The notes under the pieces were generated by a model, which saw only the letters and a list, made by a program, of their open reading frames with translations, was not told where the DNA came from and made no database searches. Of a stretch of DNA of 64,000 bases, positions 1-64,000 are shown in pieces (the first letter of the stretch is position 1; every line of letters begins with the position of its first letter). The stretch is from positions 62,001 to 126,000 of the forward strand of contig CAADGV010000030.1 in assembly GCA_900696645.1 (NCBI GenBank), read 5' to 3'. A program made the translations under genes and the position numbers. This DNA is from an uncultured Chlorobiota bacterium (GTDB taxonomy: Bacteria > Bacteroidota > Ignavibacteria > UBA10030 > UBA6906).

Positions 1-2
1 AG

Positions 3-2102
3 TTTCCCAAGAAGTCATCAGACTGCCTGTCATGTCACACGGATGTCCATAAGAGTGAGATGGGAAACAACTGCTTGCGATGTCATACGACGCAATCATG
101 GAAGATTGCCGACATGGTGCAGAGACATCAATCAACCCGATTCCCGCTTCTCGGCAAGCACTCGACGTTACCTTGCCAAACATGCCACACCAATGCTGCC
201 CGGAAACAGTTTGCAGGAACACCGACCGATTGCTTTGGCTGTCATCAGGAGGATTTTACGACGGCTCGATCTCCGAATCATGTTACTTCGGGATTCTCCA
301 CGGATTGCATGCAGTGCCACGACGTCACAGCGTTCAGGTGGGGAGCGGGATTCCAGCACGAACTGACGCGATTTCCTCTCACAGGGGCGCATGTCGCGGC
401 ATCGTGCTTTGCCTGTCACAAGAATCAAGTCTTCAAATCAACACCAACAGTATGTGTATCCTGCCATCAGACCGAGTATACATCGACGGCGAATCCGAAC
501 CATGCAGCGGCCCGCTTTGCGACTGAATGCCAGACGTGCCATACCACATCACGATGGCCGGGAGTCGCGTACAATCACGATCAAACGCGATTCCCGCTGG
601 TCGGTGCTCATCGCAATCAGCAGTGCAGGGATTGCCATGCTGACAACGTATTTTGGGGAAAGCCAACGGATTGTCTCTCATGCCACCGCACGCAGTTCAA
701 TTCCGCACAAAACCCGAACCATGTTGCAGGCAGCTTCCCGACGGATTGTCAGCTGTGTCATACGTCGAACGCGTGGAGTCCCGCGCAGTTTGACCATAAC
801 GCGACACAATTTCCGTTAACAGGGCGGCATGGCAGCACGCAATGCCAGGCGTGTCACATCAACAACAACTACCAGCTTACATACACGAATTGTTACGAGT
901 GCCATCAAGCGAACTACAATCTGCCGGCAAATCCGCGGCATGTGACACCGAGTTTCGCCCTTGACTGCACGCCGTGTCATTCAACGTCGGCGTGGTCGCC
1001 GTCATCGTTTACTCATAGTGCGACGAGTTTTCCGCTTACAGGGCGTCACGTGAGTACGTTGTGCAACCAGTGCCACGTGAATAATGTGTATCAGAATTTG
1101 CCCGGAACATGCTATGATTGCCATTCAAACAATTATCTTGCGACGACAGATCCGAACCACGTGCAGCGGAATTTCAGCCATGATTGTACGCAGTGCCATT
1201 CAACCAATGGCTGGGATGGCGCGTCGTTTGACCACAATACCACGAACTTTCCTTTGACGGGCAGGCACCTTTCTACACAATGCGCGCAATGTCACATCAA
1301 CGGCAACTATCAGCTTGTGTACACAAACTGCTATCCGTGCCACACAACACAGTACGCTCAACCACAGAACCCGAACCACGTTCTTGGAAACTTCAATCAT
1401 GACTGCGTGCCGTGCCACACGACTACGGCGTGGATGCCATCAACATTCAGTCATTCGACTACACCGTTCCCGCTGGTTGGGGCCCATCAATCTGTGTCGT
1501 GCAATCAATGTCACGTCAACAACCAATATCAGGGGCTTCCGAACACATGCTGGGATTGCCATGCCACGACGTTCAACAACACAACAAATCCGAATCATCA
1601 GCAGGGGCAATTCAGTCACGATTGCTTCCAATGCCATACGCAGTCTGCATGGCAGCCCGCATCATTCAATCATTCAACAACTAATTTTCCGCTGACTGGC
1701 CGGCATCTGACGGCACAATGCCAGCAGTGCCATATAAACGGTAATTATCAGCTTGTGTATACGAATTGCTATCCTTGCCATGCAACGCAATACGCTATTC
1801 CGACAAACCCGAATCACGTCACGCTCCAATTCGGCCACGATTGTACGCCGTGCCATACACAGTCGGCGTGGCTTCCGTCAACCTACAACCACGATCAGCA
1901 ATACTTCAGGATTTACTCCGGGAAGCATCGAAACAAGTGGACGAGTTGCTCGCAATGCCACCCGTCGATCGGGCAATATCAGAACTTCACGTGCATCAGT
2001 TGCCACGAGCACAGACAGTCGGAAATGAATAATAAACATCAAGGTGTTCCCGGCTATCAATACAATAGCCCGGCATGTTACAGTTGCCATAGGAATGTGT
2101 GA
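3..2102 (+). CDS. Multiheme c-type cytochrome, 5'-truncated by the window edge (at least 29 CxxCH)
   Basis: The reading frame is open from base 3, and a CLSCH motif lies at 24-38, upstream of the first in-frame ATG at 60, so the true start is off the left edge. From the ATG onward there are 28 more CxxCH motifs. The visible protein is nine tandem repeats of about 70 residues with three haem motifs each, plus a final CYSCH. Each repeat also carries conserved non-motif histidines in F-x-H, FPLTGRH and NPNH contexts, which are plausible distal ligands giving bis-His haems. The ninth repeat is degenerate (FRIYSGKH). No other domain is visible. Inference: a periplasmic or extracellular electron-wire cytochrome. 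The stop overlaps the start of the outer-membrane barrel gene, so the two are co-transcribed. Confidence 0.93.
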   Translation, partial: FPKKSSDCLSCHTDVHKSEMGNNCLRCHTTQSWKIADMVQRHQSTRFPLLGKHSTLPCQTCHTNAARKQFAGTPTDCFGCHQEDFTTARSPNHVTSGFSTDCMQCHDVTAFRWGAGFQHELTRFPLTGAHVAASCFACHKNQVFKSTPTVCVSCHQTEYTSTANPNHAAARFATECQTCHTTSRWPGVAYNHDQTRFPLVGAHRNQQCRDCHADNVFWGKPTDCLSCHRTQFNSAQNPNHVAGSFPTDCQLCHTSNAWSPAQFDHNATQFPLTGRHGSTQCQACHINNNYQLTYTNCYECHQANYNLPANPRHVTPSFALDCTPCHSTSAWSPSSFTHSATSFPLTGRHVSTLCNQCHVNNVYQNLPGTCYDCHSNNYLATTDPNHVQRNFSHDCTQCHSTNGWDGASFDHNTTNFPLTGRHLSTQCAQCHINGNYQLVYTNCYPCHTTQYAQPQNPNHVLGNFNHDCVPCHTTTAWMPSTFSHSTTPFPLVGAHQSVSCNQCHVNNQYQGLPNTCWDCHATTFNNTTNPNHQQGQFSHDCFQCHTQSAWQPASFNHSTTNFPLTGRHLTAQCQQCHINGNYQLVYTNCYPCHATQYAIPTNPNHVTLQFGHDCTPCHTQSAWLPSTYNHDQQYFRIYSGKHRNKWTSCSQCHPSIGQYQNFTCISCHEHRQSEMNNKHQGVPGYQYNSPACYSCHRNV

Positions 2103-3694
2103 TGAGGAGTAGATATGTGTGGGTGTGTATCCTGCTTGCACTGAGCGCAAGAAGTGAGGTAAAGCAGATACGCGGCAGGGTAACGTACGTGGCAAGCGGA
2201 ACAGTGTACACATCGCTGGGAAGAGAGTCGGGTGTTCAGGATTCTACTCTTCTTTTTGTTGTCTCCGGCAGAGACACAACAACATTGAAAGTGTTTGCCG
2301 TGAGTTCAAAATCCTCTGCTTGCCGGATTCTGCACGGCACGCGTTCTGCCGGCATTGGTGATGAGGTTTTGGGAACCATCGAAATTGCAGAAACAGTCCG
2401 AACGGCTGCCGATACCTCACGAACGTTAAGTCCAACTACACGGGCTCCGCTGCCGAATCCTCGTGCACTGCCTCCGGTTCCTGTCCAAGAAGGCATTCTG
2501 AGCGTCAGGGGAAGGCTCAGCGCCCAGTATTTCACTTCTCTCTACGACAATACGCTGTTCAATATTTCACAGCCCGGAGTTGTCGTAAACTTGCGCGGCA
2601 CAATACGCGACGTGCCACTGAAGTTCGATGTCTACACAAATGTCAGAACGCTTTCAGTCGGCAATAAGAGTCCGTTCTCCGGAGGCGCAATCAACCAAAC
2701 CCGGATTTACGGACTTTCAGTGACGTATGATGATGGCGAGAATGTTCTTTCGCTCGGAAGGATCATTCCTGTTTTTTCGCCCTCCATCGGATACATTGAT
2801 GGCGCGCTGGCATCAAAAACATTCGGCGGTTTTACGGTGGGAGGAACAATCGGATATCAACCCGCGTTCAACCTGCGCAGTCTCTCCACCGACTTCAGGA
2901 AATTTGCGCTCTTCGCACAATATAGAACGCCCGATCGCATTTCGTTGTCCGTTTCAACGGCGTATGCGCGTACATATTTTCGGTCGGTGCTTGACCGTGA
3001 GGTAACAAGTGTACTGCTCAATGCTTCGCTTGCGTCGAACCTTTTTCTCTATGCCAATACGGAAATTGACTTGAGAAGAAAGTCCGGCAGCGATTTCATC
3101 CTCTCGCCCAAACTGACCGGGGCGTACGTCAATCTCAACTATCGTATCATCCGGCCGTTGAGTGTAAGTATCGGCGCCGATGCTTCCCGGCCGTATTACA
3201 GCTTCGAATCCGTGCGGCTTATTCCGGATTCGCTTCTGAGGAACGAGCTACGCTCAGGAGTAAGTGTCAGTATGAATATCCTGTTGCCAGGCGGCATATC
3301 GCTGTTCAATACGTACACACCCCGTACTTCCGAAAACGAATCGTTCGGCAGCGACTTCTCGAACTACTCGGCAATCAACTTCTCTGATATCCTATCAAGC
3401 GGGATTAGCATCCGTGGCAATATGAACGTGAATGCGAATCAGTATACACGTGGAACCGGATATGGCGTGTCGATCCAGAAAACCTTCGCTCAACTGCTCG
3501 ATATCAATCTTCGCCTGCATCGTAACGGCTACACGGTGAAGCAAACCGATGTGAGAAGCTCAAGCTCAACCCTTGGTGCTGACGTGATGGTGTTTCTAAC
3601 GAGAGAACTCAGTTTTGTTGCATCGTACGACAGGCTGAGCGGGTATGGTACGGTGTCGAATTCCGTGTTTGCCGAACTCAGTATGAGGTTTTAG
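2102..3694 (+). CDS. Outer-membrane beta-barrel protein linked to the multiheme cytochrome
   Basis: About 530 residues with an N-terminal signal peptide ending near ALSARS. A small beta-rich periplasmic domain follows (about residues 22-95). A Thr/Pro linker then leads to a long region of alternating aromatic/polar beta strands ending in ELSMRF, with the C-terminal Phe typical of outer-membrane barrels. I prefer the ATG at 2102, which overlaps the cytochrome TGA as TGATG and has AGGA at 2092-2095; a GTG at 2099 is also possible. I see no haem motif. Its place between a giant cytochrome and a ferredoxin-flavoprotein suggests the porin part of a porin-cytochrome conduit, analogous to MtrB-type systems. 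No direct MtrB similarity is claimed. Confidence 0.7.
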   Translation: MRSRYVWVCILLALSARSEVKQIRGRVTYVASGTVYTSLGRESGVQDSTLLFVVSGRDTTTLKVFAVSSKSSACRILHGTRSAGIGDEVLGTIEIAETVRTAADTSRTLSPTTRAPLPNPRALPPVPVQEGILSVRGRLSAQYFTSLYDNTLFNISQPGVVVNLRGTIRDVPLKFDVYTNVRTLSVGNKSPFSGGAINQTRIYGLSVTYDDGENVLSLGRIIPVFSPSIGYIDGALASKTFGGFTVGGTIGYQPAFNLRSLSTDFRKFALFAQYRTPDRISLSVSTAYARTYFRSVLDREVTSVLLNASLASNLFLYANTEIDLRRKSGSDFILSPKLTGAYVNLNYRIIRPLSVSIGADASRPYYSFESVRLIPDSLLRNELRSGVSVSMNILLPGGISLFNTYTPRTSENESFGSDFSNYSAINFSDILSSGISIRGNMNVNANQYTRGTGYGVSIQKTFAQLLDINLRLHRNGYTVKQTDVRSSSSTLGADVMVFLTRELSFVASYDRLSGYGTVSNSVFAELSMRF

Positions 3695-3704
3695 GAGGGG
3701 AGAA

Positions 3705-5024
3705 ATGGAGACGGCCTATACATTACTGGTGTTTGTTGTATTGTTGGGGGCGATAGCTGTTCCTTATTGGAGAAAAGTTGCGCGGCACAAGCGGGAAGCG
3801 GTTGAGAAGTTTGAGAAGAATCAGCGGATGGGCATACTGCCTCCCGTCACGCTTCATCCCCATTTCGATCTCACGAACTGCATTGGCTGTGCAAATTGCG
3901 TGCGTGCATGCCCCGAACATGTACTGGGCATCGTGCAAGGTAAACCGGGAATTATCAACGGAACAAAATGCGTGGGTCATGGTTTGTGTGCGGATGTTTG
4001 TCCGGTTGGCGCTATTACGTTGGGTTTCGGAACGCCGCGCCAGGGCATGGAACTTCCGCAGTATGATGACAACTTCGAGACGAATGTTCGCGGCCTGTAT
4101 ATCATCGGCGAGTTGAGCGGCATGGGTTTGATCAAGAACGCAATTGCGCACGGAAAGAAGGCTGTGCAGCATGTTGCGTCAACCCGCCGGTCAAAACATC
4201 TGGATGGGTTGGATATCGTTATTGTTGGTGCGGGTCCGGCGGGTCTCTCAGCCGCCCTCACGGCGCAATCGTTGAACTTGCGGTATGTGTTGCTTGAACA
4301 GGATGAGATCGGCGGAGCATTGCTGCACTACCCGCGTCAAAAATTGGTCTTGACCAGTCCTGTCGACCTGCCGTTGTATGGAAAACTGAAGGTCTCGGAA
4401 ATCAAAAAAGAAGAACTGTTGAGCATCTGGAAGGAGATCGTCGGGAGATTTCAGTTGAATGTCGTCACCGGACAAAAGGTGGAGGTAATTCACAACATCA
4501 ACGATCACTTTGTCGTGAAAACGGCGACGGCCGAATTCAAGGGGGCAAACGTCATGCTTGCGCTGGGAAGACGCGGAAGTCCTCGCAAGTTGGGCGTGAC
4601 AGGAGAGAATCTTTCCAAAGTCATGTACAGATTGATTGAGGCAGAATCATACAAGCACAAACATATCCTCGTCGTCGGTGGCGGTGATAGTGCCGTCGAA
4701 GCTGCTATCGGGCTTGCAAGCCAGACGGGGAACGTTGTGACCATCAGTTATCGCAAAGAAGATTTCGTTCGTCTGAAAGAAAAAAACGAGCACAAAGTGA
4801 AACAGTACCTCAATTCCGGCAAGCTCCACACAATCTTCAACTCGCAAGTCCTTGACATACGAGAAGACACTGTTCTTGTGCAGGAGTCCGGCAAGATCAT
4901 GCACAATCTGCAGAACGATTTCGTGTTCGTTTTTGCGGGGGGGGAATTGCCGACTGAACTATTGAAGAAATGCGGCATCAAGCTCCGACCTGCAGAGATT
5001 GAGGCGCAGGCTGTCGCGGCATAG
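3705..5024 (+). CDS. Membrane-anchored 2x[4Fe-4S] ferredoxin fused to an FAD/NAD(P)H oxidoreductase domain
   Basis: Residues 5-22 form one transmembrane segment. Residues 59-105 hold two CxxCxxCxxxCP-like clusters (CIGCANCVRACP; CVGHGLCADVCP). Residues 124-155 resemble the FAD-binding segment that normally closes thioredoxin-reductase/YpdA-like enzymes (GLYIIGE). The FAD-binding GAGPAG follows at about 175-180, and the NAD(P)-binding GGGDSA at about 328. I see no redox-active CxxC of thioredoxin reductase. A strong AGGAGGGG (3693-3700) sits just before the ATG, 10 bp after the barrel gene. Inference: it moves electrons between NAD(P)H or ferredoxin and the cytochrome conduit at the inner membrane. 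The order of the FAD segments looks circularly permuted. Confidence 0.85.
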   Translation: METAYTLLVFVVLLGAIAVPYWRKVARHKREAVEKFEKNQRMGILPPVTLHPHFDLTNCIGCANCVRACPEHVLGIVQGKPGIINGTKCVGHGLCADVCPVGAITLGFGTPRQGMELPQYDDNFETNVRGLYIIGELSGMGLIKNAIAHGKKAVQHVASTRRSKHLDGLDIVIVGAGPAGLSAALTAQSLNLRYVLLEQDEIGGALLHYPRQKLVLTSPVDLPLYGKLKVSEIKKEELLSIWKEIVGRFQLNVVTGQKVEVIHNINDHFVVKTATAEFKGANVMLALGRRGSPRKLGVTGENLSKVMYRLIEAESYKHKHILVVGGGDSAVEAAIGLASQTGNVVTISYRKEDFVRLKEKNEHKVKQYLNSGKLHTIFNSQVLDIREDTVLVQESGKIMHNLQNDFVFVFAGGELPTELLKKCGIKLRPAEIEAQAVAA

Positions 5025-5140
5025 CACAAAAAGAACTCAGTCGAAAGTCCTCAAAGCGGTTGCATTAAGTGAATAATCCACCGTATGATGGTGGGGTTGG
5101 GAAAGAGATGTGACGTGTATCGTTTGTGTGTCTGATGAAT

Positions 5141-5169
5141 TTGCAAAAAGGCTATTCCGCGAGTATATT
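5141..5169 (+). promoter_or_regulatory. Predicted sigma70-like promoter
   Basis: TTGCAA at 5141-5146 and TATATT at 5164-5169 with a 17-bp spacer, about 45 bp before the methyltransferase start. The rest of the 189-bp spacer after the flavoprotein gene shows no gene or clear terminator. Confidence 0.5.
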
Positions 5170-5213
5170 AGTCTGCCAAAAACAGGATTCATGTATCATC
5201 GCAGAATAAAAGT

Positions 5214-5819
5214 ATGGTTATAGCGCGGACCCCATTGAGGAAACGTCTCAACAATCTCTATTGGGAGTATCGCCTAGGCATTTCCACAAGGGGTATTATA
5301 GAAATAGATCATCCTGATGCCCATCACTATGCCACCATGCTCTACTCGACCATTCAGCAGGTGATCGCTTTCCTTGCACTGGACCCCTCCGATGTTTTCA
5401 TTGACATTGGCAGCGGCAAGGGCCGCGTCCTTTGTTGTGCTGCGCGATTAAAGGTCCGGAAGGTTATCGGAGTAGACCTTTCGGAGGATTTGTGCAGCTA
5501 CGCTCGGAGAAATGTTGCACGCATGAGAGAGAGGAAATCAACGGTGGAAGTACATCAGGGCATGGCCGAGCATTTTGACTACTCGAACGGTACCGTGTTT
5601 ACGCTCTTCAATCCTTTCGGGGCGGTGACGTTGGATAATGTTCTCAGAAAAATTGCGGCTGACCTCGGCCCAAACAAGTCTCGCATACGCATTGCATATG
5701 CAAACCCGGAGTATGATCATGTGTTCCGCTCACATCCTTGGCTGGAACGGTATGAGTATTGGGACAGGAAGAGTTTGAGGATGGAGCATTCCGTTTCCTT
5801 CTACAAAGCCAGACTGTAA
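5214..5819 (+). CDS. Class I SAM-dependent methyltransferase
   Basis: 201 residues. The SAM-binding motif I reads IDIGSGKGRV (about residues 64-73), motif II reads GVDLSEDL, and an FNPFG motif takes the place of the usual D/NPP-type loop. The motif I region resembles small Dot1-like or generic methyltransferases, so the substrate cannot be named. There is no signal peptide, so it is cytoplasmic. The start ATG lacks a clear Shine-Dalgarno but fits the predicted promoter upstream. It stands alone: no gene on either side suggests a substrate. Confidence 0.8.
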   Translation: MVIARTPLRKRLNNLYWEYRLGISTRGIIEIDHPDAHHYATMLYSTIQQVIAFLALDPSDVFIDIGSGKGRVLCCAARLKVRKVIGVDLSEDLCSYARRNVARMRERKSTVEVHQGMAEHFDYSNGTVFTLFNPFGAVTLDNVLRKIAADLGPNKSRIRIAYANPEYDHVFRSHPWLERYEYWDRKSLRMEHSVSFYKARL

Positions 5820-5953
5820 TACCCGTCTCATATTGCACGTCGCTCGATTGCGTCGGTTTTCCCTTCGTTATTCCCATTTCTACAATCTACTGTGAACGGC
5901 GTCATACGCCTATGTGGATTCATTGACTATCAAAACAGCAATGGATATATTTT

Positions 5954-5983
5954 TTGGCACATTTTTGAATAGTTTCTTATAGA
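5954..5983 (+). promoter_or_regulatory. Predicted promoter of the coiled-coil gene
   Basis: TTGGCA at 5954-5959 and TATAGA at 5978-5983 with an 18-bp spacer, in an AT-rich patch 45 bp before the next ATG. The remaining spacer from 5820 holds nothing I can name. Confidence 0.5.
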
Positions 5984-6028
5984 ATTCAAGAGAATTATTG
6001 GACAGAACGAACGACTTCCTTCCCCCAA

Positions 6029-9000
6029 ATGGCTGAACTGGACGAAGCACAAGAGCGGCGCAAGAGAAGCGGCGAATACCTGAAAATGGCTGACAAGCTG
6101 TTCAAGGTTGCCGACTATGAGGGCGCGCAACGACTTGTCCAACAGGCCATGGATACCGATCCGAATAATCCATACGCTCTGGCGTATCGTGAGCGCGTCC
6201 ACTATGCCCTTCAAGAACAGCGTGCGAAGCGAACAGCATCTTCATCATCATCACCTCTAACTCCACCTCCATCGAACCAGCCCGAAACGCGTCCTGCTCG
6301 TGTTGCTGAAATCCGCGCGCCGGCTACGGAAAATCTTTCAATGAAAGAAGAACGCGGGCTTGGCAAAAGTGCCGATGATCGGAAAAAAAGCGGACCTGTT
6401 GACGACGAATCCCAACGTCGCGCCACCGAATCGCGTCAGAAAATCGAAGCAGAACTTGCCCGGCAAAAGTCGTTGGTTGAAGCTGCATTAAAGATCGAGG
6501 AAGTTCGGAAGAAGAGTAATGAGGAGAACCTCCGTCAGCGTGCCGACCTTGAAGCGAAGCTCAAGAGCATTGAGGCGGAAAGTCGTCGCATTGCACAAGA
6601 GGCCGTCCGGAAAGCGGAGGAAACAGAGCGGCATCGTTTGGCTGAAGAGCAGAAACGCAAATGGGAAGAAGAGCAACGCCTCAAAGCTGAGGAGGCTCGC
6701 CGGAAGGCCGAGGAGGAACTTGCCCGGCAACGTTCCGAGTTGGAAGCAATTGTCAAAGCAGGCGAGGAAGAAAAAAGAAAAATTGCCGAGGAGGCGCTCC
6801 GCACTGCTGAGGAGGCGAAACGTCAGGCCGAACAGGAAATTGCGCGGCAACGTGCCGAACTGGAACGACGTCTGAAAGAAGAGGAAGAAGAGCGGCGGCG
6901 CATTGCCGAAGAGGCGCGCAAATCCGCCGAGGCGGAGATTCAGCGTGTTGTGGAGGAAACAAAACGTCTTGCAGAGCAGGAAATCGCCCGTCAGCGTGCC
7001 GAACTGGAAGCCCTCATTAAAGCCGGTGAAAAGGAGAAGCAGAGTATTGCGGAAAAAGCAATGCGCGAGGCTGAGGACCTGAAACGGCTTGCAGAAGAGG
7101 AAGTCCGCAAGATCACCGAAGTATCACGGCGCAGAGCCGAGGAAGAAGAACTGCTCCGGCGCGCAGAAGAAGTACGGCGAAAGGAACAGGAAGAGCAATG
7201 GAAGCTTGCCGATGAAGCGCGGCAACGAGCTGAAGAGGAGCGACGAAGGGTTGAAGAGGAACTTGCACGGCAACGCGAGATCATTGATGCGGCCCTGAAA
7301 GGGGAAGAACGTCGCAGAAAACTCGAAGAAGCTTCGGCACGGCAAACAGCCGAGAAGGAATCCAAGCGGAAACATGAGGAAGAGCTCCGGCGTCGTGAGT
7401 TGGAAGATGCCCACAAACGGGCCGAAGAGGAGATCCGCCGGAAGCTTGAGGAGGCAACCCACAAGCTTGAGGAAGAACGCCGGCGCTACGAGGAAGAGAA
7501 GCGTGAACGCATCGAGGCGGAAGAAGTTCGTAAACGCCAGGAAGAGGAACAGCGCAGGCAACAGGAACTTCGTCTGAAGGAAGAAGAAGAGAATGTCCGC
7601 CGCCGCATCGCCGAACAGGCAAGTCAACAACTCGAAGAGGAACGCAAGCGGATTGAAGCAGAGGCTCAGGTGCGGTTGGAGGCAGAACGGAAACGCATCG
7701 AGAAGGAACTGCAAGCCAGAATTGAAGAGCAGCAACGCAAACTCGAAGAGGAGCACCGGAGGGAGAGTGAATTAATCAGCCTTCGGAAACAGGCAGAGGA
7801 GGAAGAACGACGGCGCATTGAGGAGGAATTCAAACGTCAGATTGAAGAGGAACGACGCCGGCTTGCCGAGGAACATCAGCAATTGCTCGAGGCTGAGCGC
7901 AAACGCATCGAGCGGGAAATGCGGCTGAAGTCCGCCGAAGAAGACCGCAAACGCGAAGAAGAGGAACGGCGTGCCAACGAAGAAGCACGACATGTGGCGG
8001 AAATCGAGAAACAACGGCAACTGGAAGAAGAAGCACGGAGACGGATTCAGGAGGAGGCACAGGAAGAACTTGAAGCAGAGCGCCTGCGCCTTGAGCGTGC
8101 CGCTGCCGCGAAACTGGAGGCGGAGCGCCAGCGCATCGAAGATGAACTGCAAGCCCGGCTCGAAGAGGAACGCCGCAAGCTTGAGCTTGCCGAACAGAAA
8201 GAGCAGGAAGAGCGCGAACTAAAACAGCGGGCTGATGATGAAGAACGATTGCGCCTTGAGAAAGAATACCGGCAACAAATCGAAGACGAACAACGGCGCG
8301 TAGAGGCCGAACAAGAACAACTTCTTCAAGCCGAACGCCGGCGCATCGAGCACGAAGCCCGGCAAAAGGCCGAGAATGAAGCGCGCCGCCTTGAGGAGGA
8401 AGAGCAGCGCCTTCTTGCCGAGAAGCGTCGCAAGGATGAAGAATCCGAACGGTTGAGGCAGGCCGAGATCGAGCGGCTCAAGAATGAACAGGAGATTCTG
8501 ACGAAGAACCACGAAGAGGCAGTCCGTCAGGCAATCGCGGAAGGGCGACGATTAGCCCAACAAAAGAAGCTCCGTTCCTATTTCGAGTCGGCCAGACAGT
8601 TTCTTGCCGAGGGTCGGTTCGAAGATGCGATGAAGGAAGTCACGAAGATTTATCTCGTCAATCCTAACGATACCGAAGCCAAGGAACTGGAAGCGGAGAT
8701 CTACAACGGACGTCAACATCAGGTCAAACGGAAAGAGGGGGCCCGCCGCTGGCGGGAAGAACATCTTCACAAAGTCGAATCTCTTCAAAAAGAAATCGCC
8801 GAACTTGCAGTCAAAGAGCGCGAAGAAGAGGAGAAACGTGCAATTCGCAAAAGCAAGATCGATGTGATCCTCAAGAAGATTGAAGATTTCTACCGGCATC
8901 GACAGTTCGACAAAGCCCGCGCCGAAATCGAAACCGTGTACGCTATCGATCCTTCAAACACGCGTGCCCAGGATTATGAGATGGATATCCTGAATGACAT

Positions 9001-9436
9001 GAACCTCAAAGAGGAGGCGCGGCGCGTATTCGAGCAGCGTACGAACCGCGGTACGGCATGGAAGCGGGAAGAAGAAGCAAGAGAACGGACTTTGAGTGAA
9101 CATCGCTCGACTCTGCGCAAGGAGTCGGTCGGATTGTATAGGAGTTTTCTCAAACATCTCTGGAGCGAGGGCAACCCGGCCGGCGAAGAAGCATCATTGT
9201 TGGCTGCAATCCGTTCTTCTCTTGCCATCAGCGAAAACGATCATACTGTCATGGAACGTTCCATCCGGGTCGAGGCGTATGCCGACACAATGCGCCGAAT
9301 GCTCGACGCGAAGCAACTCGGCCGCGATCATGTGGAGGCAACCGCGCATCTGCGTGAGCAAATGGGCGTTACGTTAGACCAGCATATTGCCATTATGGAC
9401 CACCTGACTGACGATCGGGATGCCGTGCATCCTTGA
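6029..9436 (+). CDS. Giant Glu/Arg-rich coiled-coil protein with TPR-like ends
   Basis: 1135 residues with no signal peptide or membrane segment. Residues about 15-60 form a TPR-like helical pair (GAQRLVQQAMDTDPNNPYAL). About 125-845 is almost unbroken heptad sequence rich in Glu, Arg and Lys with recurring EEERRRIEEE-type blocks, predicting a very long coiled coil. Two further TPR-like units follow (GRFEDAMKEVTKIYLVNPND; RQFDKARAEIETVYAIDPSN). The last 110 residues carry two short L-R-x(2)-L/M-x-I/V-S/T-x(3)-H-x(2)-M elements. Tandem duplication probably built the rod. Inference: a cytoplasmic scaffold or filament former; no partner is visible nearby. Its 3' end overlaps the opposite-strand phosphotransferase gene by 44 bp. 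The start lacks a clear Shine-Dalgarno. Confidence 0.85.
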   Translation: MAELDEAQERRKRSGEYLKMADKLFKVADYEGAQRLVQQAMDTDPNNPYALAYRERVHYALQEQRAKRTASSSSSPLTPPPSNQPETRPARVAEIRAPATENLSMKEERGLGKSADDRKKSGPVDDESQRRATESRQKIEAELARQKSLVEAALKIEEVRKKSNEENLRQRADLEAKLKSIEAESRRIAQEAVRKAEETERHRLAEEQKRKWEEEQRLKAEEARRKAEEELARQRSELEAIVKAGEEEKRKIAEEALRTAEEAKRQAEQEIARQRAELERRLKEEEEERRRIAEEARKSAEAEIQRVVEETKRLAEQEIARQRAELEALIKAGEKEKQSIAEKAMREAEDLKRLAEEEVRKITEVSRRRAEEEELLRRAEEVRRKEQEEQWKLADEARQRAEEERRRVEEELARQREIIDAALKGEERRRKLEEASARQTAEKESKRKHEEELRRRELEDAHKRAEEEIRRKLEEATHKLEEERRRYEEEKRERIEAEEVRKRQEEEQRRQQELRLKEEEENVRRRIAEQASQQLEEERKRIEAEAQVRLEAERKRIEKELQARIEEQQRKLEEEHRRESELISLRKQAEEEERRRIEEEFKRQIEEERRRLAEEHQQLLEAERKRIEREMRLKSAEEDRKREEEERRANEEARHVAEIEKQRQLEEEARRRIQEEAQEELEAERLRLERAAAAKLEAERQRIEDELQARLEEERRKLELAEQKEQEERELKQRADDEERLRLEKEYRQQIEDEQRRVEAEQEQLLQAERRRIEHEARQKAENEARRLEEEEQRLLAEKRRKDEESERLRQAEIERLKNEQEILTKNHEEAVRQAIAEGRRLAQQKKLRSYFESARQFLAEGRFEDAMKEVTKIYLVNPNDTEAKELEAEIYNGRQHQVKRKEGARRWREEHLHKVESLQKEIAELAVKEREEEEKRAIRKSKIDVILKKIEDFYRHRQFDKARAEIETVYAIDPSNTRAQDYEMDILNDMNLKEEARRVFEQRTNRGTAWKREEEARERTLSEHRSTLRKESVGLYRSFLKHLWSEGNPAGEEASLLAAIRSSLAISENDHTVMERSIRVEAYADTMRRMLDAKQLGRDHVEATAHLREQMGVTLDQHIAIMDHLTDDRDAVHP

Positions 9437-10292
9437 GGTGTTGTGCAAGCAAAAGTTTCCGGTACAGAACGGAAATGCCCCACATGCAATTCAGTCCGAG
9501 AATGTTGACAAGAAGGTACTCATGCAGCTGATTCGTGACGGAAAACAGCATCAGGAGAAACAACTCCGTTCCCAGCCCTATCAAGCCTGACAATCGCAAT
9601 CCTATTCCGTCGCTGTACCATCGTCTGAAGAATCTCGAGTCATGTTCACCCTTTCCGTAACACCAGCGGTCAATTCCCACCATTAATCTGTCCTGCCATC
9701 CATATAGAAACAAGAACATACGCTGGAGGCGAAGCGTCAGGCGAGTTTCACGTGCATCCTCGTGTGTGATGTCTTCTGTGACTCTGTTTGCTTCGTACGT
9801 GTTGTTCAAGTGAAGAAATGATGTATGATAGAATACGTGGTAAGAAATCCGGAGAGTGGTGCCAACGAACGCAAGCACGCCAAGCAATGCAATCGTTGCA
9901 GAACCGGAACTGTACATGAGAGCAACCGTGATCGAGCAGAACACAAAAGCGTTAACAACAATATCGCCGATAGAGTCGAGAAATCGCCCGGCTCGACTGT
10001 ACTGCTGCCTTGCCCGGGCCAGTTGACCGTCGGCGGAATCCAGAACATCTTTTGCAGTGATGCACAAACCGGCGACGAGATTGTAGAGCGCCGTTCCTTC
10101 AAGATAGAAATATGCAGCAATCAGGCCAACAACTACGGAAGCAACGGTAACATGATTTGGCGTACATGGAGTGTAGTAGATGATGCGGACAATGATGCCT
10201 GCCAGCGGTCGTATCAGATAGGTGTTGATGAGTTCGTCGGAGATTTCCGACTTTACCGATGCAGCGTACGAATACGTTTTCTGCTCAGTCAC
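9393..10292 (-). CDS. CDP-alcohol phosphatidyltransferase family protein (second copy of the operon)
   Basis: 299 residues with several transmembrane helices. The complete family signature D-x2-D-G-x2-A-R-x8-G-x3-D-x3-D is present, beginning DSADGQLARA (about residues 85-110). The family transfers a phospho-alcohol from a CDP-alcohol or CDP-diacylglycerol at the membrane. The long C-terminal membrane part resembles the Kennedy-type choline/ethanolamine phosphotransferases more than the short PgsA type. It is the last gene of a four-gene minus-strand operon and overlaps the nucleotidyltransferase gene by 4 bp. Substrate unknown: the neighbours suggest it uses a CDP-activated amino alcohol. Confidence 0.88.
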   Translation of the reverse strand: MTEQKTYSYAASVKSEISDELINTYLIRPLAGIIVRIIYYTPCTPNHVTVASVVVGLIAAYFYLEGTALYNLVAGLCITAKDVLDSADGQLARARQQYSRAGRFLDSIGDIVVNAFVFCSITVALMYSSGSATIALLGVLAFVGTTLRISYHVFYHTSFLHLNNTYEANRVTEDITHEDARETRLTLRLQRMFLFLYGWQDRLMVGIDRWCYGKGEHDSRFFRRWYSDGIGLRLSGLIGLGTELFLLMLFSVTNQLHEYLLVNILGLNCMWGISVLYRKLLLAQHLKDARHPDRQSGGP

Positions 10293-11008
10293 TTCAACTT
10301 CTTTGCAAGCTCCTCTGCTGCGAGGAGATCATCAAGCGTATCGATTTCGATGCACGGCAATCCGCCGCTGTCAACCGCATAGATTCTTGCGCCGTTGTCA
10401 ATCACCTCCTGGAAGGATGCTTCGTAGAATTCATCATACACATGGCGGCGTGAAAGGACATCAAAGAGCTTCGCCGTTGTCGGGCCGGAGAATCTCTCGA
10501 TGCCGAGTGATTCTCCGGCCGAGCGTTCCGGCTCGATGTGTTTTCCGATCCGGGCTATTGATCCGTCGGCACGTACCTCGCACTTGATTTCTTCATGTCC
10601 GAGAGAACCATCGGCCCGCATGATAAGTGCATCAGCGTGAGGAGAGGCAAGCAACCGTGTCAGGATGGTGTTGTGAAAGAGAATATCGGCGTCAAGCAGC
10701 ACAATATCATCTGCATGAACTGCAGGTCGGGCAAGCCAGAGTGAATAGTTGTTGTTTGTTTGATCGAACACAGGATTGTTGATGAACTCAATCTCGATTC
10801 CGGGTTGCAGACTTGTGACAAACCTCTCAATCATCTCATTCAAATACCCTGTTACAATGACACACCTGCCGATGCCGTTTGCTTTCAGCGTTTCAAGAGT
10901 GCGCTGCAACAAAGGTTTGCCGCCGACCTCCAGCAGGGATTTCGGGAGACTGTTGGTCAAAGGCCGGAGCCGCGACGAAATTCCTGCGGCAAGGATGACA
11001 CCCGTCAT
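10289..11008 (-). CDS. Nucleotidyltransferase of the LicC / inositol-phosphate cytidylyltransferase type
   Basis: 239 residues of a Rossmann-like NTP-transferase fold. The N-terminal nucleotide-binding loop is LAAGISSRL with the following PKSL lysine, NNNYSLW lies near residue 89, and the metal-binding LLDAD at about 103. The NNxYSLW element is typical of small cytidylyltransferases acting on choline-, inositol- or aminoethyl-phosphonate-like substrates. It overlaps both operon neighbours by 1-4 bp, so it is made together with them. Inference: it activates a phospho-alcohol as a CDP (or other NDP) derivative, which one of the flanking membrane transferases then uses. A sugar-1-phosphate substrate cannot be ruled out. 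Confidence 0.82.
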   Translation of the reverse strand: MTGVILAAGISSRLRPLTNSLPKSLLEVGGKPLLQRTLETLKANGIGRCVIVTGYLNEMIERFVTSLQPGIEIEFINNPVFDQTNNNYSLWLARPAVHADDIVLLDADILFHNTILTRLLASPHADALIMRADGSLGHEEIKCEVRADGSIARIGKHIEPERSAGESLGIERFSGPTTAKLFDVLSRRHVYDEFYEASFQEVIDNGARIYAVDSGGLPCIEIDTLDDLLAAEELAKKLK

Positions 11009-12066
11009 TATCTCACGACCTCGATGAGGGCGGGCAGACGGGAGGCGACGTCTTTGAACGCTTCCACCACACGGGCGTTTTGTTCACGTGTGCCGATCGT
11101 GATGCGTATACAATCCGTGACGCCGGGATCGTCAAGAAACTTCACAATCACCCCGCGCTCCCTGAGTCCATCCTGCAGGTGTTTCTTGTGATCAACAGGA
11201 AATCGCACGAGCATGAAATTTGCATCCGATTCAAATGCTTTGAATCCTTCAAGTTGATTGAACTCCCGCATGAACATGGCTTTGTCGTCGCGCATATAGC
11301 CGGTGATGCGCTCGTAGTATGCCTTGTCCGACAGAGCGGCAAGGGCAATCTTCTCCGTCAACTGATTGTAGCCCAGGTATCGTGCGCTGAACTCGATCAG
11401 GTGGGTCAATTCTGTTCCGACACACGTGTAGCCGATGCGAAGGCCTGCCAGCGCATAATACTTCGAGAACGTCCTCAATACGACGAGCCGGCTGTGCGTA
11501 TCGAGCAGGTTCTTTAGTTGATCGTTTGTCGAATCCTCGAAACCGAAGTATGCCTGATCGAGAACGATAAAGGAATTGGCGCAGTAGTCAATGAGTCGTG
11601 CAAGGTCATCGCGCCGCATCGTGCTGCCGGTCGGGTTGTTGGGCGATGCAATGAGAATAAGATGCGGCTTATGAATGTGATACAGTCTGATAATTTCGTC
11701 CACATCAAATTCAAACCGGCTGCCTCGCTCGTACAGCGGATACTCGACATGAGCGCCGTGTACCTCCTTTGCAATCTTCTTGTAATACCACCATGATTGT
11801 TGGGGAAGGAGAAGTCGTTCGCCTTCATGCAGATAGCAATGCACAACTTGTTTCAGCATATCTTCGCTTCCGTAGCTCAACAACACCCGTTCTTCGGGGA
11901 TGCCGATTTCCCCGGCAATCTTTTCGGAAAGCTCACTCTTTCTTCCCTTGGCAAAATCCCGGGAATACAAGCTGAGCTGCTCGAGATTGGCGTTGCGCAA
12001 CACCTCATAGCATGCCTGCGCGGGACCATACTGGTTCTCATTTCGATCCAATACAATTTGATCCAT
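11008..12066 (-). CDS. Class I/II PLP aminotransferase, HisC-like
   Basis: 352 residues of fold-type I aminotransferase. NENQYGP occurs at the N-terminus, SPNNPTG near residue 140, the D-Q-A-Y pair at about 170, and the Schiff-base lysine in TFSKYYALAG at about 200-209. It is close in length and motifs to histidinol-phosphate or threonine-phosphate-type enzymes, which use phosphorylated substrates. No other histidine or cobalamin gene is present. Its place between a CDP-alcohol transferase and a cytidylyltransferase suggests it makes an amino alcohol phosphate (or phosphonate) that becomes a lipid headgroup. The enzyme class is sure; the substrate is inference. Confidence 0.85.
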   Translation of the reverse strand: MDQIVLDRNENQYGPAQACYEVLRNANLEQLSLYSRDFAKGRKSELSEKIAGEIGIPEERVLLSYGSEDMLKQVVHCYLHEGERLLLPQQSWWYYKKIAKEVHGAHVEYPLYERGSRFEFDVDEIIRLYHIHKPHLILIASPNNPTGSTMRRDDLARLIDYCANSFIVLDQAYFGFEDSTNDQLKNLLDTHSRLVVLRTFSKYYALAGLRIGYTCVGTELTHLIEFSARYLGYNQLTEKIALAALSDKAYYERITGYMRDDKAMFMREFNQLEGFKAFESDANFMLVRFPVDHKKHLQDGLRERGVIVKFLDDPGVTDCIRITIGTREQNARVVEAFKDVASRLPALIEVVR

Positions 12067-12130
12067 AAGAAAATCCTCTACATGTGTATATATACGTTTG
12101 GCCTTTCAGGCGTAGCGGAGATAGCAGTTT

Positions 12131-13018
12131 CTATGCAGCAACAGGTGTCGCAAACAGGTCGGATTTCAACGCAGTGTTCAGTTTGCGTGTGACTCTTCTT
12201 TGCCAGAGAGTCAAGAACGCAAGGTACAGGTTCAACGGCACTATCACCACCCAACAAAACAACTCTGGGGCTGCGAACAATCCGGCAATCATGAGCAGCG
12301 AGCGGTTTGTTGTCGGCCCGAGGAATGTCCACCACCGCATGATTGTCTTGTTGTAGCTGCGATAGAGTTGAGCAGGATAGCGGGGGAGTTCCACATGCTG
12401 TTTGCGCGAACCTTCCTGCACGGTAAGATACCACCGGTACGCTGACAGAAACAATTTCCGAATCGGATTAGTCGCGTTGCTGAGTTCGGTGTTGACCTTT
12501 TCGCTTTCCCGATCGATGAAGTTGCGTTCTCCGCGAACCGTGGAGATATATTCCTGTTGTCGTTTGTCGAACATCATTGCATGATAGCCGGAAAAAATCC
12601 CGGCCGCGATAGCTGGAAACCAGTACAATGGCTGTACGAAGTAGGCGGATAAGCCAAGCCCAAGTCCGAAGAAGATCGCCACGCTCGATACCCAATCCAC
12701 AATACCATCAACAATTCTGCCGAGTGGCGTCCCGCTTTTCTGCAATCGGGCAAGCATGCCGTCGCCGCAATCGAGAACATTTGCTATGGCATACCAGATG
12801 GCACCCCAAACGAAACCATCTGCCGTTCCTTGTCCAAACTCGAACGCGGCAATTAGGCCGGCAACCAGCGCCGCATATGTGACCTGGTTCGGAGTGATAG
12901 GGAGGCGGTAGATTGACTTTACAAGAATGAATGCAATCGGCCGGTAGAGAATGAGGTCAAGGATCTCTTCGGCCTCAGCCATTTTGAGTGATTTTCTGTA
13001 TTCTTCAGCGATGGTCAT
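12131..13018 (-). CDS. CDP-alcohol phosphatidyltransferase family protein (first gene of the operon)
   Basis: 295 residues, multiple transmembrane helices. The full signature D-x2-D-G-x2-A-R-x8-G-x3-D-x3-D begins at DCGDGMLARL (about residue 83). The protein is only moderately similar to the other transferase of the operon, so the two are ancient paralogs with likely different acceptors or donors. It starts the minus-strand operon; the 177-bp divergent gap to phosphofructokinase must hold both promoters. A 64-bp gap separates it from the aminotransferase gene. N-terminal SLKMAEAEEILD-type amphipathic sequence precedes the first membrane helix. Confidence 0.87.
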   Translation of the reverse strand: MTIAEEYRKSLKMAEAEEILDLILYRPIAFILVKSIYRLPITPNQVTYAALVAGLIAAFEFGQGTADGFVWGAIWYAIANVLDCGDGMLARLQKSGTPLGRIVDGIVDWVSSVAIFFGLGLGLSAYFVQPLYWFPAIAAGIFSGYHAMMFDKRQQEYISTVRGERNFIDRESEKVNTELSNATNPIRKLFLSAYRWYLTVQEGSRKQHVELPRYPAQLYRSYNKTIMRWWTFLGPTTNRSLLMIAGLFAAPELFCWVVIVPLNLYLAFLTLWQRRVTRKLNTALKSDLFATPVAA

Positions 13019-13195
13019 GTGATTCTTTCATTAAGAAACGAAAGATTTTTCAGAGGCGCAAGAAGCCAGACTCAAACAAAATTCAATGCAAAATCATATA
13101 TTGACAAGCACAATTCTCTTCGTCCCGGCATTCCTCCGCTCCGTGAATCCGGAGAGAGCTGTCATTGGCATTTTCCCTGACTCTTAAGGAAACAT

Positions 13196-14281
13196 ATGAA
13201 ACTGAAACGAATCGGCATACTCACCGGCGGCGGCGATTGTCCCGGACTGAACGCGGTAATTCGCAGCGTTGCCAAGCCTGCCATGGCGCATTTCAATGCG
13301 ACGGTGATTGGCATTCTTGATGGATATGAAGGGATGGTGGAAGGCCGGCATCGCGAATTGACGCCGCGTGACGTAACAGGCATCATCAACATGGGCGGTA
13401 CCATTCTTGGTACTTCCAACAAAGGAGATCCGTTCCATTTCCCTATGGGAATCGGAAAGAACATTCGCATTGTCGATGCGTCGCAACAAGTCATCGAACA
13501 CTACCGCGATCTGAAACTGGATGTTCTGATCACCATCGGGGGCGACGGAACTCAAATCATTGCCGATAAATTTTCGGATCTGGGGCTTAATGTCGTCGGT
13601 GTTCCCAAGACAATCGACAATGATCTCGACGCTACGGATATTACATTCGGTCACGACTCGGCGCGAGCAGTTGCCACTGAAGCGATTGACAGACTTCAAA
13701 CGACGGCATCCGCGCATCACCGTGTTATCGTAGTTGAGACGATGGGACGCTATGCCGGATGGATTGCACTCGGTGCCGGCTTGGCTGGTGGAGCCGATAT
13801 TATTCTGATTCCGGAAATTCCATTCCATTGGGACAAGCTCTTTGAAGCTGTATTGAAACGAAGCAAAGGGGCAAAGTTCAGCATTGTTTCGGTTGCAGAA
13901 GGAGCGAAGCCGTTTGGCGGCGACATCAGCGTTAAGGCAATAGACAAAAAGCGAACCGACCCTGTTCAGCTTGGCGGCATCGGCGAAATGGTGGCAAGGC
14001 GGATCGAAGAAGAAACGGGACTTGAAACTCGCGTGACAGTTCTCGGTCACGTTCAACGCGGTGGCAGCCCGACGGCGTACGACAGGATTCTCGCTACCCG
14101 CTTCGGTACCGTCGCGCTTGAGGCGGCCTCTCGCGGTGAATTCGGAGTTCTTTCGAGTCTGCGGCAGAATCGCGTTGTCACTGTGCCGTTGAAAGATGCA
14201 ATCGGAAAGCAGCGCCTGGTTCCACCGGACGGACAATTGGTGTTTGCGGCCCGGGCAGTGGGAACGTGTTTGGGGGATTAG
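13196..14281 (+). CDS. pfkA: 6-phosphofructokinase, probably ATP-dependent group III
   Basis: 361 residues with the N-terminal GILTGGGDCPGLNA loop, GGDGT (about residues 107-111), PKTIDNDL (about 130), MGRYAGWIA and HVQRGGSP. In this family Gly at the second position of GGDG marks ATP as phosphoryl donor, whereas pyrophosphate enzymes have GGDD. The Lys of PKTIDND is shared by PPi enzymes and the actinobacterial ATP enzymes of group III. The mixture points to an ATP enzyme of that mixed group, often without classical allostery. AAGGA lies 7 bp before the ATG. It catalyses the committed step of glycolysis in the cytoplasm. Confidence 0.93.
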   Translation: MKLKRIGILTGGGDCPGLNAVIRSVAKPAMAHFNATVIGILDGYEGMVEGRHRELTPRDVTGIINMGGTILGTSNKGDPFHFPMGIGKNIRIVDASQQVIEHYRDLKLDVLITIGGDGTQIIADKFSDLGLNVVGVPKTIDNDLDATDITFGHDSARAVATEAIDRLQTTASAHHRVIVVETMGRYAGWIALGAGLAGGADIILIPEIPFHWDKLFEAVLKRSKGAKFSIVSVAEGAKPFGGDISVKAIDKKRTDPVQLGGIGEMVARRIEEETGLETRVTVLGHVQRGGSPTAYDRILATRFGTVALEAASRGEFGVLSSLRQNRVVTVPLKDAIGKQRLVPPDGQLVFAARAVGTCLGD

Positions 14282-14300
14282 GTCACATCAGGGGGATCGT

Positions 14301-15320
14301 ATGTTGTTCAGCAGAACTACCAGCTCCGTGGCATGTGCAGTATTGATAGGACTCTCAACGGTGCCGGCCGCGGGTCAAGAATTTGCCCGTGAAATAAGCC
14401 AATTTGTTGGCGAGAACGCACGGCCCTTTCTGCAGCCTGTGGTTGATGCGTTGCATACGAATATTCAGGCAGGAGTTTTTGTTCCGATAACAGGTGACGA
14501 TCTCCAGGTTGGTGTACAGGCGGTGTTGATGGGCATTGTCATTCCGGATGATCGGACGACGTTCAAGCCAAAGCCTTTCAACAAGACTGTCGAATTCACG
14601 CGCAACGGAGTAACCTACCTTGGTGATCTCGACGTAGCACCGGCCGAACTTCCCACAGCGGCAGGTCTCAGCAAGCGATACACTTTTACAGGAAGGCTCA
14701 AACGCATTCGCCCCAAAGGCCTGCCGTATGTTCCCAATCCCGTTTATGATTCCATTCAACAAGATGCATCGGTGACCATCGGAGGTTACAAGGATTTGTC
14801 AACAATGATTCTCGCGACACCGCAACTGACCATCGGTTCAGTGTTCGGAACGGAGTTGGTCGTTCGCATTCTCCCGAAGGTCAGCATCGAGGATGTTGGC
14901 GAGGTCAATTCGTTCGGGATTGGCGTGAGGCATCTCGTCAGCCGTTATGTGGTTGTCCCGATCGATATAGCAGCTTCATTCATGTACCAGACGTTGACCT
15001 TGAGCGCAAGTGATGAAGGCTTTACTGCGGCGTTGGAGATGTCGACGTTTTCCGGACAACTTTACGCGAGCAAAAACATCCCCGTCGGGATTCTGACGCT
15101 TACCCCATTCGCGGGTTTCGGGTTTGAGAGGGGAAGCATTGATGTTCGTTACGATTTTGCAGATCCGTACATTGGCAAGCAGCATGTTGCTTTCACCAGT
15201 GGAACACGGACTCGATTCATTGCCGGAGCTACTATTACTGCTTGGAAAATTCGGATAAGTGCCGACTACAACCTGGCTTTGATGAACGGGTTTAGCGCAG
15301 GACTTGGAATCTTCTTCTAA
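14301..15320 (+). CDS. Exported beta-barrel protein of unknown function
   Basis: 339 residues from the ATG at 14301, chosen because it has AGGGGGA 6-10 bp upstream and opens a clean signal peptide ending AAGQEF. A longer in-frame ORF from 14196 would overlap pfkA by 86 bp and is unlikely. The mature part alternates polar and aromatic residues in beta strands and ends GLGIFF, with the C-terminal Phe of outer-membrane barrels. It is 19 bp after pfkA and could be co-transcribed, but no functional link is apparent. I do not recognise the family. Confidence 0.75.
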   Translation: MLFSRTTSSVACAVLIGLSTVPAAGQEFAREISQFVGENARPFLQPVVDALHTNIQAGVFVPITGDDLQVGVQAVLMGIVIPDDRTTFKPKPFNKTVEFTRNGVTYLGDLDVAPAELPTAAGLSKRYTFTGRLKRIRPKGLPYVPNPVYDSIQQDASVTIGGYKDLSTMILATPQLTIGSVFGTELVVRILPKVSIEDVGEVNSFGIGVRHLVSRYVVVPIDIAASFMYQTLTLSASDEGFTAALEMSTFSGQLYASKNIPVGILTLTPFAGFGFERGSIDVRYDFADPYIGKQHVAFTSGTRTRFIAGATITAWKIRISADYNLALMNGFSAGLGIFF

Positions 15321-15329
15321 ATCACCGGT

Positions 15330-16733
15330 TCACCGGTTTCCCACGCCTGCTTGCTTCATCAGCCTCTCAATCTCATCAATCTCTCGTGGCGCCGAAGCGC
15401 TCAAGTTGATGTAGCCGCTTTCGGTCACCAGAATATCATCCTCAATCCGTACCCCGATGTACATGTACGGTTCGACGCGTTTGCGAATGGCGGCTATCTC
15501 ATCATCAGAGTAACCGTTCCGCTTCATCTTCGCGAACACATCCGGCCTCACGTAAATCCCCGGTTCGATTGTGAAACACATTCCTGCTTGCAGTGGTCGG
15601 GAGTCTCCTTTGATCGTGTAGCTGCCGACATCGTGAACCTCCAACCCGATCCAATGAGCGTATTTGTGCAGGGTAAACAACATCACATCTTCTTTCTTCT
15701 TGATGAAGCCGAGCTTCACAAGTCCGTTACCAAGCACGGAGTCTGCGGCATCATCCAACTCCTTTTTCATAATGCCGGGTTTCACAAGTCGCATCGCGGC
15801 GTTTTGTGCATCGAGCACGAGTTGATAGATGTCCCTCTGTCTCGGATTGAATCTCCCGTTGACGGGAACAGACCGTGTGATGTCGGCCGAGTAGTAGCCG
15901 TATTCGGCTGCACAATCCATCAAGATCATGTCGCCATCCAACATCCGGCGGTTGTTCTTGGTGTAGTGCAGAATCGTGCTGTTGGGTCCCGACCCGACAA
16001 TGCACGGATAGCCGTTACGCGGCGATCCGTTCTTGCGATACACAAATTCGAACACCGCTTGAATTTCCATCTCATTCATTCCCGGCTCGATGGATTTGAT
16101 GGCTTCGATGTGTGCAAGGGCCGAAATCTCAACAGCTTTTCGCATGCCCATTCGCAAGTCTCCGTCGGTTTTGATTAACCGCATCTCGGCAAGGATTGGC
16201 GACGGATCGATGATCGGCCAGTTACCGGAGGCTCGACGCTCAACAACATTCTCTCGCATGATGTCGTCAACTTGCGGATTGATGCCGAACGTGTAGTAGA
16301 TGGGAGCGTCGGCTGGCAGGAGATTGCGTATTCTTGTTTTGAACTCATCGAAAAGATATGCCGTGTCGGCACGGAACTCACTCATCGCGCCTTCAATACC
16401 GGCGCGGGCGCCATCGTATGTTTCACGGGCTTGGTCGCGCTTCCGAACGAACATGATGAATTTGTGCTGCAGAGCCGACGGTCTGATCACGAGCACTGCT
16501 TCGGGCTCCTCAAAACCGCTCAGGTAGTAGAAGTTGCTTTCCTGCCGGTATTCGTATTCGACATCGAGATTGCGAAGGTAGACGGGCTTGCAGGGAAAAA
16601 TGGCGATGCTGTGAGGCTCGAGCATGTTCATGAACTCCGCACGTCGCTCGGCAAAGACATTCATATCGAGCACGAGAGGGTGAGCCGAAACGCTTGTCAC
16701 GAACAGCAACAGAATGAACACCAAACGCTTCAT
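15330..16733 (-). CDS. Exported Xaa-Pro aminopeptidase (M24B, aminopeptidase P)
   Basis: 467 residues with a signal peptide (cleavage near VSAHP), an AMP_N domain (about 20-160) and a pita-bread M24 domain. The five metal ligands can be seen: the two Asp of LMDCAAEYGYYSADIT, the His of HWIGLEVHD, the Glu of FTIEPG and the Glu of GVRIEDD. It removes N-terminal residues before proline. The signal peptide places it in the periplasm or envelope, unlike cytosolic PepP. It is last in a minus-strand trio and overlaps the small upstream gene by 4 bp. Confidence 0.92.
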   Translation of the reverse strand: MKRLVFILLLFVTSVSAHPLVLDMNVFAERRAEFMNMLEPHSIAIFPCKPVYLRNLDVEYEYRQESNFYYLSGFEEPEAVLVIRPSALQHKFIMFVRKRDQARETYDGARAGIEGAMSEFRADTAYLFDEFKTRIRNLLPADAPIYYTFGINPQVDDIMRENVVERRASGNWPIIDPSPILAEMRLIKTDGDLRMGMRKAVEISALAHIEAIKSIEPGMNEMEIQAVFEFVYRKNGSPRNGYPCIVGSGPNSTILHYTKNNRRMLDGDMILMDCAAEYGYYSADITRSVPVNGRFNPRQRDIYQLVLDAQNAAMRLVKPGIMKKELDDAADSVLGNGLVKLGFIKKKEDVMLFTLHKYAHWIGLEVHDVGSYTIKGDSRPLQAGMCFTIEPGIYVRPDVFAKMKRNGYSDDEIAAIRKRVEPYMYIGVRIEDDILVTESGYINLSASAPREIDEIERLMKQAGVGNR

Positions 16734-17068
16734 GTTCTCTCCAGAAAATAGTTGATGATGATAGTTGCGTCGTCAACAGGATGTGTTGAAAATGGTGATA
16801 TGAATTCCGGTGTTACTTTTGTTGTGAGTCTTCGTGCCGCTTCGCGAATTGGCTGAGGGAAAGCATCATCGCTTTGAACCAACTTCAGCCTGCTCATTGC
16901 ATCAACGGGCTTGTTGCTTCCCTGTTGTGTTTCCAACCATAACCCGATGGCAAGTCCGGCGGCGCGACGGGCACATACGCGTACCATTCCCTCGTTGGAT
17001 CTTTCCCCGGCTTGCCGGGCCGCGATCAATTCTTGCTCAATCTCTGCGAGGGCAAGTTCTTTGGTCAT
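16730..17068 (-). CDS. Small conserved-looking hypothetical protein
   Basis: 112 residues, mostly helical, without signal peptide or membrane segment. It contains ARRAAGLAIGLWLE in the middle and ends VDDATIIINYFLERT. It overlaps the RsbU-type phosphatase gene and the aminopeptidase gene by 4 bp each (ATGA junctions), so translation is coupled on both sides. I do not recognise a family. The helical content and tight coupling would suit a small regulatory partner, but that is a guess. Confidence 0.7.
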   Translation of the reverse strand: MTKELALAEIEQELIAARQAGERSNEGMVRVCARRAAGLAIGLWLETQQGSNKPVDAMSRLKLVQSDDAFPQPIREAARRLTTKVTPEFISPFSTHPVDDATIIINYFLERT

Positions 17069-18498
17069 TGTGTAATCCGGATAGTCACGATTGTTGCGTC
17101 GTCACTGAACTGTTCCCTGCCGGTGAAGTTCCGCACTGCACTCATGATCTGCTCGGTGGCTTCTTGGGCATCCCGGGCCGCAACGGATGCCACTGTGTCC
17201 CTAAGCCGCTCCGCACCGAATTGTTCGCCTGCATTGTTTGTCGCTTCAATAACGCCGTCCGTGTACATGACCACCACATCCCCCGCCTCAATCGGATGCG
17301 ATATTTCTGCGTAGCGGGATTGTTGATGCATACCGAGACCCAGACTTTGCGTCCGGAATTCCTGAACGCCTCCTTGCGCTGAATGCACAATAACCGGCGG
17401 ATGTCCGGCAGTTGCAATCCGGACGCGTTGCGTGTTCCGGTCAATGAGAACATAGCCAAGTGTCACGAATGTTTTCTTGTCGGAGATTTGGCAGAGAACA
17501 GCGTTAAGTGAATTCAGCAGAGCAACGGGAGAAGGATCGTGAAGCAGTTGTGTGCGGAGAGCGCTTTTTGTCATTGTCGAGAGAATGCCCGCCCCGATGC
17601 TGTGGCCCGATACGTCGGCTGCGACGAAAGCTGCCGTATCATCGGTGATCCTCACGAAATCAAAATAATCCCCGCCAACATCCGCAGCGGGGATGGTGAT
17701 ACCGAACGCTTCGCAAGATGATGTCCTGAGAATCTCCGAGGGAAGAAGCTGTTGCTGGACATCGCGGGCAAGATGAATCTCTGTCTGATACCGGACTCGC
17801 TTGTTACCCTCCTTGTTGAGAACAAGAAGCCATGTTAGGTAGCCTGACACAAGAAGAAGCACAGCGAGCGCGCCGACTGCCTTTCGCTGATCGTCAACGT
17901 CCTTTAATCGTTCCGTCATTTCCGGACTGGTTTCTATCAGTGGAGAAGTGCGCGCTTCTGTCAACCATAGTGTGATTTGCGGGGCAGACATGTTGATTGC
18001 CTGAAAAAGCAGGAAAACGATCACCAACAGGATTCTTCTCCGTCCGAAGAACACAAAGCTGGATCCGATTCCTCCCGAGGCAATCGTCCCGATGAGAAGC
18101 GTCAACGGATGAATCGGTACCGTTGAAGAACTCATCAGCGTCGTGATGGGTCCAATGATGGAGAACGTCAGGAAAACAGCGACGCCCATTCTAACACGCA
18201 CGGCAGTTTCCATTTCACCAAAAATGTCATACGGGGCCTTTTCACTCTTTGTGGACCGGAATATCTTGATCGGGTTGCGCTGTTCCTCCGGTTGCAGTTT
18301 GCGTGACAACATCCACCCGCCGCCAATCATCACAATGCCTGCTGCGACGAATGTCAGGGCAAGCAATGGATTGTCGCGCCACAAAATGCGAAGATTTCCA
18401 TTGCTATTGAAATGAAATGAGAGTGAGAGAAGAATGAACAGGGGGCCGGCAACCAGAAGAAAGCGGCTGAGAAACTTCAATGGTGAGCGAGGATTCAT
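17065..18498 (-). CDS. Membrane PP2C-type serine phosphatase (RsbU/SpoIIE family)
   Basis: 477 residues. The N-terminal half has about six hydrophobic segments in two groups. The C-terminal 240 residues are a SpoIIE/PP2C phosphatase domain with VGGDYFDF, AADVSGHSIGAGI, TAGHPPVI, YTDGVIEATN and FSDDATIVTI, the usual metal-binding aspartates. Such proteins dephosphorylate anti-sigma-factor antagonists in partner-switching signalling. No anti-sigma kinase or STAS gene lies beside it, though an RsbR-type N-terminal domain protein is encoded about 10 kb away. First gene of a coupled trio. Confidence 0.9.
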   Translation of the reverse strand: MNPRSPLKFLSRFLLVAGPLFILLSLSFHFNSNGNLRILWRDNPLLALTFVAAGIVMIGGGWMLSRKLQPEEQRNPIKIFRSTKSEKAPYDIFGEMETAVRVRMGVAVFLTFSIIGPITTLMSSSTVPIHPLTLLIGTIASGGIGSSFVFFGRRRILLVIVFLLFQAINMSAPQITLWLTEARTSPLIETSPEMTERLKDVDDQRKAVGALAVLLLVSGYLTWLLVLNKEGNKRVRYQTEIHLARDVQQQLLPSEILRTSSCEAFGITIPAADVGGDYFDFVRITDDTAAFVAADVSGHSIGAGILSTMTKSALRTQLLHDPSPVALLNSLNAVLCQISDKKTFVTLGYVLIDRNTQRVRIATAGHPPVIVHSAQGGVQEFRTQSLGLGMHQQSRYAEISHPIEAGDVVVMYTDGVIEATNNAGEQFGAERLRDTVASVAARDAQEATEQIMSAVRNFTGREQFSDDATIVTIRITQ

Positions 18499-18507
18499 GG
18501 GCCGTGC

Positions 18508-19416
18508 CTATGTTGTGAATTTATCATCGTGCCAGTAACGCGTCATCTCAAACCAGAAAAATAGCCCGCGCCATTTGCCGAACTTTTCATAATATTTTTC
18601 GATGGTCGAATCCTTTACCCTGCGTCCTTTGTGGTGCTGCTTGTAATACTGTGCCCGAACCCACGAATCGAGGCCGAGATAATTGTACCGGCCGATGAGT
18701 TTCATGATGTTGCCCACAGCGTAGGGGCCGATGCCCTTAACTTGCCGCATCTGTTTGAAGAGTTCATCTGTCGGCAAGTCCGATGTGCGCCACGATTCGA
18801 GGTCAAGTTCTCCGGATGCCACACGCTCTGCAAGCTCGATCAGATATGGTGAGCGGTAACCGGATTTGATTTCCTTACGTAAATACTTCTCGGAAGATGC
18901 GGCTATTGCTTCGGGCGTAGGGAAAGCGTGCAATGAGCCGTCGAATTTTTGTCCGAATTGTTCAACAAGATTTGTTATCATCATTTTCGTCAATGCCCAC
19001 GTACAGTTTGTTGTGCAGATCATCTTCACGACATCTTCAAAAACAGTCGGCGAGCGAAGCATTCTGCCTGAACCTGTTGTCGCAATCCATCTGAACGCGG
19101 GTATCTTCCGGGCAGCGTTGTGGAATTCCGAGAAATCTTCATCTAATCTGAGGCATGTGCGAACGTGAGAGATGATTTGTTTCTTGTGAACGGAGGCGAG
19201 AGGCCGGACGGATTTTACCGTGATGTGCAGTTTTTTGTTGTCTGCAGAAACCGTTGCCAAGGCACAGGTTCTGGCGTCAAGCGTCAAGACGCGGGAGAGT
19301 CTTTTGTTTTCCGTATCATGAAAGAATGGCGGCAAGTCACACCAGCCGTGGCTGTACGCCGTCCGCCAGAAGTGGAAGTGAGGGGGAGGCGAGATTGTGA
19401 GAACGGATTGTTGCAT
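18508..19416 (-). CDS. HhH-GPD family DNA glycosylase
   Basis: 302 residues from the ATG at 19416. A GTG at 19449 gives 11 more residues but lies inside a repeat element, so the ATG is preferred. The helix-hairpin-helix is VKGIGPYAVGNIM (about residues 228-240), followed by the catalytic Asp in LGLDSWVR, 17 residues on. The N-terminal half resembles the beta-rich domain of AlkA/OGG-like enzymes. I see no C-terminal Fe-S cysteines. It would excise damaged bases (alkylated purines or 8-oxoguanine); which one cannot be told. Confidence 0.85.
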   Translation of the reverse strand: MQQSVLTISPPPHFHFWRTAYSHGWCDLPPFFHDTENKRLSRVLTLDARTCALATVSADNKKLHITVKSVRPLASVHKKQIISHVRTCLRLDEDFSEFHNAARKIPAFRWIATTGSGRMLRSPTVFEDVVKMICTTNCTWALTKMMITNLVEQFGQKFDGSLHAFPTPEAIAASSEKYLRKEIKSGYRSPYLIELAERVASGELDLESWRTSDLPTDELFKQMRQVKGIGPYAVGNIMKLIGRYNYLGLDSWVRAQYYKQHHKGRRVKDSTIEKYYEKFGKWRGLFFWFEMTRYWHDDKFTT

Positions 19417-19436
19417 ACCGTGTTCCAAAGAACTAT

Positions 19437-19493
19437 CCACGAAGGTCACGAATCGTCACAAAGGAGTGTCGGTGTTCTTTGCGTGCTTCGCGG
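19437..19493. repeat. Palindromic 9-bp-unit repeat element, CACGAAG family
   Basis: Fills the whole spacer between rho and the glycosylase gene. It reads in 9-bp steps: CCACGAAGG, TCACGAATC, GTCACAAAG, GAGTGTCGG, TGTTCTTTG, CGTGCTTCG, CGG. The last two units are approximately inverse complements of the first ones, so the element is an imperfect palindrome. Related elements lie at 36718 and 37600. Confidence 0.75.
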
Positions 19494-19494
19494 A

Positions 19495-20658
19495 TCAAAA
19501 TTTTGAGAGTACCAGTTCGTTCGTCGGGTACTGTGCGAGCAGCTTGTGTACCGCCAGCATCGCATCTCGGGGCGACATGCGGGCGATTGAGCGGCGCAAA
19601 GTCTGGTGCAGCGTCGTCGCATCGCCGAACAACAATTCCTCCCGCCGTGTTCCCGATAATCCCAAATTAATGGCCGGATAGATGCGTTCGTTCGCCAGGT
19701 CGCGATCAAGCACAAGTTCCATGTTGCCTGTGCCTTTGAATTCCTGAAAGATCAACTCATCCATCCGCGAGCCGGTATCAATCAACGCCGTAGCGATGAT
19801 GGTGAGCGAGCCGCCGCTTTCACAATTGCGCGCCGCGCCGAAAATTCTCTTCGGAATCTCCAACGCCCGTGCATCCACTCCGCCGGACATTGTTCTGCCG
19901 CTGCTTTTCTGATGAATGTTGAATGCGCGCCCGAGCCGCGTCAGCGAGTCAAGCAAAATCACCACATCTTTGCCAACCTCTACCTTGCGCTTTGCGTATT
20001 CCAGTACCAGTTGCGCAAGCCGGACATGCGTTCCCCGTTCGCTGTCGCTGGAACTCGCGAATACTTCCCCCTTGATCGAGCGCTTCATGTCGGTGACTTC
20101 CTCTGGGCGTTCGTCAATCAGCAGAACCAGCAGGTCGATTTCGGGATTGTTGTGACTGATGGCGTGGGCAAGTTGCTGCATCAGCATCGTCTTGCCGGCT
20201 TTGGGAGGCGAGACGATCAGCGCACGCTGGCCCTTCCCGACAGGACAGAACAGATCCACGACACGCATCGGGATTTTCCCCAATCGTCCGGCCGGCGAGG
20301 TGTCCGCTCCTTCAAGTTTGATTATTTGGTCAGGAGAGATTACTTCATGTTCGGAGAACTCTTTGACCGTCAACCATTCCGCCGTTGAGATACCGTTGAT
20401 GCGGTCAATTGTTACTGCTTCGGAGCTTTTATTTCTCTTTTCTTCGGCTGTGCCCTCAACAAACGCTCCTGTGCGGAGTTTGTGTCGGGCAACGAGGTTG
20501 GCGGGAATGAACACATCGGTTGACGAATGTTTCACCGAATGCGATATCGTCCGTGCGAATCCGAACCGGCCGCCTGCTCGTTTTTGGTTCTTGTCACGTC
20601 CCAACGGCCGCGCGGATTTCGATTCGAGTTCTACAATTCCTGAAAAGGGTACTACCAT
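19495..20658 (-). CDS. rho: Transcription termination factor Rho, short form
   Basis: 387 residues. Residues about 4-85 match the cold-shock RNA-binding domain (FSGIVEL ... RHKLRTGAFVEG). The RecA-like motor follows with Walker A SPPKAGKT, LIDERPEEV, VILLDSLTRLGRA, the Q-loop QKSSGRTMSGGVDARA, and FKGTGNMELVLDR. Compared with E. coli Rho (419 residues) the N-terminal helical domain is missing, and it also lacks the long insert common in Bacteroidetes Rho. It is either a compact Rho or a second paralog. The Q-loop has SGR where E. coli has SGK. The opposite-strand repeat element follows its stop directly. Confidence 0.93.
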   Translation of the reverse strand: MVVPFSGIVELESKSARPLGRDKNQKRAGGRFGFARTISHSVKHSSTDVFIPANLVARHKLRTGAFVEGTAEEKRNKSSEAVTIDRINGISTAEWLTVKEFSEHEVISPDQIIKLEGADTSPAGRLGKIPMRVVDLFCPVGKGQRALIVSPPKAGKTMLMQQLAHAISHNNPEIDLLVLLIDERPEEVTDMKRSIKGEVFASSSDSERGTHVRLAQLVLEYAKRKVEVGKDVVILLDSLTRLGRAFNIHQKSSGRTMSGGVDARALEIPKRIFGAARNCESGGSLTIIATALIDTGSRMDELIFQEFKGTGNMELVLDRDLANERIYPAINLGLSGTRREELLFGDATTLHQTLRRSIARMSPRDAMLAVHKLLAQYPTNELVLSKF

Positions 20659-20674
20659 GGAAAGATTTGAATAA

Positions 20675-22156
20675 TCACTTTGAATGAGAATGCTTTGAAC
20701 TGATCAACACGCCCCCCGCGCCAATTAACAACATGATTGTCGCTTGTACCATTGTCTTGTATGCTATCTCTTCTCCGCTGAACACAGAGTCATACAAAAA
20801 CCATCCGCCTAAAAGAATGAGAACGGAGTAGATGGCAACCATGATGCTTCGTGCGCGGGCGTTGGTCGCAGGCGTATCTTCGACGAAGAACCGGTTGTAC
20901 AGTAACAAGCCTGCAACGGCAATAACATCCAACACGGCGAACATCAGCCAGAAGTTTCTGTACGTATCTTCAACGCCGGCCTGACCCGCAAGCGGCTTGA
21001 GCATGGATTCGTACAAGGCTCCGCCAAGATTGGAGCCAACGAGACTTCCGATAACGCCGTAAAGGAACGCGTAGCCCATGTAGACAGCCTTCTTGTCCGC
21101 GGGCGCAACGAGTCCGATATAGCTGTAGTACTTGGGATGCGCCGTCATTTCGCCGATGGAAAAGACGGCGATACCGAGAATGAAAATCCAGGCGGTTGAG
21201 GCATACGCAAGAAAGACAAAGCCGATCCCTCCTATCACCATTCCGCTGATCATCGTGGGAAGAGGTTTAATATCTTTCACGACCCGACTAACGAACACCT
21301 GAAGCAAAATGATAGTTCCGGCGTTGATGATGGTGACGAACTCCGCATCGAACGTCATACCGAGGCCGAGAGAGGCGAACAGATTGTTAACGGGCGTCGG
21401 GTCGATGAAGTCACGCAGGAACCAGAGTACCGAACCGAAATTCTGGAAATAGAGAATCCAGAATCCGGAATACACGAAAATCATCAGCATAAACCGGGCA
21501 TCACCCAACACCATAGCGGCGCCGCTGAGAACCTGCTTCAGTTTCTTGGTATTTTCCGGCTTCGGCGGATCTTTGTACAGAAAGATCGTCGGCAGCAACA
21601 TCAGTGCGCAATACAACGATGAGGCGATGAATACATAGTTCCACGAAAAGCCTTTGATGTAGTTGACGATAAGCGGGGCGATGAATGCGCCGAGGTTGAT
21701 CATCCAGTAGTACACACCGAAACCGAAACCGGAATTCGATTCGTTTGTCGAGCGTGCAAGAGTTCCCGAGATGATCGGCTTGAAAAGACCCGCGCCGGTG
21801 GCCATCACAAGCAAAGCAACAAACACAACGCCGTACGCGCTCGCCTGTCCGCTGAGGAAGTAGCCGGTTGCGAGGAGTGAGAAGGCCACGAGCAGCATTT
21901 TTCGGTAGCCGTAACGGTCGGCAAGCGCGCCGCCGAGAATCGGAATAATGTATGTGAATGCGTAGATGAGTCCCTGCAGAAAACCGACGGAGTTCTCCGA
22001 AAACCCGAGTCCGCCTTCGGCAATGGAGTTGGTGAGATAGATAGCAAGAACAGAGTTGAGTCCGTAGTACGCGGCTCGTTCGAACAACTCCATGACGTTG
22101 GCAACCCAGAAGACCCTGGGAAAGGAGCGGAGGATACTTTGTTTAGGTTCAGACAT
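20675..22156 (-). CDS. Proton-dependent oligopeptide transporter (POT/PTR family)
   Basis: 493 residues with about 12-14 transmembrane helices. The POT signature E-x-F-E-R-x2-Y-Y-G is present as ELFERAAYYG (residues 23-32), and GGALADRYGYRK is the MFS loop 2-3 motif. It should import di- and tripeptides (or related molecules) with protons across the inner membrane, and fits with the exported aminopeptidases of this window. It is 16 bp upstream of rho on the same strand, with no obvious terminator between them. Confidence 0.92.
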   Translation of the reverse strand: MSEPKQSILRSFPRVFWVANVMELFERAAYYGLNSVLAIYLTNSIAEGGLGFSENSVGFLQGLIYAFTYIIPILGGALADRYGYRKMLLVAFSLLATGYFLSGQASAYGVVFVALLVMATGAGLFKPIISGTLARSTNESNSGFGFGVYYWMINLGAFIAPLIVNYIKGFSWNYVFIASSLYCALMLLPTIFLYKDPPKPENTKKLKQVLSGAAMVLGDARFMLMIFVYSGFWILYFQNFGSVLWFLRDFIDPTPVNNLFASLGLGMTFDAEFVTIINAGTIILLQVFVSRVVKDIKPLPTMISGMVIGGIGFVFLAYASTAWIFILGIAVFSIGEMTAHPKYYSYIGLVAPADKKAVYMGYAFLYGVIGSLVGSNLGGALYESMLKPLAGQAGVEDTYRNFWLMFAVLDVIAVAGLLLYNRFFVEDTPATNARARSIMVAIYSVLILLGGWFLYDSVFSGEEIAYKTMVQATIMLLIGAGGVLISSKHSHSK

Positions 22157-22196
22157 ATAAGTGTGACTTGTAGGTTAGGATTCAGGTTGATTGGTG

Positions 22197-23186
22197 CTAC
22201 TTCCTCGGTGCGACGGAAAGGATTTCCTTGATTGTCTTTTCATCGGCAATCAGCGTTCCCGAAGCGGGTAGACGCGGGACGAGCGTGGCCCAGTTCAGAT
22301 CTTTGGAAAACACTTCTTTGAAGATGGGGAGAGATTCTTTAACCCGGCCTGCATTAACGAGGGCTGTTGCATGCCAGAATTTCATTTCAAGATTGTTTGG
22401 AAACATTTTCTCGGCGGCGCTGTACTCGCGCAAAGCGCCGTCGATATCTCCGTGTTCAACTGCCAGATCGCCGGCGTTCATGTGCTCATAGGCACGATGA
22501 ACTTGTACAAGACGTCGCAGTTCGTTCAACGGCTCTTCATGATCTTCAACCCGTAACTCCATTACGCGATCGGCCCACGGGCGTCCGGTGGATTGCGCTT
22601 TCACAATCAGGATTGCGGCGGATTGCTTTCCGCGGATGTCGCCGCCCGCAGCTTCCGCTGCATCAAGCGCGGCAAGCATTCGCTCCGCAAGATCACCCTT
22701 GGCGTTTTCGTACGCTTTCGACATTGCCGGCCAGATCTTGTCGTTCAACATCAGGTTTGCCTGCACAGAGTAGTTCTTTCCTACGATATGTCCCGCGCCT
22801 TGAATGCATTTGCTGCCGGTATGAGCGGCAACATTTCCCTTCGCATCAATCATGGCAACTTGCCGGACATCCCTTCCTTCATCAGTCGAAACAAGGGAGT
22901 TCAACGCCTGATGGGCAGTCTTCCCGGCCCGCATCAAATCAAGTCCGAGCGGACCGTATGCCGGATCAACAAACGATTGCGTGGCGACGGCACCAACTCC
23001 CGCCTCCGCCCACGTCACAAGCGACCCGACGCTGAACCAATGCGACTGAACAGCAACGCCCATCTCACCTGTAACCGTATCCCGCGCTACGATCGAATAC
23101 GTGTGAACAGGCCGGGTGTACTGTTCCTGTGCGCTCGATGTACACACAGCAACGGTAGTGAACAGTATGGCAATAATGGTTTTCAT
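22197..23186 (-). CDS. Exported DUF1028 (Ntn-hydrolase-like) protein with TPR tail
   Basis: 329 residues with a signal peptide (cleavage near TSSAQ). Residues about 28-225 match the DUF1028 family: HTYSIVARDTVTGEMGVAVQ, then GAGAVATQS-like and YGPLGLDLMRAG segments. About 235-300 is a TPR-like pair (GDIDGALREYSAAEKMFPNN). The family is considered Ntn-hydrolase-like, but its reaction is not established. An upstream alternative start is not needed, since the signal peptide begins at this Met. Confidence 0.87.
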   Translation of the reverse strand: MKTIIAILFTTVAVCTSSAQEQYTRPVHTYSIVARDTVTGEMGVAVQSHWFSVGSLVTWAEAGVGAVATQSFVDPAYGPLGLDLMRAGKTAHQALNSLVSTDEGRDVRQVAMIDAKGNVAAHTGSKCIQGAGHIVGKNYSVQANLMLNDKIWPAMSKAYENAKGDLAERMLAALDAAEAAGGDIRGKQSAAILIVKAQSTGRPWADRVMELRVEDHEEPLNELRRLVQVHRAYEHMNAGDLAVEHGDIDGALREYSAAEKMFPNNLEMKFWHATALVNAGRVKESLPIFKEVFSKDLNWATLVPRLPASGTLIADEKTIKEILSVAPRK

Positions 23187-23219
23187 GAGTAGCCTCGTGG
23201 ATGATGAAGGGTTTCTCTT

Positions 23220-23786
23220 TCAACGTGCATATTGAGCCGCGGTTTCCGTAATTCGAGCAATTGTTATTGCCGTGCCCAGGGCGATTTGCCAGTTTCCTGT
23301 TTGGGCTGCCAGCTTGCGAATCTCGGCCGTGAATTCCGGCCAGAGAATTTGAATAGAGGAGAGGTAGTAATCGACTACAGCAACGCGACGGCGCTGCCCC
23401 CGACGTTCTGCCGCCTCGACGCACGTCGCGTCGTATACGCGCTGGCCTTTTTCATTCATAACTTTCGGGCATGCGCGGATTTCCTTGTCAATCTGTTCTC
23501 CTGCCGCAAGAATTTCACGTTCGAGTTTCGTGAGATGATGTGTTAAGTACTTCGTGTGCAGACGCCATTCTTCATATCCCGAAGGCGTACTGCCCGTGTC
23601 ATTAGCGGCGAGGCGGGTAAGCTCTTTCACGATTGCTTGCATCAAGGTGTCGGCATCCTGCGGACAACGAACACGGGCTTCCCCCGCATCTCTCGCCGGC
23701 AGCGGCAATATCTGAACATACTCTTCGGGCGTTCGCGGATGCGTCTGACCGATTGATATTTGGGAGGCGAAAAGAATTATCGCCAA
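23220..23786 (-). CDS. Probable exported hypothetical protein, non-ATG start
   Basis: 188 residues from a TTG at 23786, with AGGAAA upstream. No in-frame ATG precedes it, and the frame opens further to a CTG. The first 14 residues (IILFASQISIGQ) look like a short signal peptide. The rest is helical with four cysteines (RCPQD, RACPK, ATCVE among them), suggesting disulfides in the periplasm. No family recognised. It lies between the DUF1028 gene and hlyIII on the same strand. Confidence 0.6.
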   Translation of the reverse strand: MAIILFASQISIGQTHPRTPEEYVQILPLPARDAGEARVRCPQDADTLMQAIVKELTRLAANDTGSTPSGYEEWRLHTKYLTHHLTKLEREILAAGEQIDKEIRACPKVMNEKGQRVYDATCVEAAERRGQRRRVAVVDYYLSSIQILWPEFTAEIRKLAAQTGNWQIALGTAITIARITETAAQYAR

Positions 23787-23829
23787 CGCAAAACCGGTTT
23801 CCTGTTTCAGATCAATTTCCCCTGTAGTC

Positions 23830-24510
23830 TTATCCCGGTATCGGCAGAATGGATTTCACCATCATCATGAAGTGACAGAAACTTCCGGCAATGACGAACA
23901 GATGCCAGATTTCGTGGAAGCCCAACCAACCGGGTATGATGTTCGGCTTCTTCATTGCATACATCACTGCACCACCCGTGTAGAAGACACCTCCGGCGAG
24001 TAACCACAACAAGCCTTCAAGCGGAAGAGATTGCATGAGAGGAACGATAGCGATTGCCGCCGACCATCCCATTCCGACGTACAATGACGTGTAGAGCCAC
24101 CTCGGCGCGTTCATCCAAAAAAGAGTAAACAACACTCCTGCCGCCGCCAGAGTCCAGATGAATACAAGCATGCCGATTCCCCACATTCCCGGCAGGACGA
24201 TGAGACACACCGGTGTGTACGTTCCGGCAATGAGAATGTAGATCATCATGTGGTCGATGCGGCGAAGCACGGCTATTGCCTGTTGCGACACACGGAGAAG
24301 ATGGTACAGTGCGCTTGCTGTGTAGAGAAGTATCAGGCTCGCGCCGTACACGGAGAATGCAACAACGTGCGTGGTCTTTCCCGCCGTTACCGCCGCCGCC
24401 ATGAGTACTGATAGCCCTGCAACGGAAAGGAGGGCGCCCGCAGCGTGTGTCAGTCCGTTGACCGGTTCACGGAAAATTCTCAGCAACAAGGGACGGTTGT
24501 TGTTCCGCAT
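23830..24510 (-). CDS. Hemolysin III / PAQR family membrane protein
   Basis: 226 residues, seven transmembrane helices. It has the PAQR/HlyIII motifs: EPVNGLTHAAG near the N-terminus, SALYHLL, RIDHMMIYILIAGTYTP and HEIWHLFVIAGSFCHF, whose Asp and three His form the family's conserved zinc site. Despite the name, bacterial members are probably membrane hydrolases or membrane-homeostasis proteins. The start overlaps the upstream gene by 44 bp. The motif spacing from the first Met is normal, so the overlap appears real. Confidence 0.9.
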   Translation of the reverse strand: MRNNNRPLLLRIFREPVNGLTHAAGALLSVAGLSVLMAAAVTAGKTTHVVAFSVYGASLILLYTASALYHLLRVSQQAIAVLRRIDHMMIYILIAGTYTPVCLIVLPGMWGIGMLVFIWTLAAAGVLFTLFWMNAPRWLYTSLYVGMGWSAAIAIVPLMQSLPLEGLLWLLAGGVFYTGGAVMYAMKKPNIIPGWLGFHEIWHLFVIAGSFCHFMMMVKSILPIPG

Positions 24511-25051
24511 CGTGTTGTATAATACGCAAAGCTTCTTTGCGAATCAATCCGCTGAACGGGCGTACAAAAAACCAGTAACGCATGGACTTCTTTTTGCTCA
24601 CGTCATCCGTGCATGTGACGCGTGTTTCCGTTGAAAGAAGCGTTCTCCCGTCCGGCAGTTTGCGCAAGCAGAAATTCCAAATGGCTTTCGTATAGCCCGG
24701 CGAGTTGAATGCGGAAAACTCACCGGCACTCATCTTCTGAATGGAGCCGGACGGAGTCCAGAATTTGCCGACGAGACCGAGAACAAATTCCTCCGGCGGA
24801 TTGTCGGCGAGAAGAATGAACCCGCTTTTTTGCAGGCTCTCGAATGTTGTTCCCAGCTTGTTTCTATGTGGATTCGTCGGGTGCCGGAGAATTGCAGGCA
24901 GACTGCGAATCAGGGATAGAAATCTAACCGGAAACGAATTGTTGAGATCGAAGCTGCGAAGCGTTCTGTACACCTGCCTCGAATCCGCATCGATGGAGAT
25001 CGTATGAATCTCATTCACGTCATACGATGGGAGGTAGTTGTCGATGAGCAT
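24467..25051 (-). CDS. SRPBCC-like hypothetical protein
   Basis: 194 residues, no signal peptide. The pattern (YLPSYDVNEIHTISIDA at the start, GGKFWTPSG-like centre, then ETRVTCTD and a C-terminal amphipathic helix) resembles SRPBCC/START-like ligand-binding proteins often described as DUF2867-like. Function unknown. It overlaps hlyIII by 44 bp and is therefore probably co-expressed with it. The family assignment is tentative. Confidence 0.65.
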   Translation of the reverse strand: MLIDNYLPSYDVNEIHTISIDADSRQVYRTLRSFDLNNSFPVRFLSLIRSLPAILRHPTNPHRNKLGTTFESLQKSGFILLADNPPEEFVLGLVGKFWTPSGSIQKMSAGEFSAFNSPGYTKAIWNFCLRKLPDGRTLLSTETRVTCTDDVSKKKSMRYWFFVRPFSGLIRKEALRIIQHDAEQQPSLVAENFP

Positions 25052-25120
25052 GTGGCAAGTTACTGATTAGAGAGAATGTGGAGTATCACCACCAGCATAC
25101 TCTCCGCGCACTTTCATTGC

Positions 25121-25819
25121 CTATTCGAACGTGTACACAATGCCGGCGTTGAGATTCAGGGATCTGTATTTGACTGTCGGCTCCGTGTAATTTGCCGGAG
25201 GCGTGAAGTTTGCCGGAGATTTGTAAATGTTCGAGAGTCCGAGGTTGTAACGAGCATCAGCCCGGATTCCGAGACGGTCGCCGATCTTGAATTCGGCGGC
25301 GAGACCTCCCGTGAGACCGAACTGCATTTTGCTTGTGATCTCCCTTCGGTCTCGTTTGGTTGTTGTCGTTGTTCCGAATGTGAACGAGGATTCTTCTTCC
25401 GAACAGAATCTGAAACCGAAGAATGGTCCGAAGAACGCCGCGAACGCCAACTCGCCGTCTACAATTGAATAGTTTCCCAACACAGGCAGTTCGAGATAGT
25501 TGACACGAATATCCTCTTTCCGTGAGAATTGCTGGACCCCGAGCGTCTGCGTGTCTTCGAATTTGTACCCGTACTGCATGTACTTCAGTTCAGTCCCGAC
25601 AGAAAGGCGGTCACAGATACTGTACTGTGCGGAAAACCCTCCTACAAAATCCGTGCGTCCCGACTTGGTTCCTCCCTGTGCTGCAATGTCCGGGTCAATG
25701 CTTGCAGTGGAAAAGTTGGCGCCCAGATGAGCCCCGAACTTCCATTTGCCCGAATAGGGATTTCCCGCAAATGCCGGAATGGCAAACAGGAACAACACAA
25801 CGATGCGAGAAGTGATCAT
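25121..25819 (-). CDS. PorT-like outer-membrane beta-barrel protein
   Basis: 232 residues with a signal peptide ending AFAGN. The repeated pattern G-x-x-G-x-(aromatic) with ten or so amphipathic strands (GAHLGANFS, GGFSAQYSICDRLSVGTELKYMQYG, LGIRADARYNLGLS) is typical of the small outer_membrane_beta-barrel/PorT-like family of Bacteroidetes. The end LNLNAGIVYTFE fits a terminal strand. Two cysteines are unusual for a barrel. Probably an 8-stranded structural or transport-accessory protein; no partner nearby. Confidence 0.82.
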   Translation of the reverse strand: MITSRIVVLFLFAIPAFAGNPYSGKWKFGAHLGANFSTASIDPDIAAQGGTKSGRTDFVGGFSAQYSICDRLSVGTELKYMQYGYKFEDTQTLGVQQFSRKEDIRVNYLELPVLGNYSIVDGELAFAAFFGPFFGFRFCSEEESSFTFGTTTTTKRDRREITSKMQFGLTGGLAAEFKIGDRLGIRADARYNLGLSNIYKSPANFTPPANYTEPTVKYRSLNLNAGIVYTFE

Positions 25820-25897
25820 GGCAACCTCCCGACAAATGTGTATATGTTGGTTGAGAAAGAACAGCCAAGTGAAGGATAATGAACTAAAACAACAGTG

Positions 25898-26656
25898 TCA
25901 AAGGGAAAAATCAGGTATTCCGATTCGTAGCGTAAGTGGCCACGAAACCTGACGGACTGACGCTTCTCCCCACGCTGCGCGTAGTTTATTTGTTATGACA
26001 TCAAGCGGGTTGCTTCCGTTTTGGTCAATGAACCGCTGGGTTGCCGACCATGAACGCAAGTAGCCGAGAAGATGGTCAAGCGTCCAATGAGTGTGCATCT
26101 CGATCGGGGGCGGCGTGAGCTCACGAAAAGGAAACGGGAGGGATCGGTAGCCGTCAATAATACGCGACCGCTCGGGTGGCCAATATCCGTCGAGTATCCG
26201 GTCATGATAGTCTCTGACGATGGCATCGACATCAGGCGTGATACGGTGAAGATTGTACGTCCAGACGGCAAGAATGCCTTTGGGCTTCAGCACTCTTCTC
26301 ACTTCAGCATAGAACTCCTCCAGCCGGAACCAATGAAGCGCCTGTGCAACGGTTACAATATCGGCGGATCGGGACGCAACAGGGAGTTTCTCAGCCTTTG
26401 CAATGTGGTAGGAGATGCGCGGATGAGGCTGAGCGTGCGCAAGCTGCTCGGCACTTTGATCGAATCCGACGACACTCTGATAATGAACGGCAAGCCCGAG
26501 AGCGGCCTGCCCGTTCCCGGTTGCACAATCCACGGCAAGTTCATGTTCCGATGTTAGCGAGGCAAGATATTCGAATAGCTCCCGCGGGTAGTGAGGACGG
26601 TATTGCGCGTACTCGCCGGATTGTTTCGAGAAATGATCGTTCTCCACCGGTGTCAT
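25898..26656 (-). CDS. Class I SAM-dependent methyltransferase (Methyltransf_11 type)
   Basis: 252 residues. Motif I is AVDCATGNGQAAL (about residues 40-52), the acidic loop GFDQSAEQL follows, then motif IV ADIVTVAQALHWF and post-motif KPKGILAVW. The WxxALHW-type motif places it with the small-molecule methyltransferases that resemble ubiquinone/trans-aconitate methyltransferases. Substrate unknown. It overlaps the downstream-in-sequence ICMT-like gene by 4 bp and is translated after it. Confidence 0.85.
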   Translation of the reverse strand: MTPVENDHFSKQSGEYAQYRPHYPRELFEYLASLTSEHELAVDCATGNGQAALGLAVHYQSVVGFDQSAEQLAHAQPHPRISYHIAKAEKLPVASRSADIVTVAQALHWFRLEEFYAEVRRVLKPKGILAVWTYNLHRITPDVDAIVRDYHDRILDGYWPPERSRIIDGYRSLPFPFRELTPPPIEMHTHWTLDHLLGYLRSWSATQRFIDQNGSNPLDVITNKLRAAWGEASVRQVSWPLTLRIGIPDFSL

Positions 26657-27162
26657 GGTTGTTTATTCCGAAAGCCGATCCAACGCGGAACGGCTCGACA
26701 GTACTCGTCGTATGCGGCACCAATCTTCTTTCGCAGATGAGGCTCTTCAACAAAAACAATCGTCAGATGGAAGAAAAGCCACACAGCAGCGGCATATACC
26801 AGCAGCGCTGCTGATCCGAACCAGAGCGCCTCGCCGATGACGAACAGAAGAACACCGAGGTACATCGGGTTCCGGCTGAATCGAAAAAGTTTTCCGCGGA
26901 CGAGCTTGGCCGGCTCCTCGCCTACGATGAACTTGAATGTTCTCGTGAACCAGATTGCCGGTGTTCCGCCTTCCATCAAGAAGGAAATCGAGCTGATGAT
27001 GTACATGACAACACCTCCGAGCATCAGCAGCATCCCGCCGTACCGCCAATCGCCAATAGCGTATCTCTCAGGAAACAACTGCCGAAGCCCGTACGGCACA
27101 TAGATTGCAACCGTACCCGGAATGAGAAGCGTGAAGATGATGAGGCGGAGGTCTGTCATCAT
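26653..27162 (-). CDS. ICMT/NnrU-like membrane methyltransferase family protein
   Basis: 169 residues with four or five transmembrane helices. The family signature GKLFRFSRNPMYLGVLL (about residues 88-104) and the C-terminal EEPHL ... YDEYCRAVPRWIGF are clear. These proteins are isoprenylcysteine carboxyl methyltransferase-like or phospholipid methyltransferase-like enzymes using SAM at the membrane. The ATGA overlap with the soluble methyltransferase gene suggests a shared task. Two consecutive Met codons make the start uncertain by one residue. Confidence 0.87.
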   Translation of the reverse strand: MMTDLRLIIFTLLIPGTVAIYVPYGLRQLFPERYAIGDWRYGGMLLMLGGVVMYIISSISFLMEGGTPAIWFTRTFKFIVGEEPAKLVRGKLFRFSRNPMYLGVLLFVIGEALWFGSAALLVYAAAVWLFFHLTIVFVEEPHLRKKIGAAYDEYCRAVPRWIGFRNKQP

Positions 27163-27177
27163 TTTCCGTGTCGTATC

Positions 27178-27681
27178 TTACACCTCCGGCGGCTGCATGC
27201 CATATTGTCCCCATTCGTCGCGCGTCGGGCCGTAGAGACCGGGCACGGCAAGTCCGGCAATGCGCATCAACGCAATCATCTCGCCGCGATGGTGGATTTC
27301 GTGCTTGACGAATCCCTCAAGCGTAAAGCCGCGTTTCCATCTCTCGCCGTACATGTCGTCAACAACCTCGAGGGTTTCATCTTTCCAATTCTTCTTCACT
27401 TCTTCGAGAAGGGAGATCGCTGCGTCGCTGTAGCTTTTGAGAATTTCCCTTGCGGTTGCAGGAATCGGGTCGTGTTCTTTGGGGCCGGCAAGCTTCAGTC
27501 CCATCTTGCCGCACATTTCCGGAATGGTAATCGTAATGTGCCACGCGAGTCTGCCGAGTGTACGTACGTCGGGATGGATTACTTTCGTGAGCGATTCGTT
27601 GGTGAGATGTTTGAAGACTTTCTGCGTGTTTTCAATCTCTGCAGACCAGAGATGTTCGAAGTCGGAGATGGTTCTGATCAT
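27178..27681 (-). CDS. DinB-fold protein (first of two in this window)
   Basis: 167 residues from the ATG at 27681, which has AAGGACT 5-11 bp upstream. A 70-residue upstream extension of the frame lacks protein-like character and is left out. Four-helix bundle with three His in the metal-site positions of DinB/YfiT proteins: LAWHITI (about 47), KHEIHHRGEM (about 132-137). The family includes thiol-dependent metalloenzymes and many uncharacterised members. Ends QYGMQPPEV. Same strand as its neighbours, 40 bp from the next gene upstream. Confidence 0.85.
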   Translation of the reverse strand: MIRTISDFEHLWSAEIENTQKVFKHLTNESLTKVIHPDVRTLGRLAWHITITIPEMCGKMGLKLAGPKEHDPIPATAREILKSYSDAAISLLEEVKKNWKDETLEVVDDMYGERWKRGFTLEGFVKHEIHHRGEMIALMRIAGLAVPGLYGPTRDEWGQYGMQPPEV

Positions 27682-27721
27682 GATGAGTCCTTCGAAATGA
27701 TTAAAAGGAATGCCGGAGTTT

Positions 27722-28177
27722 CTACCCAGCTGTACCGGTAAATAGCGACGCAAGATTGAGCGACGGGGCTTTCGTTTTGCTTGCAAGAGAAACGTAGTTG
27801 CGTGCAAGCGCATCCTTTCCTGCACCCAACACTGTGCCGACCAGCCCAAGCGCTTCGGCAAGATCGGCGGCGGGAACACTCTTGATAACATGTCGCCAGA
27901 TCGTTTCCTCTAAGACATTGAATGCTGTCTGGACTTCGGAAAGATCGTACCCCGCCTTGAAGCGTTCTTCGGCAATCGTGTTGGCGTGGGCAATCATGGG
28001 CCCGACGTTGCGCTCTTTGATGCCGCGAGCGGTCAGCACAAAAAGCGCTTTGATACGCTGATGTGTATGTTCGGTTCCCGCTTTCTCGTAATTGGAAAGA
28101 TGCGATCGTTGCAGCGCAATCATCGCTTCGTTGATGATGGAGCTGGAATGTTCGTGCAGAACGTCCTGTAGTGTCAT
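27722..28177 (-). CDS. RsbR-type N-terminal sensor domain protein
   Basis: 151 residues from the ATG at 28177 (AGGTGAC upstream). A TTG at 28201 is possible but less likely. All helical, with ERFKAGYDLSEVQTAFNVLEETIW in the centre, the hallmark of the RsbRD N-terminal domain found in stressosome RsbR proteins and some kinases. Here it stands alone without STAS or kinase domain. It may bind partner-switching proteins such as the RsbU-type phosphatase at 17-18.5 kb; that link is inference. Confidence 0.75.
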   Translation of the reverse strand: MTLQDVLHEHSSSIINEAMIALQRSHLSNYEKAGTEHTHQRIKALFVLTARGIKERNVGPMIAHANTIAEERFKAGYDLSEVQTAFNVLEETIWRHVIKSVPAADLAEALGLVGTVLGAGKDALARNYVSLASKTKAPSLNLASLFTGTAG

Positions 28178-28259
28178 GATGTCACCTGTGGCATATTGCA
28201 ATGAGCAAGAAACGGTTCAACTTCATGACAAATATACCACAGGAACATCCTTTATTCAA

Positions 28260-29933
28260 TCATTCACCGAGCGACTTGAGCCGCGCAGTTTCAAACTCAT
28301 CTCCGGCGTTCCATCGGGGCGCTTCCTTCCGGTTGGCAATGTCGTGCCCGACAAGAAACGTAAGCTGAATATCCTCAACGGCGCCGCTCAGATCCCAATC
28401 CGGCGTGATCTCATCGGAAGGCTGGTGATAACGGGTTCTGACGTACTCGCGTACCTTCTCCTGTGCAAACTCCGGAGGCTTGCCGATGTAATCCAGGCCT
28501 GCACGTAGATACATGCACGGCACGCCGGCTTTTGCAAAGTTGAATTGATCGGAACGATAGAACGCCCCCTGTTCGGGAAATTGATCCGGCTTCACAATGC
28601 GCTTCTGCCATCCTGCGACATCTTCGAGAATCTTGTCGATATTCGATTTTCCGTAACCGATCATGATGACGTCGCCGGTTTTGCCGAGAACATTCATGCC
28701 GTCGATGTTGATATTTGCGGCAGTCTTACTCATCGGGAAGAGTGGATTGAGAACGTAATGCTCGGAGCCGAGTGTGCCGGACTCTTCTGCGCCGACCGCA
28801 GCAAAGACGATCGAGCGTTTCGGTTTCTCATCCAGCGAAATGAACATCGCAGCAATGTTCAGCAAGGCGCTCACACCGGTGGCATTATCCATTGCGCCGT
28901 TGTTGATGGAATCGCCGTTCACGGGGGCCGTGATTCCGAGATGATCGTGATGAGCCGTGAACACCACCGCTTCGTTCTTCAGTACCGGATCGCTGCCGGG
29001 AAGTACGCCGATAACGTTTGCTGATGTTGCGGTTTTGATCGTCGTCTTGACGACAGTTGACATTGTGATGCCCAACGGCACGGGCGTAAAGGATTTGCTC
29101 TCTCCGCTTTTCATCAACTCGTCGAGCGAATGACCTGAAAGACTCAGGATTTTCTCCGTTGCCGCTGATGTCGTCCAGCCGTTGAACAGCGTTGATGGTC
29201 CCGCAGGGTCGTTCGCAAGGGCGAAGCGTTCCCTGCTCCACGAATTCTCCACTACATTCCAGCCGTATCCTGCGGATTCGTCTGTATGAATAACGATGGC
29301 ACCGGCGGCTCCTTTTGCTGCGGCGATTTCGTATTTGTACGTCCACCGTCCGTAATACGTTCGGGCATTGCCGCCGAAGAATGCCGGATCGTCTCCGGCA
29401 GGATCGTTGTTCATGAACAGCAAAATCTTTCCCTTCACATCAACATTTTTGTAGTCATCCCAATCCTGTTCGGGCGCTTCAATGCCATAACCAACGAACA
29501 CAAGCTCCGCATCGCGTATCTCGACCCGTTCCTGCTGGCGGCCCGCAACGCCGACGAACTCGGCACGGTTGCGCAGTTCAATGCTCTTTCCTTTCGATTT
29601 GAAAGTAAGAGAAATAGAAGGGTCAACTGTTGTTGAGACCATCGGAAATGCTTGCAAGTACGAGCCGTTGTCACCACCGGGCTGCAGCCCCAGCATTTCC
29701 ATCTGCGAAGCGATATATGCCTGCGTGAGCTTATCGCCGCGTGTGTTCGGGCCACGTCCCTCGAGAAGATCATCCGAAAGAAACCGGATGTGTCCCATGA
29801 GGGAATGTGTCGTCACGTGATTCAGGATTTTGACAGCGCCGGGATCCGGCGCGTATGAGTCTTCGCGGGAAGTGCAAGAGGCGAGGGCAAGTGAACATGC
29901 TATCAGAATAAACGCAACGGCGCTTTGCTTCAT
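28260..29933 (-). CDS. M28 family metallopeptidase lipoprotein with PA domain
   Basis: 557 residues. The signal peptide ends LALASC, a lipobox with lipid-anchored Cys 20. Residues about 140-310 hold a protease-associated (PA) insert (GAAGAIVIHTDESAGYGW). The M28 zinc site follows: AHHDHLG, GAMDNATG, AAVGAEESGTLGS and a late YRSDQFNFAKAGVP. Such enzymes are aminopeptidases acting in the periplasm or on the cell surface. Together with the Xaa-Pro aminopeptidase and the POT transporter it points to peptide scavenging. Confidence 0.92.
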   Translation of the reverse strand: MKQSAVAFILIACSLALASCTSREDSYAPDPGAVKILNHVTTHSLMGHIRFLSDDLLEGRGPNTRGDKLTQAYIASQMEMLGLQPGGDNGSYLQAFPMVSTTVDPSISLTFKSKGKSIELRNRAEFVGVAGRQQERVEIRDAELVFVGYGIEAPEQDWDDYKNVDVKGKILLFMNNDPAGDDPAFFGGNARTYYGRWTYKYEIAAAKGAAGAIVIHTDESAGYGWNVVENSWSRERFALANDPAGPSTLFNGWTTSAATEKILSLSGHSLDELMKSGESKSFTPVPLGITMSTVVKTTIKTATSANVIGVLPGSDPVLKNEAVVFTAHHDHLGITAPVNGDSINNGAMDNATGVSALLNIAAMFISLDEKPKRSIVFAAVGAEESGTLGSEHYVLNPLFPMSKTAANINIDGMNVLGKTGDVIMIGYGKSNIDKILEDVAGWQKRIVKPDQFPEQGAFYRSDQFNFAKAGVPCMYLRAGLDYIGKPPEFAQEKVREYVRTRYHQPSDEITPDWDLSGAVEDIQLTFLVGHDIANRKEAPRWNAGDEFETARLKSLGE

Positions 29934-30074
29934 GCGGGATTCCTTTCAGTAACACAAATGATGAATGGCGGATTGTGCTGGGACGCGTCATTCTTCACCG
30001 ACTCCAAACCACAACGGAATTCCGCTGCGACACTTCGGCGTTCTCAATGAGCGGCTGTTACAATGAACAGATTT

Positions 30075-30920
30075 CTACGCTGGATTCCAATCGATAAACG
30101 ACTTTCTCGTCGGCGATTGGCACTTCGGGCAGAAGAAGACGTCATAACCTCTAACGCCTTCCCGGCGGATTTTTGTTCCGCAACGGGGGCAGGGTTGGTC
30201 TTTTTTGTTGCGGACTTTCATATGGTCGCGAACCTTGATATGAATCGGCTGACTTGCAGTATTCACCTGTTCGATTCCCCATTTCATGACAGAAAGAATG
30301 GACTGATGAAGCCGCTCGATTTGTTGCTGCGTCAGCTTGCTAACGAACGTCTTGGGATGGATTTGCGCATCAAACAGAATTTCATCGGCGTATGCATTGC
30401 CGATGGAACTGAGAATGGTGTGGTCGTTAAGGAACACTCGAACCTGTTTGCGAGTGTGTCTTCCCGCCAATTCAATAAATGCAGGAAGCGTGAAACCTGA
30501 AGACATGATATCGACCCCTTTCTCGCGATACTTCGGAATGGCTGCATATTCGCCCTGCCGTACAACGTAGGCCTTTGCCATCTTCTGTTCGTCACACAAA
30601 TTCAATCTCGAACCGTCTTTCAGTAATAAAGAGAAACACAGATGTCCGACTGTCTTTTCATGCTGCTGTTGATGTTGCAGCTTTCCGGCCAGCATCAGGT
30701 TCATGACGAGATCGATCTTGCCTGAACATTCGAGCCGAAGAAACGGGCCGTGAACGTGGCAGTCTTGAATCGACTGGTTCCGCATCAACTCTTCAAACGT
30801 TCCTTCAACAGCAACTCGCAGTACAATCGGGTTCTTCACTTCTGCTGAGGAAATGGATTGGTCGCGCACGTGCGTGCGGAGATAGTTCCGGATGTAGAAT
30901 AGGTCGGGGAGTTCAGGCAT
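30075..30920 (-). CDS. Formamidopyrimidine-DNA glycosylase / endonuclease VIII family
   Basis: 281 residues starting MPELPDLFYIRN, with the catalytic Pro2 and Glu3. H2TH region SSIGNAYADEILFDAQIHP (about 171-189) and a C-terminal zinc finger CPRCG ... FFCPKCQ. It removes oxidised bases and cuts the abasic strand. The finger differs a little from canonical Fpg, so Fpg versus Nei cannot be settled by eye. A 74-aa minus-strand ORF following it at 30913 lacks support. Confidence 0.92.
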   Translation of the reverse strand: MPELPDLFYIRNYLRTHVRDQSISSAEVKNPIVLRVAVEGTFEELMRNQSIQDCHVHGPFLRLECSGKIDLVMNLMLAGKLQHQQQHEKTVGHLCFSLLLKDGSRLNLCDEQKMAKAYVVRQGEYAAIPKYREKGVDIMSSGFTLPAFIELAGRHTRKQVRVFLNDHTILSSIGNAYADEILFDAQIHPKTFVSKLTQQQIERLHQSILSVMKWGIEQVNTASQPIHIKVRDHMKVRNKKDQPCPRCGTKIRREGVRGYDVFFCPKCQSPTRKSFIDWNPA

Positions 30921-31009
30921 ACGTGGATCTGAACGAAGTAAGAAATCTGTCAGAGATAATATACGTAGTCGACAGATTCATCGCTCGATTGACTTGTTCT
31001 GAATCGGCT

Positions 31010-31414
31010 TCAGAAGCCCGAAGGATTCTCGATATCCATCTCGAGTTTGAGTGCCGGATTGGCGTAGATGACGGTGTTGCGTTTGTCAGAAATCTGAACA
31101 GCCCAATCGCCTTTTTCGTTACGCACAACTGAGCCGAATAATTTACGGAGTTTCAACTGAGAGAATTTCTCCCAGAAAACCCATCCGAAGTACGCGTAGG
31201 AGTTGTCAAGATAGAAGGCGGGAGCGCGTTCGCCGGGAGTCACGTGCACACCGGCAACCGTGGTGGGTGCATAACCGCGCTGCTTCAGTACCTCGATAAA
31301 TTCGAGCGAAACATCACGCGCATTCCAACGCAACTCGTGCTTTGCACGCTTGACGATTCGTCCTTCGATGATTTCTGCGAGAATTTCTTGGAGTTGGCTT
31401 GGGGAGAAGGTCAT
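31010..31414 (-). CDS. Conserved-looking hypothetical protein
   Basis: 134 residues from the ATG at 31414. A longer frame to 31471 would overlap sfsA by 23 bp and begins with an unlikely low-complexity stretch. It contains a helical N-terminal part (SPSQLQEILAEIIEGRIV) and a beta-rich half (TTVAGVHVTPGERAPAFYLDNSYAYFGW). No signal peptide, no family recognised. It follows sfsA by 34 bp on the same strand and may be co-transcribed with it. Confidence 0.65.
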   Translation of the reverse strand: MTFSPSQLQEILAEIIEGRIVKRAKHELRWNARDVSLEFIEVLKQRGYAPTTVAGVHVTPGERAPAFYLDNSYAYFGWVFWEKFSQLKLRKLFGSVVRNEKGDWAVQISDKRNTVIYANPALKLEMDIENPSGF

Positions 31415-31448
31415 TCCACAGCAAAAATGTGTTACTGTGGCAGGTTCG

Positions 31449-32162
31449 CTACGCGGCTGCCTGCTCATCAACCAAAGCTTGAATCGGGATGCCGAGCGAT
31501 ATCTCGTCGGGAGTGATTCGTGCCCTGTACGCCATGATTTCCACGCCCGTTTTCACAGCTTCCCTGAAAAGGTTTCCAAACTCCGGGTCAATGTCAACAG
31601 CATCGGAGAAAAAGTCACAATCCTCACGCTGAATGAAAAAGAACGCGATGGCACGATGACCCTGTGCGGCAATCTCAGTAAGTTCTTTCAATCCCTTCCG
31701 TGCGCGCGCGTTGGGTGTTTCGGGAAACTTCGCAATGCCGTTCTCCGCCCACGCAACATGATGGATGTTCATGAACACGTTCTGATCGTTTCCGTGCATC
31801 ATAATATCCACTCTGTTGCCGCGACCGTATTCAGCGTCAAGGAGGAGTTCGGTGTAGTGTTTGAGGGATGGGATCTGTTTGGCGCGGAGATTTTCCGCGA
31901 CGACCCTGCGCGGGGTTGCGACATTGATGCCGACCCACGTGCCGTTCATCCTGATCATCTCCCACGTGTAGGCGTTGCGCCGGTGCGGGTCTTTGCTTTC
32001 CGATAGCAGGACCGGATTGCCCGGCGTTGAGCATCCGACCATCGTTCCTGAATTCGGGCAATGTGCTGTTACCACGGGACCACTATCAAGCTGAACATCT
32101 ACCAAAAAACGACGGTAGCGCCTGACGAGCTTTCCCCCGATAAGCTTCGTCGAGAACTTCAT
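31449..32162 (-). CDS. sfsA: SfsA family nuclease / sugar-fermentation stimulation protein
   Basis: 237 residues matching SfsA over its whole length: RRYRRFLVDVQLDSG (OB-fold part), HCPNSGTMVG, the PD-(D/E)xK-like core with VDIMMHGNDQNVFMNIHHV, and a C-terminal FSDAVDIDPEFGNLFREA motif. SfsA proteins are DNA-binding and nuclease-like; their physiological role is still unclear. The ATG at 32162 matches the usual family start. Confidence 0.92.
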   Translation of the reverse strand: MKFSTKLIGGKLVRRYRRFLVDVQLDSGPVVTAHCPNSGTMVGCSTPGNPVLLSESKDPHRRNAYTWEMIRMNGTWVGINVATPRRVVAENLRAKQIPSLKHYTELLLDAEYGRGNRVDIMMHGNDQNVFMNIHHVAWAENGIAKFPETPNARARKGLKELTEIAAQGHRAIAFFFIQREDCDFFSDAVDIDPEFGNLFREAVKTGVEIMAYRARITPDEISLGIPIQALVDEQAAA

Positions 32163-32322
32163 TATCCTGATCTGTTTCCTGCAAGAAGAAAAACTACCCG
32201 GTAATTACGTGGAAAATCTGAAAATGCTTGTTATCTTGTATCACAAACTGAAAAAAGTTCAAGCAAACCACACAATTAGTGATGTGCCTTTTCCGCGTTC
32301 TTTTCACCTTACGAGCCGTCAC

Positions 32323-33249
32323 ATGAAGTCTCTTGCATTTGTATCCGACGATACGTTTCTGAATCATCGAACACCTGATGGCCATCCTGAGCGGCCTGAA
32401 CGGTTGCGGCACTTGCTCCGGCATTTGCAGAATACCGAAACGTGGCAAATGCTCACGCACATTCAACCAACTTCTGCGAGCGATACGGATATTTGTTCTG
32501 TACACACGGAGGAACATCTACGCTATATCAAGGAGATGTGTACACGGGGCGGCGGCGTGTTGGACGAAGGAGATACGCATGCCGTACCCGAATCATATCG
32601 CGTAGCCCTTCTGGCCGCCGGTGCTGCGCAGAGGGGCGTCGATGCTGTTGTTTCGCAGGAAGTCGATGCGGCGTTCTGCGCCGTTCGTCCGCCCGGACAC
32701 CATGCTGAACGTGACAGACCGATGGGTTTCTGCTTGTTCAATAACGTTGCCGTCGCTGCCCGCTACGCGCAACGCAAGCACGGCGTGAAGAAGGTGGCAA
32801 TTCTCGATTGGGATGTTCACCACGGCAACGGGACGCAACATATCTTCGAAGCCGATCCGAGTGTTTTCTACATCAGCCTTCACCAATATCCATTCTACCC
32901 CGGAACCGGAGCGAGAGAGGAGAAAGGTGTTGGCGAGGGAAAAGGGTTTACATTGAACATCCCTCTACCTGCCGGAACAGGAGAGGAGCGGTATCTCGAA
33001 GCATTTCAGGATGAAATAGTGCCGGCATTGGAGAAGTTTGATCCCGGACTGCTGATTATCTCTGCCGGCTTCGACGCCCACAACGATGACCCGCTCGGCG
33101 GCATGCGGCTGACCGAGGAGTCATTTGCTAAGTTCACGGAGTTGGCGAAGGATATAGCCTCGGTAGTTTCCGTGCTGGAGGGAGGATATAATCTTGAGGC
33201 GTTGGCGAGGAGTGTGGAGGGGCATGTAGCGGAGTTGCTTCGTGCTTAG
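32323..33249 (+). CDS. Histone deacetylase / acetoin utilisation (AcuC) family deacetylase
   Basis: 308 residues from the ATG at 32323, where family homology begins (SLAFVSDDTFLNHRTPDGHP). A GTG at 32209 would add 38 residues without family support. The zinc amidohydrolase motifs are PGHHAERDRPMGFC (general-base His pair), DWDVHHGNGTQ and SAGFDAHNDDP (Asp and His ligands). Bacterial members deacetylate acetyl-lysine proteins or acetylpolyamines. Its last 58 bp of near-terminal coding sequence are repeated exactly at 33834. Confidence 0.92.
   Translation: MKSLAFVSDDTFLNHRTPDGHPERPERLRHLLRHLQNTETWQMLTHIQPTSASDTDICSVHTEEHLRYIKEMCTRGGGVLDEGDTHAVPESYRVALLAAGAAQRGVDAVVSQEVDAAFCAVRPPGHHAERDRPMGFCLFNNVAVAARYAQRKHGVKKVAILDWDVHHGNGTQHIFEADPSVFYISLHQYPFYPGTGAREEKGVGEGKGFTLNIPLPAGTGEERYLEAFQDEIVPALEKFDPGLLIISAGFDAHNDDPLGGMRLTEESFAKFTELAKDIASVVSVLEGGYNLEALARSVEGHVAELLRA
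33168..33225. repeat. 58-bp direct repeat, copy 1 (inside the deacetylase gene)
   Basis: Begins TTCCGTGCTGGAGGG and ends GTGGAGGGGCAT; identical over 58 bp to 33834-33891. It codes SVLEGGYNLEALARSVEGH near the deacetylase C-terminus. Confidence 0.95.
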
Positions 33250-33258
33250 GCGTTGCCC

Positions 33259-33474
33259 CTATGCAAAAGTCAACCTTCTTCCCTTTGGCTCCGGAATGGG
33301 GTCGCCGAACTCTTTTGCGGTATCAATCCACAATTGGATGGCTTCCTTGGCATTTCGTAGCGCAGTTTCCTGTGTATCGCCATGCGCGATGCATCCGGGG
33401 AGTTCCGGCACTTCGGCGATAAAGGCTTCATCCTCGTTGCTCCAATAGAGGATGATCTCGTACCTCGAATTCAT
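33259..33474 (-). CDS. hicB: HicB-type antitoxin
   Basis: 71 residues. Partial RNase H-like HicB fold with YWSNEDEAFIAEVPELPGC and HGDTQETALRNAKEAIQLWI, the classic HicB motif. There is no added DNA-binding domain, so it is the short form. It overlaps the toxin gene by 4 bp (ATGA) and is translated second, the normal HicA-HicB order. Its stop is only 9 bp from the stop of the convergent deacetylase gene. Confidence 0.93.
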   Translation of the reverse strand: MNSRYEIILYWSNEDEAFIAEVPELPGCIAHGDTQETALRNAKEAIQLWIDTAKEFGDPIPEPKGRRLTFA

Positions 33475-33725
33475 GGCAGCTCCGTTAGTTTGTACTTGAT
33501 CAAGAGATTTCTAACCTGTTTCACCTGGTATCGCTTTGCTTTTGACCCATCGCGCTGGAGGTTAATGCGCTCCTCAATTCCAGCCTTTCGGAAAATGTGA
33601 TGACTTCCCCGAATGCGTTTTTCGAAACCCAATCGGTCAAGTAATCCGCATAAGTCGTCAAACGCAATGTTCGCATCCGACTGCGCGAGGAGAATCTGTT
33701 CGATGAGCTTCAGGAATTTGTCCAT
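33471..33725 (-). CDS. hicA: HicA-type mRNA interferase toxin
   Basis: 84 residues, longer than the usual 60 because of an extra N-terminal helix. The dsRBD-like fold carries LLDRLGFEKRIRGSHHIFRK with the catalytic GSHHIF histidine, and it ends VRNLLIKYKL. It should cleave mRNA in a ribosome-independent way and be neutralised by HicB. The module sits between two copies of a deacetylase 3' end, which suggests recent insertion or rearrangement. Confidence 0.92.
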   Translation of the reverse strand: MDKFLKLIEQILLAQSDANIAFDDLCGLLDRLGFEKRIRGSHHIFRKAGIEERINLQRDGSKAKRYQVKQVRNLLIKYKLTELP

Positions 33726-33798
33726 GTCACTGTCTGAAAGAATTTACTATAGTTGGTATCGAATGTCAATGTTGCATATTCCAAGAATTCGGCATGGT

Positions 33799-33912
33799 TT
33801 TCCGGATTTGGTAAAGGAGATAGCGCCGGTCGCTTCCGTGCTGGAGGGAGGATATAATCTTGAGGCGTTGGCGAGGAGTGTGGAGGGGCATTTATCAGGA
33901 TTGGCAGAATAG
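33799..33912 (+). pseudogene. Remnant of a second deacetylase 3' end
   Basis: Reading FPDLVKEIAPVASVLEGGY and on to a stop at 33910, this matches the last about 36 residues of the intact deacetylase (FTELAKDIASVVSVLEGGY). The first part is diverged and the following 58 bp are identical, so it looks like an old paralog end, partly homogenised, or a rearranged duplication. The rest of such a gene is absent. The surrounding spacer 33726-33986 otherwise holds only the start region of the next gene. Confidence 0.8.
33834..33891. repeat. 58-bp direct repeat, copy 2 (downstream of hicAB)
   Basis: Exact copy of 33168-33225 in the same orientation; the two copies bracket the hicAB module. Confidence 0.95.
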
Positions 33913-33986
33913 TCTCATGTTGCTTTTCACGCTGATTGTAAATAGAATGACGTGCAGATTTCTTTCAAACAATCAAGGAGATAGTC

Positions 33987-35522
33987 ATGCGAATAGCTCT
34001 ACTTGCTGCAGTTCTGTTGTTGTGTCTCGGAGTGTCACAGTCTCTGTCGCAAGAGATCGATCAGACAGATAGAGTGGTTCCGATACTTGACGGATTCACT
34101 CCGGTGACAACTCCCCAGTGGGGAAATGATGTACTTATCGTTAACAGCGAACCTCTCGGGCGTCCCTCGGCTGCCGGACGAAGCAACGGCACCGCGTTTG
34201 TTGCGGTACCCGATTCAACTATCATCCCGGGAGCGTCAACGGTCATCTACCGCACAACGAATTTCGGAGATACCTGGACGTTATTTACATCCATTTCGCC
34301 TGCTCGTTGGGTAAACAAAACGAAGATGGTCAGGACGGCGAATGATTCGATTTATCTTTTCTATCTGGCGGAAGGCGTCATCCGTTACTGGAATGTTGAG
34401 ACCTCCACAATACGCGCTCTCGACTCGACACGAATCCGCGACTTTGACGTGGCAACATCCAGCACGGGGGGGCTGTATCTGTTCTGGGATGCAAATTACA
34501 ACAACGATATTCGCTTCGCGAGTTCTTCCAATGGCGGAGAGACTTGGTCGCAGAGAATCTTCCTCTCGTCTGCGGGCGCCTTTCCGCGATTGTTCCTCAA
34601 TCCTGTAGCGACCGACACGATGATCATCAACTATTACGGTCCGGTGAAAGTCGATACGGCACGTTCCATTATTCGACAAGCGCGGTATCGTGAAACTGCT
34701 CCCGGTACAATTGTTTCAGCCGGATTCACAAACGTCAACATCGATACGACGAACTATCGTACAGAATTCGGCTCCGTAAAACTCGGCAATGTGGTCTGGT
34801 TGTTTAACACGCTGGGCCTGACGGGTTCGCTCGATATTGAAGCGCGTGTTAGCACGGACGCGGGGGTTACATTCGGGGCTCCGTTCCTTGTTGCAGGGAA
34901 TGCGAATATCGACGAGTACTGGTTTGACTTCAGGAATTACACCATCGGTGGCGGCGGTGTGGATTTCATCTATTATGCGGACAGTCTTGGCGCAACTGTA
35001 AACAACAATACCGACAAGATCATGTATGCCTTTCTTCGCCAATCTGCCCCGACAACCGTATCCGGCCGGACTCGACTGAGCGACCATCCTCCCGTGTGGT
35101 CACCAAACGACTATATTCCGACTGTGTTCGAGTACTATGATGTCGATGCCGAAGTGGGCGTGATTTGGGTTGGCATAGATGGCGGGCAACGGAAGCTGTT
35201 CTACGATCGCTACAATGCAACGCCGACGGAGGTACGCCCGACAAATGCCGGAGTTCCCGATGTGTATGTTCTGAAGCAGAACTATCCAAACCCGTTCAAT
35301 CCTTCAACCACAATCGAGTTCGCAATTCCGAAGAGTGAGTTTGTAACTCTAACCGTGTACGATTTGCTCGGAAGGGAAGTTCAGAGACTGGTCTCGGAAA
35401 ACCTCAACGCAGGTTCGTACAAAGCAAGATTTGATGCCGGGAGCCTCGCAAGCGGCGTGTATCTCTACAAACTGCAGGCAGGCTCGTTTGTGGAAACCCG
35501 GAAACTTATGCTCATGAAATAA
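33987..35522 (+). CDS. Secreted BNR-repeat-like protein with T9SS sorting domain
   Basis: 511 residues with a signal peptide (cleavage near SQSLSQE). The middle shows sialidase-like Asp-box elements (TTNFGDTWTLF; SSNGGETWSQR; STDAGVTF) of a beta-propeller. The last 85 residues are a type IX secretion sorting domain: NYPNPFNPSTTIEF, VYDLLGREV, and LASGVYLYKL ending in a basic tail. It should pass the outer membrane and be anchored or released there. The signal-peptide Met at 33987 has AAGGAG 6-11 bp upstream. A strong terminator follows. Confidence 0.9.
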   Translation: MRIALLAAVLLLCLGVSQSLSQEIDQTDRVVPILDGFTPVTTPQWGNDVLIVNSEPLGRPSAAGRSNGTAFVAVPDSTIIPGASTVIYRTTNFGDTWTLFTSISPARWVNKTKMVRTANDSIYLFYLAEGVIRYWNVETSTIRALDSTRIRDFDVATSSTGGLYLFWDANYNNDIRFASSSNGGETWSQRIFLSSAGAFPRLFLNPVATDTMIINYYGPVKVDTARSIIRQARYRETAPGTIVSAGFTNVNIDTTNYRTEFGSVKLGNVVWLFNTLGLTGSLDIEARVSTDAGVTFGAPFLVAGNANIDEYWFDFRNYTIGGGGVDFIYYADSLGATVNNNTDKIMYAFLRQSAPTTVSGRTRLSDHPPVWSPNDYIPTVFEYYDVDAEVGVIWVGIDGGQRKLFYDRYNATPTEVRPTNAGVPDVYVLKQNYPNPFNPSTTIEFAIPKSEFVTLTVYDLLGREVQRLVSENLNAGSYKARFDAGSLASGVYLYKLQAGSFVETRKLMLMK

Positions 35523-35550
35523 GTGTCAGAAGAAGTGGAGTGACTTGAAG

Positions 35551-35577
35551 AAAGGGACTCTCGCGAGTCCCTTTTTT
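35551..35577 (+). terminator. Rho-independent terminator
   Basis: AAAGGGACTC (35551-35560), loop TCGC, GAGTCCCTTT (35565-35574), running into six T. A perfect 10-bp stem ending the T9SS protein gene and isolating the kynurenine cluster. Confidence 0.92.
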
Positions 35578-35680
35578 GTGATAGGCGGATTTGTTTTCCG
35601 AGAAGTTCGTTCTTGATTTTGTCGCAGACTTTCTGTTTCCTACTCCACCTCCCAATACGCAATCATGAATCTTACAAAGC

Positions 35681-36709
35681 ATGAAACGAACAACACCCTT
35701 GTACTACGGCGACTATCTGCAACTCAATAAGCTGCTCGACAGTCAGTTCCCGGAAAGCACGAAGTATGGCGCTCAGGCTCACGACGAAATGCTGTTCATC
35801 ATCGTGCATCAGGCGTATGAGTTGTGGTTCAAGCAAATATTGTTTGAACTGGACGCGATCATTCGTGAGTTTCGCTCGAACAAGGTAGATGAAAGCCAGG
35901 TTCACATTGCCGTTCATCGTTTGAACCGCATTGCTGAGATTCAGAAGCTTTTAATCGGGCAAATCCGCGTTCTCGAAACAATGACCGCACTTGACTTCCT
36001 CGATTTCCGTGATGTTCTCTATCCGGCGTCGGGATTTCAGAGCTTTCAGTTTCGATTAGTCGAGAACCGGCTTGGCGTTCGTTCTGCGCACCGGCATGTG
36101 TACAAACCCGGTTTGCCGTACTACGCAAATCTCTCCGAAGAACATCAGCAGATCGTCCGGCAGTCGGAAACCGAACCATCTCTTTTTCATGTTGTTCAGG
36201 ATTGGCTTGAGCGGACGCCGTTTTTGAATGTTCATGGATTTGATTTTTTGGGAGAATATGAGAAGGCTGTACGCGGCTCGGGACAGGAATTGCGTGTCTC
36301 TGAAACGGACTTGAATGCCTTGCTTGACGACGAATGCCATGAAGGATTGGTGAGGGAGAATAAGCGCCGCCTATCCCGCAAAGCAATGGTGGCGGCATTG
36401 TTCATCTCACTCTATCACGATGAGCCGATTCTTCATCCGCCGTTTCAACTGCTCACGGCACTAATCGAAATGGATGAACAATTCACCTCATGGCGCTACA
36501 ACCATGCGTTGATGGTGCAGCGAATGATCGGGACGAAAATCGGAACAGGCGGCTCATCGGGGTATGACTATCTGAAAGGAACGTTGGAACCGCACAAGGT
36601 CTTCTCGGACTTGCTGGCGGTTTCGACGTATTTAATCCCCCGATCCGAACTGCCGGCACTGCCGGAAGATGTACGAACGGATTTGGGCTTTTACTATTCA
36701 TCAAAGTAG
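35681..36709 (+). CDS. kynA: Tryptophan 2,3-dioxygenase
   Basis: 342 residues. GDYLQLNKLLDSQ at the N-terminus, HDEMLFIIVHQAYELWFKQ (about 34-52, with the active-site His of HQAYE), FLDFRD, and GTGGSSGYDYL near the C-terminus are all diagnostic. A haem enzyme that opens the indole ring of L-tryptophan with O2 to N-formylkynurenine. It begins the kynurenine cluster after an intrinsic terminator, so a promoter should lie in 35578-35680. Longer than the 280-residue Xanthomonas type, by helices in the C-terminal half. Confidence 0.95.
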   Translation: MKRTTPLYYGDYLQLNKLLDSQFPESTKYGAQAHDEMLFIIVHQAYELWFKQILFELDAIIREFRSNKVDESQVHIAVHRLNRIAEIQKLLIGQIRVLETMTALDFLDFRDVLYPASGFQSFQFRLVENRLGVRSAHRHVYKPGLPYYANLSEEHQQIVRQSETEPSLFHVVQDWLERTPFLNVHGFDFLGEYEKAVRGSGQELRVSETDLNALLDDECHEGLVRENKRRLSRKAMVAALFISLYHDEPILHPPFQLLTALIEMDEQFTSWRYNHALMVQRMIGTKIGTGGSSGYDYLKGTLEPHKVFSDLLAVSTYLIPRSELPALPEDVRTDLGFYYSSK

Positions 36710-36717
36710 AACGATCC

Positions 36718-36782
36718 AACACAAAGACACGAAGCCTCACAAAGGATCACAAAGAGAACCTTCGTGTTCTGTCTTCGTGTTG
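36718..36782. repeat. Palindromic 9-bp-unit repeat element, CACAAAG/CACGAAG family
   Basis: Starts 9 bp after kynA. Units in 9-bp register: CAACACAAA, GACACGAAG, CCTCACAAA, GGATCACAA, then AGAGAACCT and the inverted units TCGTGTTCT, GTCTTCGTG. Direct units followed by inverse complements make an imperfect palindrome. Confidence 0.75.
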
Positions 36783-36805
36783 AAAAAGCTTGTGTTGAAA
36801 AAACC

Positions 36806-37594
36806 ATGAACCTTAACCTCACAGGAAAATCAGCTCTCGTCTGCGGCAGCACGCAAGGACTGGGCAAAGCGAGCGCCGTGGAGCTTGCTCTGCTCGGAGC
36901 TTCAGTTGTTCTGATGGCCCGCAACGAGCAATCGTTGCAGAAAACTCAATCCGAACTCGATACAAGCAAGGGCCAAAAGCATAGTTTCATTGTTGCAGAC
37001 TTCTCCGACGTGAAGCAGGTTGGAGAGCGTGTGAATGAGTTTGTGAAGAAGAATCCCCCTGTGCATATTCTCGTGAACAATACCGGCGGGCCGCCGGGAG
37101 GGCCGATTGTGGACGCGGCGCTTAAGGAATTTGTCGATGCATTCTCGGCGCATCTCTTGTGCAATCACATCCTCACGCAAGCGGTAGTTCCCGGTATGAA
37201 GGCCGAATACTACGGCCGCATCATCAACATCATCTCGACTTCTGTGAAACAGCCGATTGCGGGACTCGGTGTGTCAAATACCATTCGCGGCGCCGTCGCT
37301 TCGTGGGCAAAGACTTTGGCCGGAGAGCTTGCTCCCTTCGGCATCACCGTGAACAATGTTCTTCCGGGCATGACAAAAACCGGACGACTCGATGCCCTCA
37401 TCAAATCGAAATCCGAAACGAGTGGAAAGTCAATTGAGCAAATCACGAACGAGATGATTGCGGAAATTCCGGCCGGACGTTTTGCGATGCCGGAGGAATT
37501 TGGGGCCGTGGTGGCGTTTCTTGCAACCCCGGCAGCCTCGTACATCAACGGCATCAATCTGCCGGTTGACGGTGGGCGGACGCTCTCTCTGTAA
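36806..37594 (+). CDS. SDR-family protein lacking the canonical Tyr-x3-Lys pair
   Basis: 262 residues from the ATG at 36806; an upstream frame to 36764 only codes repeat DNA. Rossmann fold with GSTQGLGKA, NNTGGPPGGP in place of NNAG, and IISTSVKQP for the serine region. Where active SDRs have Y-x3-K, this protein has S-N-T-I-R (GVSNTIRG), so the catalytic pair is replaced. The C-terminus (INGINLPVDGGRTLSL) is normal. Its position in the kynurenine cluster suggests a step in the pathway, but none of the known reactions needs an SDR. Confidence 0.85.
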   Translation: MNLNLTGKSALVCGSTQGLGKASAVELALLGASVVLMARNEQSLQKTQSELDTSKGQKHSFIVADFSDVKQVGERVNEFVKKNPPVHILVNNTGGPPGGPIVDAALKEFVDAFSAHLLCNHILTQAVVPGMKAEYYGRIINIISTSVKQPIAGLGVSNTIRGAVASWAKTLAGELAPFGITVNNVLPGMTKTGRLDALIKSKSETSGKSIEQITNEMIAEIPAGRFAMPEEFGAVVAFLATPAASYINGINLPVDGGRTLSL

Positions 37595-37599
37595 TTTCT

Positions 37600-37682
37600 C
37601 CACTAAGGACACGAAGAGCACGAAGTTTCTTTGCACAAAAAGACAACTCAGTTTGTCTTAGCATTCTCGGTGAACTTCGTGG
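37600..37682. repeat. Palindromic repeat element, CACGAAG family with inner hairpin
   Basis: Starts CCACTAAGG, ACACGAAGA, GCACGAAGT and ends ACTTCGTGG, the inverse of its beginning. An inner hairpin AGACAA (37641-37646) / TTGTCT (37653-37658) lies near the middle. It fills the spacer between the SDR gene and the dehydrogenase gene. Confidence 0.75.
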
Positions 37683-37698
37683 ATGAAAATATCAGAAC

Positions 37699-39141
37699 AT
37701 GGATCAAATCAAGAACTACATAAGCGGCGATCTCATTCCACCTGGTTCGGGTGAGTACATCCAGAATTACAATCCCGCGACAGGTGAAGTGTACTCGCTA
37801 CTGCCGGACTCGGATACAGAGGATGTGCAACATGCCGTTGAAGCGGCGCAACGCGCTTTCCCGTCATGGTCAACTATGATGGTCGAAGATCGTTCACAAC
37901 TGCTTCTGCGCATTGCAGATTTGATAGAGCGTGACATTGAAAAACTGGCGGTCGCGGAATCGATCGATCAGGGAAAACCGGTGACACTGGCAAAAAGCGT
38001 TGACATTCCCCGTGCGGCTCGCAACTTCCGTTTCTTTGCTACCGCCGTTCTTCATTTTGCAAGCGAAGCACACCCGATGGGCAACGAAGCGCTCAACTAC
38101 ACGCTTCGTCATCCGCTGGGGATTGTCGGGGCGATCTCGCCGTGGAATCTCCCTCTCTATTTGTTTACATGGAAGATTGCTCCGGCGCTTGCAACCGGCA
38201 ATTGCGTTATCGGCAAGCCATCCGAGTTGACGCCGATGACGGCGTACATGCTTTCACAGTTGTGCATCGAGGGCGGACTTCCGCCGGGAGTTCTCAACAT
38301 TGTTCACGGCTACGGAAACAAAGTCGGTTCCGCCATCGTGTCGCGTCACGGGATTGCCGCAATCACATTCACCGGCGGAACAAAAACCGGTGCTGAAATC
38401 GCCAAAACCGCTGCGCCGATGTTTAAGAAACTCTCTCTCGAAATGGGAGGAAAGAACCCAACCATCATCTTTGCTGATTGTGATTTTGAGAAGATGATGG
38501 AGACGACGATCCGTTCTTCTTTTGAAAATCAGGGAGAGATTTGCCTGTGCGGGTCGCGCATCTTCATCGAACGGCCTCTGTACGATAGATTCAAAGAAGA
38601 GTTTGTTGAACGGACAAAGCAACTCCGCATCGGCGATCCTCTCGAAAACTCGACACAGATCGGCGCCATCAATTCCCTGCAACATCTCCAAAAAATTCTT
38701 TCATACATTATGCTTGCACAGTCTGAAGGGGGAAGAATCCTCTGCGGCGGTAGCCGCGTTCACCTGGAAGGAAGATGCAAGTACGGCTGGTTCATCGAGC
38801 CGACGGTGATTGAAGGTGTGCCGCATGATTGCAGGACGAATCAGGAAGAGATATTTGGCCCCGTGGTAACGCTGACGCCGTTCGACACGGAGGAAGAAGT
38901 TCTCATGTATGCGAACAGCACACAATACGGTCTTGCCGCAACTCTCTGGACAAATGACTTGAGCCGGGCGCACCGTATTTCGGCGAAAATTGAATCGGGA
39001 ATTGTCTGGGTGAACTGCTGGATGCTGCGCGATTTGCGTACGCCGTTCGGCGGGATGAAGGATTCGGGAGTCGGGCGTGAGGGCGGGGTGGAGGCGGTGC
39101 GGTTTTTTACAGAACCGAAAAATGTGTGCATCAAGATATAA
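37699..39141 (+). CDS. 2-aminomuconate (2-hydroxymuconate) semialdehyde dehydrogenase
   Basis: 480 residues of NAD+ aldehyde dehydrogenase. ISPWNLPLYLFTWKIAPAL and GKPSELTPMTA are typical of the 2-amino/2-hydroxymuconic semialdehyde subfamily. Catalytic Glu in LEMGGKNP (about 251) and Cys in GEICLCGSR (about 282). In this cluster it oxidises 2-aminomuconate 6-semialdehyde, the product of ACMS decarboxylase, to 2-aminomuconate. It is preceded and followed by repeat elements. Confidence 0.92.
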   Translation: MDQIKNYISGDLIPPGSGEYIQNYNPATGEVYSLLPDSDTEDVQHAVEAAQRAFPSWSTMMVEDRSQLLLRIADLIERDIEKLAVAESIDQGKPVTLAKSVDIPRAARNFRFFATAVLHFASEAHPMGNEALNYTLRHPLGIVGAISPWNLPLYLFTWKIAPALATGNCVIGKPSELTPMTAYMLSQLCIEGGLPPGVLNIVHGYGNKVGSAIVSRHGIAAITFTGGTKTGAEIAKTAAPMFKKLSLEMGGKNPTIIFADCDFEKMMETTIRSSFENQGEICLCGSRIFIERPLYDRFKEEFVERTKQLRIGDPLENSTQIGAINSLQHLQKILSYIMLAQSEGGRILCGGSRVHLEGRCKYGWFIEPTVIEGVPHDCRTNQEEIFGPVVTLTPFDTEEEVLMYANSTQYGLAATLWTNDLSRAHRISAKIESGIVWVNCWMLRDLRTPFGGMKDSGVGREGGVEAVRFFTEPKNVCIKI

Positions 39142-39177
39142 AGTCTGTTTAGTCTATTTAGTCTGTTAAGTCGTTGA
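39142..39177. repeat. 9-bp tandem array, AGTCTGTTT family
   Basis: Four units in perfect 9-bp register directly after the dehydrogenase stop: AGTCTGTTT, AGTCTATTT, AGTCTGTTA, AGTCGTTGA. It leads within 3 bp to the next start codon. Confidence 0.85.
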
Positions 39178-39180
39178 GTT

Positions 39181-39600
39181 ATGAAGTCGAGAGAGATAAT
39201 TCATTCATCGAAGGCACCTGAGCCTGTTGGTTTGTATCCTCATGCGCGACGTGTCGGCAACCTCCTGTTTCTTTCCGGAGTCGGGCCGAGGGAGCGTGGC
39301 ATGAAGAAGATTCCCGGCGTTGAACTTGATGCTGCCGGCAACATTATATCGTATGATATCGAAGAACAATGCCATTCTGTGTTCAAGAACGTCAAAGCGA
39401 TTCTCGAGGATGCAGGTTCGGGTTGGGAGAAGATTGTCGACGTGACCGTGTTTCTGACGAACATGAAGGATGACTTTGCAACGTACAACCGGATCTATGC
39501 CGAATATTTCAAAGAGAATCAGCCGTGCCGGACAACGGTGGAAGTGAACGCATTGCCGACGCCGATTGCGATTGAGCTCAAGGTGATTGCTACGATTTAG
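39181..39600 (+). CDS. 2-aminomuconate deaminase (RidA/YjgF superfamily)
   Basis: 139 residues of chorismate-mutase-like RidA fold: SGVGPRERG, FKNVKAILEDAGSGWEKIVDVTVFLTNM, and C-terminal CRTTVEVNALPTP with the conserved Arg (about 119) that binds the substrate carboxylate. Its place after the semialdehyde dehydrogenase marks it as the deaminase converting 2-aminomuconate to 4-oxalocrotonate rather than a housekeeping RidA. The start has no Shine-Dalgarno but is preceded by the 9-bp array. Confidence 0.9.
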   Translation: MKSREIIHSSKAPEPVGLYPHARRVGNLLFLSGVGPRERGMKKIPGVELDAAGNIISYDIEEQCHSVFKNVKAILEDAGSGWEKIVDVTVFLTNMKDDFATYNRIYAEYFKENQPCRTTVEVNALPTPIAIELKVIATI

Positions 39601-39634
39601 TCTCTTAAGTCTGTTTAGTCTGTCAAGTCGACCA
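39599..39634. repeat. 9-bp tandem array, AGTCTGTTT family
   Basis: Begins at the ridA-type gene stop: AGTCTCTTA, AGTCTGTTT, AGTCTGTCA, AGTCGACCA. The next ATG follows 2 bp later. Same family and orientation as 39142-39177. Confidence 0.85.
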
Positions 39635-39636
39635 TC

Positions 39637-40002
39637 ATGGGCAACATCGAGAAGTTTGAAGATATAGAATCGTGGAAGAAAGCTCGAAAGTTGGTCGGAG
39701 ATATTTATCGGCTGACGAGTGACGGAAGGTTCTCCAAGGATTTTGGGCTGCGTGACCAAATTCGTAGAGCTTCAATTTCAATCATGCTGAATATTGCCGA
39801 GGGGTTTGGACGAAGAACCGACAAAGAATTAGCTCAGTTCTTGTTTCTAGCCTCGGGATCGGTCGCGGAGGTTCAGTCGGCACTTTACATTGCTTTCCAT
39901 CAAAAGTACATTGGAGAAGCGGAGTTCGACGACCTGTACAATCAATGTTCAGATGTTGCGAGATTATTATCGGGATTCATCAAGTACCTTCGCAAAACCT
40001 GA
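39637..40002 (+). CDS. Four-helix-bundle (23S rRNA intervening-sequence, S23-like) protein
   Basis: 121 residues. FEDIESWKKARKLVGDIYRLT, LRDQIRRASISIMLNIAEGFGR and FLFLASGSVAEVQSAL are the three signature stretches of the S23/four_helix_bundle family first seen as ORFs inside 23S rRNA intervening sequences. Here it is not in an rRNA gene but sits in the catabolic cluster, between two 9-bp repeat arrays. Its function is unknown; nucleic-acid binding is proposed for the family. It looks inserted. Confidence 0.9.
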   Translation: MGNIEKFEDIESWKKARKLVGDIYRLTSDGRFSKDFGLRDQIRRASISIMLNIAEGFGRRTDKELAQFLFLASGSVAEVQSALYIAFHQKYIGEAEFDDLYNQCSDVARLLSGFIKYLRKT

Positions 40003-40012
40003 GAACTGCTAC

Positions 40013-40048
40013 GACTAAATGAACATGACAGACTCAATAGACTAACAA
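40013..40048. repeat. 9-bp tandem array, inverse orientation (GACTAAA)
   Basis: GACTAAATG, AACATGACA, GACTCAATA, GACTAACAA in 9-bp register, the inverse complement of the AGTCTGTTT family, degenerate. It lies after the four-helix-bundle gene, whose upstream spacer carries the direct orientation. Confidence 0.6.
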
Positions 40049-40061
40049 CAACGGAGGCCTT

Positions 40062-40586
40062 ATGTCCCTTGCATCTCCCATCAACTTCAAAAAATGGATT
40101 GACGACAACCGTCATCTCCTCAAGCCGCCGGTCGGCAACAAGTGTGTGTACGAAGACGCGGAGACCATCGTCATGGTGGTCGGCGGACCGAATGCGCGGA
40201 AAGATTATCACTTCAATGAAGGGGAGGAGTTCTTCTATCAAATCGAAGGCGATATCGTCCTCAAAGTTGTTGATGACGGCAAGCCGAAAGATATTCCGAT
40301 TCGTCAGGGAGAAATCTTCCTCCTGCCGCCGCGGACACCGCATTCTCCGCAGCGGGGGCCCAATACCGTCGGCCTCGTCATCGAACATAAGCGTGCTGAA
40401 AAGGAACTCGACGGCTTTTTGTGGTACTGTGAGAACTGCGGCAGCAAGATGTATGAGGAGTTCCACTACATTGACAATATCGTGACACAGTTGCCACCGA
40501 TTTTCGAACGCTTCTACGATAACGCGGAGAACAGCACGTGCAAAAAGTGCGGGACACGAATGGAAAGACCAAAGAAGCCGGTATGA
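40062..40586 (+). CDS. 3-hydroxyanthranilate 3,4-dioxygenase
   Basis: 174 residues of cupin fold. The iron ligands lie in DYHFNEGEEFFYQIEGD (His, Glu) and PPRTPHSPQR (His), and the substrate region is intact. The C-terminal rubredoxin-like iron site CENCG ... CKKCG is the form typical of bacterial enzymes. It opens 3-hydroxyanthranilate with O2 to 2-amino-3-carboxymuconate semialdehyde. A good AACGGAGG precedes the ATG. Confidence 0.94.
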   Translation: MSLASPINFKKWIDDNRHLLKPPVGNKCVYEDAETIVMVVGGPNARKDYHFNEGEEFFYQIEGDIVLKVVDDGKPKDIPIRQGEIFLLPPRTPHSPQRGPNTVGLVIEHKRAEKELDGFLWYCENCGSKMYEEFHYIDNIVTQLPPIFERFYDNAENSTCKKCGTRMERPKKPV

Positions 40587-40705
40587 TTGGGCCGATGCCA
40601 CATACAATTGCCAGTTCTTCCATTTGTGTTTAGATTAAAGGAGAGTCTCCGTTCGCCTATTCAAACGAGCGGGGCCGGAAAATTCCTATAAGCTGCTCCA
40701 CCCTT

Positions 40706-41707
40706 GTGAAGAAGATCGACATCCACACACACATCCTGCCGAAGAACTGGCCTGACATGAAGTCGAAGTCCGGGTACGGCGGCTGGGTGAATCTCGAACA
40801 TCATGCGCCCGGTTGCGGACGGATGATGATTGACGGCAAACATTTTCGTGACGTCGATGAGAATTTGTGGGACGCGAACGTTCGTCTGCGGGATTGCGAT
40901 CAGCACGCCGTCACAGTGCAGGTGTTATCGACCGTGCCGGTGATGTTCAGCTACTGGGCAAAACCGCACGATGCCCTTGACATTTCGAAGTTCCTGAATG
41001 ATCACATTGCAGGAGTAGTTGCCGCGCATCCGAAGCGCTTTACCGGGCTTGGCACGATCCCCATGCAAGCTCCTGATCTCGCAATCAAAGAACTCGAGAG
41101 ATGCGTGAAGGAGTTGAAACTCGCCGGCATTGAAATTGGCTCTCATGTGAATGATTGGAATTTGAATGACGAACATCTCTTTCCCATCTTCCAAGCTGCA
41201 GAAGAATTAGGTGCTGCAATCTTCGTTCACCCGTGGGACATGATGGGAAAGGAACGGATGCCGAAATACTGGCTGCCATGGCTGGTCGGCATGCCTGCGG
41301 AAGTGTCGCTCGCAATTTGCTCGATGATCTTCGGCGGCGTGTTCGAGCGACTGCCGAAACTGCGCGTTGCGTTTGCCCACGGCGGCGGCTCGTTTCCTGC
41401 AACCATCGGAAGGATTGAACACGGCTTCAACGTCCGTCCCGATTTGGTCGCGGTTGATAACAACATCAACCCGAGAAATTATCTCGGCAAATTCTATCTC
41501 GACACTCTTGTTCACGACAAGGCAATGCTGCGCTATCTTCTTGACTTGATCGGCGAAGAAAAACTTGCGCTCGGCTCGGATTATCCTTTTCCATTAGGCG
41601 AAGCAAAACCGGGATTACTCATTGAATCCATGCAGTTGAGTGAACAGACAACGTCGAGACTATTGAGCGGAACGGCAGTCGAATGGTTAGGGAAGAATAG
41701 TCTATGA
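40706..41707 (+). CDS. 2-amino-3-carboxymuconate-6-semialdehyde decarboxylase (ACMSD)
   Basis: 333 residues starting at a GTG ([12 protein letters not shown]). The amidohydrolase metal site is visible: HTHILP at the start, FVHPWDM (about 172), FAHGGGSF (about 224) and [10 protein letters not shown] with the catalytic Asp (about 290). It decarboxylates the unstable product of the preceding dioxygenase, steering carbon away from quinolinate and NAD synthesis into 2-aminomuconate catabolism. The 119-bp spacer upstream has no repeat array, unlike most others in the cluster. Confidence 0.94.
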
Positions 41708-41770
41708 AGTCCATTTAGTCTATTCAGCCGAGAAGACCAAACAGACTGAAAAGACTAAACAGACCGCAAG
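41708..41770. repeat. 9-bp-unit palindromic array, AGTCTATTT / GACTAAACA
   Basis: Seven 9-bp units: AGTCCATTT, AGTCTATTC, AGCCGAGAA, GACCAAACA, GACTGAAAA, GACTAAACA, GACCGCAAG. Direct AGTCTATTT units are followed by their inverse complements, so the array can fold into a long imperfect hairpin in the spacer before the polymerase gene. Confidence 0.85.
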
Positions 41771-41779
41771 GGGAATACA

Positions 41780-42991
41780 GTGGTCCGTTGGCTTTTTCTC
41801 GATTTGAATTCCTACTTCGCTTCGGTGGAGCAGGAGTTGCATCCCGAATTGCGGGGCAAGCCGATTGCTGTTGTTCCGCTGATGGCGGATACGACGTTCT
41901 GCATTGCTGCGAGTTATGAGGCAAAGGCCTTCGGCGTAAAAACGGGGACTCGTGTTGACGAAGCGAAGAGAATGTGTCCCGGTTTGCTCTGCATTCAGGC
42001 GCGACACGATCATTATGTTGAATATCATCACAAAATTGTTGATGCAGTGGAGTCGTGCGTGCCCGTTCATGCCGTCATCTCGATTGACGAGATGGTCAGC
42101 AAACTGACAGGAAGCCAGCAGAACACGGACAAAGCGAGATCGCTTGCTCTTTCCATCAAAGCAACAATCCGTGAGAAAGTCGGCTCGACACTTCGCTGTT
42201 CCATCGGACTCGCAACGAATCGTTTTCTTGCAAAAGTAGCCAGCGACATGCAGAAGCCTGACGGCTTGACGGTGATTGAGCAAAAAGATCTGCCCGACAT
42301 TCTTCTCACATTACAGACGAGAGACTTCCCCGGTATCGGCCCGCGGATGGAGAAGCGCCTGCAGGAACACGAGATCTTTACTGTAAAGCAGTTGCTCGAT
42401 TGTTCCGAGACGACGATGAGAAAAATATGGGGAGGGGTTGTCGGCGAACGCTTCTGGCATCTCCTGCGCGGTGAGGATGTTGAAGGACTTGAAACGCATC
42501 GTCGTACCGTGGGTCATTCACACGTATTGCCGCCGGCAGAACGGACAAACGAAGGCGCTTTCGGCGTTGCGCAGAAACTTGTTCACAAAGCTGCATCCCG
42601 ACTCCGTCGCATGGACTACTGGTGTTCGAGTCTTGCCTTGTACATGAAGTTCATGAACCGGGCAAAGTGGGAGACACATGTGAACTTCGTCGAGTGCCAG
42701 GACACACTCACGTTGCTCGAAGCCCTTCAAAGGTTGTGGAACGGAATTCCAAAAACGGGAAAGCCGCTTGCGGTTGGCGTAACGTTGTACAATCTCGTTC
42801 CCGATCATCTTCACAATTTCGGAATATTTGATGAAGAGAAACGAACGGGCCTTGCGCAGGCGATGGATAAGCTGAATGCTAAGTACGGAAAGATGGCCGT
42901 ACACTTCGGCGGCGTGTCAGGCCGCGCTGCACCGACTCGGATTGCGTTTACGAGTATTCCCGAGATGGAGGATTTTGAATTTGATGAATGA
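41780..42991 (+). CDS. Y-family DNA polymerase (DinB-like)
   Basis: 403 residues from a GTG with AAGGGGA 9 bp upstream. Catalytic motifs FLDLNSYFASVEQ (first Asp, about 8) and SIDEM (Asp-Glu, about 96-97). The HhH thumb reads DFPGIGPRMEKRL and the little finger follows from about 235. GLATNRFLAKVASDMQKPDG is typical. Translesion synthesis is its expected role. Its place inside a tryptophan-degradation cluster, behind a palindromic repeat array, is unexpected and suggests insertion. Confidence 0.92.
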   Translation: MVRWLFLDLNSYFASVEQELHPELRGKPIAVVPLMADTTFCIAASYEAKAFGVKTGTRVDEAKRMCPGLLCIQARHDHYVEYHHKIVDAVESCVPVHAVISIDEMVSKLTGSQQNTDKARSLALSIKATIREKVGSTLRCSIGLATNRFLAKVASDMQKPDGLTVIEQKDLPDILLTLQTRDFPGIGPRMEKRLQEHEIFTVKQLLDCSETTMRKIWGGVVGERFWHLLRGEDVEGLETHRRTVGHSHVLPPAERTNEGAFGVAQKLVHKAASRLRRMDYWCSSLALYMKFMNRAKWETHVNFVECQDTLTLLEALQRLWNGIPKTGKPLAVGVTLYNLVPDHLHNFGIFDEEKRTGLAQAMDKLNAKYGKMAVHFGGVSGRAAPTRIAFTSIPEMEDFEFDE

Positions 42992-43027
42992 AAGACAGTT
43001 TATTGAGTTAAAGGTATCGCATGTACA

Positions 43028-43079
43028 AAACTCTACAAACTCCATGAACTCTACAAACTCTACGAACCTACAGACTATC
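43028..43079. repeat. 9-bp tandem array, AACTCTAC family
   Basis: AAACTCTAC, AAACTCCAT, GAACTCTAC, AAACTCTAC, GAACCTACA, GACTATCC in 9-bp register, ending one base before the kynureninase ATG. A third sequence family with the same unit length. Confidence 0.88.
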
Positions 43080-43080
43080 C

Positions 43081-44355
43081 ATGACATTCACCGACGACAA
43101 GAACCTTGCTGAGAAGTTAGATAGCGAAGACGCTCTCAAAGATCACCGTTCACGCTTCTTTATTCCTAAAAACAAAAACGGCAATGATGTTATCTATCTC
43201 TGCGGAAATTCTCTAGGACTTCAGCCCAAATCAGTAAGAAATTTCGTCGAGCAGGAATTGAAGGATTGGGAGATGTTAGGCGTTGAAGGACATTTCTATG
43301 CCAAGAATCCCTGGATGCCCTACCATGAATTGCTTACGGAGCAAACCGCACGGCTGGTTGGTGCGAAACCGATTGAAGTCGTGGTGATGAACACGCTTAC
43401 CGTGAACCTTCATCTCATGCTCGTGTCGTTCTACCGCCCCACAACCTTGAGGCACAAGATCGTCATCGAGGCACATGCATTTCCCTCGGATAGATATGCG
43501 GTGGAATCGCAGATACGATTTCACGGGTTCGACCCGAAGCTTTCGCTGATTGAATTGCAGCCGCGTGCAGGGGAGACAATTCTCCGTACCGAAGATATTG
43601 AGGACGTGTTGGATGCCGACGGCGATGAAATTGCCGTTGTGCTGATCGGCGGTGTCAACTACTATACCGGGCAGGTATTCGACATGGAGCGGATAACTAC
43701 AGCAGGGCAAGCACAGGGTTGTGTTGTAGGCTTCGACCTTGCTCATGCGGCGGGCAATATCCCCCTCAAGCTTCACGAATGGAACGTGGACTTCGCCGTT
43801 TGGTGTTCGTACAAATACCTGAACGCCGGACCCGGCAACATCGCCGGCTGTTTCGTTCATGAACGGCATGCAACCAATCAGGCTATTCCCCGATTTACAG
43901 GATGGTGGGGGCAGAACAAAAACATTCGTTTCAACATGGGGCCGACGTTTGATCCGATTCCCGGCGCCGAAGGTTGGCAACTCAGCAATCCGCCGATTCT
44001 GCCGCTGGCGGCATTGCGTGCTTCTCTCGAAATATTTGACGAAGTTGGAATGGAGACGCTGCGCGAGAAGAGCGTGCGATTAACATCATACCTGGAGTAT
44101 CTTCTCAACAATCATCCCAGCAAGATGTTCTCAATTATTACACCCGCTGATTCTGCACAACGAGGGTGTCAACTATCCATCCGTACAAAAGAGGGTGGGA
44201 AGAAGATTTTCGACCATCTTATGGCGAACGGCGTAGTGTGCGACTGGCGCGAGCCGGATGTCATTCGCGTAGCGCCCGTTCCGCTGTACAACTCATTTAC
44301 TGACGTGTTTCGATTTGTTGAAATTCTTGCATCCGGCACGGAAGCCGGAGGTTAA
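43081..44355 (+). CDS. kynU: Kynureninase
   Basis: 424 residues of PLP fold-type I. YLCGNSLGLQPK at the N-terminus, EVVVMNTLTVNLHLMLVSFY, GFDLAHAAGN with the PLP-binding Asp, and the Schiff-base Lys in SYKYLNAGPG (about residue 245). It cleaves 3-hydroxykynurenine or kynurenine to (3-hydroxy)anthranilate and alanine, feeding the dioxygenase encoded 3 kb upstream. It has no clear Shine-Dalgarno: the 9-bp array abuts the start codon. Confidence 0.95.
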   Translation: MTFTDDKNLAEKLDSEDALKDHRSRFFIPKNKNGNDVIYLCGNSLGLQPKSVRNFVEQELKDWEMLGVEGHFYAKNPWMPYHELLTEQTARLVGAKPIEVVVMNTLTVNLHLMLVSFYRPTTLRHKIVIEAHAFPSDRYAVESQIRFHGFDPKLSLIELQPRAGETILRTEDIEDVLDADGDEIAVVLIGGVNYYTGQVFDMERITTAGQAQGCVVGFDLAHAAGNIPLKLHEWNVDFAVWCSYKYLNAGPGNIAGCFVHERHATNQAIPRFTGWWGQNKNIRFNMGPTFDPIPGAEGWQLSNPPILPLAALRASLEIFDEVGMETLREKSVRLTSYLEYLLNNHPSKMFSIITPADSAQRGCQLSIRTKEGGKKIFDHLMANGVVCDWREPDVIRVAPVPLYNSFTDVFRFVEILASGTEAGG

Positions 44356-44383
44356 TTTACGTAGAAGGGATTCGGTTACTGCC

Positions 44384-45760
44384 TTGAAGAACAGAATTGC
44401 AATTATTGGCTCGGGCCTTGCAGGCTCTCTGCTCGGCATCTATCTGGCAAAAAAGAATTTTCAGGTTGAGATGTTCGAACGCAGACCTGATATGCGTGAA
44501 ACGGAGATCGGCGGCGGGCGTTCAATCAATCTCGCATTATCCGTGCGGGGCATTCACGCGCTGGAGGAAGTTGGCGTAGCCGAGAAAATCATGCGGATTG
44601 CCATTTCGATGCGCGGCCGGATGATTCATCCCCTTTCCGGCGACCTTGTGTTTCAACGGTACGGGAAGGACGAGTCGGAGGTTATCTATGCCACGAGCCG
44701 TTCAGAACTGAACAAAGCGCTTATGACGGCGGCGGAGAAAAACAAGAATCTTCACATCAACTTCAGCATGAGATGTACGGGAATGGATTTTGAGACGGGC
44801 GATGTCAAGTTTGTCAACGACACCACGGGCGAGGAATCTGCATTTCAATTCCGGACAGTGATTGGCACCGACGGATCCGCATCAGCCATCCGTTCCGAGA
44901 TGGTCGAGAAGGGCATCAGCCAGTTTACACTCGACTCTCTTGATTACGGTTACAAAGAGTTGACGATTCCTCCGGGCCCGAACGGCAAGCACAGTATCGA
45001 GAGAAACGCCTTGCATATCTGGCCGCGCAAGACATTCATGCTTATCGCTCTTCCGAATCTCGACGGAAGTTTCACTTGCACGTTCTTCTTCCCCCACAAA
45101 GGCGAGGAAAGTTTCGAGAGTCTGAATTCCGAAGAGAAAGTGAAGTCGTTTTTCACAGAATATTTCCCCGATGCCACCGCGCTGATTCCCGATCTTACAA
45201 AAGAGTTCTTCTCGAACCCGACCGGTTCGATGGTTACTGTGAAAGGCTCGCCGTGGCGTGTGGAAGGCAAGGTGTTGCTGTTGGGCGATGCAGCGCACGC
45301 GATCGTTCCGTTCTTCGGGCAGGGAATGAATTGTGCCTTCGAAGATTGTACGCATATCAATCGCCTCATTCAGCGTCAAATGTCGTATGGCCGCACGCCC
45401 GAAAAGATTGATTGGAAAGAGGTGTTTGAAGGCTTTGAAAAAACGCGGGTCAAGGATACCAACGCCATTGCAGATCTTGCGGTCGAGAATTTTGTTGAGA
45501 TGCGCGATTATGTTGCACAACCCAAATTCCAACTCAAGAAGAAAGTCGAGCGGGCTCTCGAAGAACAGTATCCCGGTCTGTTTGTACCCAAATATACAAT
45601 GGTCACGTTTCGCCGGATACCCTATTCGGTTGCATACAGCCGGGGCATGATTCAGGAGAAAATTCTTGATGAATTGTGTCAGCACATTACCCGCCCGGAA
45701 GATGTTGATTTACGCAAGGCGGATTTGTTGATCAGCAAAGAACTTGATTACATCGAATAG
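44384..45760 (+). CDS. kmo: Kynurenine 3-monooxygenase
   Basis: 458 residues from a TTG at 44384, where family homology begins (LKNRIAIIGSGLAGSL). No in-frame ATG is suitable; a start at 44315 would overlap kynU by 41 bp. FAD site GSGLAGSLLGIYLA with FERRPDMR, and the second FAD motif GDAAHAIVPFFGQGMNCAFED. A C-terminal hydrophobic-flanked helix is present. It hydroxylates kynurenine with NADPH and O2. It closes the pathway core; an N-formylkynurenine formamidase gene is not seen in this window. Confidence 0.93.
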   Translation: MKNRIAIIGSGLAGSLLGIYLAKKNFQVEMFERRPDMRETEIGGGRSINLALSVRGIHALEEVGVAEKIMRIAISMRGRMIHPLSGDLVFQRYGKDESEVIYATSRSELNKALMTAAEKNKNLHINFSMRCTGMDFETGDVKFVNDTTGEESAFQFRTVIGTDGSASAIRSEMVEKGISQFTLDSLDYGYKELTIPPGPNGKHSIERNALHIWPRKTFMLIALPNLDGSFTCTFFFPHKGEESFESLNSEEKVKSFFTEYFPDATALIPDLTKEFFSNPTGSMVTVKGSPWRVEGKVLLLGDAAHAIVPFFGQGMNCAFEDCTHINRLIQRQMSYGRTPEKIDWKEVFEGFEKTRVKDTNAIADLAVENFVEMRDYVAQPKFQLKKKVERALEEQYPGLFVPKYTMVTFRRIPYSVAYSRGMIQEKILDELCQHITRPEDVDLRKADLLISKELDYIE

Positions 45761-45779
45761 GAATTTTGAAGGTGCCGAC

Positions 45780-46190
45780 ATGCCTCATTCGCTACTCTCG
45801 GATACGACAACAGAAGGAATTCGCGTGCGTGCCATTGCAACATATCTTGCCGACCAATCCCAACCGTCTGAAAACAAATTCGTCTTTGCGTACAGAGTCT
45901 TCATTTCGAATGAAGGAACAAAACCTGCCCGGTTGATTTCCCGGCACTGGGTGATCATCAACGGAAATGGCGACCGCGAAGATGTCGAAGGGCCGGGCGT
46001 TGTCGGCAAATATCCCCGTCTCGCACCGGGCGATGTATTCGAGTATACCAGCTTCTGTCCTTTGGATACGGAATGGGGAACAATGGAAGGCACGTACCGG
46101 ATGCAGTCGGAGGACGGATCGGAGTTCGATGTCGTGATCGGGCGGTTTTACCTGGCGTGCAACGCGCCTCGAATGGAAGAAGTAATATGA
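45780..46190 (+). CDS. apaG: ApaG domain protein
   Basis: 136 residues from the ATG at 45780 (GAAGGTG upstream). Fibronectin-like ApaG fold: [47 protein letters not shown] and GTMEGTYRM are diagnostic. The exact role is unsettled (linked to cobalt/magnesium resistance and pyrophosphate binding). It overlaps the next gene at ATGA and directly follows kmo. Confidence 0.92.
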
Positions 46191-46747
46191 AATTCTGCAG
46201 TGCATGCGGCAAGCCTGTCCGGTTTACAGTTCCGGAAGGAGACCATAAATTTCGCTATGTCTGCGATGCATGCAACACAATCCACTATGAGAATCCCCGT
46301 ATCATTGTAGGCTGCGTCCCGGTAAGCGGGAACAAAGTCCTGCTATGCAAACGCTCGAATGAACCGCGCAAAGGATACTGGACACTTCCGGCAGGATTTC
46401 TTGAAAAGGGCGAGACCATTGAGGCGGGCGCAATGCGGGAGACCCTCGAGGAGGCAAATGCCGAAGTTGTAATCGACAGACTTCTTTCGGTGTACAGCAT
46501 TCCCGACTTTGGCCAGGTGTACATCTTCTTTCTTGCAGAATTATCAAGCGCGAATTTCTCTCCCGGGGTTGAGTCAGAAGCTGTGGCGTTGTTTTCCGAA
46601 TCCGAAATACCGTGGGCTGAAATCGCGTTCAGCTCGGTCCGGTTTACGCTGAAGAAGTATTTCGACAACGGATCATTGCAGCAAACGGCTGTCTATGTCG
46701 GAAGTCACGGCATCGTCAATGATCCCGACCTTCCGGGAAACTGGTGA
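46187..46747 (+). CDS. Nudix hydrolase with N-terminal zinc ribbon
   Basis: 186 residues from the ATG at 46187 overlapping the apaG stop. N-terminal zinc ribbon CSACG ... CDACN (residues 4-31), as in NudC-like and some ADP-ribose hydrolases. The Nudix box G-x5-E-x7-R-E-x2-E-E is complete as [20 protein letters not shown], but the usual Gly after it is Asn-Ala. It should hydrolyse a nucleoside diphosphate derivative. Coupling to apaG, itself tied to diadenosine/pyrophosphate metabolism in other bacteria, is notable. Confidence 0.9.
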
Positions 46748-46775
46748 GCGCTGGAGCACATTCAAAAAAATTGGG

Positions 46776-46806
46776 TTGACTTTCAACTCTGTTCATCATA
46801 GATTGT
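46776..46806 (+). promoter_or_regulatory. Predicted promoter of an orphan transcript
   Basis: TTGACT at 46776-46781 and CATAGATTGTG around 46797-46807, fitting both a loose sigma70 and the Bacteroidetes TTG / TAnnTTTG pattern (20 bp between TTG and TA). It lies 30 bp after the Nudix gene in a 336-bp spacer. Confidence 0.5.
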
Positions 46807-46892
46807 GGGTGTAGATCACGCTGTACCGGTGATTCGATCAGGGGAATTTCTGGTACGATGTTGATGCCCTGGGAAAGGGAGGTGATCCTATC

Positions 46893-46931
46893 TTGAAGAT
46901 TAACATAGGAGCCTCTGGCAAGGCCTGCTAG
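46893..46931 (+). CDS. Candidate 12-codon peptide with extended Shine-Dalgarno
   Basis: TTG start followed by KINIGASGKAC and TAG. The SD core GGAGG ends 10 nt before the start, a little far, and the start overlaps the TGA of an upstream 12-codon ORF (TTGA). It is too short to support by composition; the unusually long SD match is the only strong argument. Confidence 0.2.
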   Translation: MKINIGASGKAC

Positions 46932-46961
46932 CAACAGCTTTCAAGGCTCCAGTAGTGTAGA

Positions 46962-46998
46962 CGGTCCCGTTGCACAGGTAGCGGGACCGATTTTTTTT
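46962..46998 (+). terminator. Rho-independent terminator
   Basis: CGGTCCCG (46962-46969), 12-nt loop, CGGGACCG (46982-46989), then A and eight T. A perfect 8-bp GC-rich stem. Confidence 0.93.
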
Positions 46999-47083
46999 GT
47001 GATATGTGCGCCAGACAGTTGCGGTTTCCGATTCTTCTCCGTACCATTTTCCAGCAACTTCCCCGATACCCTATTTTTACCCA

Positions 47084-47464
47084 ATGAACCACAGCCCCGG
47101 CTTTCTCGCGCTGGTGAACGACGCCAAAACCCGTGTGCGGGAGACCACCGTTCATGACGTGCAGAAACGCCTTAAAATCACCGATGATTTTGTATTGATA
47201 GACACGCGCGAGGAATCTGAGTGGAACGAAGCACATGTTGCCGGAGCAATCTTTCTGAGCAAAGGAATTATTGAACGGGAGATTGAACGAGCCGTCCCGG
47301 ATAAATCAAAAGAAATCGTTCTCTATTGCGGAGGCGGATATCGTTCCGCTCTGTCGGCAGATAATCTTCAGAAAATGGGATATACAAATGTCTTTTCGTT
47401 GGCTGGTGGGTGGAGGTCGTGGCAAGCAGCCAACGGAATCGTGACAGCTGAACACAAAGAGTAA
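47084..47464 (+). CDS. Rhodanese-like sulfurtransferase domain protein
   Basis: 126 residues from the ATG at 47084. Single rhodanese domain: VLIDTREESEWNEAHVAGAI, and active-site loop LYCGGGYRSALSA with catalytic Cys (about 84). A glycine-rich loop of this kind is common in GlpE-like bacterial rhodaneses. Cytoplasmic; likely transfers sulfane sulfur or acts as a redox switch. Its own promoter is not obvious after the terminator at 46998. Confidence 0.9.
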   Translation: MNHSPGFLALVNDAKTRVRETTVHDVQKRLKITDDFVLIDTREESEWNEAHVAGAIFLSKGIIEREIERAVPDKSKEIVLYCGGGYRSALSADNLQKMGYTNVFSLAGGWRSWQAANGIVTAEHKE

Positions 47465-47492
47465 GGAGTACAAAAACGGGGGTACTTGCTAC

Positions 47493-48062
47493 ATGAAATG
47501 TCGTCTTGTTCTGTGCTTCATTGTATTGTTCTTTGCATTCGAATCGGCCTTGGCCGAGCATCCTCTGCTCGTGAGCGTCCGGCTGGCTGAAACAGATTTC
47601 AAGAACTGGAGATACGGGCATCGTCTGCACCGGAAACAGCTTAATTGTGTGCAGTTTGTTGTGGTGGTTGTGGAAGAATTGCTCAAACGGGAGTTGACTG
47701 CCGAGGAACGGCGCGCAATTCTGATTAGTAATGTCGGGCGCCGGAGTAATCTTCCCCGCCTCATCAATCAAAACGATAAGCGCATTAGGGGGATTCAAAC
47801 CGCGCTGGTGGAGATGAACAAAGGCGAGATTATCCAACCCTCTGAAGCCAAGCCCGGGGATTTCATACAGTACTGGAACAAGAAGAACGGCAGGTGGATC
47901 GGACACGCCGCAATTATACAAGACATTCGCGAGGATAACGGATTGCGCTGCGCTGCTATTTTCGGCTCACATCAATCCCTTGGCGGCGTAGGGATTGCCG
48001 ACTTCGAAGTGGGGTTGAACGACCCGAACGTCCGGACATATCTCGTCCGATTCAAGCCATAA
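47493..48062 (+). CDS. Exported NlpC/P60- or CHAP-like cysteine hydrolase
   Basis: 189 residues with a signal peptide ending SALAEH. Putative catalytic Cys in LNCVQFVV (about 52), PGDFIQYW before the histidine, GHAAIIQDI with the catalytic His (about 133) and a polar FGSHQS. This order matches NlpC/P60-like cell-wall peptidases or amidases. There is no cell-wall-binding domain. Inference: cleavage of peptidoglycan peptides in the periplasm. It is 28 bp after the rhodanese gene. Confidence 0.72.
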   Translation: MKCRLVLCFIVLFFAFESALAEHPLLVSVRLAETDFKNWRYGHRLHRKQLNCVQFVVVVVEELLKRELTAEERRAILISNVGRRSNLPRLINQNDKRIRGIQTALVEMNKGEIIQPSEAKPGDFIQYWNKKNGRWIGHAAIIQDIREDNGLRCAAIFGSHQSLGGVGIADFEVGLNDPNVRTYLVRFKP

Positions 48063-48067
48063 AACAC

Positions 48068-48577
48068 ATGGACACTGCACGATTCTTTATTACTCATTCC
48101 ACTCAACTGCTCGAAAGCGACTTCCTTCCTCGAATCCGAACCGTTGTCGAAACACTGACGGATGAACAAGTCTGGTGGCGGCCGAACGAAGCATCCAACA
48201 GTATCGGCAACCTGATTCTCCACCTGTCCGGAAATGTCAATCAATGGATCGTCGGCGGAGTCGGGAAGCAATCTGTGATTCGAGATAGGGATAGAGAATT
48301 TGACGAACGCTCGCCCATCCCCCGCGCAGAACTTCTTGGGAAGCTCGAACGAACTGTATCGCAAGCGTCCGGCGTGTTGGCATTGCTCGATCCGTCGATG
48401 CTCGCTGAACTCCGTGAAATTCAGGGAAATAACGTGACAGTCCTTGAAGCGATTTACCACGTTGTTGAACATTTCTCGATGCATACCGGCCAGATTCTCA
48501 TGCTGGCAAAGATGATCTCTGCATCCGATCTCAGACTCTATGATTTCCCCGGCGGCACTGCTACAAAGTTGTGGTAG
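48068..48577 (+). CDS. DinB-superfamily protein (DUF1572-like)
   Basis: 169 residues of four-helix bundle: WWRPNEASNSIGNLILHLSGN with the first metal His (about 58), and HVVEHFSMHTGQILMLAKM with the two others (about 139-147). The WWRP and HTGQI elements mark the DUF1572-type subgroup. Possible metal-dependent thiol enzyme; substrate unknown. It is 5 bp after the NlpC/P60-like gene. Confidence 0.87.
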   Translation: MDTARFFITHSTQLLESDFLPRIRTVVETLTDEQVWWRPNEASNSIGNLILHLSGNVNQWIVGGVGKQSVIRDRDREFDERSPIPRAELLGKLERTVSQASGVLALLDPSMLAELREIQGNNVTVLEAIYHVVEHFSMHTGQILMLAKMISASDLRLYDFPGGTATKLW

Positions 48578-48629
48578 CTTCCCATCAAGAAAGTTCATTT
48601 CTTACGACATAACAATACAAGAGGATGTT

Positions 48630-51335
48630 ATGCGACAGTCATTTGCTTTTTTCGCAGGAGCCTTCCTGTTTGTTGGCCTCATGATGTATTATTCCTACAC
48701 GGCAGGGCTTGATCCGGTTCCGCTTTCCACAGGCACGCCGGAAAACCCGCGTGCCCGCGATGAATTCGAGTTTCTTATTCAACGCAATCCAGTAACAAAT
48801 GCGATTCCGCAGAGAATCTACCGGCTCGAACGCGAATTCGCCAAGCGGATTCCGTCACGTGAACAAGTGGCGTTGGCGAAAGGAAGTGCCGCCCCTGCGT
48901 TAGTCTGGACGGAGCGCGGCCCCGACAATGTCGGCGGACGCACACGTGTGCTTGCCGCAGACATAGCGAATGTGGGAACGCTTATTGCAGGAAGTGTTGC
49001 CGGCGGAATCTGGAAAACGACAAACGACGGTGATTCCTGGCGCCTCACGCTTTCTCCCGATCAAATTCATACCACAAGCTGTATCGCACAGGATACGCGG
49101 CTGGGCAAAACTCATATGTGGTATGTTGGAACAGGCGAATTCCGTGGATCGACAACCAATAACACCCGCTGGGGCGCATTCTATCGCGGCGACGGCATCT
49201 ACAAATCAACGAACAACGGCGACTCCTGGACTCTGATTCCTTCGACTGTTTCCGGCACGCCGCATACTACAGAGTCGTTTGATTTTGTCTGGAATGTTGC
49301 CACCAATCCTGCCAACATTGCGCAGGATGAAGTATACGCTGCAACTTGGGACGGCATTTATCGTTCGACAAACGGGGGAACGTCATGGACTCTTGCGCAA
49401 TGGTCGGACTCGGCCGTTGCCCTTTCAAGCGGGTTTGCAACTGATGTAGTAGTAACATCGACGGGTGTCGTGTATGGATTTACGAAACAATCCGGCGTTC
49501 CTAAAATCTGGCGCTCGCCGGATGGCGTGAACTGGACGAATATCGTTCCGGCCACGTTCCCGACAAGTTCAGGTCGGATTGTTCTTGGCTTGGCGCCATC
49601 CAACCCGAATGTTGTGTATATCTTCATCGAGCGGGCGAACAATGTTTCCGGCGGGGCCGGACATCAACTCTGGAAGTACACCTATTCAGGTGCAGGCGGA
49701 ACGTGGGAGAACAGATCTGCCAATATTCCGAGCATGAATACTCAAACGGGATACGATCAGATTGTACAGGTGAAACCCGATGACGAGAACTTTGTTCTGA
49801 TTGGCGGAACAGATTTGTACAGATCATCAAACGGTTTTACATCAACCGCTGCAACAGCGAATATCGGCGGGTACAGCTACTGGCCGAACGGCAATCACCC
49901 TCCCGATCTTCATGCCGGCGCATTCAGGCCGGGAAATCCGAATGTCTATTACTCCGGGCATGATGGAGGAATATCCCGCACAGATGACGTTGGTCTTAAC
50001 CCGATGGTCTGGACAAGCCTGAACAATGGCTACAACGTCACGCAATTTTATTCGGTTGCCATCTCGCCGGACAGCGGCGATCACTACGTGTTGGCCGGTG
50101 CGCAAGACAACGGGTCGCAGGGAACAAGTCTCCCCGGCATGTCCTCGTGGGACATGGTGACGAGCGGAGACGGAACAGTCGTTGCCCTGCCGCCTGTCGC
50201 CGACGATCGTTTGTACACGCAATCGCAGAATGGCCCGCTGTACAGGCAAACACGAACCGGAGCCGGGTATGCTTCTTTTGCTCCTTCAGGTTCCACCCGG
50301 CAGCTATTTGTAAACCCGATTACTCTTGATCCCAATGACTTCCGAATTCTCTATTACGGAGCCGGTAAAAGTACCACGCCGACAATGTACACCGGAATAT
50401 GGCGGAACAGCAACGCGCCGAACGGCACCAGCACAACCGGCTGGACTCCCCTCGCAGCGACAGATCCCGGAACGATTTCGGGATGGGTGCGTGCCGTGAG
50501 TGTCATAGGGGTTTCAACAACAAACAACCCCAATGTTGTGTACTACGGTACTACCGATGGTATCGTGAAGCGTGTCGACGACGCGAACGGCGCATCGCCT
50601 GTTGTGACGGATGTTACTCCTCCCGGACTTAACGGCGGAACGGCACAAGGCGGGTTTGTGCGATGCGTTGCCGTGGACCCGACAAATTCCAGCAAAGCGC
50701 TTGTTGCGTTCGGCAACTATGAGTTCCAGAGCCTTTGGTACACGACCAACGGCGGCACAACCTGGATTGATGTAGAAGGAAATCTTGCAGGCCCCGACGG
50801 ACCATCAATTCGCTGGGCAACGATGTTCCATATCGGTAGTGAGTTGAATGTAGTTCTCGGAACAAGCATCGGCGTGCTGATGACGAACAGCCTCAACGGT
50901 TCATCAACTGTGTGGGCGCAAGTTGCGGCAAACGAAATCGGCAACATTCTTATCGGGTATATGGCTTACCGCGCATCTGATCGGACCCTGGCAATCGGAA
51001 CTCATGCCCGTGGCGTCTTCACAACTCAATTTCCTGCATCGCCGACGAGTGTTGAAGACTCCCGTCAGCCCGTAAGCTTCTCGCTCGATCAGAATTATCC
51101 CAATCCATTTAATCCGACAACGACGATCCGGTTCAACATCGGGAAGGCCGGATATGTCTCTTTGAAAGTGTTTGATGTGATGGGGAAAGAAGTCGTAACT
51201 CTCGTCGAATCCGAGCTTCACGCGGGAAGTCACACCCGCGAGTTTGATGCGAGCAGAATGGCGAGCGGGGTCTATTTCTATCAACTCAAATCAGGCACCT
51301 TCTCGGAAACGAAGAAGATGACTTTAGTTCGATGA
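48630..51335 (+). CDS. Large secreted VPS10/sortilin-like propeller protein with T9SS sorting domain
   Basis: 901 residues from the ATG at 48630 (AAGAGG upstream). The N-terminus has a hydrophobic signal or anchor (FAFFAGAFLFVGLMMYY). Many sialidase-type Asp-boxes follow (TTNDGDSWRL, STNNGDSWTLI, STNGGTSWTLA, TTNGGTTWIDV), giving a 10-bladed or two 7-bladed propellers as in glycosidases of the VPS10/sortilin type. The last 85 residues are a T9SS sorting domain (NYPNPFNPTTTIRF ... MASGVYFYQL). Likely cell-surface adhesin or hydrolase. It overlaps the WG-repeat gene at ATGA. Confidence 0.9.
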   Translation: MRQSFAFFAGAFLFVGLMMYYSYTAGLDPVPLSTGTPENPRARDEFEFLIQRNPVTNAIPQRIYRLEREFAKRIPSREQVALAKGSAAPALVWTERGPDNVGGRTRVLAADIANVGTLIAGSVAGGIWKTTNDGDSWRLTLSPDQIHTTSCIAQDTRLGKTHMWYVGTGEFRGSTTNNTRWGAFYRGDGIYKSTNNGDSWTLIPSTVSGTPHTTESFDFVWNVATNPANIAQDEVYAATWDGIYRSTNGGTSWTLAQWSDSAVALSSGFATDVVVTSTGVVYGFTKQSGVPKIWRSPDGVNWTNIVPATFPTSSGRIVLGLAPSNPNVVYIFIERANNVSGGAGHQLWKYTYSGAGGTWENRSANIPSMNTQTGYDQIVQVKPDDENFVLIGGTDLYRSSNGFTSTAATANIGGYSYWPNGNHPPDLHAGAFRPGNPNVYYSGHDGGISRTDDVGLNPMVWTSLNNGYNVTQFYSVAISPDSGDHYVLAGAQDNGSQGTSLPGMSSWDMVTSGDGTVVALPPVADDRLYTQSQNGPLYRQTRTGAGYASFAPSGSTRQLFVNPITLDPNDFRILYYGAGKSTTPTMYTGIWRNSNAPNGTSTTGWTPLAATDPGTISGWVRAVSVIGVSTTNNPNVVYYGTTDGIVKRVDDANGASPVVTDVTPPGLNGGTAQGGFVRCVAVDPTNSSKALVAFGNYEFQSLWYTTNGGTTWIDVEGNLAGPDGPSIRWATMFHIGSELNVVLGTSIGVLMTNSLNGSSTVWAQVAANEIGNILIGYMAYRASDRTLAIGTHARGVFTTQFPASPTSVEDSRQPVSFSLDQNYPNPFNPTTTIRFNIGKAGYVSLKVFDVMGKEVVTLVESELHAGSHTREFDASRMASGVYFYQLKSGTFSETKKMTLVR

Positions 51336-52348
51336 AATCACTGCTGATAAGTTTCGTCGCTGCGCTTGTGCTATGCCAGCCTGCGTCAGCACAGAAAACA
51401 AAATCCATCTACATTCCTTTTGCAAAGGAAGGGAAGTTCGGCTACTTCGACAGGAAAGGAAATGTCGTCATTCAGCCGCAGTTCGACGTTGCGCTTCCGT
51501 TTTTCGAGAATCTTGCCTTGGTTCAGAATGACGGATTGTGGGGCTACACTGATACCACGGGTAAGTATGCAATCGAGCCGCAATTCAGCGACGCCGACAA
51601 TTTCTCCGGCGGCTTTGCGCGCATCAGAATGTCCAAAGTCTTCAGCGGTCAGAAATGGGGCTTCATCAACAAGCGCGGAGAAGTCGTTATTGAACCGGAG
51701 TATATCGACGCTGGGAGTTTCTACGAAGGCCGCGCTTGGGTTCGTTCGCTCAGAAAATTCCTCTGGATTATCACAATCGGTACGCGTTTTGACTATATCG
51801 ATTCGACAGGCAATATCGTTATCGAAGAAGGCTACAACAACGCCCTGAGTTTCTCGGAAGGCCTTGCCGCTGTGAACACCGGCAGACTCTGGGCGTACAT
51901 CGATCACGCAGGCACAATCAAGATTCCTGCGCAGTTCGATGATGCATTTGCATTCACAGAGGGTCTCGCACGCGTGCGCAAGGGCGTCACGTGGGGCTAC
52001 ATTGATAAAAGCGGAACGATGCTCTTCACTCTCGGAAGGGATACTTCCTCAAATTTCTCGGAAGGTTACGCGTGGGTGAAGAGGGATGGCAAATTCGGAT
52101 TTGTGAACAGAAAGGGTGAGATGGTTATCCCGCCTTCGTACGATGATGCCGGCGGATTTTCCGAAGGGCTCGCAGTTGTTGGGGTGGGCGCGCAATACGG
52201 CTATATTGACACAAAGGGACAAATGGTGGTTCAACCCCAGTTTGACCTGGCATGGGACTTCTATCAAGGAAGCGCGTTCGTGAAACTGAATAACAAGTAT
52301 GGCTTCGTTGACAAAGAGGGAATTGTAATATGGTGTTCGGTCGAATAG
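51332..52348 (+). CDS. Exported WG-repeat protein
   Basis: 338 residues with a signal peptide ending PASAQ. Seven to eight tandem units of the WG repeat (GYFDRKGNVVIQPQF; GYTDTTGKYAIEPQF; GFINKRGEVVIEPEY; GYIDTKGQMVVQPQF), each about 40 residues of beta structure. WG-repeat proteins are of unknown role, probably protein-interaction modules. ATGA coupling to the T9SS protein gene suggests a joint task at the cell surface. Confidence 0.92.
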   Translation: MKSLLISFVAALVLCQPASAQKTKSIYIPFAKEGKFGYFDRKGNVVIQPQFDVALPFFENLALVQNDGLWGYTDTTGKYAIEPQFSDADNFSGGFARIRMSKVFSGQKWGFINKRGEVVIEPEYIDAGSFYEGRAWVRSLRKFLWIITIGTRFDYIDSTGNIVIEEGYNNALSFSEGLAAVNTGRLWAYIDHAGTIKIPAQFDDAFAFTEGLARVRKGVTWGYIDKSGTMLFTLGRDTSSNFSEGYAWVKRDGKFGFVNRKGEMVIPPSYDDAGGFSEGLAVVGVGAQYGYIDTKGQMVVQPQFDLAWDFYQGSAFVKLNNKYGFVDKEGIVIWCSVE

Positions 52349-52839
52349 TGGCCCGGCTATCCTTTGCTGCGGCGATTGTTGCTTTCTGCTGGCTTCAGGG
52401 ATTCGCCCAGACGCGAACGGAAGCCCGTGATACGCCTTTATGGATTCCGCTTGAGAAGTTTGACGAGAAGCGTGACGCCGCTGCAGATATTCAACTTGCG
52501 GTTGCAGAAGCAAAGCGGTCGGGCAGACATGTCTTGCTCGATGTCGGTGGTGAATGGTGTGTGTGGTGCCACCGCCTCGATTCGCTGTTCGTGAAGAATC
52601 CCGATTTGAACGAGTACCTTCATGCTAACTTTGTTGTAGTGAAAGTAAACTGGAGCAAGAACAATAAGAACGAAGAAGTTCTGTCCAGATACCCGAAAGT
52701 TGCCGGATATCCACATCTTTTTGTGCTGGATGAAACCGGGCGTTTGCTGCATTCGCAAGACACAAGCGAATTGGAGGAAGGGAAAGGTCACAGCCGGGAA
52801 AAGATGTTTGCCTTTCTTCGAACTTGGGCCCGCAACTGA
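52330..52839 (+). CDS. Exported thioredoxin-fold protein
   Basis: 169 residues with a signal peptide (cleavage near FAQTR). GEWCVWCHRLDSLF carries the C-x2-C pair (about residues 77-80), as in DUF255/YyaL-like and thioredoxin_7 proteins. The cis-Pro lies in VAGYPHLFVLD. The first Cys of the pair follows Trp, so it is a probable periplasmic disulfide reductase. Overlaps the WG-repeat gene by 19 bp. Confidence 0.87.
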   Translation: MVFGRIVARLSFAAAIVAFCWLQGFAQTRTEARDTPLWIPLEKFDEKRDAAADIQLAVAEAKRSGRHVLLDVGGEWCVWCHRLDSLFVKNPDLNEYLHANFVVVKVNWSKNNKNEEVLSRYPKVAGYPHLFVLDETGRLLHSQDTSELEEGKGHSREKMFAFLRTWARN

Positions 52840-52843
52840 ACCG

Positions 52844-53731
52844 ATGCCAGCATTGCAGACTCTGAGAACATTTCTTTCAGGCATTGTAGATTATGCCGGA
52901 CTCTTTCCTCCGGCAGCTCTTTCGATGGCCGAAGCAGTCAAGAACTACGATGCGTATCTGCGCGGAAACGATGCGTGGGCACTCGGGCGGTTCATCGTAC
53001 CGATCCCCCGGCTTGATGAGTTCGGGCAAGAGGTGAAGCTGCTGTTGTCGGGTTCGACCGTCTGGAAGTTGAGCGCCCTCGCAGGCCCGAACACACGGTT
53101 CGAAATGCGGCAAGTCGGAAGTTTCAACGGGCGCCACATCGGCAAAGTTGTAATTGACACTATCGAAGTGAAGGCGGCACGTATAGATGACATCAGAGAC
53201 GCATCGGCTGCCGTCCCCGCATCGTTTCAATTGTTTATCGAAATACCTATTCAAACGGACCCCGCTGAACTGATTGCAGAAATCGGGAAGCACAAACGTT
53301 TTGCAAAAGTTCGTACCGGAGGAATTACTGCGGATGCATTCCCGTCAAGCCGGAACCTTGCCCGGTTCGTTCATGCGTGTGTGAAAGAGAATGTTCCGTT
53401 CAAAGCAACCGCGGGGTTGCATCATCCCATCCGGTCGGTGTACAATCTTACCTACAAACCTGATAGCGAGCAGGGAAAGATGTACGGTTATCTCAACCTG
53501 TTTCTCGCAGCGGCGTTTGCCCGGAAGGGAATGAGCCTTGATGATACCGTGACACTTCTTGAAGAAGAATCACTGAAGGCGTTTACGCTCGACGACAAAC
53601 ACATCTCATGGCGTGCACATCATCTTGACGAAAAGGAATTGCTTGATGCCCGAAGAAACTTCGCCATCTCATTCGGCTCGTGTTCGTTCCGTGAGCCGAT
53701 GGATGATTTGAAGAGAATACGGTTGATGTGA
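52844..53731 (+). CDS. Uncharacterised conserved-looking protein paired with fumarylacetoacetase
   Basis: 295 residues from the ATG at 52844, 4 bp after the thioredoxin gene. It begins with FLSGIVDYAGLFPPAALSM, has a beta/alpha pattern (LFIEIPIQTD; FAKVRTGGITADAFPS; VPFKATAGLHHPIR) suggestive of a TIM-barrel-like lyase or aldolase, and ends EPMDDLKRIRLM. A HHP after ATAGL and conserved Lys in AKVRTGG could be catalytic. I do not recognise a named family. The gene is 34 bp upstream of fahA, which suggests a role in aromatic amino acid catabolism. Confidence 0.75.
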   Translation: MPALQTLRTFLSGIVDYAGLFPPAALSMAEAVKNYDAYLRGNDAWALGRFIVPIPRLDEFGQEVKLLLSGSTVWKLSALAGPNTRFEMRQVGSFNGRHIGKVVIDTIEVKAARIDDIRDASAAVPASFQLFIEIPIQTDPAELIAEIGKHKRFAKVRTGGITADAFPSSRNLARFVHACVKENVPFKATAGLHHPIRSVYNLTYKPDSEQGKMYGYLNLFLAAAFARKGMSLDDTVTLLEEESLKAFTLDDKHISWRAHHLDEKELLDARRNFAISFGSCSFREPMDDLKRIRLM

Positions 53732-53765
53732 CGAAAATCGAACCACGAAACCGGTAGCGTGTACT

Positions 53766-55061
53766 ATGAACGAAACCCACAATCCCCAACTTACATCCTG
53801 GATTCCTTCGGCCAACATTCCGGGAAACGACTTTCCGATACAAAACCTTCCGTTCGGCGTATTCAGGAAGAAGGTCACCGGTCTGCATCATATCGGTGTG
53901 GCGATCGGCGATCAGGTGGTTGATATCACCGCCGCGCGGAACGAGGGATTGTTCAACGGACTTGCGGAGGAAGCGGCCGAAGCATGTTCCGGCGACACGT
54001 TGAACCGGCTTCTTTCCCTTGGACGTGCGCATTGGTCGGAACTGAGAAAACGGCTGAGTGTTCTTCTTTCTGATACTGAAGAACGCGGGAAAGTTGAAAG
54101 ATGTCTCGTTCCTATGACAGCGGTTGAAATGCAACTACCGGTTGCAGTCGGCGACTACACCGATTTCTATGCTTCGATCTACCACGCGACAAACGTCGGC
54201 AGTATGTTTCGCCCGGACAATCCGTTGCTGCCGAATTACAAGTATGTGCCGATTGGCTATCACGGCCGCGCTTCGTCCATTGTGGTCAGCGGAACGCCGG
54301 TACAACGTCCTTCCGGGCAGACGAAATCCGATGACGCACCTGCCCCTGTGTTCGGCTCGACCAAACAGCTTGATTACGAACTTGAAGTCGGTTTCTTCAT
54401 CGGTCCGGGAAATGAAATGAGCAAGCCAATCCCGATCAGCGAAGCTGAACATCACATCTTCGGTCTTTGTTTGGTAAATGATTGGTCGGCACGAGACATT
54501 CAGAAGTGGGAGTATCAACCGCTCGGCCCGTTTCTTGCAAAGAATTTCGCAACAACGATCTCACCGTGGATTGTTACGCTTGATGCCCTCGAACCTTTCC
54601 GCTGTCCAGCGTTTGCGCGTCCCGCTGACGACCCTGCGCCGTTACCGTATCTCGACTCAACGGCGAACGTGATGACGGGGGGAGTGAATATCACGCTCGA
54701 AGTATTCTTGCGTTCCCGAAAGATGCGCGAGAAAAAGTCCGACGCGTTCCTCGTCAGCAGTGGAAACTTCAAAGAAATGTATTGGACTCTTGCCCAGATG
54801 CTGACGCACCATGCAAGCAACGGCTGCAATCTTCGTCCCGGCGATTTGCTCGCCAGCGGCACGGTGAGCGGCACGACGAAGGATTCCCGCGGCTGCCTGC
54901 TGGAGCGAACCTGGCGCGGCACCGAACCGCTACAACTTCCTTCGGGTGAGAAGAGAACATTCCTCGAAGATGGCGATGAAGTGACGATCCGCGGGTATTG
55001 CGAGCGAAGCAATGCTGTGCGGATAGGATTCGGCGAATGCCGCGGTGTTATCGTCGGCTGA
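53766..55061 (+). CDS. fahA: Fumarylacetoacetase
   Basis: 431 residues. N-terminal SH3-like part (WIPSANIPGNDFPIQNLPFG) and the catalytic FAH barrel: DFYASIYHATNVG, KYVPIGYHGRASS, LDYELEVGFFIG with metal ligands, NDWSARDIQKWEY and SGTVSGTTKDSRGCLLE. It hydrolyses fumarylacetoacetate to fumarate and acetoacetate, the last step of tyrosine degradation. Neither homogentisate dioxygenase nor maleylacetoacetate isomerase is in this window. Typical start and length for the bacterial enzyme. Confidence 0.95.
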   Translation: MNETHNPQLTSWIPSANIPGNDFPIQNLPFGVFRKKVTGLHHIGVAIGDQVVDITAARNEGLFNGLAEEAAEACSGDTLNRLLSLGRAHWSELRKRLSVLLSDTEERGKVERCLVPMTAVEMQLPVAVGDYTDFYASIYHATNVGSMFRPDNPLLPNYKYVPIGYHGRASSIVVSGTPVQRPSGQTKSDDAPAPVFGSTKQLDYELEVGFFIGPGNEMSKPIPISEAEHHIFGLCLVNDWSARDIQKWEYQPLGPFLAKNFATTISPWIVTLDALEPFRCPAFARPADDPAPLPYLDSTANVMTGGVNITLEVFLRSRKMREKKSDAFLVSSGNFKEMYWTLAQMLTHHASNGCNLRPGDLLASGTVSGTTKDSRGCLLERTWRGTEPLQLPSGEKRTFLEDGDEVTIRGYCERSNAVRIGFGECRGVIVG

Positions 55062-55215
55062 TTTTCCTGTCAACGCTTGCACTGCCCCCTGTTTCCGGAT
55101 TTTCTCCCTTCCCGCCTTTTCGTTATATTATCCCGAACCGACAACTCACCGTTCCCGGTGTAGAAACGACAGCCGGACGCCCGAAGCACAATCCAAAGCA
55201 GGAATCCACTTTTTC

Positions 55216-56889
55216 ATGAGCGATAACAAAATCATCTTCTCGATGGTTGGGGTCGGGAAAGTCGTCAAGCCCAACAAGCAAATTCTCAAAGACATCTACC
55301 TATCATTCTTCTACGGCGCGAAGATCGGCGTGCTGGGCCTGAACGGCGCGGGAAAGAGTACGCTGCTCAAGCTGATTGCAGGAGTCGATAAAGACTATCT
55401 CGGCACGATCACGGCGCAAAAAGGAATCACCTTCGGCTATCTTTCTCAAGAACCCGAACTCGATCAATCAAAAACCGTCAAAGAAGTTGTTGAGGAAGGC
55501 GTTGCCGGAACGGTGAAGCTGTTGAAGGAGTACGAAGAAATCAGCGCCAAGTTCTCCGAGCCTGACGCGGATTACGATGCGCTGCTGGAGAAGCAGGGCA
55601 AGTTGCAGGAGAAGATTGATCACCTGAATGCGTGGGATCTCGACAGCAAACTCGAACAGGCGATGGATGCATTACGATGTCCGCCGGGCGAAACGCCGGT
55701 GAAGGTTCTTTCGGGCGGTGAACGCCGGCGAGTAGCACTGTGCCGTTTGCTTCTGCAGGAACCCGACGTGCTGCTGCTCGACGAACCGACCAATCATCTT
55801 GATGCGGAGTCGGTCGGATGGCTTGAGCAACATCTTGCACAATACAAAGGGACTGTGCTTGCCGTAACGCATGATCGCTATTTTCTCGACAACGTCGCCG
55901 GATGGATTTTGGAATTGGATCGCGGCGAGGGGATTCCGTTCGAGGGTAATTATTCATCATGGCTTGAGCAGAAGAGGCAGCGACTTGCCATCGAGGAGAA
56001 GCAGGAATCGAAACGCCAGAAGGCCCTTGCGGAAGAATTGGAATGGGTTCGCATGAACCCGAAAGGACGTCATGCGAAAAGCAAAGCGCGCATTGCCGCG
56101 TACGAGAAGATGATCGCCGAGCAAAAAGACAAACGTAACGAAGACATCGAAATCTACATCCCTCCGGGACCCCGGTTGGGGAATGTGGTGATCGAGGCAA
56201 AGAATGTCTCCAAAGCCTACGGCGAAAATCTTCTCTACGAAGGTATGAACTTCATGCTTCCGCCCGGCGGTATTATCGGTATTATCGGCCCGAACGGTGC
56301 CGGTAAGACGACGCTGTTCAGAATGATTACGGGGGATGAAAAACCCGACTCCGGTACATTTGCAATCGGCGATACAGTCAAGCTCGGCTATGTCGATCAG
56401 AATCGCCCGCTCGATCCGAACAAAACCATCTGGCAGGAAATTTCCGGTGGCGAAGATTTGATCATGCTTGGAAATCGTGAGGTGAATTCGCGGGCGTATG
56501 TTGCGCGGTTCAATTTCAGCGGTACGGATCAGCAGAAGCCGGTCGGCATTCTCTCGGGAGGCGAAAGGAATCGTGTACATCTTGCCAAAGTCCTGCGTGA
56601 AGGCGCAAACGTGCTGCTGCTCGATGAACCGACGAACGATCTTGATGTCAACACGTTGCGGGCGTTGGAAGAAGCATTGCAGAACTTTGCGGGCTGCGCT
56701 GTTGTTATCTCCCATGACCGCTGGTTCCTCGATCGTGTTGCGACGCATATCCTCGCATTTGAAGGCGACAGCAAAGTTGTGTGGTACGACGGGAATTACT
56801 CCGAATATCACGAAGACATGCTGAAGCGGTACGGCATCGAGGCCGACCGTCCGCATCGCATCAAATACAAGAAACTGATGAGGGAGTAG
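55216..56889 (+). CDS. ettA: Energy-dependent translational throttle protein EttA (ABC-F)
   Basis: 557 residues from the ATG at 55216, matching E. coli EttA (555). Two ABC domains: Walker A GLNGAGKST and GPNGAGKTT, signatures LSGGERRRVAL and LSGGERNRVHL, Walker B LLLDEPTNHLD and LLLDEPTNDLD. The linker and arm regions (AWDLDSKLEQAMDALRCP; MNPKGRHAKSKARI) are typical of EttA rather than Uup or YheS. It binds the ribosomal E site and gates the first peptide bond by energy state. Confidence 0.95.
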   Translation: MSDNKIIFSMVGVGKVVKPNKQILKDIYLSFFYGAKIGVLGLNGAGKSTLLKLIAGVDKDYLGTITAQKGITFGYLSQEPELDQSKTVKEVVEEGVAGTVKLLKEYEEISAKFSEPDADYDALLEKQGKLQEKIDHLNAWDLDSKLEQAMDALRCPPGETPVKVLSGGERRRVALCRLLLQEPDVLLLDEPTNHLDAESVGWLEQHLAQYKGTVLAVTHDRYFLDNVAGWILELDRGEGIPFEGNYSSWLEQKRQRLAIEEKQESKRQKALAEELEWVRMNPKGRHAKSKARIAAYEKMIAEQKDKRNEDIEIYIPPGPRLGNVVIEAKNVSKAYGENLLYEGMNFMLPPGGIIGIIGPNGAGKTTLFRMITGDEKPDSGTFAIGDTVKLGYVDQNRPLDPNKTIWQEISGGEDLIMLGNREVNSRAYVARFNFSGTDQQKPVGILSGGERNRVHLAKVLREGANVLLLDEPTNDLDVNTLRALEEALQNFAGCAVVISHDRWFLDRVATHILAFEGDSKVVWYDGNYSEYHEDMLKRYGIEADRPHRIKYKKLMRE

Positions 56890-56896
56890 CCGCTTC

Positions 56897-57562
56897 ATGT
56901 CCCGAACGAAATTCGAGGCGGTGATTTTTGATCTCGATGGCCTCATGATTGACACCGAGCGAATAGCCTCCGATGCATGGTTGCGGGCAAGTTCGGAGAT
57001 GGGCTATCCGTTAACCGAAAACGTCGTGCACGAAATGATCGGCCGGACGGGTCCCGACTCGGACGCAATTCTTCGCAAGAATCTCGGCGAGGAAGTGGCG
57101 TTGGATGAGCTGAAGGCTCTCCGTCTGTCGTACACGGATGATCACATCGCCAACATCGGCATTCCGTTGAAACCGGGATTGCTTGAGTTGCTCGATTTCT
57201 TGGATGGTAGGAAGATTCGCAAAGCTGTTGCAACATCATCAACGCAGGAACGTGCCGCAATGAAGTTGAAGCGAACGGGATTGTTCGAACGGTTTCCGGT
57301 CGTTATTTCAGGCGACGACGTGCATCGCGGCAAACCTGCGCCCGACATTTATCTTGAGACAGCAGTGCAATTAGGTGTAAGCGCAAACCGGTGTCTTGTT
57401 CTTGAAGACTCTGATGCTGGTGCAAGATCAGCGCACGCAGCGGGTATGCAAGTCATCGTCGTGCCGGACATCAAACCTCCGGCCACAGATGTTGTAGCGC
57501 TTGCGCTTCGTGTCGAGCAATCGTTGTCGGGTGTTCTCGGTTTTCTGCCTCAGATAATTTAG
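56897..57562 (+). CDS. HAD-superfamily phosphatase (beta-phosphoglucomutase-like)
   Basis: 221 residues. Motif I FDLDGLMIDTE (nucleophile Asp about 12), motif II KAVATSS (Ser/Thr), motif III GKPAPDIYL (Lys) and motif IV LEDSDAGARSAHAAG. A C1-type cap lies between motifs I and II. Close to YcjU/PgmB-like and generic sugar-phosphate phosphatases; the substrate cannot be told. It is 7 bp after ettA and may share its transcript. Confidence 0.92.
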   Translation: MSRTKFEAVIFDLDGLMIDTERIASDAWLRASSEMGYPLTENVVHEMIGRTGPDSDAILRKNLGEEVALDELKALRLSYTDDHIANIGIPLKPGLLELLDFLDGRKIRKAVATSSTQERAAMKLKRTGLFERFPVVISGDDVHRGKPAPDIYLETAVQLGVSANRCLVLEDSDAGARSAHAAGMQVIVVPDIKPPATDVVALALRVEQSLSGVLGFLPQII

Positions 57563-57613
57563 CCTGCGTAGTACCCGGTGTTTCTTTCACAACATTCATA
57601 GGAGAAGAAGTAA

Positions 57614-57988
57614 ATGGCAAATACAACCATCGGTTTTGGAGTCGTATTGATTCTTGTGGGGTTGGTGAGTTACTTCGCGACAGGCGCCGCGTCGTGGACG
57701 GCGCTGATTCCCGCCATCTTCGGCTTGCTGCTGCTGATGTTCGGCATTATCGCGCGCAACGAAAACATGCGCAAACATGCGATGCATGGCGCCGCTGTGA
57801 TCGGCCTCCTCGGATTTTTCGGCTCGGTCAGCGGTATCTGGCAATTGTTCAAGATGATGGGAGGAGAGGCGGTTGACAGGCCCGAAGCCGCGGTCGCCCG
57901 TTCTATCATGGCGGTGATTTGTCTGGCGTTTGTTGCGTTGACCGTCAAGTCGTTCATAGCTGCACGAGTGTTGAAGAAAGGCGAATAG
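57614..57988 (+). CDS. Small integral membrane protein
   Basis: 124 residues with four predicted transmembrane helices (GVVLILVGLVSYFATG, WTALIPAIFGLLLLMFGIIA, GAAVIGLLGFFGSVSGIW, SIMAVICLAFVALTVKSFIAA). Soluble loops are short. No family recognised with confidence, though many bacteria have similar small four-helix proteins. AGGAG lies 7 bp before the ATG. Followed by hairpins. Confidence 0.8.
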   Translation: MANTTIGFGVVLILVGLVSYFATGAASWTALIPAIFGLLLLMFGIIARNENMRKHAMHGAAVIGLLGFFGSVSGIWQLFKMMGGEAVDRPEAAVARSIMAVICLAFVALTVKSFIAARVLKKGE

Positions 57989-58036
57989 GAAGAATCGGGC
58001 TGCATCTTGCAATACAGCCCTTCACGTTGTAGATTT

Positions 58037-58074
58037 GGACCGGCACACTTGCCTGCGTACCGGCCTTTTCTTTT
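58037..58074 (+). terminator. Probable Rho-independent terminator
   Basis: GGACCGGCAC (58037-58046) pairs with GTACCGGCC (58057-58065) with one bulge and one mismatch, then CTTTTCTTTT. A simpler hairpin GGGCTG / CAGCCC (57997-58020) lies just upstream without a T-run. Confidence 0.55.
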
Positions 58075-58118
58075 CTATTCAACGTTCTCTTACAATCACA
58101 TTCCACGGAGGCTTCCGT

Positions 58119-59483
58119 ATGACTACCCGCCGCGAATTTCTTCAGCAATCCGCCATTCTTTCGGCCGGCATTATGCTGTCCGACAAGATGTTCTCCCAAT
58201 CAAAAAACAGGAAGCCCCGTGTTGTTGTGCTTGGCGCAGGTCTTGCGGGACTTGCAGCAGCCTACGAACTCACGAAGCAGAACATCGAGGTTGTCGTTCT
58301 TGAGGCCCGCAACAGAATTGGTGGCAGGGTTCTCTCCCACGAAATCGATTCAGACAAGAAACTTACCATTGAACTCGGAGCCGAATGGGTGGGCAACTCG
58401 CACGAACGGGTGATTGCCCTCTGCAAGGAATTCAATCTCGAACTCTTCAACAATCAATTCGAGACACATCTCATCTACAAGAACGAATACTCACCGTCCG
58501 GCAAATGGGGATATTCGGAGGAATGGAATGCGAAGTTCGGGAAGTTGCTGGCGGAGTTCGGGAAGATGTCGGAATCGCAGAAGCGGGCTCTCGACAAAAC
58601 AGATTGGTGGCGTTACCTGATGAACAACGGAATCAGCGAGCGTGATTTGGATTTGCGTGAACTTGCCGACAGTACGGACTTCGGAGAGAGTATCCGTCAT
58701 GTATCCGGCTATCCGGCAATCACCGAGTATGCCGAGTCGAGCCCGAAGAATGAAATGGATTTGAAGATTCGCGGTGGCAACAGCAGGCTCCCTCATGCGG
58801 TAGCGGAGAAAATCGGGCTCGATAAAATCAAGCTGCAACACAAAGTCACCTCCGTGAAGCAAGAGACAAAATCCACCACCGTGACATGTGAGAACGGTTC
58901 GACGTTTCTATGCGACTTCGTGATTTGTACAATCCCCACATTCGCCATCGGCAAGATTCACTGGCTCCCCGAGTTGCCGAAGGAGAAGGTAGCGGCATTG
59001 AACGCGCTGCAATACTCGCGCATCAACAAACATGCTGTGCTGTTCGACGAGAGATTTTGGAACGATGAAGCATTCGATTTACTGACGGATTCCAACGCCC
59101 ACTACTTCTATCACGCCACAAAAAGCCAGGAGTCGGGGCAGGGCGTTTTGATTTCGTACTCGATCGGCGACAAGGCTGACGTCATCGCCCGGCAGAATAA
59201 CGAGTACCGCAAACGCATCGTCGCCGACGCGTTACGTCCGGGATTCGGCGATGTTGCGGAAAAGATCGTCCGGCAAGTGAACTACTACTGGGGCAACGAT
59301 CCGCATTCGATGGGCGCGTATGCCATCTACGGAAAGGATCAGTGGTTCACGCTTCAGCCCGTTCTGGCGAAGCCCCACAGGCGGGTATTCTTTGCAGGCG
59401 AGCACATTGCGGACTGGCAGGGATTTATGGAAGGCGCGGTGGTGACGGGGGAGGATGCTGCGAAAGCGGTATTGAATCTGTAA
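58119..59483 (+). CDS. Exported flavin monoamine oxidase family protein (Tat signal)
   Basis: 454 residues from the ATG at 58119. The signal has a twin-arginine motif TRREFLQ, so the folded flavoprotein is exported by Tat. FAD dinucleotide motif VLGAGLAGLAAAYEL and EARNRIGGRV (about 33-72) and the C-terminal RVFFAGEHIADWQGFMEGAVVTG that binds FAD and lines the active site. Substrate unknown: amines, polyamines or amino acids. TCCACGGAGG upstream gives a good Shine-Dalgarno. Confidence 0.92.
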   Translation: MTTRREFLQQSAILSAGIMLSDKMFSQSKNRKPRVVVLGAGLAGLAAAYELTKQNIEVVVLEARNRIGGRVLSHEIDSDKKLTIELGAEWVGNSHERVIALCKEFNLELFNNQFETHLIYKNEYSPSGKWGYSEEWNAKFGKLLAEFGKMSESQKRALDKTDWWRYLMNNGISERDLDLRELADSTDFGESIRHVSGYPAITEYAESSPKNEMDLKIRGGNSRLPHAVAEKIGLDKIKLQHKVTSVKQETKSTTVTCENGSTFLCDFVICTIPTFAIGKIHWLPELPKEKVAALNALQYSRINKHAVLFDERFWNDEAFDLLTDSNAHYFYHATKSQESGQGVLISYSIGDKADVIARQNNEYRKRIVADALRPGFGDVAEKIVRQVNYYWGNDPHSMGAYAIYGKDQWFTLQPVLAKPHRRVFFAGEHIADWQGFMEGAVVTGEDAAKAVLNL

Positions 59484-59514
59484 GAAGAGCTTGACCGCAA
59501 AGAGGGTGCAGCAT

Positions 59515-59546
59515 TTGAATTTCTTGGGCGGTAATCATATATTTTG
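59515..59546 (+). promoter_or_regulatory. Predicted promoter of the thiamine operon
   Basis: TTG at 59515-59517 and TATATTTTG at 59538-59546, close to the Bacteroidetes TTG / TAnnTTTG pattern with 20 bp between. Transcription from here would start at about 59553, just where the riboswitch begins. Confidence 0.5.
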
Positions 59547-59553
59547 ATAGCAC

Positions 59554-59638
59554 CGTTAGGGGTGTCCCGACGATAACACAGCGGGACTGAGATAAGACCC
59601 TAGGAACCTGATCCGGATCATACCGGCGTAGGGAAACG
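59554..59638 (+). promoter_or_regulatory. TPP (thiamine pyrophosphate) riboswitch
   Basis: The conserved THI-element blocks are all present: TAGGGGTG at the 5' side, CTGAGAT (59587-59593), GACCCT, GAACCTGATC (59604-59613) and CCGGCGTAGGGAA at the 3' side, closing the P1/P2 helices. It lies about 95 bp before the TonB receptor start. It should shut off the operon when TPP is plentiful. Confidence 0.96.
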
Positions 59639-59667
59639 GAACCAAGTTCGTTCTTGATTTCTTTTTC

Positions 59668-59717
59668 TGCCGTTTTCCTTTGCAGGTTCGCAACGGAAAC
59701 GGCATTTGTATTTTTTG
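59668..59717 (+). terminator. Riboswitch expression-platform terminator
   Basis: GCCGTTTTCC (59669-59678) pairs with GGAAACGGC (59695-59703), with one bulged T, followed by a T-rich run ending TATTTTTTG. When TPP binds, this stem should form and stop transcription before the TonB receptor gene. Confidence 0.8.
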
Positions 59718-59732
59718 TAAGAGAAGGAAATT

Positions 59733-62165
59733 ATGAGACGAATGAAAACCACTTTGCGGATTGTGCCGTGTTTGTTTCTCCTCTTCGCCTTTTCATTTGC
59801 AGAAGAAACCGGCACTATAAAAGGGAAAGTCATCGACGCGTCAACGGCGAAACCGCTGTTTGGGGCCAACATCACGATCAGGGGCACATCTCTCGGCTCG
59901 ACAACTGATGCCGACGGCGAATTTACGATAGGGAATGTGAAAGCCGGGATGTACGAATTGCGTGCATCGTTTGTGGGGTACGCTTCGCTGAGAAAGGAAG
60001 TGATCGTGGCGGGAGGCGGAGTTGCTTTCCTCACATTCTCACTTTCTCCGTCGGAGATTATTGGCCAACCAATAGTCGTTTCAGCTACACGAGGAAGAGA
60101 GCGGGAAACCCCGGCAACATTTTCAACTCTGGAACGAGAACACATTCGTGAACGATACTCTACACAGGATATTCCCGTTCTGCTTTCCGAACTTCCTTCA
60201 ACAACATTCTACTCCGAAGCAGGCAACGGAATCGGTTACACGTATCTGAACATTCGCGGTTTCGATGCGCGGCGCATTGCCGTGATGGTAAACGGCATTC
60301 CGCAAAATGATCCCGAAGATCATAACGTGTACTGGCTTGATATTCCGGACATCGCGGCAAGTGTCGAAGATATTCAGGTTCAGCGCGGGGCGGGCAGCGC
60401 ATTCTACGGCTCTCCTGCTATCGGCGGCTCGGTCAATCTTGTCACCAATAATTTCGGTCGGGAACGGCTTTTTCAACTTTCAGGTGGCGTCGGAAGTTAC
60501 AATACGCGGCGATATTCCGCGTTGTTCAATTCGGGCCTCATCGACAACCAATATGCAATTTACGGACGTCTCTCGAAAATTCTGAGTAGCGGCTATCGGG
60601 AACGTTCGTGGGTGGATTTCAACAGTTACTTTCTTGGCTTGATTCGATATGACGAGAAGATGACCACGCAAGTCAACTTCTATGGCGGACCGGTTTCGGA
60701 TCACCTCGCATTCTACGGCATTCCGAAAGCCGACGTGAAGGATCGTGAAAAGCGCCGCGCCAACCCGATTCAAGGCGACGACGAAATCGAGAATTTTTCC
60801 CAACCGCATTACGAGTTGTTTCACGAGTGGCGACTTTCGGAAGATCTCACTCTCAATAATACGCTGTTTCTGATGTTGGGAGACGGCTTCTTTGACTATG
60901 ACGGATCGTGGGCACCGTATTCGTACTTCCGTATTACACGACAGAACGGATTCGATATTACAGGCGATCCTGACACGCTGTACATGTCCCGCGCCCTGAT
61001 TCATGCAGTCGTCAGCAACAGGCAATGGGGATGGTTGCCGCGGGTGACGTTCTCGCATGAGAACGGTGAGTTCATCGCGGGGGCAGAGCTTCGTTTGCAT
61101 CGTTCCGAACATTGGGGTAACCTGAAACGTGCAGACATGCTTCCTGTTGTGCTGCCTGCTAACTACCGCTACTATGATTACAAGGGGGCGAAAGATATTG
61201 TTTCATTGTATGCGCAGGAGTTGTATCGTTTCCGTCCGGACTTGACGGGAATGTTCAGTGTGCAGTATGCCTATAATCGTTATCGATTGTTTGATGAAAA
61301 ATATGTCGGCACGGATTTTTCCGTTCCGTATCACTTTGTGAATCCTCGCGTCGGGCTGAACTATAATCTTGATGAGAATTGGAACAGCTACATCAGCCTT
61401 GCATACACTTCCCGCGAACCGCGCTTGAAGAATCTGTACGACGCGGCAGAGGCAAGTACACCCGAATCGTGGGGGGCGATTGTGCCGCAGTTTGGCCCGA
61501 AGCCGGCTGGCGGATTTGATTTCTCGACGCCGCTCGTGAAGCCCGAACGCCTTCTCGACGTTGAATTTGGAGGAGGATTCACCCATGAACGTTTGAAAGT
61601 GTTTGCCAATCTCTTTTGGATGGAATTTACGGACGAGATTGTCAAGAGCGGCCAGGTGGATCGTTTCGGTCAGCCCATCACCGGAAATGCCGAACGTACG
61701 CGCCACATCGGCGTTGAGTTCAGCGCACGGGCAAAGCTGACGGATGAGTTTGAAGTAAGCGGCAATGCTACATTCAGCCGTAACCGGTTTGTACGCCATA
61801 CGGATTACTCAACGGGGGTTCCGCTCAATCTCAAAAGGAATCCGATTGCGGGTTTTCCGGATGTATTGGGGAATTTGCGGGTCTCGTATCGATACGAGAA
61901 TCTTCTTCTCTCGTTAAGCGGGCGATATGTCGGCAAACAATACACGGACAATTTCAAAGACGAACAGAATACTGTTGACGCGTATTTTGTAAGCGATGCT
62001 TTGCTGGCTTACAAAATCATGAATGTATTTGACAATGTCGGGCTGGAACTGAAGCTGCATGTCAACAATATCTTCGATACACTCTATGCAGCGTACGGGG
62101 AGGGGAAGGAGTTCTTTGTCGGGGCCGAGCGGAATATCTTCTTCAATATCGCTATTACATTATAA
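59733..62165 (+). CDS. TonB-dependent outer-membrane receptor, predicted for thiamine
   Basis: 810 residues. Signal peptide, then a carboxypeptidase-regulatory-like domain (GTIKGKVIDASTAKPLFGAN ..., about 25-105). The plug domain shows ERYSTQDIPVLLSELPST and NIRGFDARRIAVMVNGIPQN and is followed by VQRGAGSAFYGSPAIGGSVNLVT. The C-terminal barrel ends AERNIFFNIAITL. The TPP riboswitch in its leader and the thiamine pyrophosphokinase downstream mark thiamine or a thiamine precursor as the likely ligand, as for thiamine receptors predicted in Bacteroidetes. GAGAAGGAAATT precedes the ATG. The stop overlaps the next start (TAATG). Confidence 0.93.
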   Translation: MRRMKTTLRIVPCLFLLFAFSFAEETGTIKGKVIDASTAKPLFGANITIRGTSLGSTTDADGEFTIGNVKAGMYELRASFVGYASLRKEVIVAGGGVAFLTFSLSPSEIIGQPIVVSATRGRERETPATFSTLEREHIRERYSTQDIPVLLSELPSTTFYSEAGNGIGYTYLNIRGFDARRIAVMVNGIPQNDPEDHNVYWLDIPDIAASVEDIQVQRGAGSAFYGSPAIGGSVNLVTNNFGRERLFQLSGGVGSYNTRRYSALFNSGLIDNQYAIYGRLSKILSSGYRERSWVDFNSYFLGLIRYDEKMTTQVNFYGGPVSDHLAFYGIPKADVKDREKRRANPIQGDDEIENFSQPHYELFHEWRLSEDLTLNNTLFLMLGDGFFDYDGSWAPYSYFRITRQNGFDITGDPDTLYMSRALIHAVVSNRQWGWLPRVTFSHENGEFIAGAELRLHRSEHWGNLKRADMLPVVLPANYRYYDYKGAKDIVSLYAQELYRFRPDLTGMFSVQYAYNRYRLFDEKYVGTDFSVPYHFVNPRVGLNYNLDENWNSYISLAYTSREPRLKNLYDAAEASTPESWGAIVPQFGPKPAGGFDFSTPLVKPERLLDVEFGGGFTHERLKVFANLFWMEFTDEIVKSGQVDRFGQPITGNAERTRHIGVEFSARAKLTDEFEVSGNATFSRNRFVRHTDYSTGVPLNLKRNPIAGFPDVLGNLRVSYRYENLLLSLSGRYVGKQYTDNFKDEQNTVDAYFVSDALLAYKIMNVFDNVGLELKLHVNNIFDTLYAAYGEGKEFFVGAERNIFFNIAITL

Positions 62166-62836
62166 TGAAAAAGGCGTCAGCGCGGTTCAAAAGTGCCCTC
62201 ATTATTTGCAACGGAGAATCTCCGGGTCGAAAGCTGGTTCAGAAGCTTGGACGCCATTCAGACTTGATTGTTGCCGCTGATGGCGGAGCAAACGTCGCTC
62301 GATTTCTCGGCATCCGTCCAGATGTGATCATCGGCGATCTTGATTCAATCACAAACCAAACGAAACGATTTTTCTCGACATCTCAACTCATTCATGTCTC
62401 GCGTCAGGATAATACCGACCTTGAGAAAGCGCTCGATTTTCTGGGAGATATTGGAATAAGAAAGGCGGCAATCGTAGCTGCAACCGGTAAACGACTCGAT
62501 CACACATTGGGTAACCTCTCCGTAATCTGGAACTACACTTCGTCAATCGATATCGAGTTCGTGGGAGATGCATGGTACGCTGTGCCGGTAGGGAAGAGAA
62601 GAACTTTTTATGCTTCAACCGGAACAGCCATCAGCCTGGTGCCCTTCGGTGCATGTGCCGGGATTACTCTTCGCGGGCTTCGCTATCCGCTCACCAACGC
62701 ATCGATGAAGGTGGGAGAAATTGGTGTCAGTAATGTTGTTGAGAAGTCGCCCTTTACCGTTGAGGTGAAGAAAGGAAAGATGTTGATGATTGTTTCTTCG
62801 ACGAATAAGACGATGGAGCTTCCCGATTCATGGTAA
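62165..62836 (+). CDS. thiN: Thiamine pyrophosphokinase
   Basis: 223 residues. Thiamine pyrophosphokinase catalytic part: VAADGGANVARFLGIRPDVIIGDLDSI with the Asp-rich metal site, QDNTDLEKALDFL, and TGKRLDHTLGNL. The C-terminal thiamine-binding beta domain contains LVPFGACAGITLRGLRYPL and SNVVEKSPFTVEVKKG. It converts imported thiamine to TPP with ATP, trapping it in the cell. It overlaps the receptor gene by 1 bp and the symporter gene by 7 bp. Confidence 0.94.
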   Translation: MKKASARFKSALIICNGESPGRKLVQKLGRHSDLIVAADGGANVARFLGIRPDVIIGDLDSITNQTKRFFSTSQLIHVSRQDNTDLEKALDFLGDIGIRKAAIVAATGKRLDHTLGNLSVIWNYTSSIDIEFVGDAWYAVPVGKRRTFYASTGTAISLVPFGACAGITLRGLRYPLTNASMKVGEIGVSNVVEKSPFTVEVKKGKMLMIVSSTNKTMELPDSW

Positions 62837-64000
62837 CTTTTTCTCCCATCGACCTTCTGTTGATAGGGGCTTACTTCGGTGCCGTTCTCCTTATCGGCTT
62901 TCTCGCCAAATCCAAAAGTGAAGCAACTGATTTTCTGCTCGCGGGACGTTCGCTGACGCTTCCACTGTTCGTAATGACGCTTGTCTCAACATGGTACGGC
63001 GGCATTTTAGGCGTGGGAGAATTCTCGTATCTGTACGGCATTTCCAATTGGGTTGTGCAAGGAGTGCCGTATTACATTTTTGCGCTTGTGTTTGCAGTGT
63101 TCCTTGCAAAGCGTATTCGTGAGTCCAATCTTCTCACCATCCCCGATAAACTGCAACATGCATACGACAGAAAGACTGCACTTCTCGGTTCATTTCTAAC
63201 ATTTCTTCTCACAACACCAGCACCGTATGTGCTGATGCTTGCCGTGCTGCTGCAACTTGTCACTGGATTGGGATATGTTGCCTGCTTGTTCATCGGCACA
63301 ATTCTGACGACGGCGTATTTGTACGCCGGCGGATTCCGGGCTGACGTGCAAACGGACGTATTTGAGTTCATTCTCATGTTTCTCGGCTTTGCCGTTATTA
63401 TTCCGTTTGCGTATGACAAGTTCGGCGGATTGGATTTCATCCGGCAGAATGTTCCGGCGTTGCATCTTACGTGGAACGGCGGTAACTCGATTCAGTTTGT
63501 GTTGGTGTGGTTCTTCATTGCGTTGTGGACGCTTGTCGATCCTGCGTTTCATCAACGGTGTTATGCAGCAAAGTCAGGAAAGGTAGCGCAGAAGGGTATT
63601 CTCATCTCCATCATCTTCTGGTTTGTCTTTGATGCAATGACGGCAACCGCCGGATTGTACGCCCGCGCTGTTCTACCGGCGCTTGAACAGCCGGTGATGG
63701 CATTTCCGCTGCTTGCCGAAATCACACTCCCTCCGATTGCAAAAGGGATGTTCTACATCGGGATGCTTGCCACAATCATGTCGAGTCTCAATACCTTGAT
63801 GTTCATCTCTGCAACAACGCTGGGCCGCGATATAGTCTGGAGGTGGAGAAGAGAGGAAGATGATTCGAATGTTGCGCGCTACACAAAAGCCGGACTCATT
63901 GTCACGGCCGCGCTTTCCATCGCGTTGAGCATCGCAATTCCTTCCGTTATCAAGCTCTGGTACACGATCGGAACGGTGCTTGTGCCGGGGCTATTGATCC
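62830..64000 (+). CDS. Sodium:solute symporter (SSS family), 3'-truncated by the window edge
   Basis: At least 390 residues before the right edge, starting MVTFSPIDLLLIGAYFGAVL. About ten transmembrane helices are visible. SSS features include DFLLAGRSLTLPLFVMTLVS, GFRADVQTDVFEFILMFLGF, and ATIMSSLNTLMFISATTLGRD in the position of the Na+-site-bearing helix. The start overlaps the thiN stop, so it is the third gene of the TPP-riboswitch operon. Inference: the inner-membrane importer of thiamine or a precursor, a place taken by PnuT in other Bacteroidetes. The frame has no stop before base 64000. Confidence 0.9.
   Translation, partial: MVTFSPIDLLLIGAYFGAVLLIGFLAKSKSEATDFLLAGRSLTLPLFVMTLVSTWYGGILGVGEFSYLYGISNWVVQGVPYYIFALVFAVFLAKRIRESNLLTIPDKLQHAYDRKTALLGSFLTFLLTTPAPYVLMLAVLLQLVTGLGYVACLFIGTILTTAYLYAGGFRADVQTDVFEFILMFLGFAVIIPFAYDKFGGLDFIRQNVPALHLTWNGGNSIQFVLVWFFIALWTLVDPAFHQRCYAAKSGKVAQKGILISIIFWFVFDAMTATAGLYARAVLPALEQPVMAFPLLAEITLPPIAKGMFYIGMLATIMSSLNTLMFISATTLGRDIVWRWRREEDDSNVARYTKAGLIVTAALSIALSIAIPSVIKLWYTIGTVLVPGLLI

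What the first reader, a model, noticed from the sequence alone, without database searches (positions are those of the whole stretch)
3..5024. Porin-like barrel, at least 29-haem cytochrome and ferredoxin-flavoprotein: a candidate extracellular electron-transfer conduit
Seen: a cytochrome with nine tandem three-haem repeats, each with its own non-motif histidines that could act as distal ligands, then an outer-membrane barrel and a membrane-anchored iron-sulfur flavoprotein, with a TGATG overlap and a 10-bp gap. Known: barrel plus multiheme cytochromes form conduits in Shewanella and Geobacter. Inference: this is an independent version that draws electrons from NAD(P)H or ferredoxin directly. 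The repeat architecture may let cytochrome length change by unit.
Basis: partly seen in the sequence, partly recalled or inferred. Interest (0 to 1): 0.7.

Follow-up and report, generated by a model that had tools for sequence, protein, structure and literature searches.

The report
Five-gene wire from cell to outside
The window cuts through a five-gene cluster, kept together across many Bacteroidota and Ignavibacteriota, that looks like a complete electrical conduit from a cell's internal fuel carriers to its outer surface, ending in a cytochrome whose length changes by whole three-haem blocks between close relatives.

Summary
The whole genome shows two more genes upstream: a five-helix inner-membrane protein with the ligand pattern of two b haems, and a 20-haem cytochrome. 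The window's cytochrome is 811 aa with 31 haem motifs: a 7-haem head, eight 3-haem units (seven of exactly 73 aa), and a 3-haem cap. The barrel is predicted as 22-stranded with an empty lumen. The flavoprotein is membrane-anchored, with a ferredoxin domain and a TrxR-like FAD/NAD(P)H domain lacking the TrxR and YpdA cysteines. All five genes lie together in 36 of 41 long-enough relatives, in two gene orders. Haem number in the variable cytochrome is 1 mod 3 in 54 of 56 proteins (13 to 49), and close relatives differ by whole units. The closest described system is PCC3 (He et al. 2017): porin, two giant cytochromes and an inner-membrane protein with the same HX13H and SGXXG motifs. What differs is the dedicated flavoprotein, the phylum and the strict haem rule. 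I read it as a PCC3-like conduit that takes electrons from NAD(P)H or ferredoxin outward. Electron source, direction and the surface location of the cytochrome are inferred, not shown.

The parts
3..2102 (+). MHC2: variable-length multihaem cytochrome, C-terminal 699 aa of an open frame of 811 aa (31 CxxCH); likely start codon at contig C30:61703, 297 bases outside the window
   Evidence: 8 three-haem units plus head and cap
138..368 (+). three-haem unit 1 (77 aa)
369..1901 (+). three-haem units 2-8, each exactly 73 aa (219 bp), haem spacing 16/25/32, one or more non-motif His per haem
1902..2099 (+). C-terminal three-haem cap (65 aa, spacing 35/15/28), conserved at the end of most relatives
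2102..3694 (+). outer-membrane beta-barrel with signal peptide; ATG overlaps the MHC2 stop (TGATG); no Pfam family
2159..2383 (+). small N-terminal beta domain of the barrel protein (residues 21-95 counted from the GTG at 2099), presumably periplasmic, followed by a disordered linker
   Evidence: AlphaFold2 model
2498..3691 (+). 22-stranded barrel (residues 134-531 from the GTG); nearest solved barrels are TonB-dependent transporters, whose lumen holds a plug that is absent here
3705..5024 (+). membrane-anchored 4Fe-4S/FAD/NAD(P) flavoprotein (439 aa)
3705..3761 (+). N-terminal transmembrane anchor (aa 1-19), followed by basic residues (positive-inside, so redox domains predicted cytoplasmic)
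3855..4028 (+). 4Fe-4S dicluster domain; cluster 1 CxxCxxCxxxCP, cluster 2 CxxHxxCxxxCP with invariant His92 in place of the second Cys
4206..4994 (+). TrxR/YpdA-like FAD and NAD(P)H domain without the TrxR CxxC or the YpdA active Cys

Best explanation
A PCC3-like trans-envelope electron conduit with its own NAD(P)H/ferredoxin entry point. Proposed path: NAD(P)H (or ferredoxin) -> FAD -> two Fe-S clusters of the membrane-anchored flavoprotein, on the cytoplasmic face -> two stacked b haems of the five-helix inner-membrane protein -> fixed-length 20-haem periplasmic cytochrome -> head of the variable cytochrome seated in or at the 22-strand outer-membrane barrel -> a wire of 3-haem units ending at an extracellular acceptor (mineral, electrode or partner cell). 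Shown: gene content, linkage, motifs, haem counts, the unit rule and the predicted barrel. Inferred: assembly into one complex, the electron source, outward direction, and which cytochrome is outside. Outward flow is preferred because NAD(P)H is a low-potential donor and an inside-negative membrane potential favours electrons leaving; feeding Fe(II) electrons inward to NAD(P)+ through the same path would be steeply uphill. A likely benefit is disposal of excess reductant without quinones (inference; compare Ndh2-type EET, from my own knowledge).
For: Five genes together in 36 of 41 relatives with enough flanking DNA, in two orders (cytb-MHC1-MHC2-barrel-flavo and cytb-flavo-MHC1-MHC2-barrel), so retained together despite rearrangement. 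Correlated divergence of four of the proteins over 50 loci (Mantel r 0.89-0.92); this also fits simple joint inheritance. Inner-membrane protein: two HX13H motifs, SGXXG, and invariant H92, H106, H259, H273 at matching depths of TM3 and TM5. Predicted 22-strand barrel with no plug. MHC1 holds 20 haems in 68 loci and 23 in 10, while MHC2 varies from 13 to 49, as expected if one spans a fixed gap and the other does not. At least one non-motif His per haem. Homologues of the membrane protein sit beside a different NAD/FAD/Fe-S reductase and a 7-haem cytochrome in Methylophaga, Salinimonas and Sphingobium plasmids. The PCC3 literature gives the same parts list (PMC5566968).
Against: No experiment on any member. 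Neither cytochrome shows a lipobox or a type IX secretion tail in the window species (by inspection), so surface export of MHC2 is unproven. The structural models contain no haems and no complex was modelled. The membrane-protein model is weak (pLDDT 77, pTM 0.57) and found no PDB match. PCC3 authors propose a quinone link for the corresponding protein, and a quinone site is not excluded here. The genome has two haem-copper oxidases and an ACIII-like gene run, and the aerobe Emticicia carries the cluster, so anaerobic respiration is not the only setting.
Confidence: 0.6

Rival explanations
1. Same conduit, but the inner-membrane protein exchanges electrons with menaquinone as proposed for PCC3, and the flavoprotein is an accessory (for example a quinone reductase or a repair/regulatory reductase).
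For: PCC3 clusters are described with a like membrane protein and no flavoprotein, with a quinone model (PMC5566968). The two HX13H motifs also resemble quinone-active cytochromes b.
Against: The flavoprotein is present in 39 of 41 relatives and moves with the cluster. Distant relatives of the membrane protein have an unrelated NAD/FAD reductase as neighbour. The long loop between TM4 and TM5, a possible docking face, is predicted cytoplasmic.
Confidence: 0.2
2. The conduit runs inward: it takes electrons from outside (Fe(II), Fe(0), a cathode or a partner) and delivers them to the cell.
For: PCC3 is discussed mainly in iron oxidisers (PMC5566968, PMC12442390). The genome has oxidases that could be the sink.
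Against: Entry at an NAD(P)+-coupled flavoprotein would be uphill for Fe(II) electrons and opposed by the membrane potential (inference). Many carriers are MAGs from fen, groundwater and sediment, settings where outward transfer is as likely.
Confidence: 0.12
3. An envelope-confined electron store or periplasmic reductase system with no extracellular partner; the barrel is an ordinary porin.
For: Neither cytochrome shows a surface-export signal; large haem numbers could act as a capacitor (idea cited in PMC7399161).
Against: Persistent linkage of the barrel (37 of 41) and its correlated divergence with the cytochrome MHC1. No periplasmic terminal reductase was seen in the cluster.
Confidence: 0.08

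Closest known systems
PCC3 porin-cytochrome clusters (He et al. 2017, PMC5566968; Gallionellaceae models in PMC10734462)
   Same: Porin, two giant multihaem cytochromes (median 21 and 34 haems; periplasmic 21/24/27 in Gallionellaceae) and a ~300-aa five-helix inner-membrane protein with two HX13H motifs and SGXXG; haem-rich repeats with large number variation.
   Different: Here in Bacteroidota, Ignavibacteriota and allies rather than Proteobacteria; a 4Fe-4S/FAD flavoprotein is part of the cluster; 22-strand barrel rather than reported counts up to 42; haem number follows 7+3n; direct homology of the proteins could not be tested here.
MtrCAB / MtoAB / PioAB
   Same: Barrel plus multihaem cytochromes across the outer membrane.
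   Different: No MtrB_PioB domain in this genome; cytochromes 20 and 31 haems instead of 10; the separate 10-haem form in one family is the nearest size match to MtrA.
Geobacter-type OmbB-OmaB-OmcB PCC, reported in Ignavibacterium and Melioribacter (PMC4245776, PMC7399161)
   Same: Porin-cytochrome cluster in the same phylum.
   Different: I. album's reported cluster has a 14-haem periplasmic cytochrome; the cluster here has 20 and 31 haems, a b-type membrane protein and a flavoprotein. Sequence comparison with OmbB not done.
YpdA/Bdr bacillithiol disulfide reductase and thioredoxin reductase
   Same: FAD/NAD(P)H fold (best PDB sequence match 7a7b, E 1.9e-46).
   Different: Scores far below the curated cut-offs; lacks the catalytic cysteines; carries a membrane anchor and ferredoxin domain.
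NADPH oxidase / ferric reductase (FRD) and Ndh2-type EET
   Same: Cytoplasmic flavin, two b haems across one membrane, outward electron flow (analogy).
   Different: Separate Fe-S flavoprotein of another fold; continues through a periplasm and outer membrane; no Pfam FRD match.

Membership tests
PCC3 | Outer-membrane porin gene in the cluster | tested here: met
   22-strand barrel model and linkage
PCC3 | Two multihaem cytochromes with very large haem numbers, repeat-rich | tested here: met
   20 and 31 CxxCH here; 20/23 and 13-49 across relatives
PCC3 | About 300-aa inner-membrane protein, five TM helices, WX3HX13H on TM3 and TM5, SGXXG on TM4 | tested here: met
   286 aa; both WX3HX13H motifs and SGXXG in the window species' own protein; HX13H at least twice and SGXXG in all 23 aligned, WX3HX13H twice in about half of the 23. 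TM2 fell below my hydropathy cut-off but is helical in the model
PCC3 | Sequence homology to Sideroxydans/Leptothrix PCC3 proteins | not testable with these tools
   No named PCC3 sequence could be fetched; distant gamma- and alphaproteobacterial homologues of the membrane protein were found, in porin-less modules
PCC3 | One cytochrome extracellular, one periplasmic | not testable with these tools
   Both have Sec-type leaders by inspection; location needs experiment
MtrCAB/MtoAB | MtrB_PioB barrel (PF11854) | tested here: not met
   No PF11854 match in the genome and no Pfam match of the barrel
OmbB-OmaB-OmcB PCC | OmbB-type porin | not tested
   No OmbB model was run
YpdA bacillithiol disulfide reductase | Active-site Cys in the FAD motif and family score | tested here: not met
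   GAGPAG without Cys; 174.8 bits against cut-off 339.9
Thioredoxin reductase | CxxC in the NADPH domain | tested here: not met
   GGGDSA instead; no CxxC there in the alignment
Ferric reductase/NOX (FRD, PF01794) | FRD domain | tested here: not met
   No Pfam match for the membrane protein; motif pattern is analogous only

The most novel reading that the evidence does not exclude
A quinone-independent, NAD(P)H- or ferredoxin-driven extracellular electron conduit that is a common envelope machine of Bacteroidota and Ignavibacteriota, built from a fixed-length periplasmic wire and a surface wire whose reach evolution adjusts by whole three-haem cassettes (7+3n haems).
Probability: 0.4. Interest if true: 0.8.

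Novelty: new variant of a known kind. Interest (0 to 1): 0.6.

Why it matters
Bacteroidota and Ignavibacteriota are common in sediments, peat and aquifers, yet their routes for extracellular electron transfer are poorly described. The cluster's membrane protein was found in 40 of 395 sampled genomes of the phylum, and the cluster in at least two cultured strains (Maribellus sediminis, Emticicia oligotrophica), so it can be tested at the bench. A natural series of homologous wires with 13 to 49 haems in steps of three, including pairs of close relatives that differ by one to five units, lets one ask directly how conductance and reach depend on length. The flavoprotein raises the question of whether electrons can leave a Gram-negative cell from NAD(P)H without passing through quinones.

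Tried and rejected
Thioredoxin/bacillithiol reduction as the flavoprotein's job: catalytic cysteines absent. Defence-system link: no PADLOC match. Fold match for the membrane protein: model too weak, no PDB hit at E<=0.001. Sequence relatives of the 10-haem cytochrome and of the membrane protein in the PDB: none convincing. MtrB chains did not appear among the listed barrel fold matches; this is not evidence of absence. Weak RelE, BMT5 and DnaJ hits on the cytochromes look like artefacts of cysteine/histidine-rich sequence. Reaching proteobacterial genomes through the plasmid locus was not possible. The seven-gene anode-associated Bacteroidetes cluster in PMC8258643 has six cytochromes, so it does not match this one as described.

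Full report
WHAT IS THERE. The window is contig C30:62001-126000 of a 4.2-Mb Ignavibacteriota-type genome. The finding's left edge is the window edge, not a gene start. Reading upstream gives five genes in one run, with contacts typical of an operon: (1) a 286-aa membrane protein, L009:11196-12056; (2) a 549-aa cytochrome with 20 CxxCH, immediately adjacent; (3) the finding's cytochrome, an open frame of 811 aa with 31 CxxCH, its likely ATG overlapping the previous stop; (4) the barrel, TGATG overlap; (5) the flavoprotein after 10 bp. The gene before the run is on the other strand.

THE VARIABLE CYTOCHROME (MHC2). Seven units are exactly 73 aa, with 40-74% protein identity between them. The same plan recurs across relatives. 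Counting CX2-4CH motifs, 54 of 56 complete homologues have a haem number equal to 1 mod 3, from 13 to 49; with strict CxxCH it is 44 of 56. Most strict exceptions carry a CX3CH or CX4CH motif at the expected place. I set aside one locus whose 20-haem MHC1 had been sorted among them, and sequences with internal stops. The nominal p-values ignore shared ancestry. The window's sister species has 37 haems: its units 7 and 8 are extra and 78% identical in DNA to its units 5 and 6, while the other units pair one-to-one at 79-89%. Pairs whose flavoproteins are over 75% identical differ as 31/37, 22/19, 40/37, 34/49 and 16/13; one pair, 31/30, breaks the rule through a lost motif. In one family (f6) the long protein lacks the head pattern, and a separate 10-haem protein lies just before the barrel. 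This suggests that about 10 haems suffice at the barrel and the rest is extension (inference).

THE CONSTANT CYTOCHROME (MHC1). It has 20 haems in 68 loci and 23 in 10, plus 23 in Emticicia; the step is again three. Constancy fits a span across the periplasm (inference; PMC10734462 makes the same argument for PCC3).

THE MEMBRANE PROTEIN. No Pfam family. Invariant H92/H106 and H259/H273 form two HX13H pairs, with SGXXG between them. Hydropathy finds four clear helices; the fifth (residues 50-75) is helical in the AlphaFold2 model and falls below my hydropathy cut-off. Charge distribution puts the TM4-TM5 loop of about 110 residues in the cytoplasm (my reading). These are the published features of the PCC3/PCC4 inner-membrane proteins (PMC5566968).

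THE FLAVOPROTEIN. N-terminal anchor followed by basic residues, a 4Fe-4S dicluster domain whose second cluster has an invariant His in place of a Cys, and a TrxR/YpdA-like FAD/NAD(P) domain without catalytic cysteines. It is best read as an NAD(P)H/ferredoxin electron-transfer flavoprotein. In proteobacterial plasmids (Methylophaga, Salinimonas, Sphingobium) a distant homologue of the membrane protein (hhalign probability 98.6 and 96.9 for the two compared) lies between an FAD/NAD/2Fe-2S reductase of another family and a 7-haem cytochrome. The recurrence of 'reductase, dihaem-b-type protein, multihaem c' with unrelated reductases is the best indirect support for a direct NAD(P)H link.

THE BARREL. 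AlphaFold2 with 57 aligned sequences: pLDDT 87.6, a small N-terminal domain and 22 strands by my count. The best structural matches are outer-membrane barrels, led by TonB-dependent transporters (Z up to 19.7, residues 133-531). That fold has room for a plug, and none is encoded here.

LINKAGE AND SPREAD. Of 41 named loci with at least 8.5 kb beyond the membrane-protein gene, 39 have the flavoprotein, 39 two cytochromes, 37 the barrel and 36 all. Gene order differs between clades. Pairwise distances of four of the proteins correlate at 0.89-0.92, which shows joint inheritance, not interaction. The membrane protein occurs in 40 of 395 genomes sampled from the phylum, and 434 relatives were confirmed in the named collection, of which the best 80 were read. 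Cultured carriers include Maribellus sediminis and Emticicia oligotrophica DSM 17448, where the cluster is on a plasmid beside a ccsA gene.

NOVELTY. The general kind, a porin-cytochrome conduit with giant repeat-built cytochromes, is published as PCC3, and haem-number change in multiples has been remarked on (PMC7399161). I found no paper describing this cluster in Bacteroidota/Ignavibacteriota, its flavoprotein, or the 7+3n rule, but the library holds open-licence papers only. Hence 'new variant of a known kind'.

LIMITS. No member has been tested experimentally. Location of MHC2, electron source and direction are inferences. Models carry no haems, and no complex was modelled.

Noticed in passing
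L009:158-3444 (contig C30:48158-51444, upstream of the window): A protein with a hydrazine-synthase-alpha middle domain, PD40 repeats and two CxxCH, next to a DUF3570 protein: possibly another cytochrome-barrel pair.
   Followed up: no
L180 (own genome C9:46100-61900): A second island with many multihaem cytochromes (13, 19, 4, 6, 11, 12, 5, 8 CxxCH) and several non-haem genes that look like membrane and barrel proteins: perhaps an ordinary quinol-linked route in the same genome.
   Followed up: partly
L181 (own genome C33:14000-26000): Gene run that looks like alternative complex III with a haem-copper oxidase; the genome has two COX1 genes, so oxygen respiration is likely.
   Followed up: partly
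L179:10049-13403, L182:2195-5681, L183:2264-5621: Three-gene module in proteobacterial plasmids: FAD/NAD/2Fe-2S reductase, HX13H membrane protein, 7-haem cytochrome, often beside heavy-metal genes and without a porin.
   Followed up: partly
window 3978-3980 (flavoprotein His92) and the alignment: The second 4Fe-4S motif has an invariant His instead of the second Cys (CxxHxxCxxxCP), which may shift its potential or make a different cluster.
   Followed up: no
L122:10870-11487 and L073:6506-7099: In some clades a roughly 200-aa TPR protein weakly like CcmH/CycH sits in the cluster; a possible apocytochrome-handling factor.
   Followed up: no
L161:18841-19575 and L178:20701-21471: A GW-dipeptide-domain protein follows the barrel in Maribellus and Emticicia.
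   Followed up: no
L089:3071-4522: The flavoprotein of one peat MAG turns into a thioredoxin-reductase-like C-terminus, probably a chimeric contig.
   Followed up: no
window 6029-9436: An 1135-aa Glu/Arg-rich coiled-coil-like protein downstream of the cluster; not examined.
   Followed up: no
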